A stretch of DNA of 64,000 bases. It comes from an uncultured Fodinibius sp. GTDB lineage: Bacteria > Bacteroidota > Rhodothermia > Balneolales > Balneolaceae. Below the pieces are notes generated by a model, which searched no databases, was not told the DNA's origin, and saw only the letters and a list, made by a program, of their open reading frames with translations. The stretch spans positions 186,001 through 250,000 of the forward strand of contig CAJXMW010000003.1 of NCBI GenBank assembly GCA_913056235.1. The letters are read 5' to 3'. Positions 1-64,000 of the stretch are shown in pieces. The stretch's first letter is position 1. Every line of letters begins with the position of its first letter. The translations under genes were made by a program, and so were the position numbers.

Positions 1-46
1 ACAACCCCAATAACACATAGACTAGACTCTTGGTTGACTCCCTCAT
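1..46 (-). CDS. Partial CDS, N-terminus only (runs off left edge)
   Basis: An ATG at 46 reading leftward is preceded by a near-perfect Shine-Dalgarno sequence (AAGGAGGT, 58 down to 51). The frame stays open to the window edge and gives MRESTKSLVYVLLGL, which looks like a charged start followed by a hydrophobic segment. It could be a membrane or exported protein. Only 15 codons are visible, so no family can be assigned. The call rests on the ribosome binding site, the open frame and the hydrophobic content. Confidence 0.5.
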   Translation of the reverse strand, partial: MRESTKSLVYVLLGL

Positions 47-196
47 GGGTACCTCCTTAAAGAATGAGTTTTTAGTTTATTAAAAGGACAAGATTACCAA
101 ATATATCCCACCAACTTTTATTTTGATCTTGGCCTTATTACTCTAAATATACGGAAGTCCCAAATAAATTTCCCTATCTATTTATTTTTTATGTAT

Positions 197-1558
197 TTAA
201 GCTCGATACACCGTTTTTATATTTACGAATTCTTTAATGCCAAAGTGCGAGAGCTCACGTCCAAAGCCGGATTCTTTGATGCCTCCAAACGGCAACCGCG
301 GATCAGACTTCACAAATTCATTGATGAAACAGCATCCAGCCTGGAGCTCATTTGCCGCAATTTTCTCGGCATGATCCACGTCCTCGGAAAAGATGGCCGC
401 GCCCAGTCCGTAGTCGGTATCATTGGCTACCTTGATAGCTTCCTGCTCATCTTTCACCTTGATCACCGAGGCGACTGGGCCAAATAATTCCTCCTCGTAC
501 GCTGGCATGCCGGGTCCTACGTTGGTCAATACTGTTGGCGGATAGAAATAGCCACCACGATCGGGGATTTCACCGCCAAGCTCACAATTAGCCCCGGCCT
601 CGATACTGTCCTGCACCTGCTTGTGGAGCTTGTCGCGAAGATCCTCACGGGCCATGGGGCCAATATCGGTGGAGCTATTTGTGGGATCACCTATACGCTT
701 TAGCTGCATCCGATCGATCACGGCATCCAGAAATTGATCATAGTTATCCTCCACCACAATGTAGCGCTTGGCAGCAATGCAGCTTTGTCCGCTGTTAAGG
801 AGGCGCGATGTCACGCATGTTTCGGCCGCCGCTTCGATATCAGCATCGGCAAAAATTACATAGGGATCGCTGCCGCCCAGCTCCAACACGGTCTTCTTTA
901 GTTGGCTGCCCGCCTGCGATGCTACTGCCTTACCAGCCCTTGTGCTGCCGGTAAGCGTCACTGCTGCAATGCCGGGATTGGCAATCAACTCCTGAGTCTG
1001 ATCCACATCGGCAACCGCGGTACGGAACAGATCCTCTGGAATGCCGGCATCGTGCATCACCTCTTCGATCGCCAGCGCACAACCAGTGACATTAGGGGCG
1101 TGTTTCAGAATGGCGGCATTGCCAGCCATGAGCGCAGGAGCACCAAATCGAAAAAGCTGCCAAAAGGGGAAATTCCATGGCATAATAGCCAGCACCGTAC
1201 CCAGCGGATTAAAGGTCACGTAGCTCTTTGCAGCATCCGATTCAATGGGTTGATCCTGCAAAAAGCTTTCGGCATTATCGGCGTAGTATTCGCATACCCA
1301 GGCACATTTTTCGCTTTCAGATTCGCCCTGCGGCAGCGGCTTGCCCATTTCCCGGGCCATCAACTCAGCAAACTCTTCTTTCCGATCTTTCAGGATCTGG
1401 GCCGCCTTTTGCAATCTTTCGGCTCGCTCATCAAATGATTTCTTACGCCAGCTTTCTTGGGCTTTATTAGTGTTCTGAACAATCTCGTTCAGTTCAGCAT
1501 CGTCCATTAAATCATATTCCTGAATCTTTTCTCCTGTGGTGGGATTAATCGTTTCCAT
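197..1558 (-). CDS. NAD(P)-dependent aldehyde dehydrogenase (succinate-semialdehyde dehydrogenase-like)
   Basis: A 453-aa aldehyde dehydrogenase superfamily enzyme that oxidises an aldehyde to its acid with NAD(P)+. The cofactor/catalytic Asn motif PWNFPFW is present. The general-base Glu is E226 in VLELGGSDP and the nucleophile is C260 in NSGQSCIAAKR. The C-terminus has the usual PFGGIKESGFGRE motif. The length matches the short succinate-semialdehyde dehydrogenase group (about 455 aa) common in Bacteroidota. Substrate is inferred from overall resemblance, since no GABA-shunt partner lies next to it. It is monocistronic, and its start has no competing upstream ATG. Confidence 0.9.
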   Translation of the reverse strand: METINPTTGEKIQEYDLMDDAELNEIVQNTNKAQESWRKKSFDERAERLQKAAQILKDRKEEFAELMAREMGKPLPQGESESEKCAWVCEYYADNAESFLQDQPIESDAAKSYVTFNPLGTVLAIMPWNFPFWQLFRFGAPALMAGNAAILKHAPNVTGCALAIEEVMHDAGIPEDLFRTAVADVDQTQELIANPGIAAVTLTGSTRAGKAVASQAGSQLKKTVLELGGSDPYVIFADADIEAAAETCVTSRLLNSGQSCIAAKRYIVVEDNYDQFLDAVIDRMQLKRIGDPTNSSTDIGPMAREDLRDKLHKQVQDSIEAGANCELGGEIPDRGGYFYPPTVLTNVGPGMPAYEEELFGPVASVIKVKDEQEAIKVANDTDYGLGAAIFSEDVDHAEKIAANELQAGCCFINEFVKSDPRLPFGGIKESGFGRELSHFGIKEFVNIKTVYRA

Positions 1559-1631
1559 AAGTATCGATATTCTTTGATTCGCCGTTAGATATCATAACCG
1601 ATAATCGGCTCTTCAGATTCCTGGATAACAT

Positions 1632-1663
1632 AAAAAAGGCCCGCATTGAAAGCGAGCCTTTTA
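1632..1663 (-). terminator. Intrinsic terminator of the 1727-2554 lipoprotein gene
   Basis: The arms AAAGGCCCGC and GCGAGCCTTT pair with one G-U type mismatch around an ATTGAAA loop. On the minus strand the stem is followed by a T-run, which is the correct polarity for a gene stopping at 1727. Confidence 0.75.
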
Positions 1664-1681
1664 ATTAAAAATTGCTGTAAA

Positions 1682-1714
1682 TTCATCAGACGACAAATCC
1701 AGTCGTCAGATGAA
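1682..1714. repeat. Dispersed palindromic repeat, family A, copy 1
   Basis: A 33-bp imperfect inverted repeat with 13-nt arms (one A-A mismatch) around a 7-nt loop. The left arm TTCATCAGACGA and a right arm that differs by two bases recur at 59420-59452 with the same 18-nt spacing. It lies directly downstream of a stop codon, as REP-like elements often do. Confidence 0.6.
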
Positions 1715-1726
1715 AATGATCACTCA

Positions 1727-2554
1727 CTATTCACTACAAGGCACATCCTGAAGATTCTCATCCCAACAAGCCTTTTCTCCATTGTTGTAGTTTGGAGCAA
1801 TAATATATCCGGCCTTCGTATTCACATTGTACTGAATTTCAGTCTCGGCATCCTCGCTGTTATCATAATAGACGACTGTCTTCAGTGAATCCTCATAGGT
1901 ATAATCGATATAATCACCTTGATTGCCGTGTCGGTCAGAAGTGACCTCCAGTCGTAGCTCAATGTCATTCTCATCATTAATCGCCCAATTAAGATGAGAC
2001 ACCTGCTCTTGGGATCCTGTATTTTGGATGCTGTAATAGGCCCATACTCCTTCAGTGCCATTTGCGTTGGTTGTGCCATCAAAAAACAGTTGATTATCCA
2101 GCTCCAAGTCGGGATTTGTTACATAAAAGCTCCAGTTCACCGAATCCTGCTCGGTGCGAGAAGCCAACAGCCTTACGTCAAACGAGGTGTCGCGTTCAGT
2201 TCTCGAGAAACTCCACTCCCACTCTTCGTTTTCATTCAACTCAGCATCTGAGTTATTGGCCGCCGTCAGCAGAGCTCGTGGAATAGCCACATTAACTTCA
2301 ACAATACTTTTTAAAACAATGCCGGTTACCACAGCGCGGCCAAAGTTTTCAACCGACTGCTGGCTATTAGCCTGTGCCCCATCTTTCTGATTGCTAAGAG
2401 TAGAAAAGTCCATCTCCATAGAACTTGCAGGGGGCACCGTCGGCGGCTTTTCACTCACAGACGATGGATCATCCTTACAAGAGACAATTAAGAGAATACA
2501 ACTCAACAAGCCTGCAACAGTAGATAAAAGGTAACGATTTTTCATAGTTCTCAT
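1727..2554 (-). CDS. Hypothetical lipoprotein
   Basis: A 275-aa protein with a lipoprotein signal peptide: Lys/Arg-rich start, a hydrophobic run of about 16 residues and the lipobox LLIVSC with Cys26 as the lipidated residue. The start could be M1 or M4 (MKNRYLL), and M4 gives a more standard leader. After the lipobox comes a Ser/Pro-rich linker, then a region rich in Asp/Glu and aromatic residues (DFSTLSNQKDG, EWEWSFSRTERD, VNWSFYVTNPD), suggesting a beta-rich fold. I do not recognise the family. It probably resides in the outer membrane or periplasm. A terminator follows and the gene appears monocistronic. Confidence 0.75.
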   Translation of the reverse strand: MRTMKNRYLLSTVAGLLSCILLIVSCKDDPSSVSEKPPTVPPASSMEMDFSTLSNQKDGAQANSQQSVENFGRAVVTGIVLKSIVEVNVAIPRALLTAANNSDAELNENEEWEWSFSRTERDTSFDVRLLASRTEQDSVNWSFYVTNPDLELDNQLFFDGTTNANGTEGVWAYYSIQNTGSQEQVSHLNWAINDENDIELRLEVTSDRHGNQGDYIDYTYEDSLKTVVYYDNSEDAETEIQYNVNTKAGYIIAPNYNNGEKACWDENLQDVPCSE

Positions 2555-2617
2555 CTTAATTTCGGTTTACAAAATCTTTTACTGGTGGTAATTGAAAATG
2601 TTCTGAACCAATTTCGT

Positions 2618-3802
2618 TCACAAAAATCTCAAAACGCTGTTATTAATGGTGTTCAGAGTTTCTCTCAATAATTTTTCTTCAATAATTAAGGGAGGTGCCA
2701 ATCGTACTAACGTATCAGAATGGAGCGTCCATCCCAGGATAATACCCTTTTCGAGGCAGTCTTCCACTACTTTTTGCGTAAGGTCACGGTCCTGCAACTC
2801 CATACCCAGCATCGCTCCCCTTCCACGAATTTCAGCAATCCCACCTGCTGTCAAAATTTTTCGGCTGAGCCGTTCGATCTTTTGAGCCTTTGCTCCGTAA
2901 TCTCCACTGAGCAATTCACGCAGCGTCGCATGAGCAGCCGCACAACTAACCGGATGTCCGCCAAAGGTAGTCACGTGATTCAGAGGCGGATCGTGCATAA
3001 AGGACTTAAAAATATCTGTAGAGGAAACAAATGCCCCCATAGGCATGCCGCCGCCCATTGCCTTAGCCAGGCACAGGATATCGGGTACGATCTCGTATTG
3101 CTCAAAAGCAAACAACGACCCTGTTCGAAAGAAGCCAGTCTGTATCTCATCAAAAATCAGCAGTGCTCCAACCTCATCGCACCGACGGCGAACGGCTTGC
3201 ATCCATTCTTTTTGCGCGGGGATGATCCCCCCTTCCCCCTGGATGGGCTCCATAATTACGGCTGCCGTATCATTGTCAATAACATCCAAGCCGTCATAGC
3301 TATTGAAATCGAGAAAATGCACATCGGGCAACAGCGGTTTATAGGGATCCCGATACACATCACGACCGGTAACACTCAGCGAGCCGTGCGAATCGCCGTG
3401 ATAACCGTGGTGAAAGGCGACAAACTTGTGCCGGCCGGTATGCTTTTTAGCCAGCTTCAAGGCCCCTTCATTTGCCTCGGTGCCACTATTCACAAAGTAC
3501 GCGCGATCCAGCGACTCCGGAAGCTGACTCGTGAGCAATTCCGCATAATCCGACTGCGGATCCTGAACAAATTCGCCATATACCATCACGTGCAGGTGAC
3601 GATCAACCTGGTTTTTTACGGCCTCCACTACTTTGGGATGGCGGTGCCCCAAGCTGCTTACAGCTATACCGGAGATAAAATCCACATACTTTTGACCGTT
3701 TTTGGTGTATATATGAGGTCCCTTTGCCCGATCGATCTCCAGGGCCATCGGGGCATCGCTGGTTTGGGCTACGTGACGAAAAAAAGATTCTTTACTACTC
3801 AT
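2618..3802 (-). CDS. Class-III PLP aminotransferase (acetylornithine/ornithine aminotransferase-like)
   Basis: A 394-aa fold-type-I PLP enzyme of aminotransferase class III. Diagnostic motifs are FVNSGTEANEGALKLA (phosphate-binding region), IMEPIQGEGGI, LLIFDEIQTGFFRTG (Asp binding the pyridine nitrogen) and the Schiff-base Lys247 in LAKAMGGGMPMG. A second family member, argD at 44813, sits in the arginine operon, so this copy is likelier an ornithine or lysine/omega-amino acid aminotransferase. The aldehyde dehydrogenase two genes away would suit oxidation of a semialdehyde product, but that link is inference. Start ATG at 3802. Confidence 0.88.
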   Translation of the reverse strand: MSSKESFFRHVAQTSDAPMALEIDRAKGPHIYTKNGQKYVDFISGIAVSSLGHRHPKVVEAVKNQVDRHLHVMVYGEFVQDPQSDYAELLTSQLPESLDRAYFVNSGTEANEGALKLAKKHTGRHKFVAFHHGYHGDSHGSLSVTGRDVYRDPYKPLLPDVHFLDFNSYDGLDVIDNDTAAVIMEPIQGEGGIIPAQKEWMQAVRRRCDEVGALLIFDEIQTGFFRTGSLFAFEQYEIVPDILCLAKAMGGGMPMGAFVSSTDIFKSFMHDPPLNHVTTFGGHPVSCAAAHATLRELLSGDYGAKAQKIERLSRKILTAGGIAEIRGRGAMLGMELQDRDLTQKVVEDCLEKGIILGWTLHSDTLVRLAPPLIIEEKLLRETLNTINNSVLRFL

Positions 3803-3916
3803 TTTTGCTCCGGTTTATTCGATTGCTGCAACCCTATGAAAATCTCAAAAATTAACGGAAGCTCCTACTGAACTTTTGAAGACCACTTTTTTAATTGAGT
3901 TTATAAACTGAAACTT

Positions 3917-3924
3917 TATCTTTG
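3917..3924 (+). promoter_or_regulatory. Candidate Bacteroidota-type promoter (-7 box)
   Basis: TATCTTTG matches the TAnnTTTG -7 consensus described in Bacteroidota. An ATTG at 3894-3897, 19 bp upstream, could serve as the -33 element. It precedes the small lipoprotein ORF at 3938 and the large secreted protein at 4135. The predicted transcript start lies only a few bases before the ATG at 3938. Confidence 0.4.
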
Positions 3925-3937
3925 TTTATAGAAATTA

Positions 3938-4072
3938 ATGTTAACTTGCTTCCTTTTGGGTTTTCTGTTGTTCAGTGCTGCTTGTGGGCCTTCCCAGAAC
4001 AGCCGGTTTCGAATTTTACCAAGAGAGAAAAGCGAGGAAGTTCCAATAAAACAAATATTATTCTCTAGCTAG
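3938..4072 (+). CDS. Small lipoprotein candidate (44 aa)
   Basis: This short frame encodes 44 residues. It starts MLTCFLLGFLLFSAACGPSQ, a compact hydrophobic leader ending in a textbook lipobox (FSAAC) at Cys16 followed by Gly, then a basic tail. It stops 62 bases before the proposed start of the T9SS protein at 4135 and lies directly downstream of a candidate promoter. The lipobox in a frame this short is the main argument for coding. It could also be a degraded relic of a longer lipoprotein. No family is recognised. Confidence 0.45.
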   Translation: MLTCFLLGFLLFSAACGPSQNSRFRILPREKSEEVPIKQILFSS

Positions 4073-4134
4073 CCTCACTGACCAACCTTGTGGTCAATGC
4101 TCACGTTAAAAAACTAATCCCGAAGAAAATTCAT

Positions 4135-7100
4135 ATGAAGAATAGTGTTACAAAACGTCTGCTTGCCATCACAGGATCTGCGCTCCTGATCATAACCGTT
4201 GCAGTCTTATACTTAGCCAATCCGTTGGAACAGATAAATGACAGCAATGAATATGAAGAGGAAGCGAAAAGTGCCTCGGGGGCTGTTGCCCAAAAAATGG
4301 ATTGGATTGAAATGAAAAAAGCACGCTCCGAATATTTCTTTAACCTGATGCGTGATCCGGCAACCAACAAAATCCCTGAGAATATTCGAAACCGAGAGCT
4401 TGAATACGCCAAAACATTGCCGACAGCCCGACAGGCCTTTACGCGGGCAAAAACAAAGAGTCCATCCCTTAAAGCGGCCGACTATACCTGGCAGCAAGCC
4501 GGCCCATTTGATGTTGGCGGACGTACTCGGGCCCTGGCCATCGATCAGCGTGACCCCAATGTAGTACTAGCAGGTGGCGTATCCGGTGGCATGTGGAAAT
4601 CCACTGACGGCGGGCAAACATGGCAGCTGCGCACTCCAGACCTGGCCAACCTGAGCGTAACATCTATTGCCCAGGATCCGCTCAACCCCGATACGTGGTA
4701 TTATTCTTCTGGTGAGGTTCTTGGCAATTCAGCGGGTGCAACGGGCGCCGCTTATTACGGTGCAGGTATATATAAATCAACAGACAATGGGAATACCTGG
4801 TCGCTGATGTCGCAGGCTAGCTCCGACACACAAGGATTGGTCGATATTTTTAACACAGTTAGCCGTGTACGTATCAGCCCAACAACGGGTACCATTTTTA
4901 TTTCCAGCATTGGATTTGGTATCTACCGATCTACCGATGGACAAAGTTTTTCTGATACTCCCGTGCTGGGCACCGAGGGTGAACAGTTGTGGACTGATGT
5001 GGCGGTGGGTACGGATGGTACGGTTGGTGCCGTCATATCCGAAGCGAGTTTCGACGATCAGCAGTCGCAAAATGCCGATCATCCCAACCACAATCCCGGC
5101 GTTTTTATTTCGAACAACGACGGACAAGCTTGGGTCGAGGTGACGCCCGATAATTTTCCTGAGACCTATCGCCGCAGTGTCTTGACTTTTGCCCCAAGCA
5201 ATCCTGACATCCTGTACGTATTTACACTCAAGGGCGCGGGCGATTCATCCAACCAAGGTGTTAGCTTTTTCAAGATTGACGTTAGTGACCCTCAAAATCC
5301 TGTTGCAGAAGATCGATCGGAAAACCTGCCCGATTTCGGCTCTCCGGTGGGCGGCGTGAATCTGCAAGGGGGCTACAATATGGTCGTATCAGTCAAACCG
5401 GATGACCCTGATTTTGTGATGATTGGAGGCACTAACCTATTTCGCTCGCGCGACGGATTTGCCACACAGCCGAATGGCGGATACGACAATTCAAATAGCT
5501 CCCAGAAAGATGAATACTGGATTGGAGGCTATGCCAAATCAAACAATGTTTCTCAGTACGGTGGACAGCATGCCGACCAACATATTATCGCTTATAACCC
5601 TAATGATCCCAACCAGGTATGGAGCGGCCACGATGGCGGCTTGAGTTTTACATCTGATATTACGGCATCTTCTGTGAATTGGCGGGATCGCGACCAAGGC
5701 TATATTACATCACAATTTTATGCAGCTGATATCCCGGACGCCGAAGGTGATGATCGGTTGATGGGCGGGACGCAAGATAACGGCAGTCCCTTTTTCCAAC
5801 TAGCACAGCCCATGGCACAAACATCCTCCGATATTTCGGCTGGCGATGGAGGGTATTCAACCTTTACAGAAAATTATCTTTTTACCTCATCCCAATTGGG
5901 ACGTACACTGCGATGGAATGAAGGACGCACCGAACTTTCATATGTCCAACCCTCATCGGCCGAAGGGCAACTGTTTATCCATCCCTATGAGGTCGATCCC
6001 AATGATGAAGATGTCATGTTTTATCCAGCGGAGGACCACATTTGGCGTAACACCAGGATGAATCAAATTGCTCCGGGTAACTCGGGCACGGGTACCGGTA
6101 CAGGATGGGAAGAGCTTACCGATGTAAGTGTCGGCACTCAATATTCAATCACCGCTCTGGAACAGTCTCAAAACCCGGGAAATATTCTTTACCTCGGCGG
6201 ATCCAACTCCAGCCAAGCTCCGGTTATCAAAAAGCTGATCAACTCACGGGAAACTGAGGAGAGTCCCACCGACATTTCTATTGATACTGGTTTTGATATT
6301 TCCGGAGCCTATATCAAAGATATTGCCATCAATCCCGTTAATGCCAATGAAGTGGTTGTTGTAATGTCGAACTACAATATTGTAGGCCTTTTCCATACCA
6401 CCGATGGTGGGGAAAGCTGGACGGCCATCGAAGGCAACCTTACGGGTAATAATCAAAATCCCGGGCCTTCGCTGCGGTCGGCCACAATGATTCCGGCCAA
6501 AGACGGCGTGATCTACTTACTCGGAACCAGCACCGGTTTGTATTCTACTCAGCTATTGGATGGGCAAAATACCGTATGGGGACAAGAGGCCTCTAACACA
6601 CTCGGCAATGTGGTTACCGAAGATCTGGCATCACGGGTAACCGATGGCGATATTGTCGCTGCTACCCACGGCCGCGGACTCTTTTATGGCGACTTTGGCG
6701 GCACAACCAACGCTCAGTTTATTACGGCGGATCCCTTTGAAGCACGAGCCGGCGACCAAATCACCATCACTGGAAATGACGTTGAGTTTAATTCCAACGC
6801 TTCTGAAAATACTGTCACTTTCCAAAATACAAGTGGTGATATGAAAGCAACTGAAGGCAACATCGTTAATGCTTCAACCTCGGAACTGAGAGTGGAGGTG
6901 CCGCGCGGGCTCGGTCAAAGTGGCTCTGTATTTGTTACAGTTGAAACAGGCAATACCTCTCTGTCAACAACCATTAAACTATTGCCGCCCACTGACTTTA
7001 CACTGAAACAGAATTACCCAAACCCCTTCAATCCTACTACCACCATCCCCTTTGATGTACCGGCCAATAGCCGCGTAACAATGACGATCTACAACATCAA

Positions 7101-7275
7101 CGGACAAAAAGTGCTGCAACCTCTAAAACAGGAGTTGTATAATTCCGGCAGCTATGATGTGAAAGTTGATCTATCGAACTTGGCCAGTGGCGTCTACATT
7201 TACCGGCTTTATTTACAAGTCGAAGCCGGCGGTGATGATGCTATGCAATCAAAGAAGATGACGTTGATAAAATAA
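4135..7275 (+). CDS. Secreted Asp-box (BNR/sortilin-type) beta-propeller protein with IPT/TIG and T9SS sorting domains
   Basis: A 1046-aa exported protein. I start it at ATG 4135 because the sequence MKNSVTKRLLAITGSALL gives a proper signal peptide, whereas the in-frame ATG at 4090 adds 15 atypical residues. The body holds repeated Asp-box motifs (KSTDGGQTW, KSTDNGNTW, RSTDGQSF, SNNDGQAW, HTTDGGESW), as in VPS10/sialidase-like propellers. An IPT/TIG-like Ig domain covers roughly residues 860-955. The C-terminal ~85 residues are a type IX secretion sorting domain (NYPNPFNPTTTI ... GVYIYRLY ... KKMTLIK). It should be surface-anchored or released. Catalytic function is unknown; annotation as a glycosyl hydrolase would not be justified by Asp-boxes alone. 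Confidence 0.85.
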   Translation: MKNSVTKRLLAITGSALLIITVAVLYLANPLEQINDSNEYEEEAKSASGAVAQKMDWIEMKKARSEYFFNLMRDPATNKIPENIRNRELEYAKTLPTARQAFTRAKTKSPSLKAADYTWQQAGPFDVGGRTRALAIDQRDPNVVLAGGVSGGMWKSTDGGQTWQLRTPDLANLSVTSIAQDPLNPDTWYYSSGEVLGNSAGATGAAYYGAGIYKSTDNGNTWSLMSQASSDTQGLVDIFNTVSRVRISPTTGTIFISSIGFGIYRSTDGQSFSDTPVLGTEGEQLWTDVAVGTDGTVGAVISEASFDDQQSQNADHPNHNPGVFISNNDGQAWVEVTPDNFPETYRRSVLTFAPSNPDILYVFTLKGAGDSSNQGVSFFKIDVSDPQNPVAEDRSENLPDFGSPVGGVNLQGGYNMVVSVKPDDPDFVMIGGTNLFRSRDGFATQPNGGYDNSNSSQKDEYWIGGYAKSNNVSQYGGQHADQHIIAYNPNDPNQVWSGHDGGLSFTSDITASSVNWRDRDQGYITSQFYAADIPDAEGDDRLMGGTQDNGSPFFQLAQPMAQTSSDISAGDGGYSTFTENYLFTSSQLGRTLRWNEGRTELSYVQPSSAEGQLFIHPYEVDPNDEDVMFYPAEDHIWRNTRMNQIAPGNSGTGTGTGWEELTDVSVGTQYSITALEQSQNPGNILYLGGSNSSQAPVIKKLINSRETEESPTDISIDTGFDISGAYIKDIAINPVNANEVVVVMSNYNIVGLFHTTDGGESWTAIEGNLTGNNQNPGPSLRSATMIPAKDGVIYLLGTSTGLYSTQLLDGQNTVWGQEASNTLGNVVTEDLASRVTDGDIVAATHGRGLFYGDFGGTTNAQFITADPFEARAGDQITITGNDVEFNSNASENTVTFQNTSGDMKATEGNIVNASTSELRVEVPRGLGQSGSVFVTVETGNTSLSTTIKLLPPTDFTLKQNYPNPFNPTTTIPFDVPANSRVTMTIYNINGQKVLQPLKQELYNSGSYDVKVDLSNLASGVYIYRLYLQVEAGGDDAMQSKKMTLIK

Positions 7276-7283
7276 TTTAAAAC

Positions 7284-7320
7284 CTGTCAGCGTCCCGATT
7301 GATGGGACCTGACAGCGTTT
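7284..7320 (+). terminator. Terminator after the T9SS protein (CTGTCAG hairpin 1)
   Basis: CTGTCAG-C-GTCCC pairs with GGGAC-C-TGACAG around GATTGAT, and the stem is closely followed by a short T-run (CGTTTT). It lies 8 bases after the stop at 7275, so it is well placed to end that transcript. Confidence 0.75.
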
Positions 7321-7335
7321 TAATTGATAACTTAC

Positions 7336-7377
7336 ACAACGCTGACAGATCCGCTTTCGCGGATGCTGTCAGGTTGT
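7336..7377. terminator. Second CTGACAG hairpin, between convergent genes
   Basis: A very strong stem-loop: ACAAC, CTGACAG and ATCCGC pair with GCGGAT, CTGTCAG and GTTGT around a TTTC loop, with single-base bulges. It abuts the stop codon (7385) of the minus-strand thioredoxin-like gene. It shares the CTGACAG/CTGTCAG core with hairpin 1, but lacks a clear T-run on either side. Confidence 0.5.
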
Positions 7378-7384
7378 TCGTTGG

Positions 7385-8002
7385 TTAGTTCCAGTTCGAA
7401 ATAAGCTCTTCAAACTCAGATTGTATTTGCTGCGTTTTATCTTTGGCATACCACTTGTGCAGCTTCTCAGCCCACTCCTCTTTGCTGATGTCAGGATCAT
7501 CTTTCCATTCCATCGCTTTTTCTTGCGCCTCCTCGGGACGTGGTCCCCAGCTACCAAATTCTTCCAGCGTATCGGCATCAAGGCAAATTAGTTTTGGAAT
7601 GGAGCGACCGCCGTTGGTCAGGTGTTCATCCATGATATCAAGATGCTGATCGCGCAGAATCAACTTCAGCTCAATATTATCGCTTTGCTCGGCCATAGCA
7701 GCAATAGCCGGTACATTTTGCGCCGCATCCCCGCACCATGCCTCGGTGAGTACCAGCCAGATCCACGGACCATCCACTTCAGCCAACATTTTTTTAAGAG
7801 AATCTGATAACTCAATCTGCTTGTCGATACGGCTCATCCGTTGCACATTCATCTTGGTGTAATGAATCATAGCCTCGGAATGGTTATCGCCGGTAGTCTT
7901 ATCCTGTTCCAAAAGTTCGTCAATCATTTGACGATATTCCTGATAGTCCATCGCCTCGTCAATAACACTGGGCGTTATCGCCTGTTCAGTAATTGTACTC
8001 AT
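7385..8002 (-). CDS. Thioredoxin-fold family protein with degenerate active site
   Basis: A 205-aa cytoplasmic protein (no signal peptide). The central part reads WIWLVLTEAWCGDAAQNVPAI, matching the beta1-helix start of a thioredoxin fold. The usual CxxC is WCGDA, with one Cys only. The cis-Pro region is present as GGRSIPKLICLD. Such single-Cys proteins are widespread in Bacteroidota and are annotated only as thioredoxin family. A thiol-disulfide oxidoreductase role is doubtful, and a binding or glutathione-type reaction is possible. It lies 62 bases downstream of the UbiA-family gene and is probably co-transcribed with it. Confidence 0.75.
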   Translation of the reverse strand: MSTITEQAITPSVIDEAMDYQEYRQMIDELLEQDKTTGDNHSEAMIHYTKMNVQRMSRIDKQIELSDSLKKMLAEVDGPWIWLVLTEAWCGDAAQNVPAIAAMAEQSDNIELKLILRDQHLDIMDEHLTNGGRSIPKLICLDADTLEEFGSWGPRPEEAQEKAMEWKDDPDISKEEWAEKLHKWYAKDKTQQIQSEFEELISNWN

Positions 8003-8064
8003 GTGTCTGTAGAAGATCTTAATTAAAATTATCTGCCTGGCTGATGTGATTGCGCCAGAAAATC

Positions 8065-8997
8065 TTACCCTAACAACAAATCAGCCACCGAAGATATTCC
8101 ATGAATCGGGAAATGTTTTAAGATGAGCGCAATTACCAAGAACACCACAAAAGCCAGCGAAGTGCCGTACTTGATCCGCATTACCCTTCGATAGTCCTTA
8201 TCACTGGCCGACAGCCCCCGCAACATCGAGCGTACGACTAAACCAGTTACCACTCCGATAATCCCAAAGATAACGGCCAACCTTAGATGCTGATAACAGA
8301 TAGCGCCTGTCACCAAGAGCAATCCCGTGAAAAATGCGGCCGCAAAAAACCGGTTTACACCTTTCCTGCCGTACTGCAGGGCAAACGTCTGGTCACCGCG
8401 ACGCAAATCTTCATCCCGCTGGTAAATCTGTGAAAGTGGATACAAGCTCAATAACATCAGCGTAACACCCAGGGCCGCAAGCAGCACCAATATCGGCACT
8501 TCTGTATTGCCAGCCGCCAGATATCCAAGCAACACCGAGTTAAAACCGGTGCTTACGCCAATGGCAATCATACTTTTTAAGGGACGACTTTTCCAGCGAG
8601 CCCAAGGGGTAGAATAGAGCCAAAAGAACAGCATGCTCACAGCAAAAACCGCCACATACAGGCTACCCCGAGTAAGCGCCAGCATAAACCCAAGCATCTG
8701 CAAAACAAGCGATGCCATCCACATCCACTGCGCCATTGGGGGCGGATGCTGTAACCCGCCAATGGGCCCAGTATCCTTGTCCCAGTACGAATTATAGGCC
8801 GTAGCCCCGCCAAATAGTAGCAAGTGGACATTAAAAAATTGGATGAGATACGTCCCCGGATTCAGGTCAGCGCTCAAAAAACCGCCCAACAGAAAACCTC
8901 CCGATAAAATGAATAGCTGGTAGTGCCACCGTAAATGCAGCACAAAATGCCACAGCTGCTCGAACGCCCCTACCCCTTCTTGTTGCTTAGTTTTCAA
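8065..8997 (-). CDS. UbiA-family prenyltransferase-like membrane protein
   Basis: A 310-aa polytopic membrane protein with about eight hydrophobic segments. The two Asp-rich motifs of the UbiA family can be placed: AYNSYWDKDTGPIGG (first, reduced to NxxxDxD) and QIYQRDEDLRRGDQTFALQ (second). These bind Mg2+ and the prenyl diphosphate. Known members attach isoprenoid chains to aromatic acceptors or make heme O or (bacterio)chlorophyll tails. Without pathway neighbours the acceptor here cannot be named. Start ATG 8997 is the only reasonable one, and it is transcribed divergently from the gene at 9081. Confidence 0.78.
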   Translation of the reverse strand: MKTKQQEGVGAFEQLWHFVLHLRWHYQLFILSGGFLLGGFLSADLNPGTYLIQFFNVHLLLFGGATAYNSYWDKDTGPIGGLQHPPPMAQWMWMASLVLQMLGFMLALTRGSLYVAVFAVSMLFFWLYSTPWARWKSRPLKSMIAIGVSTGFNSVLLGYLAAGNTEVPILVLLAALGVTLMLLSLYPLSQIYQRDEDLRRGDQTFALQYGRKGVNRFFAAAFFTGLLLVTGAICYQHLRLAVIFGIIGVVTGLVVRSMLRGLSASDKDYRRVMRIKYGTSLAFVVFLVIALILKHFPIHGISSVADLLLG

Positions 8998-9080
8998 CGT
9001 CTTGAATTAATGAAATTTCAAACTGAAGCTTACCAATTTTGGCTTATCAATCCAACAAAAGATTGGTATTTTAAGCCACT

Positions 9081-9980
9081 ATGATTTCCACACAAACCCA
9101 ACCGATTCCCTACATCACTCAACAGCTCGAACCAGCCGATTGGCGCCAGCAACGCCAGTCGCACCGGCAGAAAATCAGCGACCTGATTGACGACTACCTG
9201 CAACGGCGTTCTCACCAGCACAAGGATCCGGTTATGGATTTTCTGTTCGAATACTACAGCTTTCGTCCCTCCTATCTTAAAAGCTGGTCGCCGGGATTAG
9301 GAACCCTTCTATTAGACGGAAGCTCCGCCGATTGGCGTTTTGAGGAGATGGAATCGGTTGACGGTGATTGCTATCTCGACATCAATCATTTTGATGAGGA
9401 CCGCGTGTCGTCGTTGCACTGGATCCTGAATGTCCTGCGACAATCGGCCGAGCGAAAGCCCTCTTTTGGTTGCTTTGGGATGCATGAGTGGGCGATGGTT
9501 TATCGCGCCGATCGCGTGCGCCATGATTATCTTTCGCTGCGGATGGACAAAGATGAACTGGCTGAATTTGTGGAATCAAGACCGCTGGTCTGCACTCACT
9601 TCGATGCCTTCCGTTTTTTTACTGACGAAGCTAAGCCACAGAACAAGCACGATCTTAGCCGCGACAACTTTGCCGATATGGAACAGCCCGGCTGCCTGCA
9701 TACCAACATGGATTTATATAAATGGGCCTTCAAAATGTACCCTTGGATTCCCAGTAATACTATAAGAGAGGCTTTTGAGTTGGCCGTAGAAACACGTTTT
9801 ATGGACATGAAAGCAAGTCCCTATGACCTGCGCGAACGCGGTCTCGAGCCTATCAAGATTGAGACTGACGAAGGACGTCGCGAGTACATGAAAAAGCAGA
9901 AAGCTCTTTATGAAAAGTCGCAGCCCATCCGACGGCAGCTGATTGAAGAGTATGAATTTCTTTTGGAAGCACTTTCTTAA
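9081..9980 (+). CDS. Conserved protein of the family often labelled '3-methyladenine DNA glycosylase'
   Basis: A 299-aa soluble protein. Conserved blocks are DFLFEYYSFRPSYLKSWSPG (residues about 53-72), GCFGMHEWAMVYR, THFDAFRFFTDEAKP, EQPGCLHTNMDLYKWAFKM and MKASPYDLRERGLEPIKIE. From memory these match a family spread through Actinobacteria and Bacteroidota that databases label 3-methyladenine DNA glycosylase. I see no helix-hairpin-helix Gly-Pro-Asp motif or other glycosylase signature, so I treat that function as unproven. The conserved His, Asp, Cys and Arg residues suggest an enzyme. It is monocistronic, preceded by an inverted repeat in the short divergent promoter region. Confidence 0.65.
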   Translation: MISTQTQPIPYITQQLEPADWRQQRQSHRQKISDLIDDYLQRRSHQHKDPVMDFLFEYYSFRPSYLKSWSPGLGTLLLDGSSADWRFEEMESVDGDCYLDINHFDEDRVSSLHWILNVLRQSAERKPSFGCFGMHEWAMVYRADRVRHDYLSLRMDKDELAEFVESRPLVCTHFDAFRFFTDEAKPQNKHDLSRDNFADMEQPGCLHTNMDLYKWAFKMYPWIPSNTIREAFELAVETRFMDMKASPYDLRERGLEPIKIETDEGRREYMKKQKALYEKSQPIRRQLIEEYEFLLEALS

Positions 9981-10020
9981 GCACACTGTTAAGCGAATCT
10001 CTTTTTATGGAAGATATTGC

Positions 10021-10923
10021 TTATGGAAGATATTGCTCGATATTATTCTCCTGAAGAAACGAGATAAAATTTTGTGTCACCGGGGTTAACCTTTTCTCTT
10101 TCTTATACAGCATATGCCAGTGGGTCATGATGGGAAAGTCAGGCATATCCAGAATAGATATTTTATTTAAATTGAGCTCATTGCCCAAACTCAGCCTGGA
10201 AATGAGGGACAACCCAATACCGGCCATAATGGCTTGCTTGACCGCCTCGTTCATGCCCAGTTCCATTATCGGACTGATATTCATTCCATTCTTCTTGAAA
10301 TATGATTCCATTACCATTCTCGTACCCGAACCCAGTTCACGAAAAACAAAAGGCTCTTCTATCAGCTGCTCTATACTAACTTGTTCTTCACCAGATAACG
10401 AATGTTCAGGTGGCGCTCCCATTACCAATGGGTTTTCCAGAAAAGGGATAGAAGCAATGGAATCATCATTGGGGATTTGGGTAAGTATTCCCAGGTCATA
10501 TTCATTTTGAGAGAGATGATGTATCACCTCATTTCGATTCGTGACCTTCAGAGAGATTTGAACTTCAGGATACCGTTTTTGAAACTCTCCCAACAAATAA
10601 GGCAAAAAATATTTAGCTGTTGAGGCACAAGATACATTAAGGCTTCCTTTCAATCCTCCCTTGAGCTGAGAAGTCACAGCCTCAAATGACTCCAACTCCA
10701 AATCTATGTTTTTATATGCTTCATAGAGCCGTTCACCGGCCTCGGTTAAATATAGCTTCCGGCCAACCACTTCTATCAGTGGAATATCTACGGCTTCTTG
10801 CAGCTTTTTTATTTGGATAGAAACTGCGGGCTGTGTCATATGCAAATGTTGGGCAGCTTCGGTCATGCTCTTGTGCCGGGCCACCATTCCAAATACATAT
10901 AACTGATGAAGTGTGAAGTTCAT
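10021..10923 (-). CDS. LysR-type regulator (CbbR-like), divergent from the dab locus
   Basis: A 300-aa LysR-family regulator. The N-terminal winged helix-turn-helix covers roughly residues 1-60 (HQLYVFGMVARHKSMTEAAQ, then MTQPAVSIQIKKLQ). A periplasmic-binding-protein-like effector domain follows from about residue 90 (GSLNVSCASTAKYFLPYLLG). Its divergent position, 132 bases from the small gene that precedes dabB-dabA, suggests it controls the inorganic-carbon pump, as CbbR-type regulators do in autotrophs. The effector is unknown. Two similar sequence blocks upstream of 11056 and 11539 are candidate operators. Confidence 0.85.
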   Translation of the reverse strand: MNFTLHQLYVFGMVARHKSMTEAAQHLHMTQPAVSIQIKKLQEAVDIPLIEVVGRKLYLTEAGERLYEAYKNIDLELESFEAVTSQLKGGLKGSLNVSCASTAKYFLPYLLGEFQKRYPEVQISLKVTNRNEVIHHLSQNEYDLGILTQIPNDDSIASIPFLENPLVMGAPPEHSLSGEEQVSIEQLIEEPFVFRELGSGTRMVMESYFKKNGMNISPIMELGMNEAVKQAIMAGIGLSLISRLSLGNELNLNKISILDMPDFPIMTHWHMLYKKEKRLTPVTQNFISFLQENNIEQYLP

Positions 10924-10956
10924 ATTATAAATAATAGTTAATGGTAGTTATTAAAA

Positions 10957-11010
10957 ATATTAATTATCACTTATGTAAAAAAGCTAATTATCTTTGGTTC
11001 AGTTTAGCAA
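10957..11010 (+). promoter_or_regulatory. Upstream block 1 of the dab locus (operator/promoter candidate)
   Basis: ATATTAATTATCACTTA (from 10957) is followed 44 bases later by AGTTTAGCA (from 11001). The same pair of words recurs at 11451 and 11484 upstream of dabB. TATCTTTG at 10989-10996 matches a TAnnTTTG -7 box. An inverted repeat TTGGTTC-N10-GAACCAA (10994-11017) surrounds the likely transcript start. Confidence 0.45.
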
Positions 11011-11055
11011 GAACCAACCAAATAGCACAGCACAAATACTCATTAGAGTAATACC

Positions 11056-11385
11056 ATGAATACCAAATCTAATTCTTCTTTGACCGTAAACAATGATTTA
11101 AATCAAAACCTTTCTCTTGTTAAAGGCACATTCACTGCTGAAGAAGCCCGAGAAATATTAATGGCCCTTATTCAAAGCAAGTTAAAGTTTCACAACCTTA
11201 AAAATCTTCGCTCATATGAACAATCCGGGAAAGCTGATCCCACGTCTGAAAATAGAATTCAAGAACTGGAAGAGGTGCGTGAAGATGTGCTAGAACTGAT
11301 TAAACACGCCACCAAAACAGATCAGCAATTACAAATAGATTCCAAAGTTAATATTACGCTGGAAGAAAATATATCCAGCAAATAA
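11056..11385 (+). CDS. Small helical protein of unknown function, linked to dabB-dabA
   Basis: A 109-aa soluble protein with no membrane segment. The central part (FTAEEAREILMALIQSK, FHNLKNLRSYEQ) and the following IQELEEVREDVLELIKHA region predict two or three amphipathic helices. It belongs to a small-protein type I recall as common in Bacteroidota without a known role. It lies between the divergent LysR gene and dabB and has its own candidate promoter, while dabB has a second similar upstream block. It could be an accessory or regulatory subunit of the pump, or an unrelated passenger. Confidence 0.7.
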   Translation: MNTKSNSSLTVNNDLNQNLSLVKGTFTAEEAREILMALIQSKLKFHNLKNLRSYEQSGKADPTSENRIQELEEVREDVLELIKHATKTDQQLQIDSKVNITLEENISSK

Positions 11386-11450
11386 CAGACCTGCCTGCTT
11401 TGGGGATGGTTATTCAACACATAAATCATTGCTTATGTGAAGCATTAAAT

Positions 11451-11493
11451 ATATTAATTACCACTAATTAAAAGCCTTCCATAAGTTTAGCAG
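11451..11493 (+). promoter_or_regulatory. Upstream block 2 of the dab locus (operator/promoter candidate)
   Basis: ATATTAATTACCACTAA (11451) plus AGTTTAGCAG (11484) repeats the block at 10957-11010. The spacing between the two words is 33 instead of 44, a difference of 11 bases or about one helical turn. It sits 46 bases before the dabB ATG and is a good candidate for the binding site of the divergent LysR regulator. Confidence 0.45.
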
Positions 11494-11538
11494 AATTTAA
11501 TCAAGACTTCTAGTTCAATCAGGAAAATAGTACCGTAA

Positions 11539-12978
11539 ATGACCTCTCAATCAACGTCTAAAAGTCTAAGAACTAAAAATAGTACCTTTGCAAAGACAAT
11601 TGTTCGGCTGTCGTGGTTCTTATTCACCTTGTTCTTTATACTTCTTGGGATCTCATATTTTCACCCTATACACTGGACGGCCAATAGTTTAATTATGGTC
11701 GATGAGTTAAGCTTGGTGATGAGCGTAGCGGTTACTCTATTCAGCAGCATCGTGCTAAGCTATTCCGCCAGATATTTAGCAGGATATGCTTATCTGCCCA
11801 AATTTATGTTAAATGGGCTACTGTTCTCCTTTGCAGTTATCCTGATGGTTATCTCCAATCACATTGCACTCTTTATTGCGGCCTGGCTTTGCATGGGGCT
11901 TTTGATGGCGAAACTCATCGGGGGCTACACGCATACCGAAGAAAGCGATATCTCGAAACGAACTTCTCGAAATTACTTTTTGATGAGCGCGTTTTTTCTG
12001 TCAGCCGGCTTTGTTTGGCTGGGGTACACAACGGGGTCATGGCACATTACCAACATCGTTGAAGCCAGTGCCTCTGCCGACCCATCAATGATTAAAATAG
12101 GCGGATTGCTGTTAATCATTGCTGCCATCATTCAATCGGCCCTCTTCCCTTTTCATCGCTGGCTGATGTCGTCGATGACGGCCCCGACTCCAGCTTCCGC
12201 CCTGATGCATGCGGGATTTGTTAACGCGGGAGCAGTGCTACTGGCAAGAGTCACCCCCATTCTCTTTGACACTCATCTGCTGTGGGTACTCGTCGTTGCC
12301 GGTGGTATCGGGGCGCTCATCGGCAAATTCAGCAAATTTATGCAACCCAATGTAAAACAAAAGCTAGCTTGCTCTACCACTGCTCAAATGGGCTTCATGT
12401 TGTTGGAATGCGGCCTGGGATTCTTTGCTGCAGCCATTACGCATTTAATCCTACATGGATTCTACAAAGCCTATCTTTTTCTGTCCTCAGGAGATGCCAT
12501 AGAACAAAAGCCGGTAATCAGTAATGAAAAAGAAGGCTGGAATAAATGGCACCTCCCGGTCATGCTGCTCAGCGGAGCCATCGGCGGACTCATATTTGCC
12601 TTCACCACCGGTAAAGGATTACGTCTCGACAGTGGCTTGTTTCTGACCTTGGTTATCGTCCTAACCGTGATACATGGAAGCCGTGATATTCTCAAACATA
12701 GCAGCCTGTCGCGAACAACGCGACTTTTTACACTTCCAACAATTATCATTCCGGCATTGCTGGTCTATGCTGTCGTGTTTGACCTGATACATGCTCTACT
12801 GTCGACCATTCCTATGATTGAAGTTGCTACTCCTCTCAGCTGGGCACAAATATTCATTGGAGTGTTATATCTGATTGCTTTTGTAGTGATTGAACTCAAA
12901 CTCTACAAAAAGTCCAGCCGATTATATGTCTATATGTTGAATGTATCTCAACCTAAATCTAATACGATTCTTCATTAA
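11539..12978 (+). CDS. dabB: DabB, membrane subunit of the DAB inorganic-carbon (bicarbonate/CO2) pump
   Basis: A 479-aa integral membrane protein of the proton-conducting complex-I antiporter family (NuoL/MrpA-like), with about 13 hydrophobic segments. The family core is visible as QSALFPFHRWLMSSMTAPTP followed by ASALMHAGFVNAGAVLLAR. The C-terminal lateral helix of NuoL is absent, which suits the DAB subunit. In DAB systems DabB couples cation flux to directional CO2 hydration by DabA. dabA follows 19 bases downstream, so the two are co-transcribed. Assignment as DabB, not an Mrp or Nuo subunit, rests on that pairing. Confidence 0.9.
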   Translation: MTSQSTSKSLRTKNSTFAKTIVRLSWFLFTLFFILLGISYFHPIHWTANSLIMVDELSLVMSVAVTLFSSIVLSYSARYLAGYAYLPKFMLNGLLFSFAVILMVISNHIALFIAAWLCMGLLMAKLIGGYTHTEESDISKRTSRNYFLMSAFFLSAGFVWLGYTTGSWHITNIVEASASADPSMIKIGGLLLIIAAIIQSALFPFHRWLMSSMTAPTPASALMHAGFVNAGAVLLARVTPILFDTHLLWVLVVAGGIGALIGKFSKFMQPNVKQKLACSTTAQMGFMLLECGLGFFAAAITHLILHGFYKAYLFLSSGDAIEQKPVISNEKEGWNKWHLPVMLLSGAIGGLIFAFTTGKGLRLDSGLFLTLVIVLTVIHGSRDILKHSSLSRTTRLFTLPTIIIPALLVYAVVFDLIHALLSTIPMIEVATPLSWAQIFIGVLYLIAFVVIELKLYKKSSRLYVYMLNVSQPKSNTILH

Positions 12979-12997
12979 ATAATCTGAACCGATTTCA

Positions 12998-15358
12998 ATG
13001 AAAAAAGACGCTATCGCAGATACAGTTCGATCAATATCGGACCAATTGGTCAAAAATTGGCCCCTGTATTCTTTTGTCACCTCAAATCCATTATCTGGGC
13101 TGGAAGACCGGCCTTTTGAAAAAGCCATCGAAGATACCCGCAAGTATCTGAACATCAACGGATACCCTTCGGCAGATGCATTTGAACAGGCCCTGGCTCA
13201 TGGTGATATCGATCAAGACATCCTTCAAGAACAGCTTCAGGAAAAAGAGGTGTCGCTTTCGATTGATGAATCGCTGCAACAAATGCACACACTTGAAAAC
13301 CCTGAGAACGCCCAGACAAAATTGGATGATGTTGATCGCAATCTGATAAAATGGCTGAGTGTTTTTCTCGATCAGGGATCTACAGAATGGCCCATGCCCT
13401 ATCGGGATGAGGGATTCTATAATTCATGGAAGAAGAACGCACAACATGATCACACCCTACCCCGACGTGATCTGATTAATACCTTGCCCGAGAATCCACT
13501 GGACGCTCTGCAACTATTATTGGAAGGCGTTCAAAAAGATGAGCTGGAAACCATATTCAAGAACCACTTGCTGGCATTGCCCGGTTGGACCGGATATATC
13601 AAATATCGCATGGAAAGTGGCAATGACTGGCAGCTAGCTTACCCCATTACCCTGATCGACTATCTAGCGGTGCGACTTACAATTTGTGCAGAATTTGGAA
13701 AAGATTTTCGCGAACATGAGTCTCCATCATCCAGCACCTTTAACAAAGTAGATCAGATTAAGTCGGCATGGCTTAGCGCCATGGAGCTGACCTATCAGCA
13801 AAAGCTTAGCAAACAGCTGACCGCTCAGTCGGTCCCCGAAAATAATCATGATGGACACAGACCAGAAGCACAGCTGGTATTCTGCATCGATACTCGTTCT
13901 GAACGCATACGCAGGACAATTGAACAAACGGGCGACTACGAGACGTTTGGCTATGCAGGATTTTTCGGAGTGGCAATGGAATACCAGCATCCCGAAAAAA
14001 ATATTAGTGATAAATCATGTCCCCCCATTGTAGATGCCGAATTTGAGGCACGGGAAGAAATACGGCCTGACCAACAAGAAGCAGCTGATGATTTTGACTT
14101 CTACAACACTCTGCACAAGGCCTTTAATGAGTTTCGCTTCACGCTAAAAAACAACATCCCGGCATCATTCGGATATGTTGAGTCGGGCGGATTTTTCTAC
14201 GGATTAAGCATGATCCTTCGAACATTGCTTCCGGCCTCGGTGTATCGCCTTAAAGAAAAAGCAAAACGTTACAAAGGTTTTCCGGAAGGGTTCAGTAAAG
14301 CCAAATTGTCAACCAAGGCTACCTCTGATTCTGGTCACCCTGACCATTTATCAACCGCACAAAAAGCACAGATTGCCAGTGCAGCATTTGACTTGATGGG
14401 ATGGGACACCTTTGCTCCCCTTGTAGTTTTTGCAGGACACGGAAGCGAGACCTCAAACAATCCCTTCGGATCAAGCCTGGACTGTGGAGCCTGTGCCGGA
14501 AGTAAAGGACGCCATAATGCTCGCATACTTGCTGATATTTGCAACGAGCAAAAAGTAAGAACGGCACTGGCGGAACAACATGATATCCATATTCCCGAAG
14601 ACACCCTGTTTGTAGCGGCTGAACATAACACCACATCCAACGGCTTTGAATTTTTTGACCAGCACCTACCTGATACTAAGCAGACGCAGATCGAGGAATT
14701 GAAACGGAAGCTCGATAATGCTCAACATCTGGCCAATCAGGAGCAATTTAATCTCGCTGATGCCAATGCAACACAAACATTAGATGAAGCTCATCGCCGA
14801 ACTTCGGATTGGGCCGAAACACGTCCCGAATGGGGATTAGCCGGCAACGCCTCATTTATTATCGGTCCGCGTGCGTTAACATCCAACCTTGATCTTGAAG
14901 CTCGGAGCTTCCTTCATTCCTATGACTGGCAAAAAGATCCCGATGGAAAAAAACTGGAAGCCATCCTGCAGGGACCGATGGTAGTAACGCAATGGATTAA
15001 CAGCCACTATTATTTTGCCGCCGTTGACAACCAAATATTTGGGAGCGGCACCAAAATTACACAAAATGTTACTGGCAAGTTTGGCGTCGTACAGGGTAAT
15101 GGCGGCGATTTAAAATCCGGGCTTCCTCTCGAATCCCTGAGAGAAGATGATTATCAGCTACAACATTTTCCCCTTCGGCTGTCCGTCTTCATTCATGCGC
15201 CCCAGTCACGGGTAACATCAATCATCTCCGAACATCCGGATAGCCTGGGTAAACTGATAGAAAATGAATGGATGTACCTTTCAGTAATTGATCCAACATT
15301 GGGCAATAAAGCCATACCCATGGATAATCACTCAAAAACCTTAGAGAAAGCATATTAG
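12998..15358 (+). CDS. dabA: DabA, carbonic-anhydrase-like subunit of the DAB inorganic-carbon pump (DUF2309)
   Basis: A 786-aa soluble/peripheral protein of the DUF2309 (DabA) family. The zinc site of this beta-carbonic-anhydrase-like fold can be read directly: Cys296 and Asp298 in VFCIDTRSERIR, His481 in VFAGHGSETSN and Cys496 in LDCGACAGSKG. The 15-residue His-Cys spacing equals that reported for Halothiobacillus DabA. With DabB it should hydrate CO2 unidirectionally and accumulate bicarbonate in the cytoplasm. No Rubisco or carboxysome gene is seen in the window, so the bicarbonate probably feeds anaplerotic or biosynthetic carboxylases. Confidence 0.92.
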   Translation: MKKDAIADTVRSISDQLVKNWPLYSFVTSNPLSGLEDRPFEKAIEDTRKYLNINGYPSADAFEQALAHGDIDQDILQEQLQEKEVSLSIDESLQQMHTLENPENAQTKLDDVDRNLIKWLSVFLDQGSTEWPMPYRDEGFYNSWKKNAQHDHTLPRRDLINTLPENPLDALQLLLEGVQKDELETIFKNHLLALPGWTGYIKYRMESGNDWQLAYPITLIDYLAVRLTICAEFGKDFREHESPSSSTFNKVDQIKSAWLSAMELTYQQKLSKQLTAQSVPENNHDGHRPEAQLVFCIDTRSERIRRTIEQTGDYETFGYAGFFGVAMEYQHPEKNISDKSCPPIVDAEFEAREEIRPDQQEAADDFDFYNTLHKAFNEFRFTLKNNIPASFGYVESGGFFYGLSMILRTLLPASVYRLKEKAKRYKGFPEGFSKAKLSTKATSDSGHPDHLSTAQKAQIASAAFDLMGWDTFAPLVVFAGHGSETSNNPFGSSLDCGACAGSKGRHNARILADICNEQKVRTALAEQHDIHIPEDTLFVAAEHNTTSNGFEFFDQHLPDTKQTQIEELKRKLDNAQHLANQEQFNLADANATQTLDEAHRRTSDWAETRPEWGLAGNASFIIGPRALTSNLDLEARSFLHSYDWQKDPDGKKLEAILQGPMVVTQWINSHYYFAAVDNQIFGSGTKITQNVTGKFGVVQGNGGDLKSGLPLESLREDDYQLQHFPLRLSVFIHAPQSRVTSIISEHPDSLGKLIENEWMYLSVIDPTLGNKAIPMDNHSKTLEKAY

Positions 15359-15490
15359 CAAAAGCCAACCCCAACCAAAAGACTAATTGATTCCCTTTTT
15401 GGGCCATCAATACCCCATTGATTGCCTACCAGCTATTGCGTATTGTTGGAAAAACAAATCTCACTTATTTAACTGCAAAAATTTATAGAA

Positions 15491-15748
15491 ATGGCTGAAC
15501 TCGAAGACGCCGACTACGAGGCCTATGAACAGGATATTGAACTGTTGGTAGACACCCTCCGCAAGTGCTTTGAGGCGGAAAAAGCACGCTACAGCGTCGT
15601 AGGACATCAAAATACGCTCTACATAGAAATTGAGGGACTTGACGAACTGGATCCGGAAACAATATCAGAAGTCGCCGAACCGGTCCTCGACGAGCTGGAT
15701 ATGGATTTTGATGAAATTTCGCTGCTTCCCCTCAAGAATAAACGGTAA
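15491..15748 (+). CDS. Small acidic protein of unknown function
   Basis: An 85-aa strongly acidic protein (about 30% Asp/Glu) with predicted alpha-beta structure: a helix (DIELLVDTLRKCFEAEKA), a strand pair (RYSVVGHQNTLYIEIEGL) and a second helix (PETISEVAEPVLDELDMDF). One Cys is present. There is no signal peptide or membrane segment. It precedes the threonine-synthase-like gene by 93 bases on the same strand and may be co-transcribed with it. The family is not recognised. The charge bias and clean start support real coding. Confidence 0.6.
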   Translation: MAELEDADYEAYEQDIELLVDTLRKCFEAEKARYSVVGHQNTLYIEIEGLDELDPETISEVAEPVLDELDMDFDEISLLPLKNKR

Positions 15749-15841
15749 TTTTAAAATCTTGAAAAAGGATATCATTCCTGTCAGGAATCAACTATTTTCA
15801 GGAAAAAGGGATAGTTCAAACTCAAATCGAGATTTAGTATT

Positions 15842-17545
15842 ATGGCTAGTGCAACAACCAACTACGAGCTACGATGCGTGGCCAACGGCCACCTTAACTC
15901 GGAGCAAGAAACCACCACCTACTGTACCCAATGCGAAAGTGTACTTCGGGTATATTACGACAGCCCCTCCGATGATATCCAGTTCCCGTTGAAAAATCTG
16001 GTGCCGGATCCCATGAAAACGCATCCCTCGGCACTCAAAAAACTTGATCGTCTCTCCGATACCTACGACGCCGATCTTTACGCCAAGCTCGAGTTTGAAC
16101 ATCCCACCGGTTGCTTTAAAGATCGCGGCAGCTACATCGAAGTACAGAAAGCCCTGGAACTAAATGCCGATGCTATATGCCTGGCCTCAACAGGAAATAT
16201 GGCCGCCTCTGTAGCCGCTTATGCCTGCTACTTTAAGATCCCCTGCTTTGTATTTGTCCCGGAAAAAACGACCGATGCCAAGATTGCACAAGCTACAATT
16301 TTCGATGCCAATATTATCCGCATCAAAGGTGACTTTAGTACCTGCGAAGCACTCTGCCGTAAATTTGCCAAGTCCGGCAACTATTACCTGGCTGGTGATT
16401 ACGTCTTCCGCGAAGAGGGGCAAAAATCGTTTGCTTACGAACTGCTGGAGCAAGGCGGCGACGATTTTGACTATATCTTTGTGCCGGTGGGCTGTGGTAC
16501 AAATTTTGGCGCCATATGGAAAGGATTTACCGAACTTAAAGAGGCGGGACACATCGATGAACGTCCCAAGATGATTGCCATTCAGCCCGAGCAAAGCTCT
16601 CCTGTTGTAGAGGGCATTTTCAAGAAAGAAAAGATTATCAAAAAACAGGTTAACACCATGGCCCAGTCAGTGGCGGCCTCGGATCCGGTAGATTTCCACA
16701 AAGTGTTGCTGGGCATTGAAGAGTCGGATGGCTCTGCCTTTACTGTAACTGAAGATGAGATCTTGGAATCGCTGAAGGAAATGGCTGTCGAGGAGGGACA
16801 TTTTACCGAATCGGCATGTGCTCTACCGCTTGCATCCTTTAAAAACAACTTGGATACCTTTAAAGACAAAAAGTGTCTTTTTATCCTCACCGGATCTGGT
16901 TTAAAAGATACTCAAACCGTAGCCAAGCACTCTCTGTCTTCTCCCGTTCTTTCGCCTGATATCAACAAAGTGACCAACTACATCAACTCCGGTTTTATCG
17001 AAATGCAGAAAGATTCCTGGGGCAAGTCGCGTGATACCTTTATGGCAAATCTTGAGATGGATGAGGATCACGAAAAGCTCTACAACGAGTATGTATCTAA
17101 AATCAACAAGAAGGGTAAGACGCTGAGCAATAATGAGATCGAGGTGTTGCAGTCGCTTATTTTCAACGAAGACCTGGACCTCGATTACCCGGCTGAAGTG
17201 CTTGACTATAAGCTTACCATGCGCAAGCACGGACTCGTCCACGCGGCTGTGAAGCTCGACCTGCAGGGTGAAGAAAGTGTCTCTGAGGCTAAAGGCGTGG
17301 GACCTATTGATGCCATCCTTAGCGCTATCAAAAGTGAAACCGACACCGTATTTCCGCTCGAGGTAAAAAATCATGAAGTGGAAATTCTAAGTCCCGATAC
17401 TGATTCACTGGTTGTGGTAACACTTACGTTGGCAAATAACGAGCAGGAATGGGTTTCCAAAGGAGCTTCACCGGACACGCTTGAAGCAGTTATCCAGGCC
17501 TTCACCAAAGGGTTGGCTATCGCGATGAAAAAGACACCGGTGTAA
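15842..17545 (+). CDS. Threonine synthase-like PLP enzyme fused to a LeuA-type allosteric (dimer) domain
   Basis: A 567-aa protein. Residues 1-40 contain a Cys/His cluster (LRCVANGH, TYCTQCES) like the zinc-ribbon lead of archaeal-type threonine synthases. Residues about 55-365 form a fold-type-II PLP domain: Schiff-base Lys93 in HPTGCFKDRGSY, the phosphate-binding loop region LASTGNMAAS and GCGTNFGA. A linker of about 60 residues follows. The last ~125 residues resemble the alpha-isopropylmalate synthase regulatory domain (GVGPIDAILSAI, TDSLVVVTLTLANNEQEWVS, SPDTLEAVIQAFTKGL). Such domains bind leucine or isoleucine, so this enzyme may be feedback-regulated by a branched-chain amino acid. 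It converges with a canonical thrC 29 bases away. Confidence 0.8.
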   Translation: MASATTNYELRCVANGHLNSEQETTTYCTQCESVLRVYYDSPSDDIQFPLKNLVPDPMKTHPSALKKLDRLSDTYDADLYAKLEFEHPTGCFKDRGSYIEVQKALELNADAICLASTGNMAASVAAYACYFKIPCFVFVPEKTTDAKIAQATIFDANIIRIKGDFSTCEALCRKFAKSGNYYLAGDYVFREEGQKSFAYELLEQGGDDFDYIFVPVGCGTNFGAIWKGFTELKEAGHIDERPKMIAIQPEQSSPVVEGIFKKEKIIKKQVNTMAQSVAASDPVDFHKVLLGIEESDGSAFTVTEDEILESLKEMAVEEGHFTESACALPLASFKNNLDTFKDKKCLFILTGSGLKDTQTVAKHSLSSPVLSPDINKVTNYINSGFIEMQKDSWGKSRDTFMANLEMDEDHEKLYNEYVSKINKKGKTLSNNEIEVLQSLIFNEDLDLDYPAEVLDYKLTMRKHGLVHAAVKLDLQGEESVSEAKGVGPIDAILSAIKSETDTVFPLEVKNHEVEILSPDTDSLVVVTLTLANNEQEWVSKGASPDTLEAVIQAFTKGLAIAMKKTPV

Positions 17546-17574
17546 GGTTATATCCAGAATTGGTGAGACCGTAA

Positions 17575-18903
17575 TCAGGAGCCAGATTCGTAGGTTTTCA
17601 ATAGCCATTCCCTGAGCTTTTGGTAATCATTATCCATGGTAATGCTCTGCTTGGGTTTGTCCAGGCAGCTTGCCAACCGATCTGGTACGGGCACCTGCTC
17701 TCCGATTACAGGTTCGATCACATCCCCAAACTTGGCCGGATGTGCCGTAGATAAAATAATTACGGGCGTACGAGTATCTTCTCCGAAATATCCTGAAGCA
17801 CAATCCAGGTACTGCTGGGCCGCCCTGTACCCCACAGCTGTATGGGGATCCACTACATAGTTATAATTCTGATATACTTCCCGAACAGCATTCCGTGTCT
17901 GCGCATCGGAAAAGGAAGCGCCCCACAGATGTTGCTGAAGTTGCTGTAAATTACCATTGAATAAATGCCGAATGCGCGCAAAGTTACTGGGATTGCCGAC
18001 GTCCATCGCATTGGAAATCGTCCGCTGAGAAGCTCTGGGTTCAAATTCTCCGCTCTGTAAATACTTAGGCACTACATCATTGGCATTAGTAGCTGCAATA
18101 AAGCCGGTCACCGGCATTCCTATTTTTTGCGCCATCAGTCCCGCCGTAAGATTGCCAAAATTACCGCTGGGCACGCAAAAAATAGGCGGAAAATCCGAGT
18201 CCAGCTGAGCCACAGCATAGAGATAGTAAAACATCTGCGGCAGAAGGCGCGCAATATTAATCGAGTTGGCCGAACTCAGCAGCAGTTGCTCATTCAGCGA
18301 TGCATCCGAAAAAGCCTGTTTAACCATCTTTTGGCAGTCATCAAAAGTGCCGTCAACTTCGAGAGCCGTCACATTTTGTCCGGCCGTAGTGAGTTGCTGC
18401 TCTTGAATGTGACTTACTTTTCCACTGGGATAGAGCAGGCAAACCTTGATGCCTTCCACGCCGAGAAATCCCTGTGCCACAGCACTACCGGTATCCCCCG
18501 AAGTAGCCGCCAGAATGATCAAATCCCGGTTGGAATCCTTTCGCAGGGCGGCAAACATGCGCGACATAAATCGCGCACCGAAATCCTTGAACGCCAAGGT
18601 TGGTCCGTGAAAAAGCTCGAGCACCTTTTTACGTTCATCCAGCTCAACCAGAGGTGCATCAAAATTGATCGCTTCATCGATATTTTTTTTCAGCAGCTTG
18701 TCATCGAGCTCATCCACAAACAAGCGACTGACTTCAAAACCAATCTGCTGCAAGCTTTTATCACAAACTCCATCTAAAAAATCAGCCGAAAGTTGCGGCC
18801 ATTCCTTCGGAATATACAATCCGCCGTCGGGCGCCAATCCTTGTAGGGCCGCTGTCGAAAACGAGACAGGTTTTGCTTTCCCATTTGTGCTGATAAACTT
18901 CAT
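17575..18903 (-). CDS. thrC: Threonine synthase
   Basis: A 442-aa PLP enzyme that converts O-phosphohomoserine to threonine. The N-terminus (TAALQGLAPDGGLYIPKEWP) and the Schiff-base motif GPTLAFKDFGARF identify the long E. coli/yeast-type threonine synthase. PSGNFGNLTAGLMAQ is the phosphate-binding region. It is the last gene of the dapBAD-thrABC operon. Its ATG directly follows the thrB stop (TAGATG), implying translational coupling. It converges on the domain-fused paralogue ending at 17545, and no clear terminator is visible in the 29-base gap. Confidence 0.95.
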   Translation of the reverse strand: MKFISTNGKAKPVSFSTAALQGLAPDGGLYIPKEWPQLSADFLDGVCDKSLQQIGFEVSRLFVDELDDKLLKKNIDEAINFDAPLVELDERKKVLELFHGPTLAFKDFGARFMSRMFAALRKDSNRDLIILAATSGDTGSAVAQGFLGVEGIKVCLLYPSGKVSHIQEQQLTTAGQNVTALEVDGTFDDCQKMVKQAFSDASLNEQLLLSSANSINIARLLPQMFYYLYAVAQLDSDFPPIFCVPSGNFGNLTAGLMAQKIGMPVTGFIAATNANDVVPKYLQSGEFEPRASQRTISNAMDVGNPSNFARIRHLFNGNLQQLQQHLWGASFSDAQTRNAVREVYQNYNYVVDPHTAVGYRAAQQYLDCASGYFGEDTRTPVIILSTAHPAKFGDVIEPVIGEQVPVPDRLASCLDKPKQSITMDNDYQKLREWLLKTYESGS

Positions 18904-19851
18904 CTAGCGCTCCTCCAGAATTTGAGGTCCCTGCTGATTAATCTTGCAGACATACGCCTCGTTTCCCAGCCCAATTTCATCAAATCTTTGCTGCATAGCC
19001 TTTGCTATTTTATGCCCATTTTCCCTAGTCGCAGACAACGCAAAAATAGAAGGACCCGATCCCGAGATGCCGCTACCCAACGCACCGGCATTGAGCGCAG
19101 CATTTTTCACTTGCTCAAAACCAGGAATCAGTACCGATCGTATCGGCTCTATGATGACATCCTTCAGCGATCGGCCAATCAGCTCATAATCTCCTTTTAA
19201 CAGTCCAACCACCAAGCCACCAACGTTGCCCCACTGATCTACCGCTTTGTGAAGAGCTACATCGCGGCGCAGAATATTGCGCGTATCTTCGGTTTTGATC
19301 TCGATATCGGGATGAACGACCGTTGCAAATAGCGGTTTCAGGCACTCCAGCTCAATCACATCAGGTGGATCTTGACTGCGAATCAAGACAAATCCACCGA
19401 ACAGAGAAGGTGCGACGTTATCCAGGTGAGCAGTACCGCAAGCCACGCGCTCTCCCTCGGCCGCAAACGGCAGTAAGTCATGGTCAGCACATGGCGAACC
19501 CAACAGTCGATTTATGGCCACAATTGCACCCACCGAGCTGGCCGCGCTGGACCCAAGTCCGCTGCCCAGCGGCATCTTCTTGTGGATTTCAAGCTCAATG
19601 CCTTGTTGTGATCCCAGATGTTCCAACAACTTTTGAGCCGCAACCCCGGCCGTATTTTTCTCGACAGCGGTCGGCAGTACTCCGCCTTCACCCGTAATTT
19701 TCGAGATATGCAAACCCGGCTCATCTTTTCGACGAGCGACAATCTCATCACCGGGTTGCTCAAGAGCAAACCCCAACACATCAAACCCACAACTCACATT
19801 GGCTACCGAGGCGGGAGCAAATACTCGTACTTCCTGCAAGAGTTCACTCAT
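18904..19851 (-). CDS. thrB: Homoserine kinase
   Basis: A 315-aa GHMP kinase that phosphorylates homoserine with ATP. The start at 19851 (MSELLQEVRVFAPASVANVS) is chosen because it lies one base after the thrA stop and has a GGGAGGAG stretch upstream; the longer in-frame start at 19932 would overlap thrA by about 80 bases and adds residues unlike the family. The ATP-binding motif is KKMPLGSGLGSSAASS. The C-terminal motif LGSGISGSGPSIFAL is also typical. Translationally coupled to thrA upstream and thrC downstream. Confidence 0.95.
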   Translation of the reverse strand: MSELLQEVRVFAPASVANVSCGFDVLGFALEQPGDEIVARRKDEPGLHISKITGEGGVLPTAVEKNTAGVAAQKLLEHLGSQQGIELEIHKKMPLGSGLGSSAASSVGAIVAINRLLGSPCADHDLLPFAAEGERVACGTAHLDNVAPSLFGGFVLIRSQDPPDVIELECLKPLFATVVHPDIEIKTEDTRNILRRDVALHKAVDQWGNVGGLVVGLLKGDYELIGRSLKDVIIEPIRSVLIPGFEQVKNAALNAGALGSGISGSGPSIFALSATRENGHKIAKAMQQRFDEIGLGNEAYVCKINQQGPQILEER

Positions 19852-19852
19852 C

Positions 19853-22327
19853 TTACCACTCCTCCCTGAATGACGGGGCATTACTAATCCGCAAAATATC
19901 GGCAATGATACCACTGGCCGTAACATCAGCACCGGCGCCCGGTCCCTTTACTACAATGGGACTATCCTGATAGTGCTGCGTTTTGAAAGCTACAATATTG
20001 TCGCTTCCGTCGAGGCTATAAAATGGATGATCGCGATCAATTTGTTCAAGTTTCACTGTCGCTTTCTCGTCCTCGTATCGCGCGATATAGCACAGCTTCT
20101 TGCCCTTCGACTGCGCTTCCTCATACATCCTGGTGAACTCCTCATCATGGTTAGCCAGGATATCAAAAAACTCTTCGACGGTATCCACGTCGCGAGCCTC
20201 TTCAGGTACCAGATTCTGGATATCAATATTTTCGAATTCCAGCTTCAATCCTGCTTCGCGCGTTAAGATTAATAACTTTCTCCCTACATCCTGTCCATTC
20301 AGATCTTCTCGGGGATCCGGCTCTGTAAAGCCCTTGTCGCGGGCCGTTCGCACCACGTCACTAAAGGATTCAGTGCCATCAAAAGTGTTAAAAATATAGC
20401 TCAACGTCCCTGAGAGTACGCCTTCAATGCGCATCACATCGTCACCGGTCAGCACCTGCTCTTTCAGTGTCGCCACCACCGGAAGACCAGCGCCCACATT
20501 GGTTTCATAGAGATAGGCTACATTGTTTTCAAAAGCCAGTTTCTGCAGCTCCTCGTACTTCGCCAGCGAGCTCGAGTTCGCTTTCTTATTAGCGGTGACA
20601 ATCGAAATATTTGACTCCAATACATCGGCATAGGCATTGGCAATCTCATCACTGGCCGTACAGTCAATAAAGATACTGTTGGAGAGATTAAGCTCAGCCA
20701 TCTGATCAATGAAGTCATCGATATTGGCCTCATCCCCCTCACTGAGCATACGGTTTTTCCAGCCGTCTAAAGCAATTCCATCCTCATCAATCAAAAACTT
20801 TTTGCTGTTGGATATTCCTGTCAGCTTCAGCTCCAGGTGATAATCATCCAGAAGTTTCTGCGCCTGCTTCTGAATCAGCTTCAACAGCTTGCCCCCGATA
20901 AGGCCGACACCAATAAGAAATAGGTTTACCGTTTTGACGTTTGCCAGGAAGAAGGCATCGTGTAGCGTATTCAGCGTTTTCGTCTCATTCTTACGATCAA
21001 CGACAATGGAAATATTGCGTTCCGAGGATCCCTGGGCTGTCGCTACTACATTAATCCCATTCTTCCCCAGCGCCTGGAAAACGCGTCCCGAAATACCGGG
21101 TTTGCGACGCATGTCATCGCTCACTACGGCTACAATCGAGAGTTCATTTTCCACCTTTACCTCATCGATGATATCATCCCGAAGCTCGTAGCGAAACTCT
21201 TCTTCAATCGCCTGTTGAGCCACGTCGGCCTGTCCCGGAAGTACAGCCACGGTTATGGTATGCTCTGATGATGCCTGCGTTATCATTATGATATTAACGC
21301 CGGCATCAGCCAAGGCCCCAAACAGACGGGAAGAAATGCCTGTCACCCCGATCATACCACTGCCGCGTACCGTCAGCAGCGTAATATTATCAATCGAAGA
21401 AATGCCCTTGATAATCGAAGGACCGGGCAGTGACTTGTCACTTATCTTCGTGCCTTCCTCATCAGGCCTAAACGTATTCTTTATCAGGATGGGAATATTG
21501 GCCTTCATCGCGGGCTGCAAACTGGGCGGATAAACTACTTTTGCCCCAAAATGCGACAGCTCCATCGCCTCTTCGTATGACAAGTGCGGGATCACAAAAT
21601 AGCGCTTCACTTTGTTGGGATCTGCTGTCATAATGCCCTCAATATCAGTCCAGAGCTCGACCGCTTCGGCATTGAGCGCGGCACTCAGAAGCGAGGCCGT
21701 GTAATCCGATCCACCGCGCCCCAGTGTCGTAGATTCTCCGGAGGTAGCCGATGCCACAAATCCCGTGGCAACCTGAATGGTATCGGAATCGGTATCCCTA
21801 AAATATTGACGAATGTTATCATAGCTCTCATCAAATAGTACGCGCGCCGCACCGAACTCTTTGTCCGTTTTGATAATCTGCCGCGTGTCCAGGTAGCTGG
21901 CATGAATCCCCGAATCGTTGAGGTATTGGCTGATGATGAACGCCGAGAAGCGTTCGCCAAATCCTAGCACAAAGTCCTTGGTACGGTCAGTTAGCTCACG
22001 TGTTAGTAAAACGCCATGCAGCACATCATCCAGCTCGTTAAACATCATCTTGAACTGGGCCAAGGCGTGGCTCTGATTCTGAATACTGACCAGTTCTTTA
22101 ATAACTGAATTATGACGCTGCTCTAGTTTTTCGAGGAGAGCCCGGTATTTCTCATCGCCATCCGAAGCTAACGAAACCGCTTCTTCCAGAGAATCGGTCA
22201 CCTCTTTAAAAGCAGAGACCACCACGGCAATGTGGTGGTCGTTCTGCTTTTGTTTAATGATATCTGCCACTTTTCGAATGGCATCGGGGCTGCCAACCGA
22301 GGATCCCCCGAATTTTAAGATGCGCAT
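19853..22327 (-). CDS. thrA: Bifunctional aspartokinase / homoserine dehydrogenase
   Basis: An 824-aa bifunctional enzyme covering the first and third steps of the aspartate pathway. Residues about 1-290 are aspartokinase (KFGGSSVGSPDAI at the N-terminus, GRGGSDYTASLL further on). Residues about 310-460 hold two ACT domains (LLTVRGSGMIGVTGISSRLF and LSIVAVVSDDMRRKPGISG) for threonine feedback. From about 465 comes homoserine dehydrogenase (NAD-binding LIGVGLIGGKLL, then IVTANKKANSS and the catalytic-region EGVLSGTLSYIFN). The domain order matches E. coli ThrA/MetL. It lies 32 bases after dapD and 1 base before thrB. Confidence 0.97.
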   Translation of the reverse strand: MRILKFGGSSVGSPDAIRKVADIIKQKQNDHHIAVVVSAFKEVTDSLEEAVSLASDGDEKYRALLEKLEQRHNSVIKELVSIQNQSHALAQFKMMFNELDDVLHGVLLTRELTDRTKDFVLGFGERFSAFIISQYLNDSGIHASYLDTRQIIKTDKEFGAARVLFDESYDNIRQYFRDTDSDTIQVATGFVASATSGESTTLGRGGSDYTASLLSAALNAEAVELWTDIEGIMTADPNKVKRYFVIPHLSYEEAMELSHFGAKVVYPPSLQPAMKANIPILIKNTFRPDEEGTKISDKSLPGPSIIKGISSIDNITLLTVRGSGMIGVTGISSRLFGALADAGVNIIMITQASSEHTITVAVLPGQADVAQQAIEEEFRYELRDDIIDEVKVENELSIVAVVSDDMRRKPGISGRVFQALGKNGINVVATAQGSSERNISIVVDRKNETKTLNTLHDAFFLANVKTVNLFLIGVGLIGGKLLKLIQKQAQKLLDDYHLELKLTGISNSKKFLIDEDGIALDGWKNRMLSEGDEANIDDFIDQMAELNLSNSIFIDCTASDEIANAYADVLESNISIVTANKKANSSSLAKYEELQKLAFENNVAYLYETNVGAGLPVVATLKEQVLTGDDVMRIEGVLSGTLSYIFNTFDGTESFSDVVRTARDKGFTEPDPREDLNGQDVGRKLLILTREAGLKLEFENIDIQNLVPEEARDVDTVEEFFDILANHDEEFTRMYEEAQSKGKKLCYIARYEDEKATVKLEQIDRDHPFYSLDGSDNIVAFKTQHYQDSPIVVKGPGAGADVTASGIIADILRISNAPSFREEW

Positions 22328-22359
22328 AATATTCGTTTCTATTTAGGCCATACGGCTAT

Positions 22360-23115
22360 TTATCGAAGCGCATCTTCAAGTTCAAGCGAGGCATTGCTAT
22401 CGGCATCGCGGTACTTGACGATCAGGGGGCAAGCAACGTTGAGTCCCTGTTCCTGTGCCCAATCGCCGCTCATGGGACGCGTACCCGGGACAACTACTGC
22501 TCGTTCCGGAATATCGGCTCCCTTGCCAAGCACTTCCTCATTCACACAGTCGTATACCGGAATAGATTTCGAAAGCGTCACGCCCGGCGCAATTACGGCC
22601 CCTTTCTTCACAAGGATGCCTTCTACAATTACCGAACCTGCACCAATAAAACAGTCGTCTTCGATTACGACGGGAGATAATCCCACCGGCTCCAGCACAC
22701 CGCCTAATTGAACTCCGGCCGAGAGGTGTACATTTTTACCAACTTGCGCACAGGAACCCACCAGCGCGTGGCTGTCAATCATGGCTCCTTCATCCACATA
22801 GCCGCCCACATTCACATATGCCGGGGGCATAATAATAACATTCGGGGCAACGTATGCACCGCGCCGGACCGACGATCCGCCGGGTACCAAGCGAACATTT
22901 TCATCGGCCGAAAAACGTCGGGGCGGCAGGTTATGCTTATCCACAAATCCATCATAAATACCGGAATACTCGGTATTTTCACCGGCGCTGAAGGAGGCCA
23001 AAATTGCCTCCTTTACTTCCACATTAGCTTCCCAGCTATCGCCTTTGGGCTCAGCAGCCCTAATTTCGCCGGTTTCCAGTTGATCTAAAATTTCTTCCCA
23101 GTCAATATCGCTCAT
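22360..23115 (-). CDS. dapD: 2,3,4,5-tetrahydropyridine-2,6-dicarboxylate N-succinyltransferase
   Basis: A 251-aa left-handed beta-helix acyltransferase. Hexapeptide-type repeats run through the centre (VRRGAYVAPNVIIMPPAYVN, VGGYVDEGAMIDSHALVGS, CAQVGKNVHLSAGVQLGGV, EDDCFIGAGSVIVEG). The motif GGYVDEGAMIDSHALVGSCA is diagnostic of DapD. It succinylates tetrahydrodipicolinate from succinyl-CoA on the way to diaminopimelate and lysine, which implies the succinylase branch; no dapE or dapC was certain in the window, though the M20 enzyme at 47660 is related to DapE. It lies between dapA and thrA. Confidence 0.95.
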   Translation of the reverse strand: MSDIDWEEILDQLETGEIRAAEPKGDSWEANVEVKEAILASFSAGENTEYSGIYDGFVDKHNLPPRRFSADENVRLVPGGSSVRRGAYVAPNVIIMPPAYVNVGGYVDEGAMIDSHALVGSCAQVGKNVHLSAGVQLGGVLEPVGLSPVVIEDDCFIGAGSVIVEGILVKKGAVIAPGVTLSKSIPVYDCVNEEVLGKGADIPERAVVVPGTRPMSGDWAQEQGLNVACPLIVKYRDADSNASLELEDALR

Positions 23116-23196
23116 CGTTGTAATTATTTATATTTGAAAATTGAAGTGAGATTGATGCCCGGCCACTTCAACAGTCTCCGGGTCATCCAATAAATG

Positions 23197-24081
23197 TTAA
23201 CTATGTTCTTTGTACCAATTTTGAATCATGTTATCCGCATTTTTCAGGACGCTCAGATCTTCAACATCCTCTTCGGTCAGTGGCGGATGCAACGTTGAAT
23301 TCTCGATCCAGCCCTTCTCATTAAGCAGTACTTTAGCCGGCGCAGGATTGGGGCCTGCAAACATAGCGTCGGTACATTCTTGCCACAACGGCAGTAATTC
23401 AGGACCGCGTCCGTCGAGGCACCAATCTACATATTGGTGCGTGGCCTTGGGCCAAACATTTGAAGCTACCGAAACAAGGCCATCGCAGCCGGCCATGGCA
23501 AAGAATGGTAGCAGGCCATCGTCGCCGCTGTAAAAGGCAATATCCTCAGCCGTCTTGCGGTAGTGCTGGTAATCATCAATACTGCCGCTGGCTTCTTTCA
23601 CGGCCTTGAAGTTCGGATGATCGGCAAGCTCAGTGAGCACCAGCGGACTCATTTTTGTGCCGGTGCGGGATGGCACGTTGTAGAGCATGCAATCCCTGTC
23701 CGCCGCATCCAGCAGCGCCTTGAACCACTGCACCTGTCCCTTTGGACCAGGTTTGGCATACAGCGGCGTCACAAGTAGAAAAGAGTCCACATCAAACTGA
23801 TGACAATACTCAATCCACTCGATCTGATTGCGAAGATTATAACCGCCAACCCCCACCATAATGGGAACATCTACATTGAGGCTCGAAGCCGTCTTCACCA
23901 CCTGCTTCTTGTTTTCCAGGCTCTGGGCTAATCCTTCGCCTGTACTTCCCAGAATCAACACGCCGTTGCCGGCATCATCCTGGCGGTGAATCAGTGAGGC
24001 CAAATCATCAAGATGTAGATCCCCATTTTGCTTCATGGGAGTAACGAGTGCCGTGTACAATGATGTATCAGTTAGGCTCAT
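23197..24081 (-). CDS. dapA: 4-hydroxy-tetrahydrodipicolinate synthase
   Basis: A 294-aa TIM-barrel lyase that condenses pyruvate with aspartate semialdehyde. Motifs are LGSTGEGLAQSLENKK (substrate loop), the Tyr-containing MLYNVPSRTGTKMSP and the Schiff-base Lys in NFKAVKEASGSIDDY. Its ATG overlaps the dapB stop by four bases (ATGA), so the two are translationally coupled. The length and motif order are normal for DapA. Confidence 0.95.
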   Translation of the reverse strand: MSLTDTSLYTALVTPMKQNGDLHLDDLASLIHRQDDAGNGVLILGSTGEGLAQSLENKKQVVKTASSLNVDVPIMVGVGGYNLRNQIEWIEYCHQFDVDSFLLVTPLYAKPGPKGQVQWFKALLDAADRDCMLYNVPSRTGTKMSPLVLTELADHPNFKAVKEASGSIDDYQHYRKTAEDIAFYSGDDGLLPFFAMAGCDGLVSVASNVWPKATHQYVDWCLDGRGPELLPLWQECTDAMFAGPNPAPAKVLLNEKGWIENSTLHPPLTEEDVEDLSVLKNADNMIQNWYKEHS

Positions 24082-24755
24082 AATTGTTTTTGCATTACGT
24101 TATCAAAGATAGTTGAAAGATCGTGAAATCCTGGTTCGATGTCATCGTTGAGAAGCTGCTCGGCCGCCCAGACCGCACCTTCGGCAAATATTTTGCGATC
24201 GTGCGCCTGATGCTCCAGGCGGATAGATTCGGTTTCTGTATTCACTTCCAGCTGATGAATGCCTTTTATATCACCTTTTCGCTCGGAGGTAATTTTCGCT
24301 TCCCTGCCCAGCCATTCCTCCCACGAAATCGCCGTACCGCTGGGGGCATCCTGCTTATCGGTGTGATGGATTTCGTGGATATGAAACGAGGGATCAGTCA
24401 ACACTGACGAGCTCTGTCCGATCACGCCCAGGCAACGCCGCACGATATTCATCCCCAAACTAAAGTTAGATGCCTGCAGCCATTTCATATTCTTGTTCTT
24501 TAACTGCTCATCAAGATCATCCGGCCACTCATAACCTGTTGTACCCCAGGCTGCGGGTATCCCCGAGGCCATCAGCGGTTCCATAAGCTCGTCGGCAGCC
24601 GTTCCCGGAACGAACAAAATAGCTGCATCGGCTTTTCCCAATTTTTCTGCGGTGGGTTTGTTAGAGGAATCAAATGGTCCTACGACCTGATCCTCGTTTA
24701 GCACTTCAATAACTTTTCCACCCGTTTTTCCAGTGCCAATGACGGCAATTTTCAT
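24078..24755 (-). CDS. dapB: 4-hydroxy-tetrahydrodipicolinate reductase (short form)
   Basis: A 225-aa NAD(P)-dependent reductase, first gene of the dapBAD-thrABC operon. The nucleotide-binding start is MKIAVIGTGKTGGKVIE. The catalytic/substrate motif is IHEIHHTDKQDAPSGTA, whose adjacent His and Lys are the DapB signature. At 225 aa it is shorter than the enterobacterial enzyme (about 270 aa), mainly because of a shorter segment between the Rossmann motif and the GTTGYEW loop. This short form is usual in Bacteroidota as far as I recall. Confidence 0.93.
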   Translation of the reverse strand: MKIAVIGTGKTGGKVIEVLNEDQVVGPFDSSNKPTAEKLGKADAAILFVPGTAADELMEPLMASGIPAAWGTTGYEWPDDLDEQLKNKNMKWLQASNFSLGMNIVRRCLGVIGQSSSVLTDPSFHIHEIHHTDKQDAPSGTAISWEEWLGREAKITSERKGDIKGIHQLEVNTETESIRLEHQAHDRKIFAEGAVWAAEQLLNDDIEPGFHDLSTIFDNVMQKQL

Positions 24756-24884
24756 ATCGCTAAGTTTTAATTTTTCTCAAATTGATAGATAAGTATAACC
24801 TTTTGTGCCCCTATTTTCATATCATTTGCGCACTTGGTCTAATATAATGTAGATTCAGGCTTAATCATTTAACCAACCCGACTT

Positions 24885-26138
24885 ATGTTCAACATACTAG
24901 CAGCTCCGGTCTTTACAAACGATGCGGTCGTATTGGGAATTCTACTTCTCATCCTGGCCGCTATTTTTGTCACTTCCAACAGCGACAATCCAAAATGGCA
25001 AAAGTTCTATACTTTTGTTCCATCGCTGTTGTTGTGCTATTTCATCCCATCCATCTTTAATTCGTTGGGATTAATCTCCGGAGAGGAATCGAACCTCTAT
25101 TTCGTAGCCTCGCGCTACCTGTTGCCTGCCAGCTTGGTTCTGTTAACTATAAGTATCGACTTTAAAGGAATTATTGGCCTTGGGCCCAAGGCCATTATTA
25201 TGTTCCTGGCCGGCACCTTGGGAATTGTCATTGGTGGCCCCCTGGCATTGATTACGGTAGGCTATTTTGCTCCTGAGATTACGAACGGAGCTGGGGCCGA
25301 AGAGCTGTGGCGCGGGCTTTCAACTATTGCGGGCAGCTGGATTGGCGGTGGTGCCAACCAAACGGCTATGTTCGAAGTGTTTGACCCCAGCTCGGAGCTG
25401 TTCTCAGCCATGGTGACGGTAGACATTATTGTGGCTAACATCTGGCTGGCTTTTCTGCTATACGGAGCCGGCATTTCGGAAAAAATTGATGCTTGGTTTA
25501 AGGCCGATGCTTCGCCCATTACTGAGCTCCGCAAAAAGATCGAAGATTACAAAGCTAGTATCGCCAAAATTCCGACGTTGGCAGATATCACCACCATCGT
25601 AGCAGTGGCCTTTGTAGTGACTGCCATCGGCCACCTGGGAGCAGATTTTATGGCCCCGTTCATCGGCGAAAACTTTCCACAACTCAGTAAACTAAGCTTG
25701 GATTCACGATTTTTCTGGATTATCGTCATTGCCACGACCGGCGGGTTGCTGCTTTCATTTACCCGGGCGCGTAAGCTCGAAGGAGCCGGTGCCTCTAAAA
25801 TCGGAAGTCTGTTTCTCTACATCTTGGTCGCCACCATTGGTATGAAGATGAACATATTGGCTATTTTCGAAAGTCCGGGTTTCTTCCTGATCGGCCTGTT
25901 TTGGATTATCATCCACGTCATCATTCTCTTCATTGTGGCTAAAATCATCAATGCGCCATTCTTTTTCATAGCCGTGGGTAGTCAGGCCAATGTGGGTGGT
26001 GCCGCTTCAGCGCCTATTGTAGCCTCAGCCTTCCACCCGGCCCTTGCCCCCGTAGGTGTACTGCTGGCTGTTCTGGGATATGCCCTGGGAACCTACGCCG
26101 CATGGCTCTGCGCCATCATGATGCAGTATGTAAGCTGA
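24885..26138 (+). CDS. DUF819 family membrane protein
   Basis: A 417-aa polytopic membrane protein with about 11-12 hydrophobic helices. Internal Gly/Asn-rich re-entrant-like motifs (IAGSWIGGGANQTAMFEVF and AVGSQANVGGAASAPIVAS) occupy equivalent positions in the two halves and indicate an inverted-repeat transporter fold related to sodium/anion carriers. The DUF819 (YjcL-type) family has no firm substrate. It is monocistronic and followed by a long hairpin plus T-run. A TATAAT-like box occurs near 24842, upstream of the start. Confidence 0.85.
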   Translation: MFNILAAPVFTNDAVVLGILLLILAAIFVTSNSDNPKWQKFYTFVPSLLLCYFIPSIFNSLGLISGEESNLYFVASRYLLPASLVLLTISIDFKGIIGLGPKAIIMFLAGTLGIVIGGPLALITVGYFAPEITNGAGAEELWRGLSTIAGSWIGGGANQTAMFEVFDPSSELFSAMVTVDIIVANIWLAFLLYGAGISEKIDAWFKADASPITELRKKIEDYKASIAKIPTLADITTIVAVAFVVTAIGHLGADFMAPFIGENFPQLSKLSLDSRFFWIIVIATTGGLLLSFTRARKLEGAGASKIGSLFLYILVATIGMKMNILAIFESPGFFLIGLFWIIIHVIILFIVAKIINAPFFFIAVGSQANVGGAASAPIVASAFHPALAPVGVLLAVLGYALGTYAAWLCAIMMQYVS

Positions 26139-26140
26139 AA

Positions 26141-26220
26141 GACGGCAAATGTGAGATGGCAAACGAAATTACTTTGCCATTTCACATCTCACTTCTGCCG
26201 TTTCACTTTTGTCTTTTTTA
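26141..26220 (+). terminator. Long-stem terminator after the DUF819 gene
   Basis: GACGGCA (26141) pairs with TGCCGTT, and inside it GTGAGATG pairs with CATCTCAC and GCAAA with TTTGC, with asymmetric bulges. The 3' side is followed by TTTTGTCTTTTTT. The stem starts three bases after the stop codon. Confidence 0.7.
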
Positions 26221-26289
26221 AGCTGATTTAGGGGATGAGTCTCCGTATATTTAGCATCATTTGAAAACCGGAATTCCCCACACTGTTTC

Positions 26290-27489
26290 ATGCGTATTCT
26301 CAAATTTGTTGGTGCTTTTATAGGCACGCTTGTTCTTGTCTTTTTCCTTGCCTTTGGCTTTAATCTCGATGCTCTTTACACGCTGTATGAAAATAGCGGG
26401 GACCTGCAGGAAGGCCAGCAATGGGTTTCGAAGACCACTTCTCTGAAGGGACTTACCGAATACATTGGCGAACAACCTGCCCATGTATCTGTCGTATCGC
26501 GTTCGGTAACCAATCCGGACACGATCATTGCCTATGGCGCTGACAAGCCGCGCACTATGGGTACACTCTCCAACTTTTTTCTTATAACAACATTTGCTCG
26601 AAAAGTTGAGAACGGTCAGATCAATCCAAAAGAATTAGTGTCACTTGATGAAGTAGACCGCTACCAGTTACCCTATATTGACGCCTCACATCACCAAGAT
26701 GCCAAATCCGCACTCAGCAATCGAGGTGTTATTAACGCAGAAAACAAAATTCCCCTTCATGAACTAGTCCGGGTGGCAATAATATATAACGATTTGGCAG
26801 CCTCGGATTTTTTGTATGACAAGTTGAATCGAGATGCTATTACGAAAACCTATCAGCTGCTGGATGTTCAGTCTACTGATCAACTCCTGCCCTTTGCCGG
26901 GTTGTATATCACGCTGCATCCCAAGTTGAACAACCAAGATTTTGAAACCCATTTCAAGCAGCTTAAACAATTATCTGATTCGACTTTCCGGGCACAGGTA
27001 TTTACTAACCAGCAAAAATATTTGAATGACGATCAGTTCCACCAGCAGGTGCAGAAAGTTTTTGATGAGCAACAGGGACTCGGAGTTGGCTTCGTCGAAC
27101 GACGGAATATTTTGTCCTTGTTTCCCAAATCCACGGCCGCCGAACTTTCGAAACTGATGGTACAATTAGAGCAGGACAGCCTGATCTCTGCCGCAGTATC
27201 GGAACGGGTTAAAAATATTATGGATTGGCCTTATGAACAGAAGAGCCTGAACAGTGATTTTAAAAGCTATGGCGCCATCTATGACAACCGGCTTGGGCTG
27301 CTCAACGGTATCGATTACGGGGCCTCAGTTTATTCCGAAGAACCATTTGGACAAGCTGTCTTTTTCGATTCCCTTCAGGTGGCTTTTTGGTTTCACATGA
27401 GCAGTAACCTCATGCATCAGGATTATCAACAGCGATTGATATGGGATCCCGCATTACGGACGTCAACACTTCAGGAAATTGCAAAATAG
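26290..27489 (+). CDS. Class-A beta-lactamase-fold protein lacking key catalytic residues
   Basis: A 399-aa protein with an N-terminal membrane anchor or signal (LKFVGAFIGTLVLVFFLAFG). The segment GTLSNFFLITTFARKVENGQ aligns with the helix that carries S70-x-x-K73 in class-A beta-lactamases. Here it reads Ser94-Asn95-Phe96-Phe97, so the catalytic Lys is replaced by Phe. YNDLAASDFLYDKL (Asn167-Asp168) occupies the SDN-motif position, and the KTG motif is not clear (KSYG). It is probably a non-hydrolytic relative that binds a ligand or peptidoglycan, or an enzyme with altered chemistry. The match is by pattern only. Confidence 0.6.
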   Translation: MRILKFVGAFIGTLVLVFFLAFGFNLDALYTLYENSGDLQEGQQWVSKTTSLKGLTEYIGEQPAHVSVVSRSVTNPDTIIAYGADKPRTMGTLSNFFLITTFARKVENGQINPKELVSLDEVDRYQLPYIDASHHQDAKSALSNRGVINAENKIPLHELVRVAIIYNDLAASDFLYDKLNRDAITKTYQLLDVQSTDQLLPFAGLYITLHPKLNNQDFETHFKQLKQLSDSTFRAQVFTNQQKYLNDDQFHQQVQKVFDEQQGLGVGFVERRNILSLFPKSTAAELSKLMVQLEQDSLISAAVSERVKNIMDWPYEQKSLNSDFKSYGAIYDNRLGLLNGIDYGASVYSEEPFGQAVFFDSLQVAFWFHMSSNLMHQDYQQRLIWDPALRTSTLQEIAK

Positions 27490-27530
27490 TCGTACATTAC
27501 CGCCGATAATATTCATTAAAATGATACACT

Positions 27531-27695
27531 ATGGAAAATTCAGGTAAAGTACACGAAACCGTTCGCGGAGGAATAACGCTGGGAACAGCATTGGCCGTAA
27601 CGATCTCATGGTCGGTCAACAAGTCGATTTTATGGGCTATTATTCACGGATTATTCAGCTGGTTTTATGTCATCTATTATGCACTATTTAATTAA
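27531..27695 (+). CDS. Small membrane protein (54 aa)
   Basis: A 54-aa frame from ATG 27531 to TAA 27695. After a polar lead (MENSGKVHETVRGG) it has two hydrophobic stretches (ITLGTALAVTISW and ILWAIIHGLFSWFYVIYYAL) separated by NKS. The composition, Trp/Tyr at the helix ends and the position in a tight same-strand row (41 bases after the previous stop, 18 before the next start) support coding. Similar short proteins occur in Bacteroidota as far as I recall. Function unknown. Confidence 0.65.
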   Translation: MENSGKVHETVRGGITLGTALAVTISWSVNKSILWAIIHGLFSWFYVIYYALFN

Positions 27696-27713
27696 TCTGG
27701 GTTTCTGAGTTCA

Positions 27714-28196
27714 ATGAATCGATACAAGTTTCTATATCTTTTTTGGCTTCTTCCGGCAGCATTCTTCTTCTTGTTTGCCCATCAGGGGACTGTTTACATG
27801 GGCATCAAGGATACCTATGAAAACGGCACCAGCTATACTGCAGAAGTCGAAGAATTTGAACTCAAACAAATTGCCTCACAGACCAATGGTTATATCGTGA
27901 TTCGTTTTAAAACCGAAGAGGGTAACGAAATACAGCGCAAATTATCACTTCCGGTAGAGATGGCCGGTGACCTGCAAGAAATCCGCATTGTACCCATTCG
28001 ATACCAGCCAAACGGCTTCCAGCAAATTGTATTGATGCCGGCCTATGATACACAGAAAAGCCTCGTTTGGAGCAACATGCTAATGGCGGGTATGGCTTTG
28101 CTTATTACATTAATTATTGCCGTGGTAGCCCATCGTTATGCCCGCAATAAGCTAAACGAAGAGGATCAAGAATTTGTCATCGAACGAGTAGATTAG
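27714..28196 (+). CDS. Membrane protein with a central soluble domain (DUF3592-like)
   Basis: A 160-aa protein with a hydrophobic N-terminal helix (LYLFWLLPAAFFFLFAH), an extracytoplasmic beta-rich domain (TAEVEEFELKQIASQTNGYI, IVPIRYQPNGFQQIVLMP) and a second helix (MLMAGMALLITLIIAVVAH) followed by a short charged tail. This layout resembles DUF3592-type proteins. No catalytic motif is visible. It lies between the 54-aa membrane protein and a methyltransferase that starts 4 bases after its stop, so the three are likely co-transcribed. Confidence 0.65.
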   Translation: MNRYKFLYLFWLLPAAFFFLFAHQGTVYMGIKDTYENGTSYTAEVEEFELKQIASQTNGYIVIRFKTEEGNEIQRKLSLPVEMAGDLQEIRIVPIRYQPNGFQQIVLMPAYDTQKSLVWSNMLMAGMALLITLIIAVVAHRYARNKLNEEDQEFVIERVD

Positions 28197-28200
28197 TTTT

Positions 28201-28929
28201 ATGACTGACGCTGATTCCGACAAGGGGACCCTCTATCTCATCCCAAATACGCTTGGCAAAACGCCTGAGAACAATACCATTCCTGAATATGTGCTGAACG
28301 TGATCCGCCGGCTGGAGGTCTTTGCCGTAGAAAATGTAAAGACGGCTGCCCGATATCTCCGCTGGGTGGGCGACACGGTGCCAGAGTATGAAGTTGAATT
28401 CTTGCTGCTCAACAAGGAGACCTCTACACAGGAGATGGTCTCATTTCTAGATCCGTTGAAAGAGGGTCGCGATATGGGTTTGTTATCAGAAGCCGGATGT
28501 CCTGCCGTGGCCGATCCGGGGTCGAATTTTATCAAGATGGCGCATGACCGAAATATTAACGTATCGCCCCTGGTGGGTCCGTCATCCATTTTGCTGGCAC
28601 TGATGGGATCGGGCTTTAACGGTCAACAGTTTACCTTCCATGGCTATTTGCCTATAGATCAGAATAAGCGACAGGGAGCGATCCAAAAGCTGGAGCAGGC
28701 CTCGAAATCCAATGGTGGAACACAAATTTTTATGGAGGCGCCGCACCGTAACGATGAGATTAAAGATGATGTGATTCGATATTGCTCCCCGCAAACTCGT
28801 TTTTGTACGGCGACTAACCTGACGCTTACTGATCAGCAGATCATTTCGAAAAAAATATCAGAATGGCGTAAAGAGTCGGGGCCTTCAATCCACAAAGAGC
28901 CTACGATATTTTTGTTGCACGCTTCGTAA
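28201..28929 (+). CDS. SAM-dependent methyltransferase, tetrapyrrole-methylase/RsmI-like
   Basis: A 242-aa protein of the tetrapyrrole (corrin/porphyrin) methylase fold, closest to the RsmI branch that 2'-O-methylates 16S rRNA C1402. Motifs are TLYLIPNTLG, GLLSEAGCPAVADPGSNFI (SAM-binding region) and VSPLVGPSSILLALMGSGFN. The length is below that of canonical RsmI (about 280 aa), because the C-terminal domain is missing, as in the RsmI paralogue frequent in Bacteroidota. The exact substrate is not certain. Confidence 0.82.
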   Translation: MTDADSDKGTLYLIPNTLGKTPENNTIPEYVLNVIRRLEVFAVENVKTAARYLRWVGDTVPEYEVEFLLLNKETSTQEMVSFLDPLKEGRDMGLLSEAGCPAVADPGSNFIKMAHDRNINVSPLVGPSSILLALMGSGFNGQQFTFHGYLPIDQNKRQGAIQKLEQASKSNGGTQIFMEAPHRNDEIKDDVIRYCSPQTRFCTATNLTLTDQQIISKKISEWRKESGPSIHKEPTIFLLHAS

Positions 28930-29049
28930 TTACTACCACTCATGTAATCCTGAATTCTGCCTTTGGAACTGCCGCTACTTCAGCAAAGTGTACCTCATTT
29001 TAGGATCTGTGAAAAATAGCTTTTGAAAAACTTCTTCCGAGAAAACAAT

Positions 29050-29132
29050 TTGTCATCTCGACTGACAGGAAGAGATCCTTGTTTTATAATTTCAAACAAA
29101 GATTTCTCTCTCCACTTCGTTCGACATAACAC
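29050..29132. repeat. Dispersed palindromic repeat, family B, copy 1
   Basis: About 82 bases starting TGTCATCTCGAC with outer ends that are roughly inverted (TGTCATCTCGA against TCGACATAACA). Internal words AGAGATCCTTGTTTT and CAAACAAAGATTTCTC recur, in the opposite orientation, at 48721-48814. It lies between a + gene and the terminator of the minus-strand ankyrin gene. Confidence 0.7.
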
Positions 29133-29154
29133 AGCATTTTATTTCTGAAATAAA

Positions 29155-29182
29155 AAAGCCTGCTCTTTCCAGAACAGGCTTT
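29155..29182 (-). terminator. Terminator of the ankyrin-repeat gene
   Basis: AAAGCCTG and CAGGCTTT, extended by TCT/AGA with one mismatch, form a stem around TTCC. On the minus strand it is followed by TTTTTTATTT. It is 28 bases beyond the stop at 29211. Confidence 0.85.
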
Positions 29183-29210
29183 AAAATTAAAAAATAGTGA
29201 TTAATTAAAT

Positions 29211-29588
29211 TTAAGCTCCAGCATCTTCGAGCATGTGTACAATCTCATCATAATGATGCGAGCTGGCCTGATCCTTCGCCGACCATCCCCTATCATCAAC
29301 AACACCAACATCGCTGTGATTCTGAATCAACAATTGTACAATATTATCATATCCGTTACTCGAAGCCCAGTAAAGTGCACTCGTTCCGCGGTTATCCCTG
29401 GCATTAACATCAGCACCGTGTTCAAGCAAAAGCTGGACGACCTCTAAATGTCCATGTTTGGCTGCTTTCATCAGCGCAGTACGATCATGTTCATCGCTGG
29501 TATCAACATTGGCCCCGTTATCCAGATGTTGTTGAACCGTTTCTAAGTCTCCGTTTTCTGCTGCTTCTAGAAAAGCGTTTTCTTCCAT
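29211..29588 (-). CDS. Ankyrin-repeat protein
   Basis: A 125-aa protein made almost entirely of ankyrin repeats: NAFLEAAENGDLETVQQHLD, then DRTALMKAAKHGHLEVVQLL, GTSALYWASSNGYDNIVQLL and a degenerate last repeat. The start at 29588 is set by a strong AGGAGGT six bases upstream; the longer frame to 29675 adds 29 residues with no such site. No signal peptide, so probably cytoplasmic. Ankyrin stacks mediate protein binding; the partner is unknown. It lies just downstream of the methyltransferase at 29727 on the same strand. Confidence 0.88.
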   Translation of the reverse strand: MEENAFLEAAENGDLETVQQHLDNGANVDTSDEHDRTALMKAAKHGHLEVVQLLLEHGADVNARDNRGTSALYWASSNGYDNIVQLLIQNHSDVGVVDDRGWSAKDQASSHHYDEIVHMLEDAGA

Positions 29589-29726
29589 ATTCGAACCTCC
29601 TAAATTAGAAATTAAAGGTGGGTTGCTTAAAGCATTGTAATTGTTTGGTAGCTCAGAGTCAACCCACGCAAACAACTACTGTTGCTTTTTTTGTAAAGAT
29701 ATATACCGCTGTGCAAGATAGTACTT

Positions 29727-30476
29727 TTATTTTTTGATACATTTGAGAAAACGAAGTTTCCAGTGCATGTCACAACTTCCATTGTAGATAGTATATCCCT
29801 GCCAAGAAGAAATACCATCAAACACTTGTTTTGGACTGGCTTCATCCAGACCAAACATTAATGTACAGTACTCCACCATCTGATCTGCGTTTTTAAATTT
29901 CCAAGCATACTGAAGCGTGTTGTCGAAGGTTATATCAAAATCAGCAGATTGTAGATCTTGACGAAAATCATCTTCAATAAATCGACCTTCGTGACCAAGA
30001 GAATTGTGTTGATTCACAAAAGTATCTAAAAACCCATCAATCTCTGATCCCTTTTCAACGTCGGCAATACAAAGCCGACCACCCGGTTTCAGTATTCGAT
30101 AAATCTCCTCGAATACGGTCAAGCGATCTTCGACGTGGTGTAAACCGGCCATACTGACCACAGCGTCAACCGATGCTGTTTCCAGTCCAGTATCATCCAA
30201 ATTACGTAGTAGACACTGGGTTTGCTCGTCTTCAACGCATTGATCATAAAAAGCCTGAGTCGTTTCTATCGCGATAAGTTTTATATCTTTGGATCCAAAA
30301 TATCGTCGCATGTATCCTCCTCCCGACGGCATATCAGCAACAGTATCTCCTGCTTCGGGCTTCAACAAATCTAACATAGCTCCAAATTCTTCATCCCGAG
30401 CATTCGGATAACGCTGCATCGCCTCGTGGTAAGCTACCCCTCTTTTATTGAAAATATCGGTATAAGTATCAAACAT
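29727..30476 (-). CDS. Class-I SAM-dependent methyltransferase
   Basis: A 249-aa Rossmann-fold methyltransferase. Motif I is AGDTVADMPSGGGYMRRYF (ADMPSGGG instead of the common hDhGxGxG), the acidic strand-2 residue is in KLIAIETTQ, and motif IV reads ASVDAVVSMAGLHHVED. EIYRILKPGGRLCIADVEKG matches the post-motif strand typical of UbiE/methyltransf_11 proteins. The C-terminal part (QYAWKFKNADQMVEYCTLMF) resembles small-molecule methyltransferases. Substrate unknown. Confidence 0.82.
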   Translation of the reverse strand: MFDTYTDIFNKRGVAYHEAMQRYPNARDEEFGAMLDLLKPEAGDTVADMPSGGGYMRRYFGSKDIKLIAIETTQAFYDQCVEDEQTQCLLRNLDDTGLETASVDAVVSMAGLHHVEDRLTVFEEIYRILKPGGRLCIADVEKGSEIDGFLDTFVNQHNSLGHEGRFIEDDFRQDLQSADFDITFDNTLQYAWKFKNADQMVEYCTLMFGLDEASPKQVFDGISSWQGYTIYNGSCDMHWKLRFLKCIKK

Positions 30477-30477
30477 G

Positions 30478-30746
30478 TGTCCCTCTCTTTTTTTGTTTTG
30501 ATTCCCAGAAAGCCGAGTTATGGAAATAGCTTTTGTGCAGTTATACAGAAACTTCTACCACACTTCTCACCCCGTCCATCTCGATTTTGAATATTGTTTA
30601 GATATTAAAAAGTAAAGCCATCAATGGCATAGCACTATACCCTACAAACAGGCTAAGGGAAATCCCTACATCCCCCAGCGAATTTCAAATACAGAAAAGA
30701 GGGGATAAAACATTTGAACGCATCTTCTAAAATACCTTGTTAATAC
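30478..30746. other. Intergenic stretch without recognised content
   Basis: About 270 bases between the methyltransferase start and the terminator at 30747. I see no convincing reading frame, repeat or RNA gene here. It probably contains only the methyltransferase promoter, for which no clear box stands out. Confidence 0.4.
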
Positions 30747-30777
30747 AAAAAGGACACCCCAAAAGAGTGTCCTTTTT
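30747..30777 (-). terminator. Terminator of the NTPase-mscS-peptidase operon
   Basis: A perfect 11-bp stem, AAAAAGGACAC against GTGTCCTTTTT, around CCCAAAAGA. It lies 18 bases beyond the stop at 30795. The flanking A- and T-runs are part of the stem, so it can act in both directions. Confidence 0.85.
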
Positions 30778-30794
30778 GCACTAAGCAGATAAAT

Positions 30795-32451
30795 CTATTC
30801 CAAGCCGAGAACCTCAGCTCCCTGGTTAAAAGTCACATCAACAGGGATAGATTGCTCAGAAAGACGGTCAAGCGAATGCCGAAGCTGGTCGCCCACTTTG
30901 CCATATTTTTCAACGAACGCCGCCACGGCCTCATAATCTCCATCGCCCTGGAGCGTAAGAATTTTGTTGGAAAGTGAGTCAGTGGCTTCTGCAATCTTAT
31001 CAAAATGCACGCGATAGGTTTGCGTCTGTTCATCATAGGTAAACGCTCCCATCTCTTTGAAATAATTGAAGCGGATCAGATTCGCTTTGCCATGTGCACT
31101 GGACGATCCAAATCGGATGGAGCGAAAGATACTGGCCATAAATGTAACATAGTTATCCTGGATCGAACCTTCGGTAACCATGCCATCCTTTCGGAGCTCA
31201 GAAACCATATAAAGTCCCAACACATCGGCTTTGCCCTCTTCAAGCGCAGAAGCGTACTCCTTGAGCGCTTCGCGGACAGTTCCCTTGCCGTTAATCGTAT
31301 TTTTGATTCCAAGTCCATGCGCTACCTCATGAAACATGGTATTGCCAAAGAAGGCATCAAAAGTAATATACTGACGTTGATCCTCGGCAATAAGTACTTC
31401 TGAGATCGGCTCCAGGATCTTGTCGTACTTGGCCCGCATCGCATTTTTGAGCTGCAGGCGACGCGTACCCTTCTCGAGCTGTACTTCTTCGTCATTGGGC
31501 AGGTTGATAGCAATCGTTTTAGAACCGGCATTGGCATCGCCGGCGTAGTAGACGGCATCGTAGGCATTCAGATCGGAATCGCGACCCGGTGTCTCCTGCT
31601 TATATTCCGCTGGCACAGGCAGGCCTTCCTGCAGCTCCGGCAGTACCTTCGTATACTTCGACAGTCGTTCACTCCATTCCATATCCTTGATCAGCACGAA
31701 GGTCTCATGGGCCGCTTTGTATCCAAACAGCTGATCTTCATAGGTCTCAATAGGACCAATAACCACTTCAATCATATTATTTTTCATATCCATCCACGCC
31801 ATGTCGCTAGACTGGTAATCATCCGTCATCAATGCTTTGGCACGGAGGTTCAGATACTTCTTAAAACTCTCATCTTTGGCAAGTTTGGCCGCCTCCCTAA
31901 GCTTGTCGGCCGCCCGCTGATGTTGCTCAGCAAAAGCTTCATGATAGGGCACGGTCGTCAGATTACCCTCATCATCGCGGCGTACCAGCGTGTAGAGATC
32001 ATCTTTGGCTCCGGAATCCCAGTTGTTAAACTCTTCTTTAGTCATATCTGCGGGATAAAAGTTGGCACCTGCCGGCTTAGCCCCAACGCCTTCTACAAAA
32101 GGTTCATTGCCATTCAGACGATCCCACGGACCGTAGTTAATCTCGGCAAAACGCTCGACGTTGGGATCCTGAATCTTATCCATTAACTGCTGCTTATTGC
32201 CATAGGCTTCCATCCAATAGACTTCTTCCATGGCCTTGCCGGCATCAATGAGCAGGGGAATCATCTTCTTCTGATTCTCACTCAGCTTCGACAGGTCAGC
32301 GTCAAGAGTAAACTCGGTATACTGATCCAGTCGATCCTGAATGGTCATTTTCGCATCACTGTTGGTCTTGGTTTCGGTATTTTGGCATGATGCCAGCACT
32401 GCTCCCGAAAAGAAAAAAAAACAGCACCACCCGTATTGATAAGTTTTTCAT
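30795..32451 (-). CDS. M49-like (dipeptidyl-peptidase III family) zinc lipoprotein, frameshifted in its signal peptide
   Basis: The main frame (from about 32399, 534 aa) encodes a zinc peptidase related to family M49. The metal site is HEVAHGLG plus the downstream Glu in ALEEGKADVLGLYM, matching the HExxH/EExxAD pattern. That frame has no ATG at its head. Upstream, an ATG at 32451 gives MKNLSIRVVLFFF in another frame. Removing one T from the run of nine at 32413-32421 joins the two into MKNLSIRVVLFFFFSGAVLA followed by SC, a perfect lipoprotein leader (LASC). It is therefore a frameshifted gene, a phase-variable gene or a sequencing error. It is the last gene of the operon with mscS and the NTPase. 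Confidence 0.75.
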
Positions 32452-32489
32452 AATTGCTATCGATTTATTTAACTGCATTTAAATAATAA

Positions 32490-33464
32490 TTATACTGCCT
32501 GTTTTGGCAGCAATCCCTCCTTTTTTAACTCAGTTAATATAAGTTCCGTCATATCACTTTTGAAAGGAAATTCGTACCGTATATCAAATACATACGCCTT
32601 GACCCGCAATTTGAGCACATAATTTTCTTCATGGACCTCGTTGAGCGCTATCACTGAGACCGGCTTTTGCAGATACACATAACGCGATGAAACCGCGGCC
32701 CGATAAGCTATCCTTTTTACCGCATCGACATCCACATCCATGGGCAGGTAAATTTCGGCTACTACCTGGCAGTCCAAAGCACTTGAGTTGGCATTCGATA
32801 CGGCCTTATTCATCAGCTCGCTGTTGGGAATGGAAACGATAGAATCATCCGGCGTAACAACCCTGCTTGAACGCAATCCGATAGCAATGACCTCTCCATA
32901 GTGATCGCCCACCTCAATTTTATCCCCCACCTGAAACGGGCGGTCAAGGATGATCATAAATCCACCAAAAATGTTTTTGAGGATATCCTGTGCTGCAAAT
33001 CCAACCGCAATACCGATGGAGGCCAGCACCGTAAGTACAGTTCCCAGCGGTGGATTGATGATCCCGGCAATAATGATGTATAAAGAGAACGTCCAGATCA
33101 GCAGGCGCACCACCGGCACCAGCCGCTTAATCCCCAGCCGGTAATTGGTAAATCGCTCCGACAGATTATCAAGGATGAAAACGACCAGCCGGTTAACAAA
33201 ATAGGTGACAATTAACATGATGATAATTGCCAGTATGGTACCGAATGAAATCAGGTTCTCAAATTCGCCCAGCGGGGTTTCGGATTTTCGCTCGACAGTC
33301 GTATCAGAATTGGCTGCCTGAACACCGCTGGTATCAACCTGAACCGGTCCGATTATGACAGTGGTATCCGGTGGCGTTTGGGACTGAGCGTTTGCAGATG
33401 GGCTCAAGGCTGTTACAAATCCTGCAAGCAAGACGACAAACAATATGTTTATAAATCGGGTCAT
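32490..33464 (-). CDS. MscS-family mechanosensitive ion channel
   Basis: A 324-aa membrane protein. Residues 1-25 look like a cleavable signal peptide (FINILFVVLLAGFVTALSPSANA), then come a short periplasmic linker, three hydrophobic segments and the MscS pore/beta domain. The pore helix is Gly/Ala-rich (LTVLASIGIAVGFAAQDIL). The beta domain reads DRPFQVGDKIEVGDHYGEVI and RSSRVVTPDDSIVSIPNSEL. It starts 4 bases after the stop of the 984-aa NTPase and precedes the M49-like lipoprotein by about 40 bases. It should release osmolytes or signal tension; the operon partner suggests gating or assembly could be linked to an ATPase. Confidence 0.92.
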   Translation of the reverse strand: MTRFINILFVVLLAGFVTALSPSANAQSQTPPDTTVIIGPVQVDTSGVQAANSDTTVERKSETPLGEFENLISFGTILAIIIMLIVTYFVNRLVVFILDNLSERFTNYRLGIKRLVPVVRLLIWTFSLYIIIAGIINPPLGTVLTVLASIGIAVGFAAQDILKNIFGGFMIILDRPFQVGDKIEVGDHYGEVIAIGLRSSRVVTPDDSIVSIPNSELMNKAVSNANSSALDCQVVAEIYLPMDVDVDAVKRIAYRAAVSSRYVYLQKPVSVIALNEVHEENYVLKLRVKAYVFDIRYEFPFKSDMTELILTELKKEGLLPKQAV

Positions 33465-33468
33465 TCCG

Positions 33469-36423
33469 TTATACCAGGTGAATTATATTTCGGTCTATGA
33501 GTACGTGTATTATCTGGCGGTACATCAGGTGGTTAATTTCGTAGGTACCGTTGGAGACCGCTAACAATCCTCGTGAATGCAAACGGTTGAGTAGCAGTCG
33601 GCTTTCTTCCAATCTGAGATTCATAATCTTTGCCAAGTCATTATCCGATAGTGTATCGTGTAGCACAAAAGCAGCCAGCGTAAACAGTACCTCGGGACTC
33701 AGCTCTTCGATCATCTCCAGGGTCGTAACTTCCAACGGCTGGATATAAAAACAGGTATCATCAAAATCGCGAATGGAGCGGATCCAGAAAATCATGGCCA
33801 CAGAAGCATTACCCTCAGCTAGTTTGGTTAGCTCCTCGAAATAATTTTTCTGCAGATATTCCTGAGCTTCAAGTTCTTGATCTTTCAGCTTTCGGTAGTT
33901 TCGCGATTTCTGGGTATCCGTGTCGGCTTCAAACTGAAGGAAGTATCCGCTGGCTCGGTGTCGATTCATAATCACACTTTTAATCTGGTCAGCCTCCAGT
34001 CGATCACTGGTGGCGATGTGAGAAAAATACTCACTCACCTGCACTGTCTTATCTAGGAAACGCCATGCATACCGGGAACAACTCACCACCCAGAAAATCT
34101 GTTCCCGCGTTTCGGAAATTAGATAGCAAAGCTTTTCGATAGCCTCATATCCATTCATGTTTCGGACAAAGCAATTCTGTATGCCTTCTAAAACAACCAC
34201 TGCATGATCGGACCGCTGCTGAATTTCTTCAATAATATCTTGAATTGAGTGCACATCCGGAGTGTCGAGTTTTCTCGCAAAATCTTCAACAAGTTGTTCT
34301 TCTAACCAAATGCTGTGATCCAACGAAAGTGTAATCACGGACTGGTCGGTCAGCTCGGTCACTTCCATACGGTTCAAAAACGTAGACTTGCCACTCCCCT
34401 TTTCTCCGACCACTGCAAAAGAAGCCGGAAAAGAAGATTGCCATTGCTCGCACGCCCGTTTAAAGGTCGTTGCGGTCTCAGAAAACGGCACATAAAATCG
34501 CTCATCCGCTACTGCATGAAAATCAAAAAGACGCCGATAAATGTATGGCAGGCTCTTCATTTTCTGATCGGTCTCCGAGAGATAGGTCGAAATATCAGCC
34601 CGCTTAGTCTCCTCAATTTTGGGTTCGGTAAACCCAGCAAATTCCCGAATCCCACTGACCAACTGTTTCCCTTTTTTCCCGCCAAATCGCCACCAAAGCA
34701 TGAGTTGATCCTGCACTCGTGCCCATCGCGAGTCCACCACCGTCTTCCAGCTTTTGGTCGTTTCTTCCACTTTGTACTTGGCATTCAGCATCTGTAGCTG
34801 CTTCAAGTCACCATCGTGAAGTAAGCTAAGAAGCATCGTACTAAAACCTTCTTCGCCTTCTGTAATGGCTTGATCGATGCCTTTCCATTTATCGCGGATT
34901 TGATTTTGAAGCTCTTCCACTTTGGCAGCGATACGTTCGAGGGCTTCACGAGCGATCTTCGCGGGATCTTCAACCTCCTGGTCGGCTTCTTCATCCCCGG
35001 CTGCCAGCGCCGACTCCAGGTTGACTTCGATAATATTGTTGATTTCGAGAATCTCCTCCAGAATACCGGATAAAAAATCCTGATATTGATGCTCTTCCGG
35101 ATCCAGCGTACTGATAAATTGTTCACGGAGCACACGAATTGTCACTTGCCGCCATTCAATCTGGCGCTGGTTCAATTCTGGAGGATTCTCGTCCAACTTC
35201 TTGTCATACAACAGCAACGCCTGCTGCTGGATCTGTCCAGCGGAAAGCAACATATCTTCGAACAGGTGCTCAACCTTGTTGGTAAACACCTCTTTATCTC
35301 GCAAGGTCTGCAATGGCTCAACCAGTTGTGTCACAAAGTCCGCAAGCTCATCCTTAAACTGCTTTACCTCATGCGTTGAATTGCCCTGCCCTACTTTTTG
35401 AATGGATGACTCCAGTAACTCAGCTAGCTTATCAAATCGTTGTTCGAGCTTACTCTGGAACAGTGCCTGGAAATCATCCCTAAACTCATCGGCCTGCGTG
35501 CGGATATCAGCTTGTAGATTTGAAAAATGAGCTACATCCATGGCTCGCTCCAGCAGCAAATTGTTTACCTGTAGCCATTGATCACGGCTTTGTTTCAACT
35601 TCTGCTGAAATCGTTCTTTCCTTCGTACTACACGCTCATCGGAATAATAGGCATTCCGGCGCTCAATAGTGCCTACCTTATTTATTTCCTGGTCCATTTC
35701 GGACTCCATGTCATTGATGGCAGCTGATAACTGCTGCTCTATCAAAGACTGCTTGGCATTGAGCGTATTTTCCAGAGATTCAGCAAAATCAGACAGCTTA
35801 GCAGCGCCATTGCCCCGGCACTTGTCTACAATTAGCTCCTCTATATCCGTAATCAATGTGAGCTGCATGCGTTCAATGGCATGAAGCCACTTCTCAACTT
35901 CCTTGAAATCAAGCAAATGGAGCCGGATAAACTGATGGACCGGGATCTCCTGAGTCCACGGCTGCCACTGCCCATTCGTCTTTGAAGAAAAAAGTCCCCC
36001 AACACCTTTAAATGCTTTATGCCACGTGCGTGCAACAGATCGTCCCAGCCGTTTGCCCCCTTTACCTACCGTAACCAGCATCGAATCTTCATCCTGGACC
36101 ACGAAACGGTTTTCCTGCTGCGTCCAGCTTATCTTCTCTGGAAATTGCTCCGCCAGTTGGTCAACTGCACTAAAATACAGCTCAACGAGCTTCGTTTGGT
36201 CCTCTTTGCTCAGACTATCCTGAATGCTGCTAAAAACGCCCGGCAACCCTTCTTTTATAATCTTGGAATCATCGTATTTGCGATCCACCGCCGACAAATA
36301 GCGCACCTGTTGACGGTAAGTCTCAAATCGCTGATCAAGATAATCCTGTACTTTCGTTAACAGTATTTCTCGCAGCCCTTTATCTAACTCTTCTCGAAAT
36401 GTTTGTCGATCCAATCGTAACAC
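33469..36423 (-). CDS. Large coiled-coil P-loop NTPase (STAND/AAA-like) of unknown function, operon with MscS
   Basis: A 984-aa protein. Residues 1 to about 620 are mostly charged, Gln-rich helices with coiled-coil character (ERFQQKLKQSRDQWLQVNNL, KLEQRFDKLAELLESSIQKV). Around 640-900 lies a P-loop NTPase core: Walker A GEKGSGKST at residues 673-681, a Walker-B-like VVVLEGIQNC and a sensor-like strand IFWVVSCSRYAWRFLDK. The last ~90 residues contain a winged-helix-like segment (LSDNDLAKIMNLRLEESRLL, LHSRGLLAVSNGTYEINHL). No transmembrane segment is clear. The layout resembles signal-transducing ATPases with a helical sensor. I do not recognise a named family. Confidence 0.75.
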   Translation of the reverse strand: MLRLDRQTFREELDKGLREILLTKVQDYLDQRFETYRQQVRYLSAVDRKYDDSKIIKEGLPGVFSSIQDSLSKEDQTKLVELYFSAVDQLAEQFPEKISWTQQENRFVVQDEDSMLVTVGKGGKRLGRSVARTWHKAFKGVGGLFSSKTNGQWQPWTQEIPVHQFIRLHLLDFKEVEKWLHAIERMQLTLITDIEELIVDKCRGNGAAKLSDFAESLENTLNAKQSLIEQQLSAAINDMESEMDQEINKVGTIERRNAYYSDERVVRRKERFQQKLKQSRDQWLQVNNLLLERAMDVAHFSNLQADIRTQADEFRDDFQALFQSKLEQRFDKLAELLESSIQKVGQGNSTHEVKQFKDELADFVTQLVEPLQTLRDKEVFTNKVEHLFEDMLLSAGQIQQQALLLYDKKLDENPPELNQRQIEWRQVTIRVLREQFISTLDPEEHQYQDFLSGILEEILEINNIIEVNLESALAAGDEEADQEVEDPAKIAREALERIAAKVEELQNQIRDKWKGIDQAITEGEEGFSTMLLSLLHDGDLKQLQMLNAKYKVEETTKSWKTVVDSRWARVQDQLMLWWRFGGKKGKQLVSGIREFAGFTEPKIEETKRADISTYLSETDQKMKSLPYIYRRLFDFHAVADERFYVPFSETATTFKRACEQWQSSFPASFAVVGEKGSGKSTFLNRMEVTELTDQSVITLSLDHSIWLEEQLVEDFARKLDTPDVHSIQDIIEEIQQRSDHAVVVLEGIQNCFVRNMNGYEAIEKLCYLISETREQIFWVVSCSRYAWRFLDKTVQVSEYFSHIATSDRLEADQIKSVIMNRHRASGYFLQFEADTDTQKSRNYRKLKDQELEAQEYLQKNYFEELTKLAEGNASVAMIFWIRSIRDFDDTCFYIQPLEVTTLEMIEELSPEVLFTLAAFVLHDTLSDNDLAKIMNLRLEESRLLLNRLHSRGLLAVSNGTYEINHLMYRQIIHVLIDRNIIHLV

Positions 36424-36550
36424 TTTTTATTCTATATCTTTAGTAATTTCAGTAAAATATCATGAAATACAAATTAATGCCTGTCAGTTTTCAATTTAGA
36501 AGAAGGTAGCGTTTATTCTTGAACAAATATTATTTAAGTTCGATCAAAGT

Positions 36551-37870
36551 TTGTATCACATTCAATCTAGTTCTAAGGTGATAACGAAGACATATCTATA
36601 CAGGCGGTTTATCAGCTCAACCAACCAATATTGGCTACTTCTCCTACTAGCTCTCTTTCTAGCTTCCGGTCTGTCATCTTCACTAAAAGCCCAGGAAAAT
36701 TCACTCGAGCGCTTATCAACAGCAGAACGCAGCGACGGCAAGGGTTATGTTGTTCGCTTCCACATGAACCAGCCGGTTGATTCTTTTGAGGTTTATCAAC
36801 CCAGCGTTGACTTAATTCAAATGACCCTGTACGGGCAGAAGCTGGATACAACAAATATCGACCTGCCGGAAGCCTCAAGTGTGTTTGATGAAATTAGCTT
36901 CTATGATGTGCCCTCTGGAATTGGGGTCGACATCTACATCACTGAAGACAAATTTTTTACCGGGAACGCATACCACGACGGTGAAAGTGACGACCTGCTG
37001 CTGGGGTTAACCGAGACCGATAAGACCGAACTCCAGTACGTAACCAAGGATATAGAGCCCATCATCTGGTCGAGCTTCACCGTCACTGAAGAGAGTCTTC
37101 TTGTTGGTGACTCGGAACTGGACTCAGTAGATATCAGTGGTTCAACGTATCAGCAAACAAAGGATAAAATGAAGTTCGATGTGGTCGTACTTGACCCCGG
37201 CCATGGCGGACACGATCCTGGCTCGATGGGCTATCGCAATGTTAAAGAAAAGAATATTGTGCTCGATATCGCTAAAAAAGTGGGAGCCTATATTAAAGAA
37301 TATATGCCAGGCGTAAAGGTCGTCTATACGCGCACGGATGATGAGTTCGTAGCCTTGGAAGAACGGGGTAGCATCGCCAACAGGCACGAGGGCGATCTTT
37401 TTGTATCCATCCACTGTAATTCACACACTACCCGCCAACCCAACGGCGTCGAGCTGTATTTCTTAGGACTGGAACGCTCACAATCGGCCCTTGAAGTAAT
37501 GAAGCGCGAAAACCAGGTAGTGCGAGCCAATAATGATACCGAGCAAAAAGAGTTAAGTCAGGAAGAACTGCTTGTCTATGAGCTGGCGAACAGTGGGTAT
37601 ATTGCTACGAGCGAACAAATTGCCGGCATGATGGAATATCAGCTTGACCAACGTGCGCAGCGGCATTCGCGCGGCGTTAAACAGGCCCGTTTTGTGGTGC
37701 TATATCACGCCTCCATGCCGGCTGTACTCGTTGAAACCGGATTTATCAGCAATCCAAGCGAAGCACGATATTTGACTTCCGATCGCGGCCAGGCATATAC
37801 AGCATCAGCTATCTTTCGTGCAATACGAAACTATAAAGACGAATACGAGAACACCCATCAATCGAAATAA
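36551..37870 (+). CDS. N-acetylmuramoyl-L-alanine amidase (Amidase_3)
   Basis: A 439-aa exported cell-wall amidase. A membrane signal (YWLLLLLALFLASGLSSSLKA) begins near residue 28, so the true start may be internal to the long lead. Residues about 50-200 form a beta-rich domain like AMIN. The zinc amidase domain follows: VVLDPGHGGHDPGSMG (first His), LEERGSIANRHEGDLFVSIH (second His) and the catalytic Glu in AVLVETGFISNPSEA. It cleaves the lactyl amide bond in peptidoglycan, probably at division. It overlaps the uridine kinase frame by about 50 bases. Confidence 0.92.
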   Translation: MYHIQSSSKVITKTYLYRRFISSTNQYWLLLLLALFLASGLSSSLKAQENSLERLSTAERSDGKGYVVRFHMNQPVDSFEVYQPSVDLIQMTLYGQKLDTTNIDLPEASSVFDEISFYDVPSGIGVDIYITEDKFFTGNAYHDGESDDLLLGLTETDKTELQYVTKDIEPIIWSSFTVTEESLLVGDSELDSVDISGSTYQQTKDKMKFDVVVLDPGHGGHDPGSMGYRNVKEKNIVLDIAKKVGAYIKEYMPGVKVVYTRTDDEFVALEERGSIANRHEGDLFVSIHCNSHTTRQPNGVELYFLGLERSQSALEVMKRENQVVRANNDTEQKELSQEELLVYELANSGYIATSEQIAGMMEYQLDQRAQRHSRGVKQARFVVLYHASMPAVLVETGFISNPSEARYLTSDRGQAYTASAIFRAIRNYKDEYENTHQSK

Positions 37871-38525
37871 AAATAAGTTTAATCAGTTGAATCCCTTAAT
37901 TATTGGTGTAGCCGGCGGTAGCGGCTCCGGCAAAACAACGGTTGTAAAACATATCATCAACACCATTGGCAAGGATAATATCCTGCTGCTCCAGCACGAT
38001 TCCTACTATCGCGACCTGAAACACCTGCCTTTTGAGGAGCGCACGGAACAAAATTTTGACCATCCCTCGGCCTTGGAAACCGAGCTGATGATTCGACACC
38101 TGAAAGCGCTCAGCGAAGGGTATCAGGTAGAAGTGCCCATCTACGATTTCACCAAACACATCCGTAAAGACGAAACCCGACTGGCCGAACCCAAGAAGAT
38201 TATCCTGATCGACGGTATCCTGATCTTTACCGAAAAGGAACTGCGTCAACTCTTGGATATCAAGCTGTATGTGGATACCGACGACGACATCCGGCTGTTA
38301 CGGCGCATCCAGCGCGATATTGTGGAGCGCGATCGCCAGCTCGAAAATGTGCTTACCCAATACGAAAAGCACGTTCGTCCCATGCACCTGGAATTTGTGG
38401 AGCCCACCAAACGCTACGCCGATATCATCATCCCCCGCGGCGGTGAAAACCAAGTTGCATTGGATATGGTAAATGCGCTTATACAAGACCGACTAAAAAA
38501 TGAGATGGACCCAAGTACGGAATGA
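37818..38525 (+). CDS. udk: Uridine kinase
   Basis: A P-loop kinase (235 aa if the ATG is used) that phosphorylates uridine and cytidine. Walker A is GVAGGSGSGKTTVVKHI. The family motifs LLQHDSYYRDLKHLPFEER, FDHPSALETELMIRHLKALS, VEVPIYDF and EPKKIILIDGILIF are all present. The ATG at 37818 lies inside the amidase gene; the only later candidate before the P-loop is a TTG at 37887, which would remove the 53-base overlap. The first 23 residues look non-conserved, so the TTG is plausible. Confidence 0.92.
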   Translation: MQYETIKTNTRTPINRNKNKFNQLNPLIIGVAGGSGSGKTTVVKHIINTIGKDNILLLQHDSYYRDLKHLPFEERTEQNFDHPSALETELMIRHLKALSEGYQVEVPIYDFTKHIRKDETRLAEPKKIILIDGILIFTEKELRQLLDIKLYVDTDDDIRLLRRIQRDIVERDRQLENVLTQYEKHVRPMHLEFVEPTKRYADIIIPRGGENQVALDMVNALIQDRLKNEMDPSTE

Positions 38526-38587
38526 ATTTTCCGCACACATTGCTTGAATAATTGAAATAAATCAACGAAAATTTTAGCCTACTTTTT

Positions 38588-39304
38588 ATGAATATAGACG
38601 GAAAAACCGCCATTGTAACTGGCGCCAGCAGTGGTATTGGCACGGCGTTCAGTGAATCATTAATTGATGAAGGAGCTACTGTTTACGGACTGGCCCGCAG
38701 CACCGACAAGCTCGAACGCATTCAAGACGAGCTGGGCGATGCATTTATCCCCGTAACGATGGACATTACCGACCACGACGCCATCGACAAGTGGATTAAT
38801 GAAACCTTCTCAGATCGGGCGCCGGATATCCTGATCAACAATGCAGGGCTTGGTCGTTTTGGTGATGTGGATGAGCTACCGCTGGAGGATTGGGAGACGA
38901 TGATCCAAACCAATCTGTCAGGGATCTTTTATATGACCCGCAACATTGTGCCGCTGATGAAAAACAACCAATCGGTCTGTCACATCATCAATATCGCTTC
39001 TATTGCCGGCAAGATTGGCAATCCGCAACTGTCTGGATACAACGCCTCAAAGTTTGGTGTCCGGGGATTCAGTGAAGCCTTGTTCCAGGAACTACGATAC
39101 GACGGTATCAAAGTAACTTGTTTCTATCCCGGATCTATTGCCACCCACTTTTTCGACGACAAGGGAATGGAGACACATCCAAACATGATGCAACCGGGCG
39201 ACGTTGCACAGGTCTTAGTAAACATACTGGAAACTCCCGACAACTTCCTTATCAACGATATTACCATGCGTCCCCTCAATCCTAAATCGCCATCAGACCA
39301 GTAA
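38588..39304 (+). CDS. Short-chain dehydrogenase/reductase
   Basis: A 238-aa classical SDR with NAD(P)-binding motif TGASSGIGTAF (residues about 11-21), NNAG in ILINNAGLGRFG, the catalytic Ser in INIASIAGKIG and YNASKFG (Tyr, Lys). Arg in GLARSTDK at the end of strand 2 suggests NADPH preference. The substrate is not predictable. It is followed after two bases by a lipoprotein gene, so the two are likely co-transcribed. Confidence 0.9.
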   Translation: MNIDGKTAIVTGASSGIGTAFSESLIDEGATVYGLARSTDKLERIQDELGDAFIPVTMDITDHDAIDKWINETFSDRAPDILINNAGLGRFGDVDELPLEDWETMIQTNLSGIFYMTRNIVPLMKNNQSVCHIINIASIAGKIGNPQLSGYNASKFGVRGFSEALFQELRYDGIKVTCFYPGSIATHFFDDKGMETHPNMMQPGDVAQVLVNILETPDNFLINDITMRPLNPKSPSDQ

Positions 39305-39306
39305 GA

Positions 39307-39666
39307 ATGAAATACTATGCCTGCTCTGCCCTGTGCTTTTTAATGTTATTGGGAGGCTGTTCTGAGAGTTCGCCCAAGCCCGACGGACTTATTGCAGAGG
39401 ATAAATACGTCAACCTGATGGTAGAGCTGCAGCTTGTGCGAACCTACGGAGAAAATGCCGAGGTTGATACTGCCTCCATTGACTCACTAAAAAATGAGGT
39501 ACTTCGATCGTATGGAGAATCCCTGGAGACTTTTCGGACGAGCCATCAGTACTATCAGCAGTTTCCCCAAGAGCAAAAAAAGCGGATAGAAAAAGCTATT
39601 GAGCTGCTCAAAATGGATCGGGTGGCCGAAGAGGACTCAACAGATACCCGGCCACGCCGCCACTAA
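39307..39666 (+). CDS. DUF4296-type lipoprotein
   Basis: A 119-aa lipoprotein: signal MKYYACSALCFLMLLGGC with the lipidated Cys18, a Ser/Pro linker, then two helices containing LIAEDKYVNLMVELQLVRTY and SYGESLETFRTSHQYYQQFP. This arrangement fits DUF4296, a Bacteroidota outer-membrane lipoprotein family of unknown role. It starts two bases after the SDR stop and converges on recQ with a two-base gap. Confidence 0.78.
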   Translation: MKYYACSALCFLMLLGGCSESSPKPDGLIAEDKYVNLMVELQLVRTYGENAEVDTASIDSLKNEVLRSYGESLETFRTSHQYYQQFPQEQKKRIEKAIELLKMDRVAEEDSTDTRPRRH

Positions 39667-39668
39667 TT

Positions 39669-41594
39669 TTATTGTTTCCAGGCATATTTATCGTCCTGCG
39701 TCACAACTTTTTCTTCCCTGATTAAATACCCCAACAAGCGTTTGGCCTTGGATTTTGACCACCCAAAATGTTGGGCAATTTGATTGAACGTCTTGGCTTC
39801 ATCTGCAAGAGTAGCTTTTAATTGCTGTAAATCTTTGTCTGACAATGCGTCAATCGATTGTTCTTTTCTCAGGCAGTTGTCGCAATGCCCGCAAGGCGAG
39901 ACCTCCTCTTCCCCGAAATAGTGTCGGATATAAACCTCCCGGCATGTCTCCGTCTGGATATAGCCCATCATATATTCGAGCTTCTGCAACAACGTATTGC
40001 GATGCTTTTCCAGCTCCTGACGGCTCAGGTTTAGCGATGGCAATCGCTCCTCAACAAGTTGCACCAGCGGTAATTCACCAATGGATTCAAACTTGAGCAT
40101 ATGATCCCGATCCTGAAGCACTTGCAAACCCTTTTTCACGGCATTCGGTGAAGCGCCTAGCTTTCGCTGTAGATAATCGAATTCCATGTACTTCATCTTG
40201 CCAAAAGCTTCGCCTCCAAACTGACGAAAAATAGTATCCAAAAATTCCGACTTGCGCTGATTTTCCAATCCATTTATTTGATCATGGATATAATCCTGGC
40301 TAACTATAAACTGCAAGCCAATTTGGGGCGTAATGTGTTCTATAAGCTCGATGACGCCAAGTCGATTTAATACTTCCAACGACGAGTGCACCTTGCGATT
40401 TGACAATCCCGACCGTTTTTCCAACGCTTTAATCGACACCTCTTCCTTCTGCTCCATCTCTGATCCCACGGCCAGATTCAGATGATCGCAGAGTACATCG
40501 TAAACATGCTCCAGCTCCTCCTTTTCGGGATAGGAATCCTTAATTCGTCGCTCGGCTGTAATAGCATCCGATTGCTTAAACAACAGCAGCGGAAAGCTCT
40601 CCTCTCCATCCCGGCCGGCGCGACCTGCCTCCTGGTAATACGATTCCAGCGAATACGGCATTTCGTAGTGAATCACGTAGCGACAATCAGACTTGTCGAT
40701 CCCCATTCCAAACGCATTTGTCGCCACAACCAGCGGCGTGGTTCCCTCGATCCACTCTTCCTGTATTTGCTTTCTGATGGCAGCATCTACACCAGCATGG
40801 TAGGCCTTTGTTTTTAAGCCCAGCTGTTGTTCAATTTTTTGGGATAATTCCTCACAATTTCTTCGCGTGCCACCGTATATCAGTCCCGATCCGTTGGAAA
40901 CTGCTTTTTGCACGGCCTGCAGCAACTTCTGTTTTTTTTGAGCCGTTTCGGTCACCCACCACTTCAGGTTGGGACGCTCAAAGCCTTTGGATACAATAAC
41001 CGGATCATCAAAGCCCAGACTTTCCTGGATGTCATCCCGAACCTCTGGCGTTGCCGTGGCCGTCAGCGCAACCCAGGTGACATCCTCGGCGATATCTTCC
41101 AAAGCAGGACGTATCTCACGGTAACTGGGACGAAAGTCGTGTCCCCATTCCGAGATGCAATGCGCCTCGTCAATGGCAATAAGGTCAATATTCAATTTGG
41201 GCATCTCAGCCTGCCAGAGGTTTGTTTCAAGACGCTCCGGTGAACAGTAGAGCAAATCGTACATCCCGTTTCGTGCATTGGCAAACCGCTGTTCAATTTC
41301 CCAGGACGAAATAGAACTGTTCACAAAGGTAGCGGCAATACCCCGATCATTAAGCTGCTGCACCTGGTCCTGCATCAGCGCCACCAGCGGAGAAATAACA
41401 ATCGTCAATCCATCCAACACCGTAGCCGGAACTTGATAGCAGAGAGATTTACCTCCACCGGTAGGAAAGAGCACCATTGTGTTTTTGCCCTCCAGAATAG
41501 ACTGTATAGCCTCATACTGTCCCGTACGAAAAGACGGAAAGCCCCAGTAATGCTCTAGGGATTGTTGTGCTTGGGCCATCAGGTTGTTGCTCAT
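39669..41594 (-). CDS. recQ: RecQ-family ATP-dependent DNA helicase
   Basis: A 641-aa superfamily-2 helicase. Motifs seen: [20 protein letters not shown] and [13 protein letters not shown] (Walker A), [17 protein letters not shown] (DEAH box plus the aromatic-rich loop of RecQ), [32 protein letters not shown] and [13 protein letters not shown]. The zinc cluster ([13 protein letters not shown], then CGHCDNC) lies near residue 565, about 200 residues after the helicase core, because a winged-helix-rich segment is placed between them. No HRDC domain is clear. A repair or recombination role is expected. Confidence 0.92.
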
Positions 41595-41937
41595 GAGGCT
41601 TTATAAAAGACATTTTTTTCATGAAAGATGCTCTGTTTAAAGTCCATATAAAAAACCAGCAGTTCAACTGATTTGTAAAAAATTCAATTTTTGTTTGCCT
41701 TTTCGCGATAAACTCATGTTTTTAAGTCTTAATGAAAGCAAACGGAACACATATCACTTTTTCCAGCGACAGTCAGCCTGTTGCACGCCCATCTATGTTC
41801 CGCTTTGCCGTACGGCCACGGGCCCTCCGGGCTCAACAATAACTCTCCTTTAGGAGGGTACACGTCGTTGTACCTCTCCGTAAGACCACTCAATATTTTT
41901 TCTTAACTGTTTTCCAATTGGCGGACAATACTGTCTA
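41595..41937 (+). other. Structured upstream region of the arginine operon
   Basis: About 340 bases without a gene. The segment 41745-41885 is GC-richer than its surroundings and contains several inverted repeats: GCCGTACGGC (a palindrome), GGGCCCTCCGGGCTC, CTCTCCTTTAGGAGGG and GGAGGGTACA against TGTACCTCTCC around CGTCGT. These could be leader-RNA structure or the remains of a small mobile element. I see no leader peptide. Confidence 0.4.
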
Positions 41938-41945
41938 TACTTTTG
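41917..41945 (+). promoter_or_regulatory. Candidate promoter of the arginine operon
   Basis: ATTG (41917-41920), a 17-base spacer and TACTTTTG (41938-41945) fit the Bacteroidota -33/-7 pattern (TTTG, TAnnTTTG). The predicted transcript start falls about 20 bases before the GNAT start codon at 41974. Confidence 0.5.
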
Positions 41946-41973
41946 CTGATTGGATGTAAACCATTGCCGTACG

Positions 41974-42651
41974 ATGGACATTCACATATCAATAGCTGAT
42001 GCAAAACACTTTTCCTATGCCGAGGAAATTTGTGACATCATGGAAGAAGCTGCCAAGCAGCGCGGGACCGGCATTGCCAAACGGGCACCCGAATATATCC
42101 AGAGCAAGATGGAGCAAGGCAAGGCGGTCATCGCCATCGACCATGACGACGAAGATTTTGCCGGATTTTGCTACATCGAAAACTGGGATCACGACCGCTA
42201 TATAGCCAATTCGGGACTCATCGTGCATCCGCATTATCGCAAGCTTGGACTAGCCCGAAAGATCAAGCAGCGCATTTTTGAACTCTCGCGTGAGAAATAT
42301 CCCAATGCCAAAATTTTCGGGATCACAACCAGCATGGCCGTGATGAAAATCAATTCCGACATGGGATATAAACCGGTCACATTTTCGGAGCTCACGCAAG
42401 ATGAAGAGTTCTGGAAAGGCTGCCAGAGCTGTCCTAATTACGATATCCTAACCAACGAAGACCGCAAAGGCTGCCTGTGTACCGGCATGCTCTACGATCC
42501 GGAAAAGGAAAAGCAATCCGAGAACCAGCAACAGCCAACCCAAAACAAGGACAAGCGCTGGGAGCAGTTCAAACGCTTCGTTCGCCTGCACAAGATCAGT
42601 TTCAAGCGCAAGACGAAATCGCTTTTTAACCTATATCCAGATAAACAATGA
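41974..42651 (+). CDS. GNAT-family acyltransferase heading the arginine operon
   Basis: A 225-aa protein; ATG 41974 is preferred to the upstream in-frame ATG at 41950. The GNAT fold is seen in SGLIVHPHYRKLGLARKIKQ (acetyl-CoA pyrophosphate loop) and FGITTSMAVMKINSDMGYKP. After it come four closely spaced Cys (150, 153, 167, 169; CQSCPNY, GCLCTGM), a likely metal site, then a basic tail. It overlaps argG by four bases. No argA or argJ is present, so it may supply N-acyl-glutamate, the first step of the pathway. That role is inferred from position. Confidence 0.75.
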   Translation: MDIHISIADAKHFSYAEEICDIMEEAAKQRGTGIAKRAPEYIQSKMEQGKAVIAIDHDDEDFAGFCYIENWDHDRYIANSGLIVHPHYRKLGLARKIKQRIFELSREKYPNAKIFGITTSMAVMKINSDMGYKPVTFSELTQDEEFWKGCQSCPNYDILTNEDRKGCLCTGMLYDPEKEKQSENQQQPTQNKDKRWEQFKRFVRLHKISFKRKTKSLFNLYPDKQ

Positions 42652-43841
42652 GCAAGAAGAAAATTGTACTCGCATTCAGCGGGGGACTCGACACCTCGTA
42701 CTGCGTGCCGTATCTCAAAGAACAATATGATGCCCAAATCCACACGGTGCTTATTGATACCGGTGGCTTTACTGAACAACAGCTAGCCGAAACCGAAGAA
42801 CACGCCTACAACCTGGGCGCAGATTCGCACCAGACGCTACAACAGACCGAAGCATTCTACCAGAAAGTAATCCGCTATCTTATCTTCGGCAACGTGCTGA
42901 AAAACGATACCTATCCTCTTTCGGTGAGCTCCGAGCGCGTTTTTCAGGCCGTAGGTATCGCCAAATATGCCCAGAATATTGGCGCCGATGCTATCGCTCA
43001 CGGCAGCACCGGGGCCGGCAACGATCAGGTGCGCTTCGACCTCGTGTTCAACGTCATCGCTGCCGATTTGGATATCATTACGCCCATTCGTGACCAGCAG
43101 TTAACGCGACAGGAAGAAGTAAAATTTTTGCAGGATCACGGATTCGACTTCGAATGGGCGGAGTCCAAATACTCCATCAACAAGGGGCTTTGGGGCACGA
43201 GTGTAGGCGGAGCCGAAACGCTTACGTCGGATCAACCGCTGCCCGAAGAAGCATGGCCGAGTCAGCTGGAGCAGCAGGAGTCCCAGGCCATCGAGCTGGA
43301 GTTTGAAAACGGGGAACCGATCGGGCTGAACGACACGCATCACCATCCCATAAAACTTATAAAACAGTTGGACGAACTGGCCTCATCCTACGCTATAGGG
43401 CGCGATGTTCACGTGGGTGACACGATCATTGGCATTAAGGGGCGTGTGGGATTTGAGGCCGCTGCACCGTTGATTCTGATCAATGCGCACAAGCATTTGG
43501 AGAAGCACGTGCTGACCAAGTGGCAGTTGCATTGGAAAGATCAGCTGGCCGACTGGTATGGCATGATGCTGCACGAGGGACAGTACCTGGATCCGGTGAT
43601 GCGCAATATCGAGGGCTTTTTGGAAGACACCCAGGATACGGTGAACGGCACGGTGACGGTGCGCCTGCAGCCGTATCGTTTTGAAATCGAGGGCATTTCA
43701 TCGCCCAATGATTTGATGAACGCTAAGTTCGGCGACTATGGTGAAATGAACAAGGCCTGGAGCGGTGAAGACGTAAAAGGTTTTGCTAAGATTCTATCCA
43801 ACCAAATTAACATCCATCAATCGGTCAACAGTTATGATTAA
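42648..43841 (+). CDS. argG: Argininosuccinate synthase
   Basis: A 397-aa enzyme that joins citrulline and aspartate using ATP. The N-terminal ATP-pyrophosphatase loop is AFSGGLDTSYCVPYL. AHGSTGAGNDQVRFDLVF is the substrate-binding block, and KYSINKGLWGTSVGG is also characteristic. The length is normal. It is translationally coupled to the GNAT gene (ATGA overlap) and overlaps argC by eight bases. Confidence 0.96.
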   Translation: MSKKKIVLAFSGGLDTSYCVPYLKEQYDAQIHTVLIDTGGFTEQQLAETEEHAYNLGADSHQTLQQTEAFYQKVIRYLIFGNVLKNDTYPLSVSSERVFQAVGIAKYAQNIGADAIAHGSTGAGNDQVRFDLVFNVIAADLDIITPIRDQQLTRQEEVKFLQDHGFDFEWAESKYSINKGLWGTSVGGAETLTSDQPLPEEAWPSQLEQQESQAIELEFENGEPIGLNDTHHHPIKLIKQLDELASSYAIGRDVHVGDTIIGIKGRVGFEAAAPLILINAHKHLEKHVLTKWQLHWKDQLADWYGMMLHEGQYLDPVMRNIEGFLEDTQDTVNGTVTVRLQPYRFEIEGISSPNDLMNAKFGDYGEMNKAWSGEDVKGFAKILSNQINIHQSVNSYD

Positions 43842-44811
43842 CGCAGGAATTATAGGAGGAACGGGCTACACGGCCGGCGAACTTATTCGCTTGCTTATTC
43901 ACCATCCCGAAACGGAAATTGCGTTTGTGTATAGCATGAGCCGCGCCGGCGATGCCGTGGCAGCGGTGCATCAGGATCTTCTGGGCGAAACAGAGCTAAT
44001 GTTTAGCTCAGAGATCAACCCGAATATTGATGTGCTATTTCTATGCACCGGTCACGGCAACTCGGTGAATTTTCTGAAGGAAAATCACATTGACCCGGAA
44101 ATTAAAATTGTTGATTTGAGCCGGGATTTCCGTCTTGCCGGGCAACAAAAATTTCAAGCCCGTGATTTTGTGTATGGACTACCCGAACTTCAAAAAAACA
44201 AAATTTCTGATGCCAACAATATCGCCAATCCCGGCTGTTTTGCTACGGCGATACAGTTGGCGCTGCTGCCCCTGGCGCAAGTGTCAGAGTTGCAACATGA
44301 CGTGCATATTCACGGGATCACCGGCTCTACTGGGGCAGGCAGTTCGCTGAGCGACACCACGCATTTTAGCTGGCGTAACAATAATGTGTCGGTTTACAAG
44401 GCGCTGAACCATCAGCACATCGCGGAGATCGAACAGAGCATCACGCAGCTATCCTACGACTTTGACTCCGATCTCCATTTTGTGCCGATGCGGGGCAACT
44501 TTACCCGAGGCATTTTTATCTCGGCTTATACCCAGACCAACCTGTCGCTGGAAAACGCCCGATCGCTTTTCGAGGAATTTTATGCAGATGCCCCTTTTGT
44601 GCATATCAGTCCTGAGCCACTGCATCTCAAGCAGGTCGTCAACACCAACAAATGCCTGCTGCACATCCACAAAGAGAACGGCCAGCTGCTGATCACCAGT
44701 ATCATCGACAATCTACTAAAAGGAGCATCCGGGCAGGCGCTCCAGAACATGAACCTGATGTTTGATCTCAACGAAACAGCCGGACTTCAGCTTAAACCTA
44801 TACACTTTTGA
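43834..44811 (+). CDS. argC: N-acyl-gamma-glutamyl-phosphate reductase
   Basis: A 325-aa NADPH-dependent reductase. The start is ATG 43834 (MINAGIIGGTGYTAGELIRL), which places the nucleotide-binding GGTGYTAGE motif at the N-terminus; the longer frame from 43783 adds 17 residues inside argG. The catalytic Cys is in NNIANPGCFATAIQLAL, and HIHGITGSTGAGSSLSDTTH follows. The substrate may be the acetylated or succinylated form. The stop is one base before the argD start. Confidence 0.95.
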   Translation: MINAGIIGGTGYTAGELIRLLIHHPETEIAFVYSMSRAGDAVAAVHQDLLGETELMFSSEINPNIDVLFLCTGHGNSVNFLKENHIDPEIKIVDLSRDFRLAGQQKFQARDFVYGLPELQKNKISDANNIANPGCFATAIQLALLPLAQVSELQHDVHIHGITGSTGAGSSLSDTTHFSWRNNNVSVYKALNHQHIAEIEQSITQLSYDFDSDLHFVPMRGNFTRGIFISAYTQTNLSLENARSLFEEFYADAPFVHISPEPLHLKQVVNTNKCLLHIHKENGQLLITSIIDNLLKGASGQALQNMNLMFDLNETAGLQLKPIHF

Positions 44812-44812
44812 T

Positions 44813-45955
44813 ATGGAACTATTTGACGTATATCCCCTACTCGATTTAGAACCCGTAAAAGCCAAAGGCAGTTATGTGTTTTGTGATGACGGAAACAGGT
44901 ACCTGGATTTCTACGGCGGCCACGCCGTGATCTCCATCGGTCACTGCCACCCGCATTATGTGGATAAAATTACGGAGCAACTTAATAATATCGGCTTCTA
45001 TTCGAACTCGGTACAAAATCCGCTGCAAAAGAAGGTGGCCGCTAAACTTGGCGAACTATCCGGCTATGACGACTACCAACTGTTTTTGTGCAACTCCGGC
45101 GCTGAAGCAATCGAAAATGCGTTGAAGATGGCATCATTTCATAACGGAAAATCGAAAGTTATTTCGTTTAACAAAGCCTTTCACGGTCGCACGACTTCAG
45201 CGCTTAATATCACAGATAAAGATGCTTACACGGCCCCAATTAACCAATCCAGCGAAGTGGTATTTCTGAAGATGAATGACCTGGAGGCGGTTGAGGCTGA
45301 AATTAGCCAGGGTGATGTCTGCGCGGTTGTGCTGGAGCCCGTGCAGGGTATTGGTGGCATCCGCCTGTTTGAGGATTCATTTTTGCAGCAAGTGAGTCAG
45401 CTTTGCCAAGCCCATGACGTGGTTCTGATCTGTGATGAAATCCAAGCGGGATTCGGACGTACAGGCAAATTTTTTGCCCACCAGCATGCCGGCATCAAGC
45501 CCGATATCATCACTGTAGCTAAAGGGATGGGCAATGGATTTCCGGTGGCGGGCACAATTCTGAGTCCCGATTTCAAAGCCAAACATGGACGCCTCGGTTC
45601 TACGTTTGGCGGCAACCACTTGGCCTGCGCTGCTGCCACGGCCGTGCTTGATGTGATCCAAGACGAGCAGCTTATTGAACATGCTGCTCAAATTGGAGAT
45701 CAACTATTGGATGCCCTTGCCGACCTGCCACAGATCAAAGAAGTACGCGGACGGGGCCTGATGATCGGTCTTGAATTCCCTTTCCCGATCAAAGAACTGC
45801 GGCACCGGCTGATTGAGGAAGAGCATATCATCACCGGTATTGCCTCCGATCCCAATGTGTTGCGGCTGCTTCCTCCGCTGACGATTTCCGAAAAAGAGGC
45901 GAACCAATTCGCTACTGCAATGCAAAACCTTTTAACCGAGCACCAACTACAATGA
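44813..45955 (+). CDS. argD: N-acyl-ornithine aminotransferase
   Basis: A 380-aa class-III PLP aminotransferase. ATG 44813 is taken, one base after the argC stop; the frame from 44762 would overlap argC. Motifs: FLCNSGAEAIENALKMA, VLEPVQGIGGIRLF, LICDEIQAGFGRTG and the Schiff-base Lys in ITVAKGMGNGFPVAG. It converts N-acyl-glutamate semialdehyde to N-acyl-ornithine. It overlaps the carbamoyltransferase by four bases. Confidence 0.95.
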   Translation: MELFDVYPLLDLEPVKAKGSYVFCDDGNRYLDFYGGHAVISIGHCHPHYVDKITEQLNNIGFYSNSVQNPLQKKVAAKLGELSGYDDYQLFLCNSGAEAIENALKMASFHNGKSKVISFNKAFHGRTTSALNITDKDAYTAPINQSSEVVFLKMNDLEAVEAEISQGDVCAVVLEPVQGIGGIRLFEDSFLQQVSQLCQAHDVVLICDEIQAGFGRTGKFFAHQHAGIKPDIITVAKGMGNGFPVAGTILSPDFKAKHGRLGSTFGGNHLACAAATAVLDVIQDEQLIEHAAQIGDQLLDALADLPQIKEVRGRGLMIGLEFPFPIKELRHRLIEEEHIITGIASDPNVLRLLPPLTISEKEANQFATAMQNLLTEHQLQ

Positions 45956-46887
45956 AACATTTTATATCTGTTCACGACGTAGAACATCCACAATCGCTTG
46001 TACAACAAACACTTGAGATTAAAGCGAATGCCCGCCGATCTGAGATAGGTCGAAACAAGACGCTGGCACTTATCTTCTTTAATCCCAGCCTGCGTACGCG
46101 GTTGAGCACGCAAAAGGCAGCCACAAACCTTGGTATGGATGTCATTGTCATGAACATCAGCAAGGATGGTTGGAATATCGAGTTTGAGGATGGCTCGGTC
46201 ATGGACGGTTCCACCCAGGAGCACATCAAAGATGCCGTGCAGGTTATCAGCGGCTATTGCGATATCATGGGCGTGCGGACCTTCCCAAATCTGAAAGACC
46301 TACAAGAAGACTACCAGGAAAAAGTGCTTAAGAAATTTGTGGAGCATGCCAACGTGCCCGTGATCAGCCTGGAATCGACTACCCTGCATCCGCTGCAATC
46401 GCTGACGGATCTTGCGACTATTGCAGAGTCGAAAATCCAAAAACCTAACGTAGTATTGAGCTGGGCACCACATCCCAAAGCCTTGCCGCAGGCCGTGCCC
46501 AACTCATTCTTGCAGTGGATTACCAAAACCGATGCCGACGTGACGCTGACGCATCCCAAGGGGTATGAGCTCTGCGAAGACTTTACCGGTGGTGTTGCCA
46601 TCACTAACGATCAGCAAGAAGCGCTGGCGGGAGCCGATTTCGTCTATACGAAAAGTTGGTCCAGCTATTCCCAATATGGACAAACACCCTCAGTTGAGGA
46701 CGACTGGACGGTATCTCAACAAAAAATGAATTTGACCAACAACGGAAAATTTATGCACTGTCTTCCGATACGACGCAACGTAGTAGCCACTGATGAAGTC
46801 ATTGATCAGTCGCTGGTATTTGAACAGGCCAAGAATCGCGAATTCGCCGCCCAGGCGGTGCTCCAAAAGCTGCTGGAGGATTTTTAA
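45952..46887 (+). CDS. argF': N-acyl-ornithine carbamoyltransferase (acetyl/succinyl-ornithine type)
   Basis: A 311-aa transcarbamylase similar to Bacteroides fragilis succinylornithine carbamoyltransferase. The carbamoyl-phosphate loop is FFNPSLRTRLSTQKAA. HPLQSLTDL, WAPHPKALPQAVPNSF and MHCLPIRRNVV are the other family blocks; the Pro-rich loop is specific to enzymes acting on N-acylated ornithine. The residue that decides acetyl (Glu) or succinyl (Pro) specificity in studied enzymes is Gln89 here (MDGSTQEHI), so specificity is open. It overlaps argD by four bases and argB by one. Confidence 0.93.
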   Translation: MKHFISVHDVEHPQSLVQQTLEIKANARRSEIGRNKTLALIFFNPSLRTRLSTQKAATNLGMDVIVMNISKDGWNIEFEDGSVMDGSTQEHIKDAVQVISGYCDIMGVRTFPNLKDLQEDYQEKVLKKFVEHANVPVISLESTTLHPLQSLTDLATIAESKIQKPNVVLSWAPHPKALPQAVPNSFLQWITKTDADVTLTHPKGYELCEDFTGGVAITNDQQEALAGADFVYTKSWSSYSQYGQTPSVEDDWTVSQQKMNLTNNGKFMHCLPIRRNVVATDEVIDQSLVFEQAKNREFAAQAVLQKLLEDF

Positions 46888-47663
46888 TGGACACACTGAA
46901 TATTGCCAAAATCGGCGGAAATATCGTAAACGATACTGAGCAGCTTAAACTGTTTCTGGATGAATTTATCAGCTTGGATCATCCCAAAATATTGGTGCAC
47001 GGTGGCGGGAGCTCCGCTTCGGATATGTGTAAAAAGCTGGATATCCCCATCCAGATAAAAGACGGACGCCGCATAACCGACGGCCCTGCACTGGATGTAG
47101 CCGTGATGGTCTACGCCGGTCTTATCAACAAAAATATTGTAGCCAAACTCCAGGCTCGTTCGGCCAATGCGCTGGGACTCTCGGGCGCAGACCTCAATAT
47201 CATACCCGCCGAAAAACGTAGCGGAATGGAAATCGACTATGGTTTCGTCGGGGATATTAAAGCCGACTCCATAAATACGTACTTCCTGAGACGGCTGCTT
47301 GATGAACAGATCATTCCCGTCATCTCGGCCATCACCCACGATAAAAACGGGCAGCTGCTCAACACAAACGCCGATACCATTGCCTCTACCCTGGCGGTAG
47401 CACTTTGTGATGCATACGAGGTTGAGCTCACCTATTGCTTCGAAAAAGCCGGGGTCATGCATGATGTGGACGATGAAAACTCGCTGATTGATCTACTGAC
47501 GAAGGAATCCTTTGCAAACCTGAAGACGAAAGGAATCATCAAAGACGGAATGATTCCCAAATTGGATACCGCTTTCGAGGCACTCAGCCATGATGTCCAA
47601 AACGTACAGATCAAACACGCGAAGAATCTCTCGAATCAAACCGGAACCGAACTCTCATTATGA
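46887..47663 (+). CDS. argB: N-acyl-glutamate kinase
   Basis: A 258-aa amino-acid kinase that phosphorylates N-acylglutamate. Motifs: NIAKIGGNIVND (N-terminal Lys and Gly loop), ILVHGGGSSASDMCKKL (nucleotide loop) and LLNTNADTIASTLAVAL (substrate region). The insertion is short, as in arginine-insensitive forms; the N-terminal helix that confers arginine feedback in other bacteria is missing. It overlaps argF' by one base (TAATG) and the M20 gene by four. Confidence 0.93.
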   Translation: MDTLNIAKIGGNIVNDTEQLKLFLDEFISLDHPKILVHGGGSSASDMCKKLDIPIQIKDGRRITDGPALDVAVMVYAGLINKNIVAKLQARSANALGLSGADLNIIPAEKRSGMEIDYGFVGDIKADSINTYFLRRLLDEQIIPVISAITHDKNGQLLNTNADTIASTLAVALCDAYEVELTYCFEKAGVMHDVDDENSLIDLLTKESFANLKTKGIIKDGMIPKLDTAFEALSHDVQNVQIKHAKNLSNQTGTELSL

Positions 47664-48715
47664 CCAAGTTAATTGAAGAGTCGACTGATCTCCTAAAAAA
47701 ACTTATTTCAACGCCTTCATTTTCCAAAGAAGAATCTGAAACGGCCGATCTCGTCCAAGAATATCTGGAGACTAAGGAAATTAGTACCAACCGGCATGGC
47801 AATAATGTGTGGGCAACCAATCAGTATTTTGACAAGCATAAAGAAACCATTCTGCTGAACTCCCATCACGATACCGTAAAACCCAATTCGGACTATACCA
47901 ACGATCCGTTTGCCCCTATGCTCGAAGATGATAAACTATATGGACTTGGTTCTAATGACGCCGGTGGATCACTGGTCTCGCTGCTAGCTACGTTCGTCAA
48001 TTTTTATAAACAGCAAAACCTGAATTACAACCTGGTTTTTGCCGCCACGGCTGAAGAGGAAATCTCAGGTGATAACGGTATCAGTTCAATTCTGGATCGC
48101 ATGCCCAATTTCGACTGCGCGATTGTGGGCGAACCCACACAGATGCAGATGGCCACAGCTGAGAAAGGTTTAATGGTTCTCGACTGCATTGCCAAGGGTA
48201 CAAGTGGACACGCCGCTCGTGAAGAAGGCCAAAACGCAATCTATATAGCTGCCAGTGATATAGAATGGATTCAATTTTATCAGTTTGATAAAAAATCTGA
48301 ATTACTGGGTGCGATTAAAATGACACCCTCCATCATCAACGGCGGATCTAAACATAACGTGGTGCCGGATCGTTGCACCTTTACCATTGACGTGCGCACT
48401 ACCGATACCTATACCAATGAGGAGACGTTGGCTATAATACAGAGTCACCTCATTTCGGAAGTAACTCCTCGATCAACGCGGCTCCAGCCCTCATTCATTG
48501 CTGACGATCACCCGATTGTGAACACCGGCAAAAAACTGGGACTGCAAACCTTTGGATCGCCAACGCTTTCGGATCAGGCGCTGCTATCTGTGCCCTCTTT
48601 GAAAATGGGTCCGGGCAACTCGGCACGTTCACATACGGCTGATGAGTTTATCTATTTAAATGAGATTGAGGACGGGATCAAAACATACATTCAATTGCTC
48701 AACAAGATACTTTGA
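47660..48715 (+). CDS. argE: M20-family deacylase, N-acyl-ornithine/N-acyl-citrulline deacylase candidate
   Basis: A 351-aa zinc hydrolase of the ArgE/DapE/M20 family. Metal ligands are seen in LNSHHDTVKPN, GLGSNDAGGSL (Asp), AEEEISGDNG (Glu pair) and IVGEPTQ. The dimer-type lid domain follows (GTSGHAAREEGQNAIYIA). In a pathway with N-acyl-ornithine carbamoyltransferase it should remove the acyl group from N-acyl-citrulline. It overlaps argB by four bases. A dispersed repeat separates it from argH. Confidence 0.88.
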   Translation: MTKLIEESTDLLKKLISTPSFSKEESETADLVQEYLETKEISTNRHGNNVWATNQYFDKHKETILLNSHHDTVKPNSDYTNDPFAPMLEDDKLYGLGSNDAGGSLVSLLATFVNFYKQQNLNYNLVFAATAEEEISGDNGISSILDRMPNFDCAIVGEPTQMQMATAEKGLMVLDCIAKGTSGHAAREEGQNAIYIAASDIEWIQFYQFDKKSELLGAIKMTPSIINGGSKHNVVPDRCTFTIDVRTTDTYTNEETLAIIQSHLISEVTPRSTRLQPSFIADDHPIVNTGKKLGLQTFGSPTLSDQALLSVPSLKMGPGNSARSHTADEFIYLNEIEDGIKTYIQLLNKIL

Positions 48716-48720
48716 CTAAT

Positions 48721-48814
48721 CCTCATTTCGAACGAAGCGAAGAAAAGTGAGAAATCTTTGTTTGAGTTTTCGAATCAAAAACAAAGATCTCTCCCTGACG
48801 GTCGAGATGACAGT
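48721..48814. repeat. Dispersed palindromic repeat, family B, copy 2, inside the arginine operon
   Basis: The reverse complement of this segment matches the copy at 29050-29132 (TGTCATCTCGAC, AGAGATC-TTGTTTT, CAAACAAAGATTTCTC and TTCGTTCGA in the same order). It occupies the gap between argE and argH and supplies an artificial in-frame extension of argH. Confidence 0.75.
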
Positions 48815-48844
48815 TTAAATATTACAACTGAAAATATTATTGCC

Positions 48845-50137
48845 ATGAAACTCTGGGACAAAGGACAAAAATCGACCAATGAAATCATCGAGCAGTTTAC
48901 CGTAGGTAACGACCGCATGCTGGACCTACAGATTGCCGAATATGACCTACGGGCATCGAAAGCACATGCTCGGATGCTCAATAAGGTAGGATTGCTGAGT
49001 GACAATGAATGGCAACAACTGTCTCACGAACTTGATCGCCTGATGCAGCAAGTCAGGGAAGATGAATTCATCATTGAAGAAGATTTTGAGGATGTCCACT
49101 CCAAGATTGAGTATGAACTAACCCAAGAGCTGCGTGATACCGGCAAGAAGATCCACGCTGGGCGATCCCGAAACGACCAGGTGCTTGTCTGCCTGCATCT
49201 GTACGTGAAGGAACAGATTGATGAGATTAAGGAACTGATGAAAGCACTTTTTAACCAGTTGTTAGATTTGAGTGAGCAGCACAAAAATGTGCTGCTTCCG
49301 GGCTACACGCACATGCAGGTGGCGATGCCCTCTTCCTTTGGCTTATGGTTTGGCGCCTACGCCGAATCGCTGGTGGATGACCTGCATCAGCTCAATGCAG
49401 CATACAACATAGCTGATCAAAATCCCCTTGGCTCGGCGGCAGGATACGGCAGCTCACTTCCCCTGGATCGCAAGATGACTACCAAACTGCTGGGGTTCAG
49501 TACGCTGAAATATAACTCCGTATCGGCACAAATGAGCCGCGGACGACTGGAAAAATTTACGAGCTTTGGCTTGAGTGCTGTGGGCGCCACCCTTTCCAAA
49601 ATGGCGATGGATATATGCCTGTACTGCAATCAGAATTACGATTTTATCTCTTTTCCCGATGAACTGACGACCGGGTCGAGCATCATGCCACACAAGAAGA
49701 ATCCCGATGTTTTTGAGCTGATCCGTGCCAAGTGCAACAACATCCAATCGCTGCCCAATGAACTGGCGATGATTACAAGCAACCTGCCCAGCGGCTACCA
49801 CCGCGATTATCAGCTGCTAAAGGAGAAACTTTTTCCCGCGGTAGAAACGCTCAAATCCTGCCTTAAAGTCAGTCAGCTGATGCTCGAAAATATAGAAGTG
49901 AATCCCAATGCAATTGACGATGATAAATATCAATACCTGTTTAGCGTGGAAGAAGTAAACAAACAAGTGGAAAAAAACGGCATCCCATTCAGGGAGGCTT
50001 ATCAGCAGGTTGGTAAAGCTATTGACAACGGAGAATTCGATCCTGACAGATCGCTCGATCACTCCCACGAGGGGAGCATTGGCAACCTGTGTACAAGCGA
50101 AATCAGAAATAAATTTGAATCGGCATTTAACCTTTAA
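48845..50137 (+). CDS. argH: Argininosuccinate lyase
   Basis: A 430-aa fumarase-superfamily lyase that splits argininosuccinate into arginine and fumarate. ATG 48845 (MKLWDKGQKSTNEIIEQFT) is the proper start: the 29 residues upstream in the same frame (from 48758) are coded by a dispersed repeat and are not family-like. The signature TTGSSIMPHKKNPDVF contains the catalytic Ser. GRSRNDQVLVCLHLYVK and PGYTHMQVAMPSS are also diagnostic. Confidence 0.95.
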   Translation: MKLWDKGQKSTNEIIEQFTVGNDRMLDLQIAEYDLRASKAHARMLNKVGLLSDNEWQQLSHELDRLMQQVREDEFIIEEDFEDVHSKIEYELTQELRDTGKKIHAGRSRNDQVLVCLHLYVKEQIDEIKELMKALFNQLLDLSEQHKNVLLPGYTHMQVAMPSSFGLWFGAYAESLVDDLHQLNAAYNIADQNPLGSAAGYGSSLPLDRKMTTKLLGFSTLKYNSVSAQMSRGRLEKFTSFGLSAVGATLSKMAMDICLYCNQNYDFISFPDELTTGSSIMPHKKNPDVFELIRAKCNNIQSLPNELAMITSNLPSGYHRDYQLLKEKLFPAVETLKSCLKVSQLMLENIEVNPNAIDDDKYQYLFSVEEVNKQVEKNGIPFREAYQQVGKAIDNGEFDPDRSLDHSHEGSIGNLCTSEIRNKFESAFNL

Positions 50138-50149
50138 ACTTACCCTATT

Positions 50150-50950
50150 ATGAAAACAAACGTATCTATTCTCGGCGGCGGAAACCTCGGATCAGCCTTG
50201 GCCCAGGGGCTTGCCCGGACTAAAGAGGCTCAACAAAAATACAATGTGACCGTAACCCGTCGAAATACCCAACACATCAAATATTTGGAAGAGGATGGAA
50301 TTACCGTCACTTCTGATAACCCAGCGGCTGTAGAGAATGCAGAAATTCTGGTTCTGGCGGTACAGCCCACTCAGATCGAGGCGCTGATTGAAGAAATAAA
50401 ACCGGCATTGGATCCACAAAAACACATTCTGATATCTACCATTACCGGCCTGAAGAATGAAGAGATTGCCGACCTCACCGGCGATGACTTCCCTATTATA
50501 CGGGTAATGCCAAACACTGCCGCCGCCATCAACCAATCGATGACCTGCGTGGAAAAGACGCCTCACAAAAATGCAGAACAGGCTACCATCGACCTTTTTG
50601 AGACACTGGGCAAAACGCTGGTCATTAATGCTGAACTGATGGAAGCTTCGACGGTACTGGGCGCCTGCGGCATCGCCTTTTTCCTGCGATACATCCGCGC
50701 CGCTTCACAAGGAGGCATCGAAGTAGGTTTCCATGCCGAGGAGGCGCAGCTCATTGCAGCCCAAACGGCGCTGGGTGCCGCGGGCCTGCTGTTGGAATCC
50801 GGTGGACATCCCGAGCAGGAAATCGACAAGGTGACGACCCCCAAAGGCTGCACCATTGCTGGTCTCAATGAAATGGAGCACAACGGACTTAGCTCTGCAC
50901 TCATTAAGGGAATTAAAACTTCCTACGAAATGATCGAGGATATTCGGTGA
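50150..50950 (+). CDS. proC: Pyrroline-5-carboxylate reductase
   Basis: A 266-aa NAD(P)H-dependent enzyme for the last step of proline synthesis. The Rossmann motif is SILGGGNLGSALAQGLA. PIIRVMPNTAAAINQSMT and the C-terminal block ESGGHPEQEIDKVTTPKGCT are the standard P5CR signatures. It starts 12 bases after argH and closes the arginine/proline operon; ornithine or glutamate semialdehyde links both routes. A perfect palindrome follows its stop. Confidence 0.95.
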   Translation: MKTNVSILGGGNLGSALAQGLARTKEAQQKYNVTVTRRNTQHIKYLEEDGITVTSDNPAAVENAEILVLAVQPTQIEALIEEIKPALDPQKHILISTITGLKNEEIADLTGDDFPIIRVMPNTAAAINQSMTCVEKTPHKNAEQATIDLFETLGKTLVINAELMEASTVLGACGIAFFLRYIRAASQGGIEVGFHAEEAQLIAAQTALGAAGLLLESGGHPEQEIDKVTTPKGCTIAGLNEMEHNGLSSALIKGIKTSYEMIEDIR

Positions 50951-50959
50951 GTTTTTATT

Positions 50960-50993
50960 TAGATGTACTAAACTTCGAAGTTTAGTACATCTA
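50960..50993. repeat. 34-bp perfect palindrome after proC
   Basis: Every base of 50960-50976 is matched by the reverse complement of 50977-50993, centred on AACTTCGAAGTT. It begins nine bases after the proC stop. In RNA it would form a 14- to 16-bp stem with a minimal loop. There is no T-run on either side, so it may stabilise the operon 3' end or be a protein-binding site. Confidence 0.7.
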
Positions 50994-51025
50994 CAAGTAG
51001 GCTAAAATTTTCCGGCGAATATATA

Positions 51026-51063
51026 AAAATAAAAAAGCTCCGCAGCAGAGCTACGGAGCCAGA
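51026..51063 (-). repeat. 38-bp direct repeat (left copy), terminator-like
   Basis: Identical to 52681-52718 over 38 bases. It contains the stem GCTCCG/CGGAGC with inner pairs, and on the minus strand ends in TTTTTTATTTT, the form of an intrinsic terminator. No minus-strand gene ends next to this copy, so it appears to be a duplicate of the sdh-operon terminator. Confidence 0.85.
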
Positions 51064-51224
51064 AAAAGTTGGAAGCGATAAGATAAAATCAATAGTCAAT
51101 ACTACTCTAAGGACATTCAAACGAATAGAACAACAACAATAATACACTTTAGATATAAACCAGGACAGAACTACTACATGTTTAATTGTATTTCGTTTTC
51201 GATCTGTCTAGCATATTAATCCAG

Positions 51225-51255
51225 ATAAGGATTCAAAGATCAATTAGATCCTTAT
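51225..51255 (+). promoter_or_regulatory. Inverted repeat upstream of the Cys-rich peptide gene
   Basis: ATAAGGAT and ATCCTTAT, eight bases each with a 15-base spacer, end 37 bases before the ATG at 51292. It could be an operator or a 5'-UTR stem. The region 51064-51291 otherwise shows nothing recognisable and is strongly AT-rich. Confidence 0.35.
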
Positions 51256-51291
51256 TATTTCACATTTATCAACTCAAAAAAACTCTTCATT

Positions 51292-51522
51292 ATGAATCAA
51301 CTCATCAAAAGTGCTTCCCTATTCGCTTTATTACTTGTCTTTTCATTTAACGTCAACACAGATTCTAAAAGCCCAAATGTTAATTTAGAGACATCAAATG
51401 TTGTTGCAAAAGTTAGTGAGGGTTGTTCAGACTGCACTTCCACAAGCGAAGAGGAATGTGTAAGAATAATCCATGGTAATAATGTAGATATTTACTATGG
51501 GGATGAAGAACCTTGTTCCTGA
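51292..51522 (+). CDS. Short exported Cys-rich peptide (NVEALA-like precursor candidate)
   Basis: A 76-aa protein. Residues 1-24 are a signal-like leader (LIKSASLFALLLVFSFNVNT), then an Asn/Val/Glu segment (SPNVNLETSNVVAKVSEG), and a C-terminal part with four Cys (GCSDCTSTSEEEC and EEPCS). The layout, a short leader, an N-x-E-type segment and few Cys, and the adjacent propeller lipoprotein, recall the NVEALA peptides of Bacteroidota that pair with TolB-like propeller genes. The exact NVEALA word is absent, so this is a resemblance. A 13-bp hairpin separates it from the next gene. Confidence 0.65.
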   Translation: MNQLIKSASLFALLLVFSFNVNTDSKSPNVNLETSNVVAKVSEGCSDCTSTSEEECVRIIHGNNVDIYYGDEEPCS

Positions 51523-51550
51523 TTAATATTTTGAATTTAAATATTAAACG

Positions 51551-51582
51551 ACAGGGAATGCATCTAAGAATGCATTCCCTGT
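51551..51582 (+). terminator. Strong hairpin between the peptide and propeller genes
   Basis: ACAGGGAATGCAT and ATGCATTCCCTGT form a perfect 13-bp stem with a CTAAGA loop, 28 bases after the peptide stop and 18 before the propeller ATG. There is no T-run, so partial termination or 3'-end stabilisation of the peptide mRNA is likelier than full termination. Confidence 0.6.
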
Positions 51583-51599
51583 AAATTTAGAGCTCTTCT

Positions 51600-52667
51600 A
51601 TGAAAAAGTATTTATTCACAACGTTTATTCTTCTATCTATCATCTCCTGCAAGCCTGAATATAATGAGCCAACAAGCCTATTTAATACTAACAAGGTATT
51701 AAACAGTGTTCCCCTACCAATATCATCTGATTTATTTAGCATACCATTGCAAATGATTACCAAAGATACTCTGCTAATTGTTCTCGACAGATATCAGAAA
51801 GACAATAATACGTTTATATACAAAGCCTTTAATACGAACAACGGTAACACTATTTCTACATTTGGACGTATAGGAAAAGGACCTGACGAATTTCAGTTTC
51901 CTTCTTTTCTAACTGACATCTCTTATAACTCTAATCTTTTTGGAGTGTATAATGGTAAAAGGTTTATGTTTAATGAACTTTCAATAGACAGCATCGTCAG
52001 TAATTCAAGACGTCTTACGGTTAAATCGTATCAAAATCTAAGTAATTTTTATTCAAAAATAATTAAAACAGATAAAGAGCATTTTTTTGGGTCAGGATTT
52101 TTTGATAAGGGCAGATATGCACTTTCAGATACAGCTGGAAATATTTTAACTGTAAAAGGCGATTATCCCTTTGAACACCAATTCAGTTTGTCTAAGAGAG
52201 ATCTTGGAATGGCTTTTCAATGCAAACTAAAAAAACATCCGAATAAACAACTAGTTGTATCTGCTACTGCGAACTCTGCAAACCTAGAAATAATAAAAGT
52301 TGGTACACACGGATTTGAAGTTATTAAAAAGATAAACTCGCGACCCACTATTTTTGAGAATAATGGGTCAAAAAATCGTATTGATGTTGATGTATTACAA
52401 GAAAATCGATACGGATATCAGAATGTAAGCATCACAAAAGACTATATTTACGCTTTATATTCTGGCAAAAAAATGGATAAATCCTACCATTACACCGATA
52501 TAGTCCTCGTTTTTGACTGGGAGGGTAATCCTGTTATCAGGTATAACCTAGATCAGGAAGTCCGATATATTAGTGCCAAAGCAAATAATGAAGCGCTATT
52601 CGCCATCAGTAAAAATGAAGACGGAGATCATGAAGTTCGCAAATTTTCGCTAAACCCTGATCAATAA
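51600..52667 (+). CDS. Six-bladed beta-propeller lipoprotein (TolB-like/BF2992-type)
   Basis: A 355-aa lipoprotein: leader MKKYLFTTFILLSIISCKPE with lipidated Cys17. The motif ISTFGRIGKGPDEFQFPSFL is the GxGPGEF-type word of the Bacteroidota six-bladed propeller families, and repeated strand patterns follow (NLFGVYNGKRFMFNEL, YIYALYSGKKMDKSY, VLVFDWEGNPVIRYN). It is AT-rich (Lys/Asn/Ser-heavy) relative to neighbours. It is paired with the short peptide upstream and may bind, export or sense it. Outer-membrane location is inferred from the lipobox. Confidence 0.72.
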   Translation: MKKYLFTTFILLSIISCKPEYNEPTSLFNTNKVLNSVPLPISSDLFSIPLQMITKDTLLIVLDRYQKDNNTFIYKAFNTNNGNTISTFGRIGKGPDEFQFPSFLTDISYNSNLFGVYNGKRFMFNELSIDSIVSNSRRLTVKSYQNLSNFYSKIIKTDKEHFFGSGFFDKGRYALSDTAGNILTVKGDYPFEHQFSLSKRDLGMAFQCKLKKHPNKQLVVSATANSANLEIIKVGTHGFEVIKKINSRPTIFENNGSKNRIDVDVLQENRYGYQNVSITKDYIYALYSGKKMDKSYHYTDIVLVFDWEGNPVIRYNLDQEVRYISAKANNEALFAISKNEDGDHEVRKFSLNPDQ

Positions 52668-52680
52668 ATGGTATCATAGC

Positions 52681-52718
52681 AAAATAAAAAAGCTCCGCAG
52701 CAGAGCTACGGAGCCAGA
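52681..52718 (-). terminator. sdh-operon terminator; right copy of the 38-bp direct repeat
   Basis: On the minus strand GGCTCCG...CGGAGC forms a stem followed by TTTTTT. It lies about 80 bases beyond the sdhB stop at 52799 and is the natural terminator of that operon. It is identical to 51026-51063. Confidence 0.8.
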
Positions 52719-52798
52719 TAAATTAAAGGTCCTGAAACAAGGCCTACTTCGCCAAAGTAGCAACGGCTATGTAGGCTGAATTCAGGATGACACAAAAC

Positions 52799-53566
52799 CT
52801 ACGCTTCTTCGCCGGCGAAGGCCGCGCTCATATAATTGCGGCGCATCTCGGCAATAGCGGAAATCGAAATACCTTTCGGGCAGACGGCCTCACATTCGGC
52901 GTAGTTGGAGCAATCGCCGAAGCCTTCTTCTTCCATCTGCTCAACCATAGCCACCGTACGCTCGTCTTTCTCAGGTTTGCCCTGTGGCAGACGGTTCAGG
53001 TGAGCCAGCTTTGCTCCTGTAAACAGTGAAGCAGAACCATTCGGACAGGCTGCCACACAAGCACCGCATCCAATGCAAGTAGCATAGTCAAACGCAGTAT
53101 CAGCCGTCGATTTTTCAACCGGAATGGAATTGGCTTCCGGCGCCGATCCGGTCTTAACGGATACGTATCCACCGGCTTCGATAATACGATCAAAGGCACT
53201 GCGATCAACAACTAAGTCTTTGATAACAGGAAATGCTTTGGCACGGAATGGCTCTACAACGATGGTATCGCCATCTTCGTAGTTACGCATATGCAGCTGA
53301 CAAGAACAAGTCATCGCTTTGGGGCCGTGCGCCTGACCGTTGATCACCAGGTTGCACGAGCCGCAGATACCTTCACGACAGTCATAATCAAATTCAACAG
53401 GCTCTTCTTCACCTTTTGCTACAATCTGCTCATTGAGCACATCGAGCATTTCCAAAAACGACATGTGCTCGTTGACGTTGTCGAGCGTATAATCAACTAA
53501 TTCACCCGGTTGATCCGGTCCGTCTTGTCGCCAAATTTTTAAGTGTATCGTCATTTCTTTTGACAT
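52799..53566 (-). CDS. sdhB: Succinate dehydrogenase/fumarate reductase iron-sulfur subunit
   Basis: A 255-aa iron-sulfur protein. Start M at 53566 (MSKEMTIHLKIW) is preferred to 53584. The [2Fe-2S] cluster ligands are in DCREGICGSCNLVINGQAHG and TCSC; the [4Fe-4S] motif is CIGCGACVAACP and the [3Fe-4S] motif CSNYAECEAVCPKG. It transfers electrons from SdhA FAD to the membrane quinone site. Last gene of sdhC-sdhA-sdhB. Confidence 0.95.
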   Translation of the reverse strand: MSKEMTIHLKIWRQDGPDQPGELVDYTLDNVNEHMSFLEMLDVLNEQIVAKGEEEPVEFDYDCREGICGSCNLVINGQAHGPKAMTCSCQLHMRNYEDGDTIVVEPFRAKAFPVIKDLVVDRSAFDRIIEAGGYVSVKTGSAPEANSIPVEKSTADTAFDYATCIGCGACVAACPNGSASLFTGAKLAHLNRLPQGKPEKDERTVAMVEQMEEEGFGDCSNYAECEAVCPKGISISAIAEMRRNYMSAAFAGEEA

Positions 53567-53581
53567 AATCCTATACTTTAC

Positions 53582-53616
53582 CACGGAAACTCTTCCCGAA
53601 AACTTTCGGGACCGTG
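53582..53616 (-). promoter_or_regulatory. Hairpin between sdhA and sdhB
   Basis: CCCGAAA and TTTCGGG (53595-53610) form a tight stem, and CACGG/CCGTG outside it extends the structure. It lies within the 72-base sdhA-sdhB gap, so it could be an mRNA processing or stability element. Confidence 0.35.
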
Positions 53617-53638
53617 CTTTGGTGTTTTTGTGGTGAAA

Positions 53639-55561
53639 TTACTTATAACTGCGTTGCTTCAGTTCAACAAAGTCGAATTCGAGATCCTCTTTATGGAGCT
53701 CTTCCTGGAGCTCTCCGTTCACGCCCTGATATTCCCAGGCCGCGACGTAGGAATAATCCTCATCGTTACGGAGTGCCTCCCCTTCTTCTGTTTGATGCTC
53801 AGCTCGCAAGTGACATCCGCACGATTCATCACGATGAAGGGCATCTTTCGCCATCAGTTCGCCGAGCTCAAGGAAGTCAGCTACGCGTCCTGCAAACTCC
53901 AGATATTTATTATAGTTGGATGATTCGCCGGGCACCCGTACATTATTCCAGAATTCTTCGCGAAGGTCCTGAATCTCGCTAATTGCTTCTTTCAGTCCTT
54001 CTTCATTGCGAGAAATTCCAACTTTGTCCCACATGATTTGCCCCAGCTCGCGATGGAACTCAACGACGCTTTTATCGCCGTCAACATTCAGGAGCTCGTC
54101 AATATGGTTTTGGGCATTTTCGGCCGCTTCATCAAAGGCTTCGTGCCCCTTAGTAACATCATCATCCAATTCATTGCTTGCAATATAATTACCGACCGTA
54201 TACGGAATGATAAAATAACCATCCGAAAGTCCCTGCATGAGCGCACTGGCACCAAGTCGATTCGCACCGTGATCAGAGAAGTTCGCTTCGCCGGCTACGA
54301 ACAGTCCCGGAATATTACTTTGCAGGTTGTAGTCAACCCAGAGCCCGCCCATCGTGTAGTGAACAGCGGGAAAAATCTTCATCGGCTCTTCGTATGGATT
54401 TTCGCCGGTAATATTTTCGTACATCTCAAAGAGATTCCCATACTTGTCTGAGATCGTATCACGGCCATCACGCTCAATAGCATCAGCAAAATCGAGGTAG
54501 ACCGCACGCCCGGTAGGACCAACGCCCATACCATCATCACAAACAAGTTTGGCATTACGAGAGGCCACATCACGCGGCACGAGATTTCCAAAAGCCGGAT
54601 ATTTTTCTTCTAAATAATAATAGCGATCCTCTTCGGGAATGTCGTTTGGATGGCGATCATCATCTTTGTCTTCGGGAACCCAGACACGTCCATCATTACG
54701 TAGACTCTCACTCATCAACGTGAGCTTGGACTGATAATCCCCGGAAACGGGAATGCAGGTCGGGTGAATTTGCACGTAACAGGGATTTGCAAACCCGGCT
54801 CCCCGCTTGTGGCACCGCCATGCTGCCGTAACATTTGAATTCTTTGCATTGGTGGAAAGGTAGAACGCATTTCCATATCCTCCGCTTGCCAACACTACTG
54901 CATCGGCCATCCATCGCTGGATTTCACCGGACACCAAATCACGAGTAATGATGCCACGCGCTTTGCCGTCAATTTTTACAAGATCCAGCATCTCATGGCG
55001 GGTATGCATCTCAATTTTGCCCTCGTGCACCTGCCGCATCATCGCCTGATATGCACCAAGCATTAGCTGTTGGCCTGTTTGTCCACGAGCATAAAAGGTT
55101 CGTGATACCTGCGCACCACCAAACGAACGATTCGCCAGCAAGCCGCCATATTCACGGGCAAAAGGCACCCCCTGTGCTACAGCTTGGTCAATAATCTCAT
55201 TTGAATTTTGTGCCAGTCGGTATGTATTCGATTCCCTCGACCGGTAATCACCGCCTTTGATCGTATCATAAAACAGTCGCCAAACGGTATCGCCGTCATT
55301 GGGATAATTTTTGGCAGCATTTATCCCCCCCTGCGCCGCAATACTGTGGGCACGCCGGGCGGAATCCTGAATACAGAAGCTTTTTACATTGTATCCCAAC
55401 TCAGCCAGGCTTGCCGCTGCGGAACCACCGGCCAAACCGGTACCCACAACGATGATATCGTGCTTGCGCTTGTTGTTGGGCGCAACCAGTTGAATGTCGT
55501 TAAGATGCTTGGACCATTTATCTTTGAGCGGTCCGGAAGGAACTTTTGGATCTAAGTTCAT
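53639..55561 (-). CDS. sdhA: Succinate dehydrogenase/fumarate reductase flavoprotein subunit
   Basis: A 640-aa flavoprotein. FAD-binding motif [20 protein letters not shown], the covalent-FAD region [20 protein letters not shown] (His) and the active-site blocks FVQ-type [24 protein letters not shown] and [19 protein letters not shown] are present. The length (640 aa) and sequence type match the Bacteroidota/epsilon SdhA/FrdA group. It oxidises succinate in the TCA cycle. Confidence 0.95.
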
Positions 55562-55626
55562 AATCTGATCAAGTTAATATTATGGAACGCGGATGAGTTA
55601 TTGCTCTTGGTTCATCTCGGTTCTAA

Positions 55627-56325
55627 TCAATAAGAAATTAGTGCTGCATCAGGTCCCGCGAAATAGATGTACAGCGGGATAAACAGAAAACCGACAGCCA
55701 TCAAGATGGCAAAAATTACACCCACGGTGTAAATAACAGATGAATATTCCTTGTGCTTCATCGTCAATGATGTGAAAGCGCTCCAGAAGCCGTGACCAAG
55801 GTGAAGTCCTAATAAAATCATTACGGCAGTGTATCCAAACGCATAAAGCGGCTGCTGGAATGTAGCAATTACAAGGTCTTTGAGATCACGGGCCTCGTGA
55901 CCATTGAGCATTATGGTGTCGGTAGCCCCAAACTTGAAGGTATCAATGTGAATAACCAGAAATACTAACAAGACGATGCCGGTAAAGATCATAGTCTTTG
56001 ATGCCCACGTCTGCTTGCTGGGACCGCCTTTGCTCTGATATTTCACATACCCTTCCGGACGCGCCTGACGTCGATTCCACCAAATGGAAATCCCAATATA
56101 GGCGTGCAACAAAAAGGCAATTGCCAGGCCGGCTTCAAGCACGTAGAGAATCCACCCCAAACTTTCGAGAGCATAGGTGTATTCATTAAAAGCCTGTGCA
56201 TCACCGAAAAGAGTAAGATTTCCAATCAAATGGAAAATGATAAAAATAATAAGACCAATCCCGGTAATACCGGTTAAAATTTTGCGGCCCACCTGGGATT
56301 TTAGCGCGTCTAGAAATGATGGCAT
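55627..56325 (-). CDS. sdhC: Succinate dehydrogenase cytochrome b558 subunit
   Basis: A 232-aa membrane protein with five hydrophobic helices. Heme-ligand candidates are His residues in FIIFHLIGNLTLF, LLHAYIGISIWWNR, FLVIHIDTFKFG and LGLHLGHGFWSAF, the pattern of single-subunit cytochrome b558 anchors. First gene of the operon; it anchors SdhAB and passes electrons to menaquinone. Confidence 0.92.
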   Translation of the reverse strand: MPSFLDALKSQVGRKILTGITGIGLIIFIIFHLIGNLTLFGDAQAFNEYTYALESLGWILYVLEAGLAIAFLLHAYIGISIWWNRRQARPEGYVKYQSKGGPSKQTWASKTMIFTGIVLLVFLVIHIDTFKFGATDTIMLNGHEARDLKDLVIATFQQPLYAFGYTAVMILLGLHLGHGFWSAFTSLTMKHKEYSSVIYTVGVIFAILMAVGFLFIPLYIYFAGPDAALISY

Positions 56326-56578
56326 CGTAGTATAGTCTTTGATCTGTTTTACTGAATGCGTTGCTTGAACGCCAACGTACGGAAGCTCGTTCCGTGGGGT
56401 TGAAGATGTGGGGAAATGGATAAAAAGGCAAGGTTTTTTGATAGCGGTTACAACTACTAAATCTTATTCAGAAATGTTCTAAATTGTAACCTCCGAAATT
56501 CAAAACCCAGGAGCCATAATTCAGGATTAAAATACTTATCCTTAGTTTATCAGATCACTTTAGCAAAAAATATCAATA

Positions 56579-57199
56579 TTGAAGACCGTTACTGAACACA
56601 CCTCCAGTAAATTTCGAGATAAAGGGTCTAAGTTTATCGGATATTTGTTCCCGTGCGTCTCTGTGGACGAGTTCGATGAGCAGCTAAGCGAAATTAAATC
56701 GAAGTATCCCGATGCCACCCATCACTGCTATGCGTGGCGGATTAATCCCAACAAAATTGAAGAGTTTGCTCAAGACGACGGTGAACCCAGCGGTACTGCG
56801 GGCCTGCCCATTCTAAACCAGCTTAAATCATCCGATGCAATAAATACTGGCTGTGTAGTCATACGTTATTATGGCGGGACAAACCTTGGAAAATCGGGAC
56901 TCATCAACGCTTATGGACATACTGCCGAGATGTGCCTCAAAAAAGCCTCGCTGGCAACCCTGATCCCAACTAAGAATTTTCAAATCACCTACCCGTATGC
57001 CGAACAGAATCAAATTGATCAGCTTAAAACCCGGTTTGATTTAAAGGAGATCGAGGCTGAATACCTGGAGCAGGTCAAACTCAATATCGCCTGTCGGTCG
57101 GAACAAGCAGAAGAGTTCGCCACGGCGCTGAATACTCTCCAACACAAAGGAATTGAAACAAATAAACTTGGCGCGGGATTTGTGACGATGCAGACCTAA
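56579..57199 (+). CDS. YigZ/IMPACT-family protein
   Basis: A 206-aa protein. The start is TTG 56579 (KTVTEHTSSKFRDKGSKFIG), as no ATG precedes the conserved part. The IMPACT signature region is PDATHHCYAWRI and DDGEPSGTAGLPILNQL, followed by VVIRYYGGTNLGKSGLINAY. The C-terminal half has the RNA-binding-like ferredoxin fold (DUF1949). Related proteins bind nucleic acid or affect translation; the biochemical role in bacteria is unclear. Confidence 0.88.
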   Translation: MKTVTEHTSSKFRDKGSKFIGYLFPCVSVDEFDEQLSEIKSKYPDATHHCYAWRINPNKIEEFAQDDGEPSGTAGLPILNQLKSSDAINTGCVVIRYYGGTNLGKSGLINAYGHTAEMCLKKASLATLIPTKNFQITYPYAEQNQIDQLKTRFDLKEIEAEYLEQVKLNIACRSEQAEEFATALNTLQHKGIETNKLGAGFVTMQT

Positions 57200-57274
57200 T
57201 TTTACCTGCTTTAAACCTGAAAGTCTGCCGCTCACTCCGTACTTTAGGCTATCAAATCTGATCAACCAAACATC

Positions 57275-57814
57275 ATGAAGATATACACAAAAAAAGGCGA
57301 CTCAGGAGACACCTCCCTGTTTGGCGGAGATCGCGTATCGAAATCCCACGAGCGCATTGAAGCCTATGGCAATGTAGATGAGCTGAACTCTCAAGTGGGG
57401 CTTGCTGCCAGCTACAACCTCTCGGATAAAGGGACTAAATACTTGCGAAAAATACAGGAACAGCTTTTTACTCTGGGTGCCGACCTCGCAACACCGCCCT
57501 CCTCCGAAACGCGGATTGATCGTATTGCAGAAAATGACATCCAATTTTTAGAAGATGCAATCGACGAGTTGGAAGAACACCTTGACCCATTGAAGAAATT
57601 TATCCTTCCCGGAGGATCTCAGCCTGGCGCTACCCTGCATGTGGCACGAACGGTATGCCGCAGGGCTGAGCGTGCTACGGTGGCTTGTCAACAAGTGGAT
57701 AACATCTCAGATGAGTGCCTGAAATACCTGAATCGTCTATCCGATTTCCTTTTTGTTATTGCCCGCTACGAAAACAAACAGGCCGGCATTCGCGAGGAGA
57801 AATGGCAACCTTAA
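57275..57814 (+). CDS. Cob(I)alamin adenosyltransferase (PduO type)
   Basis: A 179-aa ATP:corrinoid adenosyltransferase. MKIYTKKGDSGDTSLFGGDR is the ATP-binding N-terminus; FILPGGSQPGATLHVARTVC and RRAERATV contain the conserved Arg/Glu; LNRLSDFLFVIARYEN is the corrin-side helix. It makes adenosylcobalamin. A strong terminator follows. Confidence 0.93.
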   Translation: MKIYTKKGDSGDTSLFGGDRVSKSHERIEAYGNVDELNSQVGLAASYNLSDKGTKYLRKIQEQLFTLGADLATPPSSETRIDRIAENDIQFLEDAIDELEEHLDPLKKFILPGGSQPGATLHVARTVCRRAERATVACQQVDNISDECLKYLNRLSDFLFVIARYENKQAGIREEKWQP

Positions 57815-57835
57815 GGGCAATCAACAGTAACCAGT

Positions 57836-57884
57836 TGGCAGTTTACAGTTAACACCAAACTGCCTGCAAACTGCCATCTTTTTT
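57836..57884 (+). terminator. Terminator after the cobalamin adenosyltransferase gene
   Basis: TGGCAGTTT (57836) and AAACTGCCA (57868-57876) close a stem and are followed by TCTTTTTTTG. The stem has a longish internal loop that itself contains CAGTTT/AAACTG pairs. Confidence 0.75.
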
Positions 57885-57931
57885 TGATAGAATAGAAACT
57901 ACTGATAACTGAAAACTGATCACTGAATTTT

Positions 57932-59278
57932 ATGTCATTAATGATTTCCGTCTCCGGTATCCGGGGCATTTTTGGTACTGATCTCACTCCCGAAAATCTC
58001 ACTCGTTTTACCGCAGCTTTTGGAAGCTGGTCTGGCAGTGGCAAAGTGGTTGTTGGTCGAGACACCCGTGTGACGGGACAAATATGTGAAGACATCGTAG
58101 TTTCTACACTTCAATCGGTGGGTTGCGATGTGGTGAAAGTTGGAGTTACTCCGACCCCTACCGTGGCAATGTCGGTACTCAAACACAACGCCGATGGTGC
58201 GATTATTATTTCGGCCAGCCATAATCCCGCCGACTGGAATGCCCTGAAACTACTCAACGGCAAAAGCGAATTTTTGGATGCCGATCAGGGCAAAGAAGTT
58301 ATCAGAATAAGCGAAGAGCAGTCGTATTCATACAAAAAATATGATGAAGTAGGATCGGTAATTACGGACGATCAAGCGCTGGAACACCACGTACAAAAAA
58401 TTCTGGAACTGGATTATATCGATTCAGAACTCATTGCCTCAAAAGATTTTTCTGTGGCGCTTGATCCGGTCAACGGAACCGGAGCCATTGGAATTCCGGC
58501 CATTCTGGAAGCGCTGGGCGTGAACACCATTCATTCCATAAATGATGAACCCAATGGACGCTTTGCACACAACCCGGAGCCGCTGCCCGAGCACCTGCAG
58601 GATATCTGCAGCCTGGTTAAAGAAAAAGGGTGTGATCTGGGCATCGTTACCGATCCCGATGCAGACCGGCTGGCGCTGATCACAAACAAAGGCAACTTGT
58701 TTGGAGAGGAATACACCCAGGCCGCCGCCTTTGATTTTATGCTCGATAAGAAATCGGGGCCTTGCGCCACGAATCTTTCCTCATCACGCGTGGCCGAAGA
58801 TGTAGCACAGAAACACGGACAAAAATGTCACCGGTCGGCTGTGGGCGAAATCAACGTGGTCAAGAAAATGCAGGAAGTTGGAGCTGTGATTGGCGGCGAA
58901 GGCAATGGCGGCGTGATTAATCCCGATCTGCACTACGGACGCGATGCGTTGGTGGGAGTAGCCATGATACTGCAACTGATGGCCGAGCGTGATATCACTT
59001 CGAATGATTATCGCAATAGCCTGCCGGATTACGCCATGCGCAAGAGCAAGATGCAGCTGGCTGATGTTGATGGTGACGCCATCCTAGAAAAAGCTGAATC
59101 TATTTATAAAGAATACAATCCAGATACCACAGACGGTGTAAAAATCGATTTTGAAGATGGCTGGGTGCACTTGCGTAAGTCAAATACGGAACCGATTATC
59201 CGTGTGTATTCGGAGGGAACCAGTGCCCAAAAAGCCAAAGAGCTGGCTGAACAGGTGGTTGAATCGGTACAATCTTAG
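57932..59278 (+). CDS. glmM: Phosphoglucosamine mutase-type phosphohexomutase
   Basis: A 448-aa alpha-D-phosphohexomutase. The phosphoserine loop is IIISASHNPADWNALKLL, metal binding is in GIVTDPDADRLALITN, the sugar-binding loop is GGEGNGGVINPDLHYGRD and the phosphate-binding loop is LRKSNTEPIIRVYSE. The first block (SVSGIRGIFG) also fits. Assigned as GlmM (glucosamine-6-P to glucosamine-1-P for cell-wall precursors), although phosphomannomutase activity cannot be excluded. Confidence 0.88.
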   Translation: MSLMISVSGIRGIFGTDLTPENLTRFTAAFGSWSGSGKVVVGRDTRVTGQICEDIVVSTLQSVGCDVVKVGVTPTPTVAMSVLKHNADGAIIISASHNPADWNALKLLNGKSEFLDADQGKEVIRISEEQSYSYKKYDEVGSVITDDQALEHHVQKILELDYIDSELIASKDFSVALDPVNGTGAIGIPAILEALGVNTIHSINDEPNGRFAHNPEPLPEHLQDICSLVKEKGCDLGIVTDPDADRLALITNKGNLFGEEYTQAAAFDFMLDKKSGPCATNLSSSRVAEDVAQKHGQKCHRSAVGEINVVKKMQEVGAVIGGEGNGGVINPDLHYGRDALVGVAMILQLMAERDITSNDYRNSLPDYAMRKSKMQLADVDGDAILEKAESIYKEYNPDTTDGVKIDFEDGWVHLRKSNTEPIIRVYSEGTSAQKAKELAEQVVESVQS

Positions 59279-59290
59279 CTTTGACCCTCT

Positions 59291-59374
59291 GTTTTCTCCC
59301 TTCAAGTAGGGAGAAAACTCCATAACGACTCACATAATAAATTAAAGAGTCCCTTTCCCTGATTTCAGGGAAAG
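59291..59374. terminator. Two hairpins after glmM
   Basis: GTTTTCTCCCT/AGGGAGAAAAC (59291-59318, loop TCAAGT) and CTTTCCCTGA/TCAGGGAAAG (59353-59374, 2-base loop). Both are perfect. Neither has a T-run. They lie between the glmM stop and a family-A repeat. Confidence 0.55.
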
Positions 59375-59419
59375 AACAAGGTTGGGTCCTTACAAGCAAT
59401 TTTACATATGCTTCCCAAA

Positions 59420-59452
59420 TTCATCAGACGAAAAAAACAGTCGCCGGATGAA
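59420..59452. repeat. Dispersed palindromic repeat, family A, copy 2
   Basis: TTCATCAGACGA, 18-base arm spacing and a right arm CAGTCGCCGGATGAAA that differs from the copy at 1682-1714 by two bases. It lies about 80 bases upstream of yicC. Confidence 0.6.
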
Positions 59453-59531
59453 AGCCACTCATCAATTTTATAGCGGGACATACTTTCGTATCTTTGACTT
59501 CGATTTTTAATCATTATCTGAATCTCTTTTT

Positions 59532-60413
59532 ATGATTACATCAATGACAGGCTTCGGACGGGGCGAAGCTTCATCAAGTGGCATCGCTGTTACAGTGGAA
59601 CTTAAATCCGTTAACAGTCGCTATTTAGATATTTCACTGCGGCTTCCCCAGTCCATACAGGAGCAAGAACTTGCATTAAAAGAGCTGCTGCAAGAACATG
59701 TCGAACGCGGTAAACTCAATGTCTCTGTGCGGGTCGATAAATCCGATATGGGCGAACCCGACATCACCTTTAATGAGAATCTAGTGCAGGGATATAAAAA
59801 GATGCTCAATGATTTACGCGATGCAGCGGATATTGTGGAACCTATCACGCTGCGGTCATTTTTGCAATTTAACGACATTTTTGAATCGCGTGAGCAGGAC
59901 GAAGAAACTAAAGAGCTGATATGGAATCTCACCAAAGAAGCATCTGAAAAAGCAGCGGAAGAACTCAAGCAGATGCGCCGGCAGGAAGGCAGTCAGCTGG
60001 AACAGGATCTTAACCAGCGCGTCGACCATATTGAAAAGATGCTGAACATCGTAAAAGATAAAGTGGATGGTCGGGCAAAAGAGATGAAAGAAGATCTGCT
60101 GGAACGCATCAACGAACTTATTGAAAGCGACAAGATCGATCCCGATCGACTGGAAATGGAAGTGGCTGTGCTGGTGGATAAAACCGATATCACCGAAGAA
60201 ATTGTACGCACGCAATCACATATCAAATTTTTCCGCAAAGCTGTAAATAACGAGGATTCGGTGGGTCGCCGCCTTAATTTTCTTAGCCAGGAGATTAACC
60301 GAGAGATCAATACTATTGGCTCAAAGGCCAACGACTCGGAAATATCCCAACATATCGTGAAGGCCAAAGAAAGCTTGGAACAAATCAAAGAACAGATACA
60401 GAACGTTGAGTAA
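59532..60413 (+). CDS. YicC-family endoribonuclease-like protein
   Basis: A 293-aa protein. The N-terminus MITSMTGFGRGEASSSGIAV and SVNSRYLDISLRLPQSIQEQ are the YicC signature; the C-terminal domain (DUF1732; FFRKAVNNEDSVGRRLNFLS, EINREINTIGSKANDSEISQ) is also present. Members are reported to affect stationary-phase growth and to have RNase activity in some species. It overlaps gmk by eight bases, a conserved pairing. Confidence 0.92.
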   Translation: MITSMTGFGRGEASSSGIAVTVELKSVNSRYLDISLRLPQSIQEQELALKELLQEHVERGKLNVSVRVDKSDMGEPDITFNENLVQGYKKMLNDLRDAADIVEPITLRSFLQFNDIFESREQDEETKELIWNLTKEASEKAAEELKQMRRQEGSQLEQDLNQRVDHIEKMLNIVKDKVDGRAKEMKEDLLERINELIESDKIDPDRLEMEVAVLVDKTDITEEIVRTQSHIKFFRKAVNNEDSVGRRLNFLSQEINREINTIGSKANDSEISQHIVKAKESLEQIKEQIQNVE

Positions 60414-60981
60414 GAAGACTCCCGGAAAAGTTATTGTCATCGTAGCTCCCAGCGGCGCCGGTAAGACCACGATCGCTCAACGGCTGCTCAGGGATTATCC
60501 CCAAATTAAGTTCTCAGTCTCCGCCACTACGCGCCCTCCACGAAAAGGGGAAGAACATGGCGAAGATTACTATTTTCTGAGTGATGAAGAGTTTGATCAG
60601 AAAGTAGCCAACGAGGAGTTTCTGGAGTGGGAGCATTACAGTGGAAATAAGTACGGCACGCTCCGTTCTGAAGTTGATAAACTGGTGGAATCTGGGTATT
60701 TTCCCCTGCTTGATATTGAAGTTAAAGGAGCACTGAACGTTCAGGAGCTTTACAACTCTGGCGCTGTTTCCATTTTTATTGAACCGCCTTCGATGAAGGA
60801 GTTGAAAAATCGTCTCTCGAATCGTGGTAGCGAAACTAATGAGACGCTTTCAAAACGTCTCAACCGCGCCGAAATGGAAATGCAGTATGCCGATCATTTT
60901 GATTATATTGTGGTCAATGACAATTTGGAAACGGCCTACGAGGAAGTCAAGGAAATTATAGAATCTTTTATCACTGATTAA
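60406..60981 (+). CDS. gmk: Guanylate kinase
   Basis: A 191-aa kinase that makes GDP from GMP. The Walker A loop is IVAPSGAGKTTIAQRL; SVSATTRPPRKGEEHGEDYY binds GMP; LLDIEVKGALNVQ is the Walker-B region. The start codon is TTG at 60406, eight bases inside yicC, and gives SKKTPGKVIVIVAPSG right after it. Followed 15 bases later by rpoZ. Confidence 0.95.
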   Translation: MSKKTPGKVIVIVAPSGAGKTTIAQRLLRDYPQIKFSVSATTRPPRKGEEHGEDYYFLSDEEFDQKVANEEFLEWEHYSGNKYGTLRSEVDKLVESGYFPLLDIEVKGALNVQELYNSGAVSIFIEPPSMKELKNRLSNRGSETNETLSKRLNRAEMEMQYADHFDYIVVNDNLETAYEEVKEIIESFITD

Positions 60982-60996
60982 AAGCTGGATTATACT

Positions 60997-61290
60997 ATGG
61001 GTATTAAAACATTAGATATTGAGAAGCTTAACAAAGATACTGGTAATCAGTATGAGCTGATTTCGATTATGTCAAAGCGAGCTCGTCAGATTGCCGCCAA
61101 TGAAAAGCTTCAACTGGATGAGAAACTGAAGTATTTTGAAGGCTTTGAAGATGACGATGATTTCTCGTTCAACGAGGAGCAGGAAAACATCTCAAAGGAA
61201 TTTGAAAAGCTTCCTCACGCCACCCAGCGTGCTATTGATGAGATGCGTCGCGGCGAAGTGTACTTCCGCTATCCGCAAGAAGAAGACTAA
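60997..61290 (+). CDS. rpoZ: RNA polymerase omega subunit
   Basis: A 97-aa RpoZ/Rpb6-type protein. LNKDTGNQYELISIMSKRAR is the omega signature helix and QIAANEKLQLDEKLKYFEGF follows. The acidic tail (DDDDFSFNEEQEN) and the C-terminal helix ATQRAIDEMRRGEVYFR are typical of Bacteroidota omega. It sits in the conserved order yicC-gmk-rpoZ-coaBC. Confidence 0.88.
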   Translation: MGIKTLDIEKLNKDTGNQYELISIMSKRARQIAANEKLQLDEKLKYFEGFEDDDDFSFNEEQENISKEFEKLPHATQRAIDEMRRGEVYFRYPQEED

Positions 61291-61293
61291 TTT

Positions 61294-62490
61294 ATGTTAT
61301 CCGGCAAACGGATAATACTCGGTGTTACCGGAGGAATTGCAGCCTACAAGGCTGCTTTTCTTTTACGTGCCTTTCAGAAAGCGGGCGCCGAAGTACGCGT
61401 AACGATGACCCCCGATGCCACGCGCTTTATAGGGGTTGAGACCTTTTCTTCTCTTTCAAAACATGAAGTGGCTGTCGAAGTTTTCCCTGAAAACCAGTCA
61501 ACTACCGATTTGTGGACGAAGCACATTTCCTGGGGTGAATGGGGCGACCTGTTTGTAATTGCTCCCTGCACGGCCAATACGCTGGCTAAGATTGCTCATG
61601 GTATCTCTGACAACATGCTCACGGCTACCGCCCTGGCAGCACGATGTCCATTGCTGATCTGTCCTACTATGGATGGGGAGATGTATGAAGCTCCCGCGGT
61701 GCAACAGAACCTTAAAATGGTAAAAGAGCATGGTTATCACATTTTAGAACCAGAGGAAGGTTATTTGGCTAGTGGACTTGAAGGCAAAGGACGCCTGCCA
61801 TATGCAACGGCAATTCTTGAAAAGAGCGACGAAATTATCCGGAACGCACAAGCAAATGGTCCATTAGCAGGCAAAAAGGTAGTTGTCACGGCCGGCCCAA
61901 CTCGTGAACACATCGACCCGGTTCGCTTTATATCGAATCCCAGCTCGGGGAAAATGGGCGTAGCTATGGCCGAAGCTGCTAAACAAATGGGAGCTGATGT
62001 AACATTAATTCACGGACCGGTGAGTATCCCCAAGCCAACCACAATATCCACCATCGAAATTGAATCTGCTGCTGAGCTTTTCGAGCAGGTTAAAGCCCAT
62101 GCCAATGCTGATATAGTGATCATGGCGGCAGCTGTTTCTGACTTCACCCCTGCTGAGAAGCACAATCAGAAAGTAAAGAAAGATAATTCGGACTCAGCAC
62201 TTAAGCTTGAGCAAACACAGGATATTTTGTCTTGGCTTGGAAATCATAAAAAAGAGGGACAGCTACTTATCGGCTTTGCCATGGAGACAGAAAACCTTCT
62301 TGATAACGCCAAAGCGAAGCTTAAAAAGAAAAAGGCAGATTGGATTGTGGCGAATTCTCTTTCAGAATCCGGTTCAGGATTCCAGTCTGATACAAATGCC
62401 GTACACCTTCTCAATGCCTCAACTGATCACCGGTTCCAGGGAACTAAAAAAGAGGTAGCCCGACAGATATTAGCCCACATTTTCAACTGA
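61294..62490 (+). CDS. coaBC: Bifunctional phosphopantothenoylcysteine decarboxylase / phosphopantothenate-cysteine ligase
   Basis: A 398-aa coenzyme-A enzyme. The flavoprotein CoaC half has [37 protein letters not shown] (His/Asn region) and [14 protein letters not shown]. The CoaB half begins near residue 190 ([33 protein letters not shown]). The position of the reactive Cys in the ACG motif of E. coli CoaC is Ser160 here ([13 protein letters not shown]). It follows rpoZ by three bases. Confidence 0.93.
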
Positions 62491-62878
62491 ACTCAAAATG
62501 CTGACTACTGGAATCTTTGCATTTGATGGCGGTAAGTTCCACTGTCAAAGGCGTTTGTACCCATTTCACTATCTCTCCTAATTTCATACACTCTGGGAAT
62601 ATACTCTATTGTTAACTGACCGAAGCCTTCCCGAGAATAACGATATTGTTCTATACCATTTTGGTCAACTCAAAGAATGCCTAATGTATTCTGGTCAAAG
62701 GTGGCCCTCTCTGAGTCATTTGGTTCACTAGACCTTCAATAATTGTAACGTATCCCAACTTGCAGTCAGGCAATTAGCTAGTCAATTTTTACTTCACGTA
62801 TTATCTTCATTGAGAAAGGGTTATTCACATTTTGTGATCATCATTAACAGGAATTAACAAGGCATGAGGTGATTAATA
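62491..62878 (-). pseudogene. Gene-poor stretch with an open minus-strand fragment and IS21-like end repeats
   Basis: No intact gene. On the minus strand a frame of about 53 codons without stops runs from near 62672 to 62511 and reads VDQNGIEQYRYSREGFGQLT at one end and GTNAFDSGTYRHQMQRFQ at the other; it has stops on both sides. Next to it, at 62658-62730, three direct repeats recur every 30 bases. Together these suggest a degraded mobile element. The family assignment is tentative. Confidence 0.35.
62658..62730. repeat. Three direct repeats with 30-bp period (IS21-end-like)
   Basis: ATTTTGGTCAACTC, ATTCTGGTCAAAGG and ATTTGGTTCACTAG start 30 bases apart. IS21-family elements carry such repeated transposase sites at their ends. 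No transposase genes are next to them here. Confidence 0.4.
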
Positions 62879-64000
62879 CTATTCCTCTTGTCTGATAGCA
62901 CGAAGTTTGCCACGACCATGACCATTGGACTTCTGGAAATTTACCATAAATCTCCCCCCTCCGTCGTCACTGGTTACTTCCAACTCACCATTGAGCTGGT
63001 CAGTCAATGTTTGTATTAAGCTCATGCCAATCGAACTCTGCTCATCAATTGAAAAGCCCTTTGGCAAGCCTCTGCCATCATCTTTAACCTCTACAAAAAT
63101 ACGACCGGCATCCTCATATAGGTTAATCCATATCTTCCCGGAATCTCTGCCCTCAAAGGCGTGCTTGTATGAGTTTGTTACCAATTCATTAATTAAGATA
63201 GCACAGGGAATTGCCTGGTTTATATCAAGAGAGACGTCGGAAGCATTAATTTTAATATTAATATGTTTATGATCGAGAGGCAGGGTATTTTTAACCGTAT
63301 TAATGAGCCGTTTTACATACGTTTCGAATGAGATATCTACAAAATTTTCCGACTGGTAGAGCATCTCGTGGACGATCGCAATCGACTGTATGCGCAGCTG
63401 GCTGTCGTTAAGCACCTCTTTGGTTTGCTCATCTTCAATCTCGAACGACTGCAGCTGGAGAAAACCTGAAATAATGGCCAGGTTGTTTTTTACCCGGTGA
63501 TGAATTTCTTCGAGCAACACCCGTTTCTCTTCAAGCGATTGTTCAAGTTTACGCTGATTTTCTTTTTGCTCGGTAATATCAATATAGATGCCAAAACCGG
63601 CAATAGGTTCATCATCCAGATATACAGGGATTGCACCGAGAAGTATGTCTTTCGGTTTCCCTTCTTTGGTATATCGGACCACATCTTTATAAAATTTTCC
63701 CTCCCGAAAATCTTCCCCCGGCATTCGCGGGCTATCGTCCTGCTGGTCTTCATGCACAATTGCCTGGTCGATATCTTTTCCCAACAGCTCTTCTTCGGAA
63801 TAGCCAAATAGGTTCTCAAAACTTTGATTCGCCATTTTTACCCGATTTTCGTTATCAACCATCAGCAGTGCACCGGGTGCCTTGAGAAATAACTTTCGGA
63901 ATAAACGCTCACTCCGGCGCAGTTGCTCTTGCGCTTTCTTCTGTTCCGTCAGATCACGTACAATAGCCTGTACATAAATTTCATCACCCAACTCCAACCG
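62879..64000 (-). CDS. PAS-domain sensor histidine kinase (HisKA_2 type), N-terminus outside window
   Basis: Partial: at least 373 residues, open to the right edge. The visible part begins at the end of one PAS domain (VQAIVRDLTEQKKAQEQL), followed by a second PAS/PAC (APGALLMVDNENRVKMANQS ... GFGIYIDITEQKE), the HisKA_2 phosphoacceptor helix (EIHHRVKNNLAIISGFLQLQ) and a HATPase_c domain (AILINELVTNSYKHAF, DDGRGLPKGF, GMSLIQTLTDQLNGEL). It is a cytoplasmic or membrane-linked stress sensor of the LuxQ/YbtA-like HisKA_2 class. No response regulator is visible in the window. Confidence 0.9.
   Translation of the reverse strand, partial: RLELGDEIYVQAIVRDLTEQKKAQEQLRRSERLFRKLFLKAPGALLMVDNENRVKMANQSFENLFGYSEEELLGKDIDQAIVHEDQQDDSPRMPGEDFREGKFYKDVVRYTKEGKPKDILLGAIPVYLDDEPIAGFGIYIDITEQKENQRKLEQSLEEKRVLLEEIHHRVKNNLAIISGFLQLQSFEIEDEQTKEVLNDSQLRIQSIAIVHEMLYQSENFVDISFETYVKRLINTVKNTLPLDHKHINIKINASDVSLDINQAIPCAILINELVTNSYKHAFEGRDSGKIWINLYEDAGRIFVEVKDDGRGLPKGFSIDEQSSIGMSLIQTLTDQLNGELEVTSDDGGGRFMVNFQKSNGHGRGKLRAIRQEE

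What the first reader, a model, noticed from the sequence alone, without database searches (positions are those of the whole stretch)
51026..52718. A 1655-bp AT-rich cassette lies between perfect 38-bp direct repeats
The repeats (51026-51063, 52681-52718) are identical and contain the sdh terminator. The simplest history is an ancestral proC-terminator-sdhB order with a two-gene insert that duplicated the terminator. The insert's base composition and codon usage look different from the neighbours. This could be a recombination-mediated gene gain or a mobile cassette using a terminator as its target.
Basis: partly seen in the sequence, partly recalled or inferred. Interest (0 to 1): 0.7.

Follow-up and report, generated by a model that had tools for sequence, protein, structure and literature searches.

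The report
Foreign gene pair between duplicated hairpins
A bacterium has gained a foreign pair of genes for exported proteins at a hairpin that ends a neighbouring operon, and the hairpin now stands on both sides of the newcomer, which may mean that such hairpins act as docking points for new genes.

Summary
Two identical 38-bp direct repeats enclose 1,617 bp at 33% GC with two + strand genes: a small exported Cys-rich peptide and a TolB-like six-bladed propeller lipoprotein. It is the only exact direct repeat above 20 bp (spacing up to 15 kb) in the 448,543-bp contig. New here: the repeat is not a private terminator. Its 17-nt core occurs 36 times in 7 of 12 genus genomes as a REP-like palindrome. 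The genus has REP-associated tyrosine transposases (RAYT); 11 of 27 RAYT genes lie between direct repeats of 20-33 bp, against 0 of 66 control genes. In one relative a RAYT plus a second gene, bounded by three such hairpins, is inserted where its sister species is empty. Against a RAYT role: across the 12 genomes RAYT genes and this hairpin family do not go together. Best reading: recent gain of a foreign two-gene module at a REP-like hairpin that serves as sdh terminator and was duplicated. RAYT action or plain recombination is unsettled.

The parts
51026..51063 (-). left copy (proC side) of the 38-bp direct repeat: REP-like hairpin, terminator-like on the minus strand
   Evidence: identical to the right copy; hairpin; preceded on the minus strand by TTTTTCTGG rather than the family's ATCTGG
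52681..52718 (-). right copy (sdhB side): the sdhB terminator, with the family's ATCT in front of the hairpin
   Evidence: same type of hairpin behind sdhB in G004, G007 and G010
51064..52680 (.). inserted AT-rich DNA (33% GC) between the hairpins
   Evidence: absent from the proC-sdhB junction of G001, G004, G010, G011
51292..51522 (+). 76-aa peptide with a hydrophobic N-terminus and four cysteines in its C-terminal part
   Evidence: C-terminal pattern shared with peptides directly upstream of the propeller gene in Aquiflexum and Cognataquiflexum; only a sub-threshold Pfam match, DUF6520 E 0.023
51551..51582 (.). 13-bp perfect inverted repeat with 6-nt loop between peptide and propeller genes
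51600..52667 (+). 355-aa TolB-like six-bladed propeller protein with a lipobox-like IISC at its N-terminus
   Evidence: PF15869 E 1.2e-27, 97.5 bits against cut-off 29.2; lipobox read from the sequence
50150..50950 (+). proC, left neighbour of the site
   Evidence: gene name recalled, from its sequence and the argB-argE-argH-proC run
52799..53584 (-). sdhB, right neighbour, whose 3' end faces the right hairpin
   Evidence: gene name recalled

Best explanation
The lineage of this species recently gained a foreign two-gene module (exported Cys-rich peptide plus propeller lipoprotein) at one point of its chromosome: a REP-like hairpin that the sdh operon uses as its terminator. The event left one hairpin on each side of the module, so sdh kept its terminator and the second copy, on the proC side, is a by-product. 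Shown: foreign composition, empty sites with one hairpin in two congeners, identical copies, membership of the hairpin core in a dispersed palindrome family, and the same repeat-gene-repeat anatomy around many RAYT genes of the genus. Inferred: that the palindrome is what made this spot the insertion point, through single-strand breakage or processing at the hairpin (RAYT-type chemistry, or replication template switching at the hairpin) rather than through a classical transposase or integrase.
For: Empty sites: G004 and G010 have sdhB-[one hairpin]-proC, about 208 and 184 bp between the coding matches. Genes foreign to the genus: the best propeller match in 11 congeners is 25% identical over most of its length (G004, E 3.4e-17; a G006 stretch of about 87 residues is 37% identical, E 5.1e-5), and the peptide matches in 1 of 394 phylum genomes, this one. 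Composition. Dispersed family: core CCGTAGCTCTGCTNCGG at up to 1 mismatch 36 times in 7 of 12 genus genomes, pattern read backwards 0; of the 34 hits aligned, C at -6 in 31 and T at -5 in 30, and at least 3 further outer pairs in 30. RAYT genes: 27 PF01797 matches in 6 of 12 genus genomes, 4 of them here (those four match NF047646 at E 4.1e-24 to 1.3e-13, one above its cut-off); 11 of 27 RAYT ORFs have exact direct repeats of 20-33 bp outside both ends, against 0 of 66 control genes. Occupied/empty pairs elsewhere: the pssA-porA site and a RAYT site where G010 has a solo hairpin.
Against: No recombinase in the insert. RAYT genes and this hairpin family do not go together across the genus: both in 3 genomes (G000, G003, G004), hairpin only in 4 (G002, G005, G007, G009), RAYT match only in 3 (G006, G008, G010), neither in 2. 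None of the four RAYTs found in this genome has a hairpin of this core within about 1.5 kb at up to 3 mismatches. Both copies share the outer stem GCT/AGC, seen otherwise only behind sdhB of G004 and G007, while other members have GCA/TGC, GTT/AAC and more; this points to local duplication rather than arrival of a foreign REP. The closest homologues of the module elsewhere are bounded by repeats of another kind or by none. The site lies between convergent genes, where insertions are tolerated anyway: G006 and G008 carry other DNA at the same junction.
Confidence: 0.6

Rival explanations
1. Plain recombination: foreign DNA was captured at a break, or by template switching, in a neutral convergent intergenic region. 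The hairpin was duplicated because hairpins promote breakage and strand switching; REP/RAYT biology plays no part.
For: Convergent proC/sdhB site with other unrelated inserts in G006 and G008; both hairpins share the local outer stem; no recombinase in the insert; the only such repeat in 448 kb; no association of RAYT and hairpin family among 12 genomes.
Against: Repeat-bounded genes recur in the genus, notably around RAYT genes (11 of 27 against 0 of 66 controls) and in two occupied/empty pairs between sister species, more than a one-off accident suggests.
Confidence: 0.42
2. RAYT-type mobilisation: a REP-associated tyrosine transposase acting in trans moved a unit made of one hairpin plus cargo to the existing hairpin behind sdhB.
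For: Anatomy equals repeat-RAYT-repeat units of the genus; a block hairpin-485-aa gene-hairpin-RAYT-hairpin, with a core one mismatch from this one, is inserted at pssA-porA in G004 and absent from G010, G000, G007 and G009; a CT dinucleotide stands directly 5' of both hairpins and in most of the 34 aligned members (C 31, T 30), and E. coli TnpAREP cleaves C|T beside REPs (PMC8266576, passages).
Against: [quoted passage not shown] RAYT and hairpin family do not co-occur across the genus. No RAYT found in this genome sits by this hairpin type. The outer stem is shared by both copies.
Confidence: 0.2
3. Old insertion, later lost: the common ancestor of G000, G004, G007 and G010 had the bounded module, and recombination between the hairpins removed it in the others, leaving the solo hairpin behind sdhB as a scar.
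For: Solo hairpins behind sdhB in three relatives; the RAYT locus shows the same solo/occupied alternation.
Against: The two copies are identical in 38 of 38 positions although the orthologous hairpins of G004 and G010 already differ from them by substitutions and T-run length; no congener has a close propeller relative.
Confidence: 0.12
4. Assembly artefact: the two hairpin copies come from a mis-join at a repeat of 38 bp.
For: 38 bp is near typical assembly word lengths (recalled); no reads could be checked.
Against: The genome is in 9 contigs at 98.4% completeness; the repeat has no third copy to mis-join with at up to 3 mismatches; both hairpins would still have to adjoin the insert in reality.
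Confidence: 0.03

Closest known systems
REP elements and REP-associated tyrosine transposases (RAYT/TnpAREP, 'REPtrons')
   Same: short dispersed palindromes, CT beside the hairpin, RAYT genes in the genus often enclosed by direct repeats; Bacteroidetes subclass 2.6 has atypical hairpins without the GT[AG]G motif (PMC6006769 passages)
   Different: the enclosed genes here are cargo, not a RAYT; copy number is low (9 in this genome at up to 1 mismatch); no GT[AG]G foot in front of the hairpin; several members carry a T-run behind genes
IS200/IS605-type single-strand elements
   Same: hairpins near both ends of the unit (recalled for the family)
   Different: no transposase in the unit; the empty site already has a hairpin, which an IS200/IS605 insertion would not need
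Insertion of mobile elements into REPs, e.g. ISPpu9 in Pseudomonas putida (PMC8450116, abstract start)
   Same: foreign DNA inserted at a REP
   Different: no transposase gene in the insert; a complete hairpin on both sides
NVEALA-peptide/TolB-like propeller (BF3164-type) gene pairs of Bacteroidota
   Same: small exported Cys-rich peptide gene directly upstream of a PF15869 propeller gene (a Bacteroides peptide matches NVEALA PF14055 at E 1.6e-11)
   Different: the window's peptide does not match PF14055; nearest propellers are 37% and 30% identical, and those two loci have no peptide gene next to them

Membership tests
REP element | dispersed short palindrome with several copies per genome | tested here: met
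   9 copies in this genome and 36 in 7 of 12 genus genomes at up to 1 mismatch of the core; pattern read backwards 0; low compared with the more than 100 copies usual for REPs (PMC2817692, abstract start)
REP element | conserved GTAG/GT[AG]G foot 5' of the hairpin | tested here: not met
   the 34 aligned members mostly have ATCT there; some Bacteroidetes RAYT subclasses also lack GT[AG]G (PMC6006769 passages)
REP element | cognate RAYT gene flanked by copies of the same hairpin | tested here: inconclusive
   met in G004 for a core with 1 mismatch (L194; NF047646 E 3.2e-33); not met for the four RAYTs found in this genome; 4 genomes have the hairpin but no PF01797 match
REPtron moving as a unit | hairpin-bounded block present in one genome and absent at the same site in a close relative | tested here: met
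   pssA-porA in G004 against G010, G000, G007, G009; for the focal unit, against G004 and G010 with one hairpin left. Presence/absence only; movement itself was not seen
Integron gene cassette | attC core GTTRRRY at the boundary and an integron integrase | tested here: not met
   neither strand of the 38-mer holds GTT (read; motif recalled); no integrase in the insert
Transposon with terminal inverted repeats | inverted repeats at both ends and a transposase | tested here: not met
   no inverted repeat lies at the two ends of the insert; the nearest candidate, 16 nt at 81%, lies about 200 and 80 bp inside; family matches are the propeller and a sub-threshold one for the peptide
TolB_like PF15869 propeller family | match over the curated cut-off | tested here: met
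   97.5 bits against 29.2
NVEALA PF14055 peptide family | match over the curated cut-off | tested here: not met
   no PF14055 match for the window peptide

The most novel reading that the evidence does not exclude
REP-type hairpins, usually held to spread only themselves, serve in this genus as boundaries of movable gene cassettes: RAYT enzymes working in trans pick up a hairpin together with adjoining host or foreign genes and set it down beside another hairpin of the family, so that terminators formed by REPs become docking sites for new genes.
Probability: 0.18. Interest if true: 0.8.

Novelty: new variant of a known kind. Interest (0 to 1): 0.5.

Why it matters
[quoted passage not shown] A two-gene cargo cleanly bounded by two identical REP-like hairpins, with one-hairpin empty sites in congeners, is a compact test case for whether REPs ever move more than themselves: it can be built and tested for RAYT-dependent excision. 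If plain recombination did it, the case still shows how a terminator hairpin can be a point of gene gain without breaking the operon that it ends.

Tried and rejected
Integron cassette, classical transposon and site-specific integration were considered and dropped: no GTTRRRY in the repeat, no inverted ends, no integrase, no Rfam match (tRNA families included) in 50900-52850. Plasmid or phage origin: the propeller has only 24-26% identical relatives on 3 Phocaeicola plasmids and none in phage records. A scan of the 84,980-species collection with the propeller alone found no relative; with alignment A1 it gave 49 loci.

Shared boundaries with homologous modules: direct repeats of 35, 32 and 17 bp flank the propeller loci of MES10, Aquiflexum and Cognataquiflexum. 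On reading them they are a local intergenic repeat in MES10 and, in Aquiflexum and Cognataquiflexum, promoter- and terminator-side sequence of a tandem array of peptide units; not the same thing as here, so not used as support. Of the 15 other loci in that call, 14 had no repeat above 14 bp (L100 had only about 120 bp downstream) and B. fragilis L105 had several of 32-45 bp at one constant offset, as a duplicated gene would give.

An attempt to list hairpins of the contig with partial copies nearby missed the focal hairpin itself, because on the plus strand its stem has a mismatch; its result is not used. The first count of repeats around RAYT genes used fixed windows; it was redone with the ORF ends and a control, and the latter is cited. 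The paper search for NVEALA listed 0 papers; those on propeller lipoproteins and on terminators as insertion sites listed nothing on point. No structure prediction was run.

Full report
The repeats are real. They are unique in the own genome at up to 3 mismatches, and in the 448,543-bp contig no other exact direct repeat above 20 bp with spacing of 150-15,000 bp exists. The 1,655 bp of the title is the start-to-start distance; 1,617 bp lie between the copies.

Content. On the plus strand: a 76-aa peptide with a hydrophobic start and four cysteines in its second half, a perfect inverted repeat, and a 355-aa protein matching TolB_like PF15869 (97.5 bits, cut-off 29.2) with a lipobox-like start. 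The pair is a recurring module: in Aquiflexum and Cognataquiflexum a peptide with the same C-terminal pattern stands directly before a PF15869-type gene, and in several Bacteroides-type genomes peptides of NVEALA type stand there (one over the PF14055 cut-off, two below it). What the pair does is not known from the papers found; that both proteins are exported is inferred from their N-termini.

Foreign and recent. The insert is one of two islands at or below 35% GC in the contig, and its GC3 is 0.27-0.28 against 0.47-0.57 for seven neighbours. The propeller has a match at E 0.001 or better in 13 of 58 genomes, the own one included. Among the 11 congeners there are matches in three: G004 (25% identity, E 3.4e-17), G011 (25%, E 1.8e-6) and G006 (21%, and a stretch of about 87 residues at 37%, E 5.1e-5). 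The peptide has one match in 394 genomes, its own; 7 congeners are shown among the 394.

Empty sites. The run argB-argE-argH-proC meets sdhB in 7 of 12 genus genomes. G004 and G010 have one hairpin of the same type between proC and sdhB and no gene; G001 and G011 have short spacers without this hairpin; G006 has about 920 bp and G008 about 5.3 kb of other DNA there. In G002 and G003 argH adjoins sdhB; G005, G007 and G009 have no arg genes within the fetched stretch. A tree of sdh and arg genes (only sdh for G005, G007, G009) pairs G000 with G007 (support 0.93 on protein, 0.82 on DNA) and G004 with G010 (1.0 in both). The hairpin behind sdhB thus seems older than the insert, and the identity of the two copies fits a gain after the split from G007. 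The sdhB-side copy keeps the ATCT found in G004 and in most of the family; the proC-side copy has TTCT. This fits an ancestral site made of the sdhB-side upstream and the proC-side downstream sequence.

The repeat is a REP-like palindrome. Its core CCGTAGCTCTGCTNCGG occurs at up to one mismatch 36 times in 7 of 12 genus genomes, 9 times in this one (the focal pair included); the pattern read backwards gives 0. In 34 of these 36 (two G004 hits had no locus) C is at -6 in 31 and T at -5 in 30, and 30 have at least three further outer pairs, which differ between places and covary. Several carry a T-run directly behind unrelated genes and look like terminators. So the sdh terminator appears to be a family member put to use.

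RAYT genes. PF01797 has 27 matches in 6 of 12 genus genomes, 4 in this one. Exact direct repeats of at least 20 bp outside both ends of the ORF are present in 11 of 27 loci, and in 0 of 66 control loci (sdhB, pssA and peptidase genes of the same genomes and relatives). L215 and L217 are alike and may not be independent, and not all of the repeats are hairpins. At one RAYT site of this genome the hairpin stands on both sides of the gene; at the same site G004 has a RAYT between similar hairpins, G010 a solo hairpin, and G002 neither. At pssA-porA, G004 has hairpin-[485-aa gene]-hairpin-[RAYT, NF047646 E 3.2e-33]-hairpin, 2.96 kb that are absent from G010 by DNA alignment and from G000, G007 and G009 by gene order; the other 7 genomes have another gene behind pssA. 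In the same comparison of 400 kb another gene between direct repeats of about 135 bp is present in G004 and absent in G010.

Results against. Of the 15 repeat pairs listed for G004 in that comparison, 3 belong to the pssA block and 4 to the second gene; 4 are one 375-bp tandem repeat and 4 were not classified, and of 4 pairs in G010 three are one gene duplication and one lies in paralogous genes. RAYT matches and the hairpin family do not go together: both in 3 genomes, hairpin only in 4, RAYT only in 3, neither in 2. No hairpin of this core at up to 3 mismatches lies within about 1.5 kb of the four RAYTs found here.

How it works, with grades. Gain of the module with duplication of the hairpin: likely (about 0.85). 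That the hairpin is what made the site an insertion point: plausible (about 0.5). That a RAYT did it in trans: possible (about 0.2). For the last: equal anatomy, a CT directly 5' of both hairpins, and known C|T cleavage by TnpAREP (PMC8266576, passages read). [quoted passage not shown]

Novelty. Of eight literature searches made, five bear on this; their listings showed nothing that describes cargo genes bounded by REP hairpins. Only listings, abstract starts and the passages named were read, and most subscription papers are not in the library. The finding is filed as a new variant of a known kind: REP/RAYT-like anatomy with a foreign two-gene cargo. It is not filed as a member of the REP family proper, since the GT[AG]G foot was tested and not met.

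Noticed in passing
L059 3464-6263 (G007:C3): In the sister species G007 a 922-aa ORF of 28-32% GC ends right at the tail of the sdhB hairpin, and half of another terminator is left on the recQ side; only weak family matches. A second AT-rich gain at the same hairpin.
   Followed up: partly
L058 3638-8987 (G008:C9): About 5.3 kb with a second, distant sdhA/sdhB-like pair (27-28% identity) lies between sdhB and proC in G008.
   Followed up: no
L063 7295-7636 (G006:C1): A 113-aa ORF without Pfam match lies in the roughly 920-bp proC-sdhB gap of G006.
   Followed up: partly
window 50960-50993: A perfect 34-bp palindrome stands just behind proC; its 24-bp core is single in the 448-kb contig even at 4 mismatches.
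   Followed up: partly
G004:C1:233974-234661 (L294): A 121-aa ORF that resembles DUF559 endonucleases (recalled, not tested) lies between direct repeats of about 135 bp and is missing in the sister G010.
   Followed up: partly
L102 5559-7700: Aquiflexum has a tandem array of peptide units; a 32-bp sequence is repeated in front of two peptide genes.
   Followed up: partly
L273, L275, L277, L278, L279, L281, L282, behind pssA: In 7 of 12 genus genomes the spacer behind pssA holds a short Trp-rich leader ORF and a hairpin with T-run before a gene that looks like trpE (recalled): a likely trp attenuator (read).
   Followed up: no
L074 (G000:C1:1191000-1210000): A cluster of at least seven lipoprotein-like ORFs with a G.GPGEF-type motif; 4 have weak PF15869 matches.
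   Followed up: no
G000:C3:9632-21260: The only other island at or below 35% GC in the contig (down to 29% GC); not examined.
   Followed up: no
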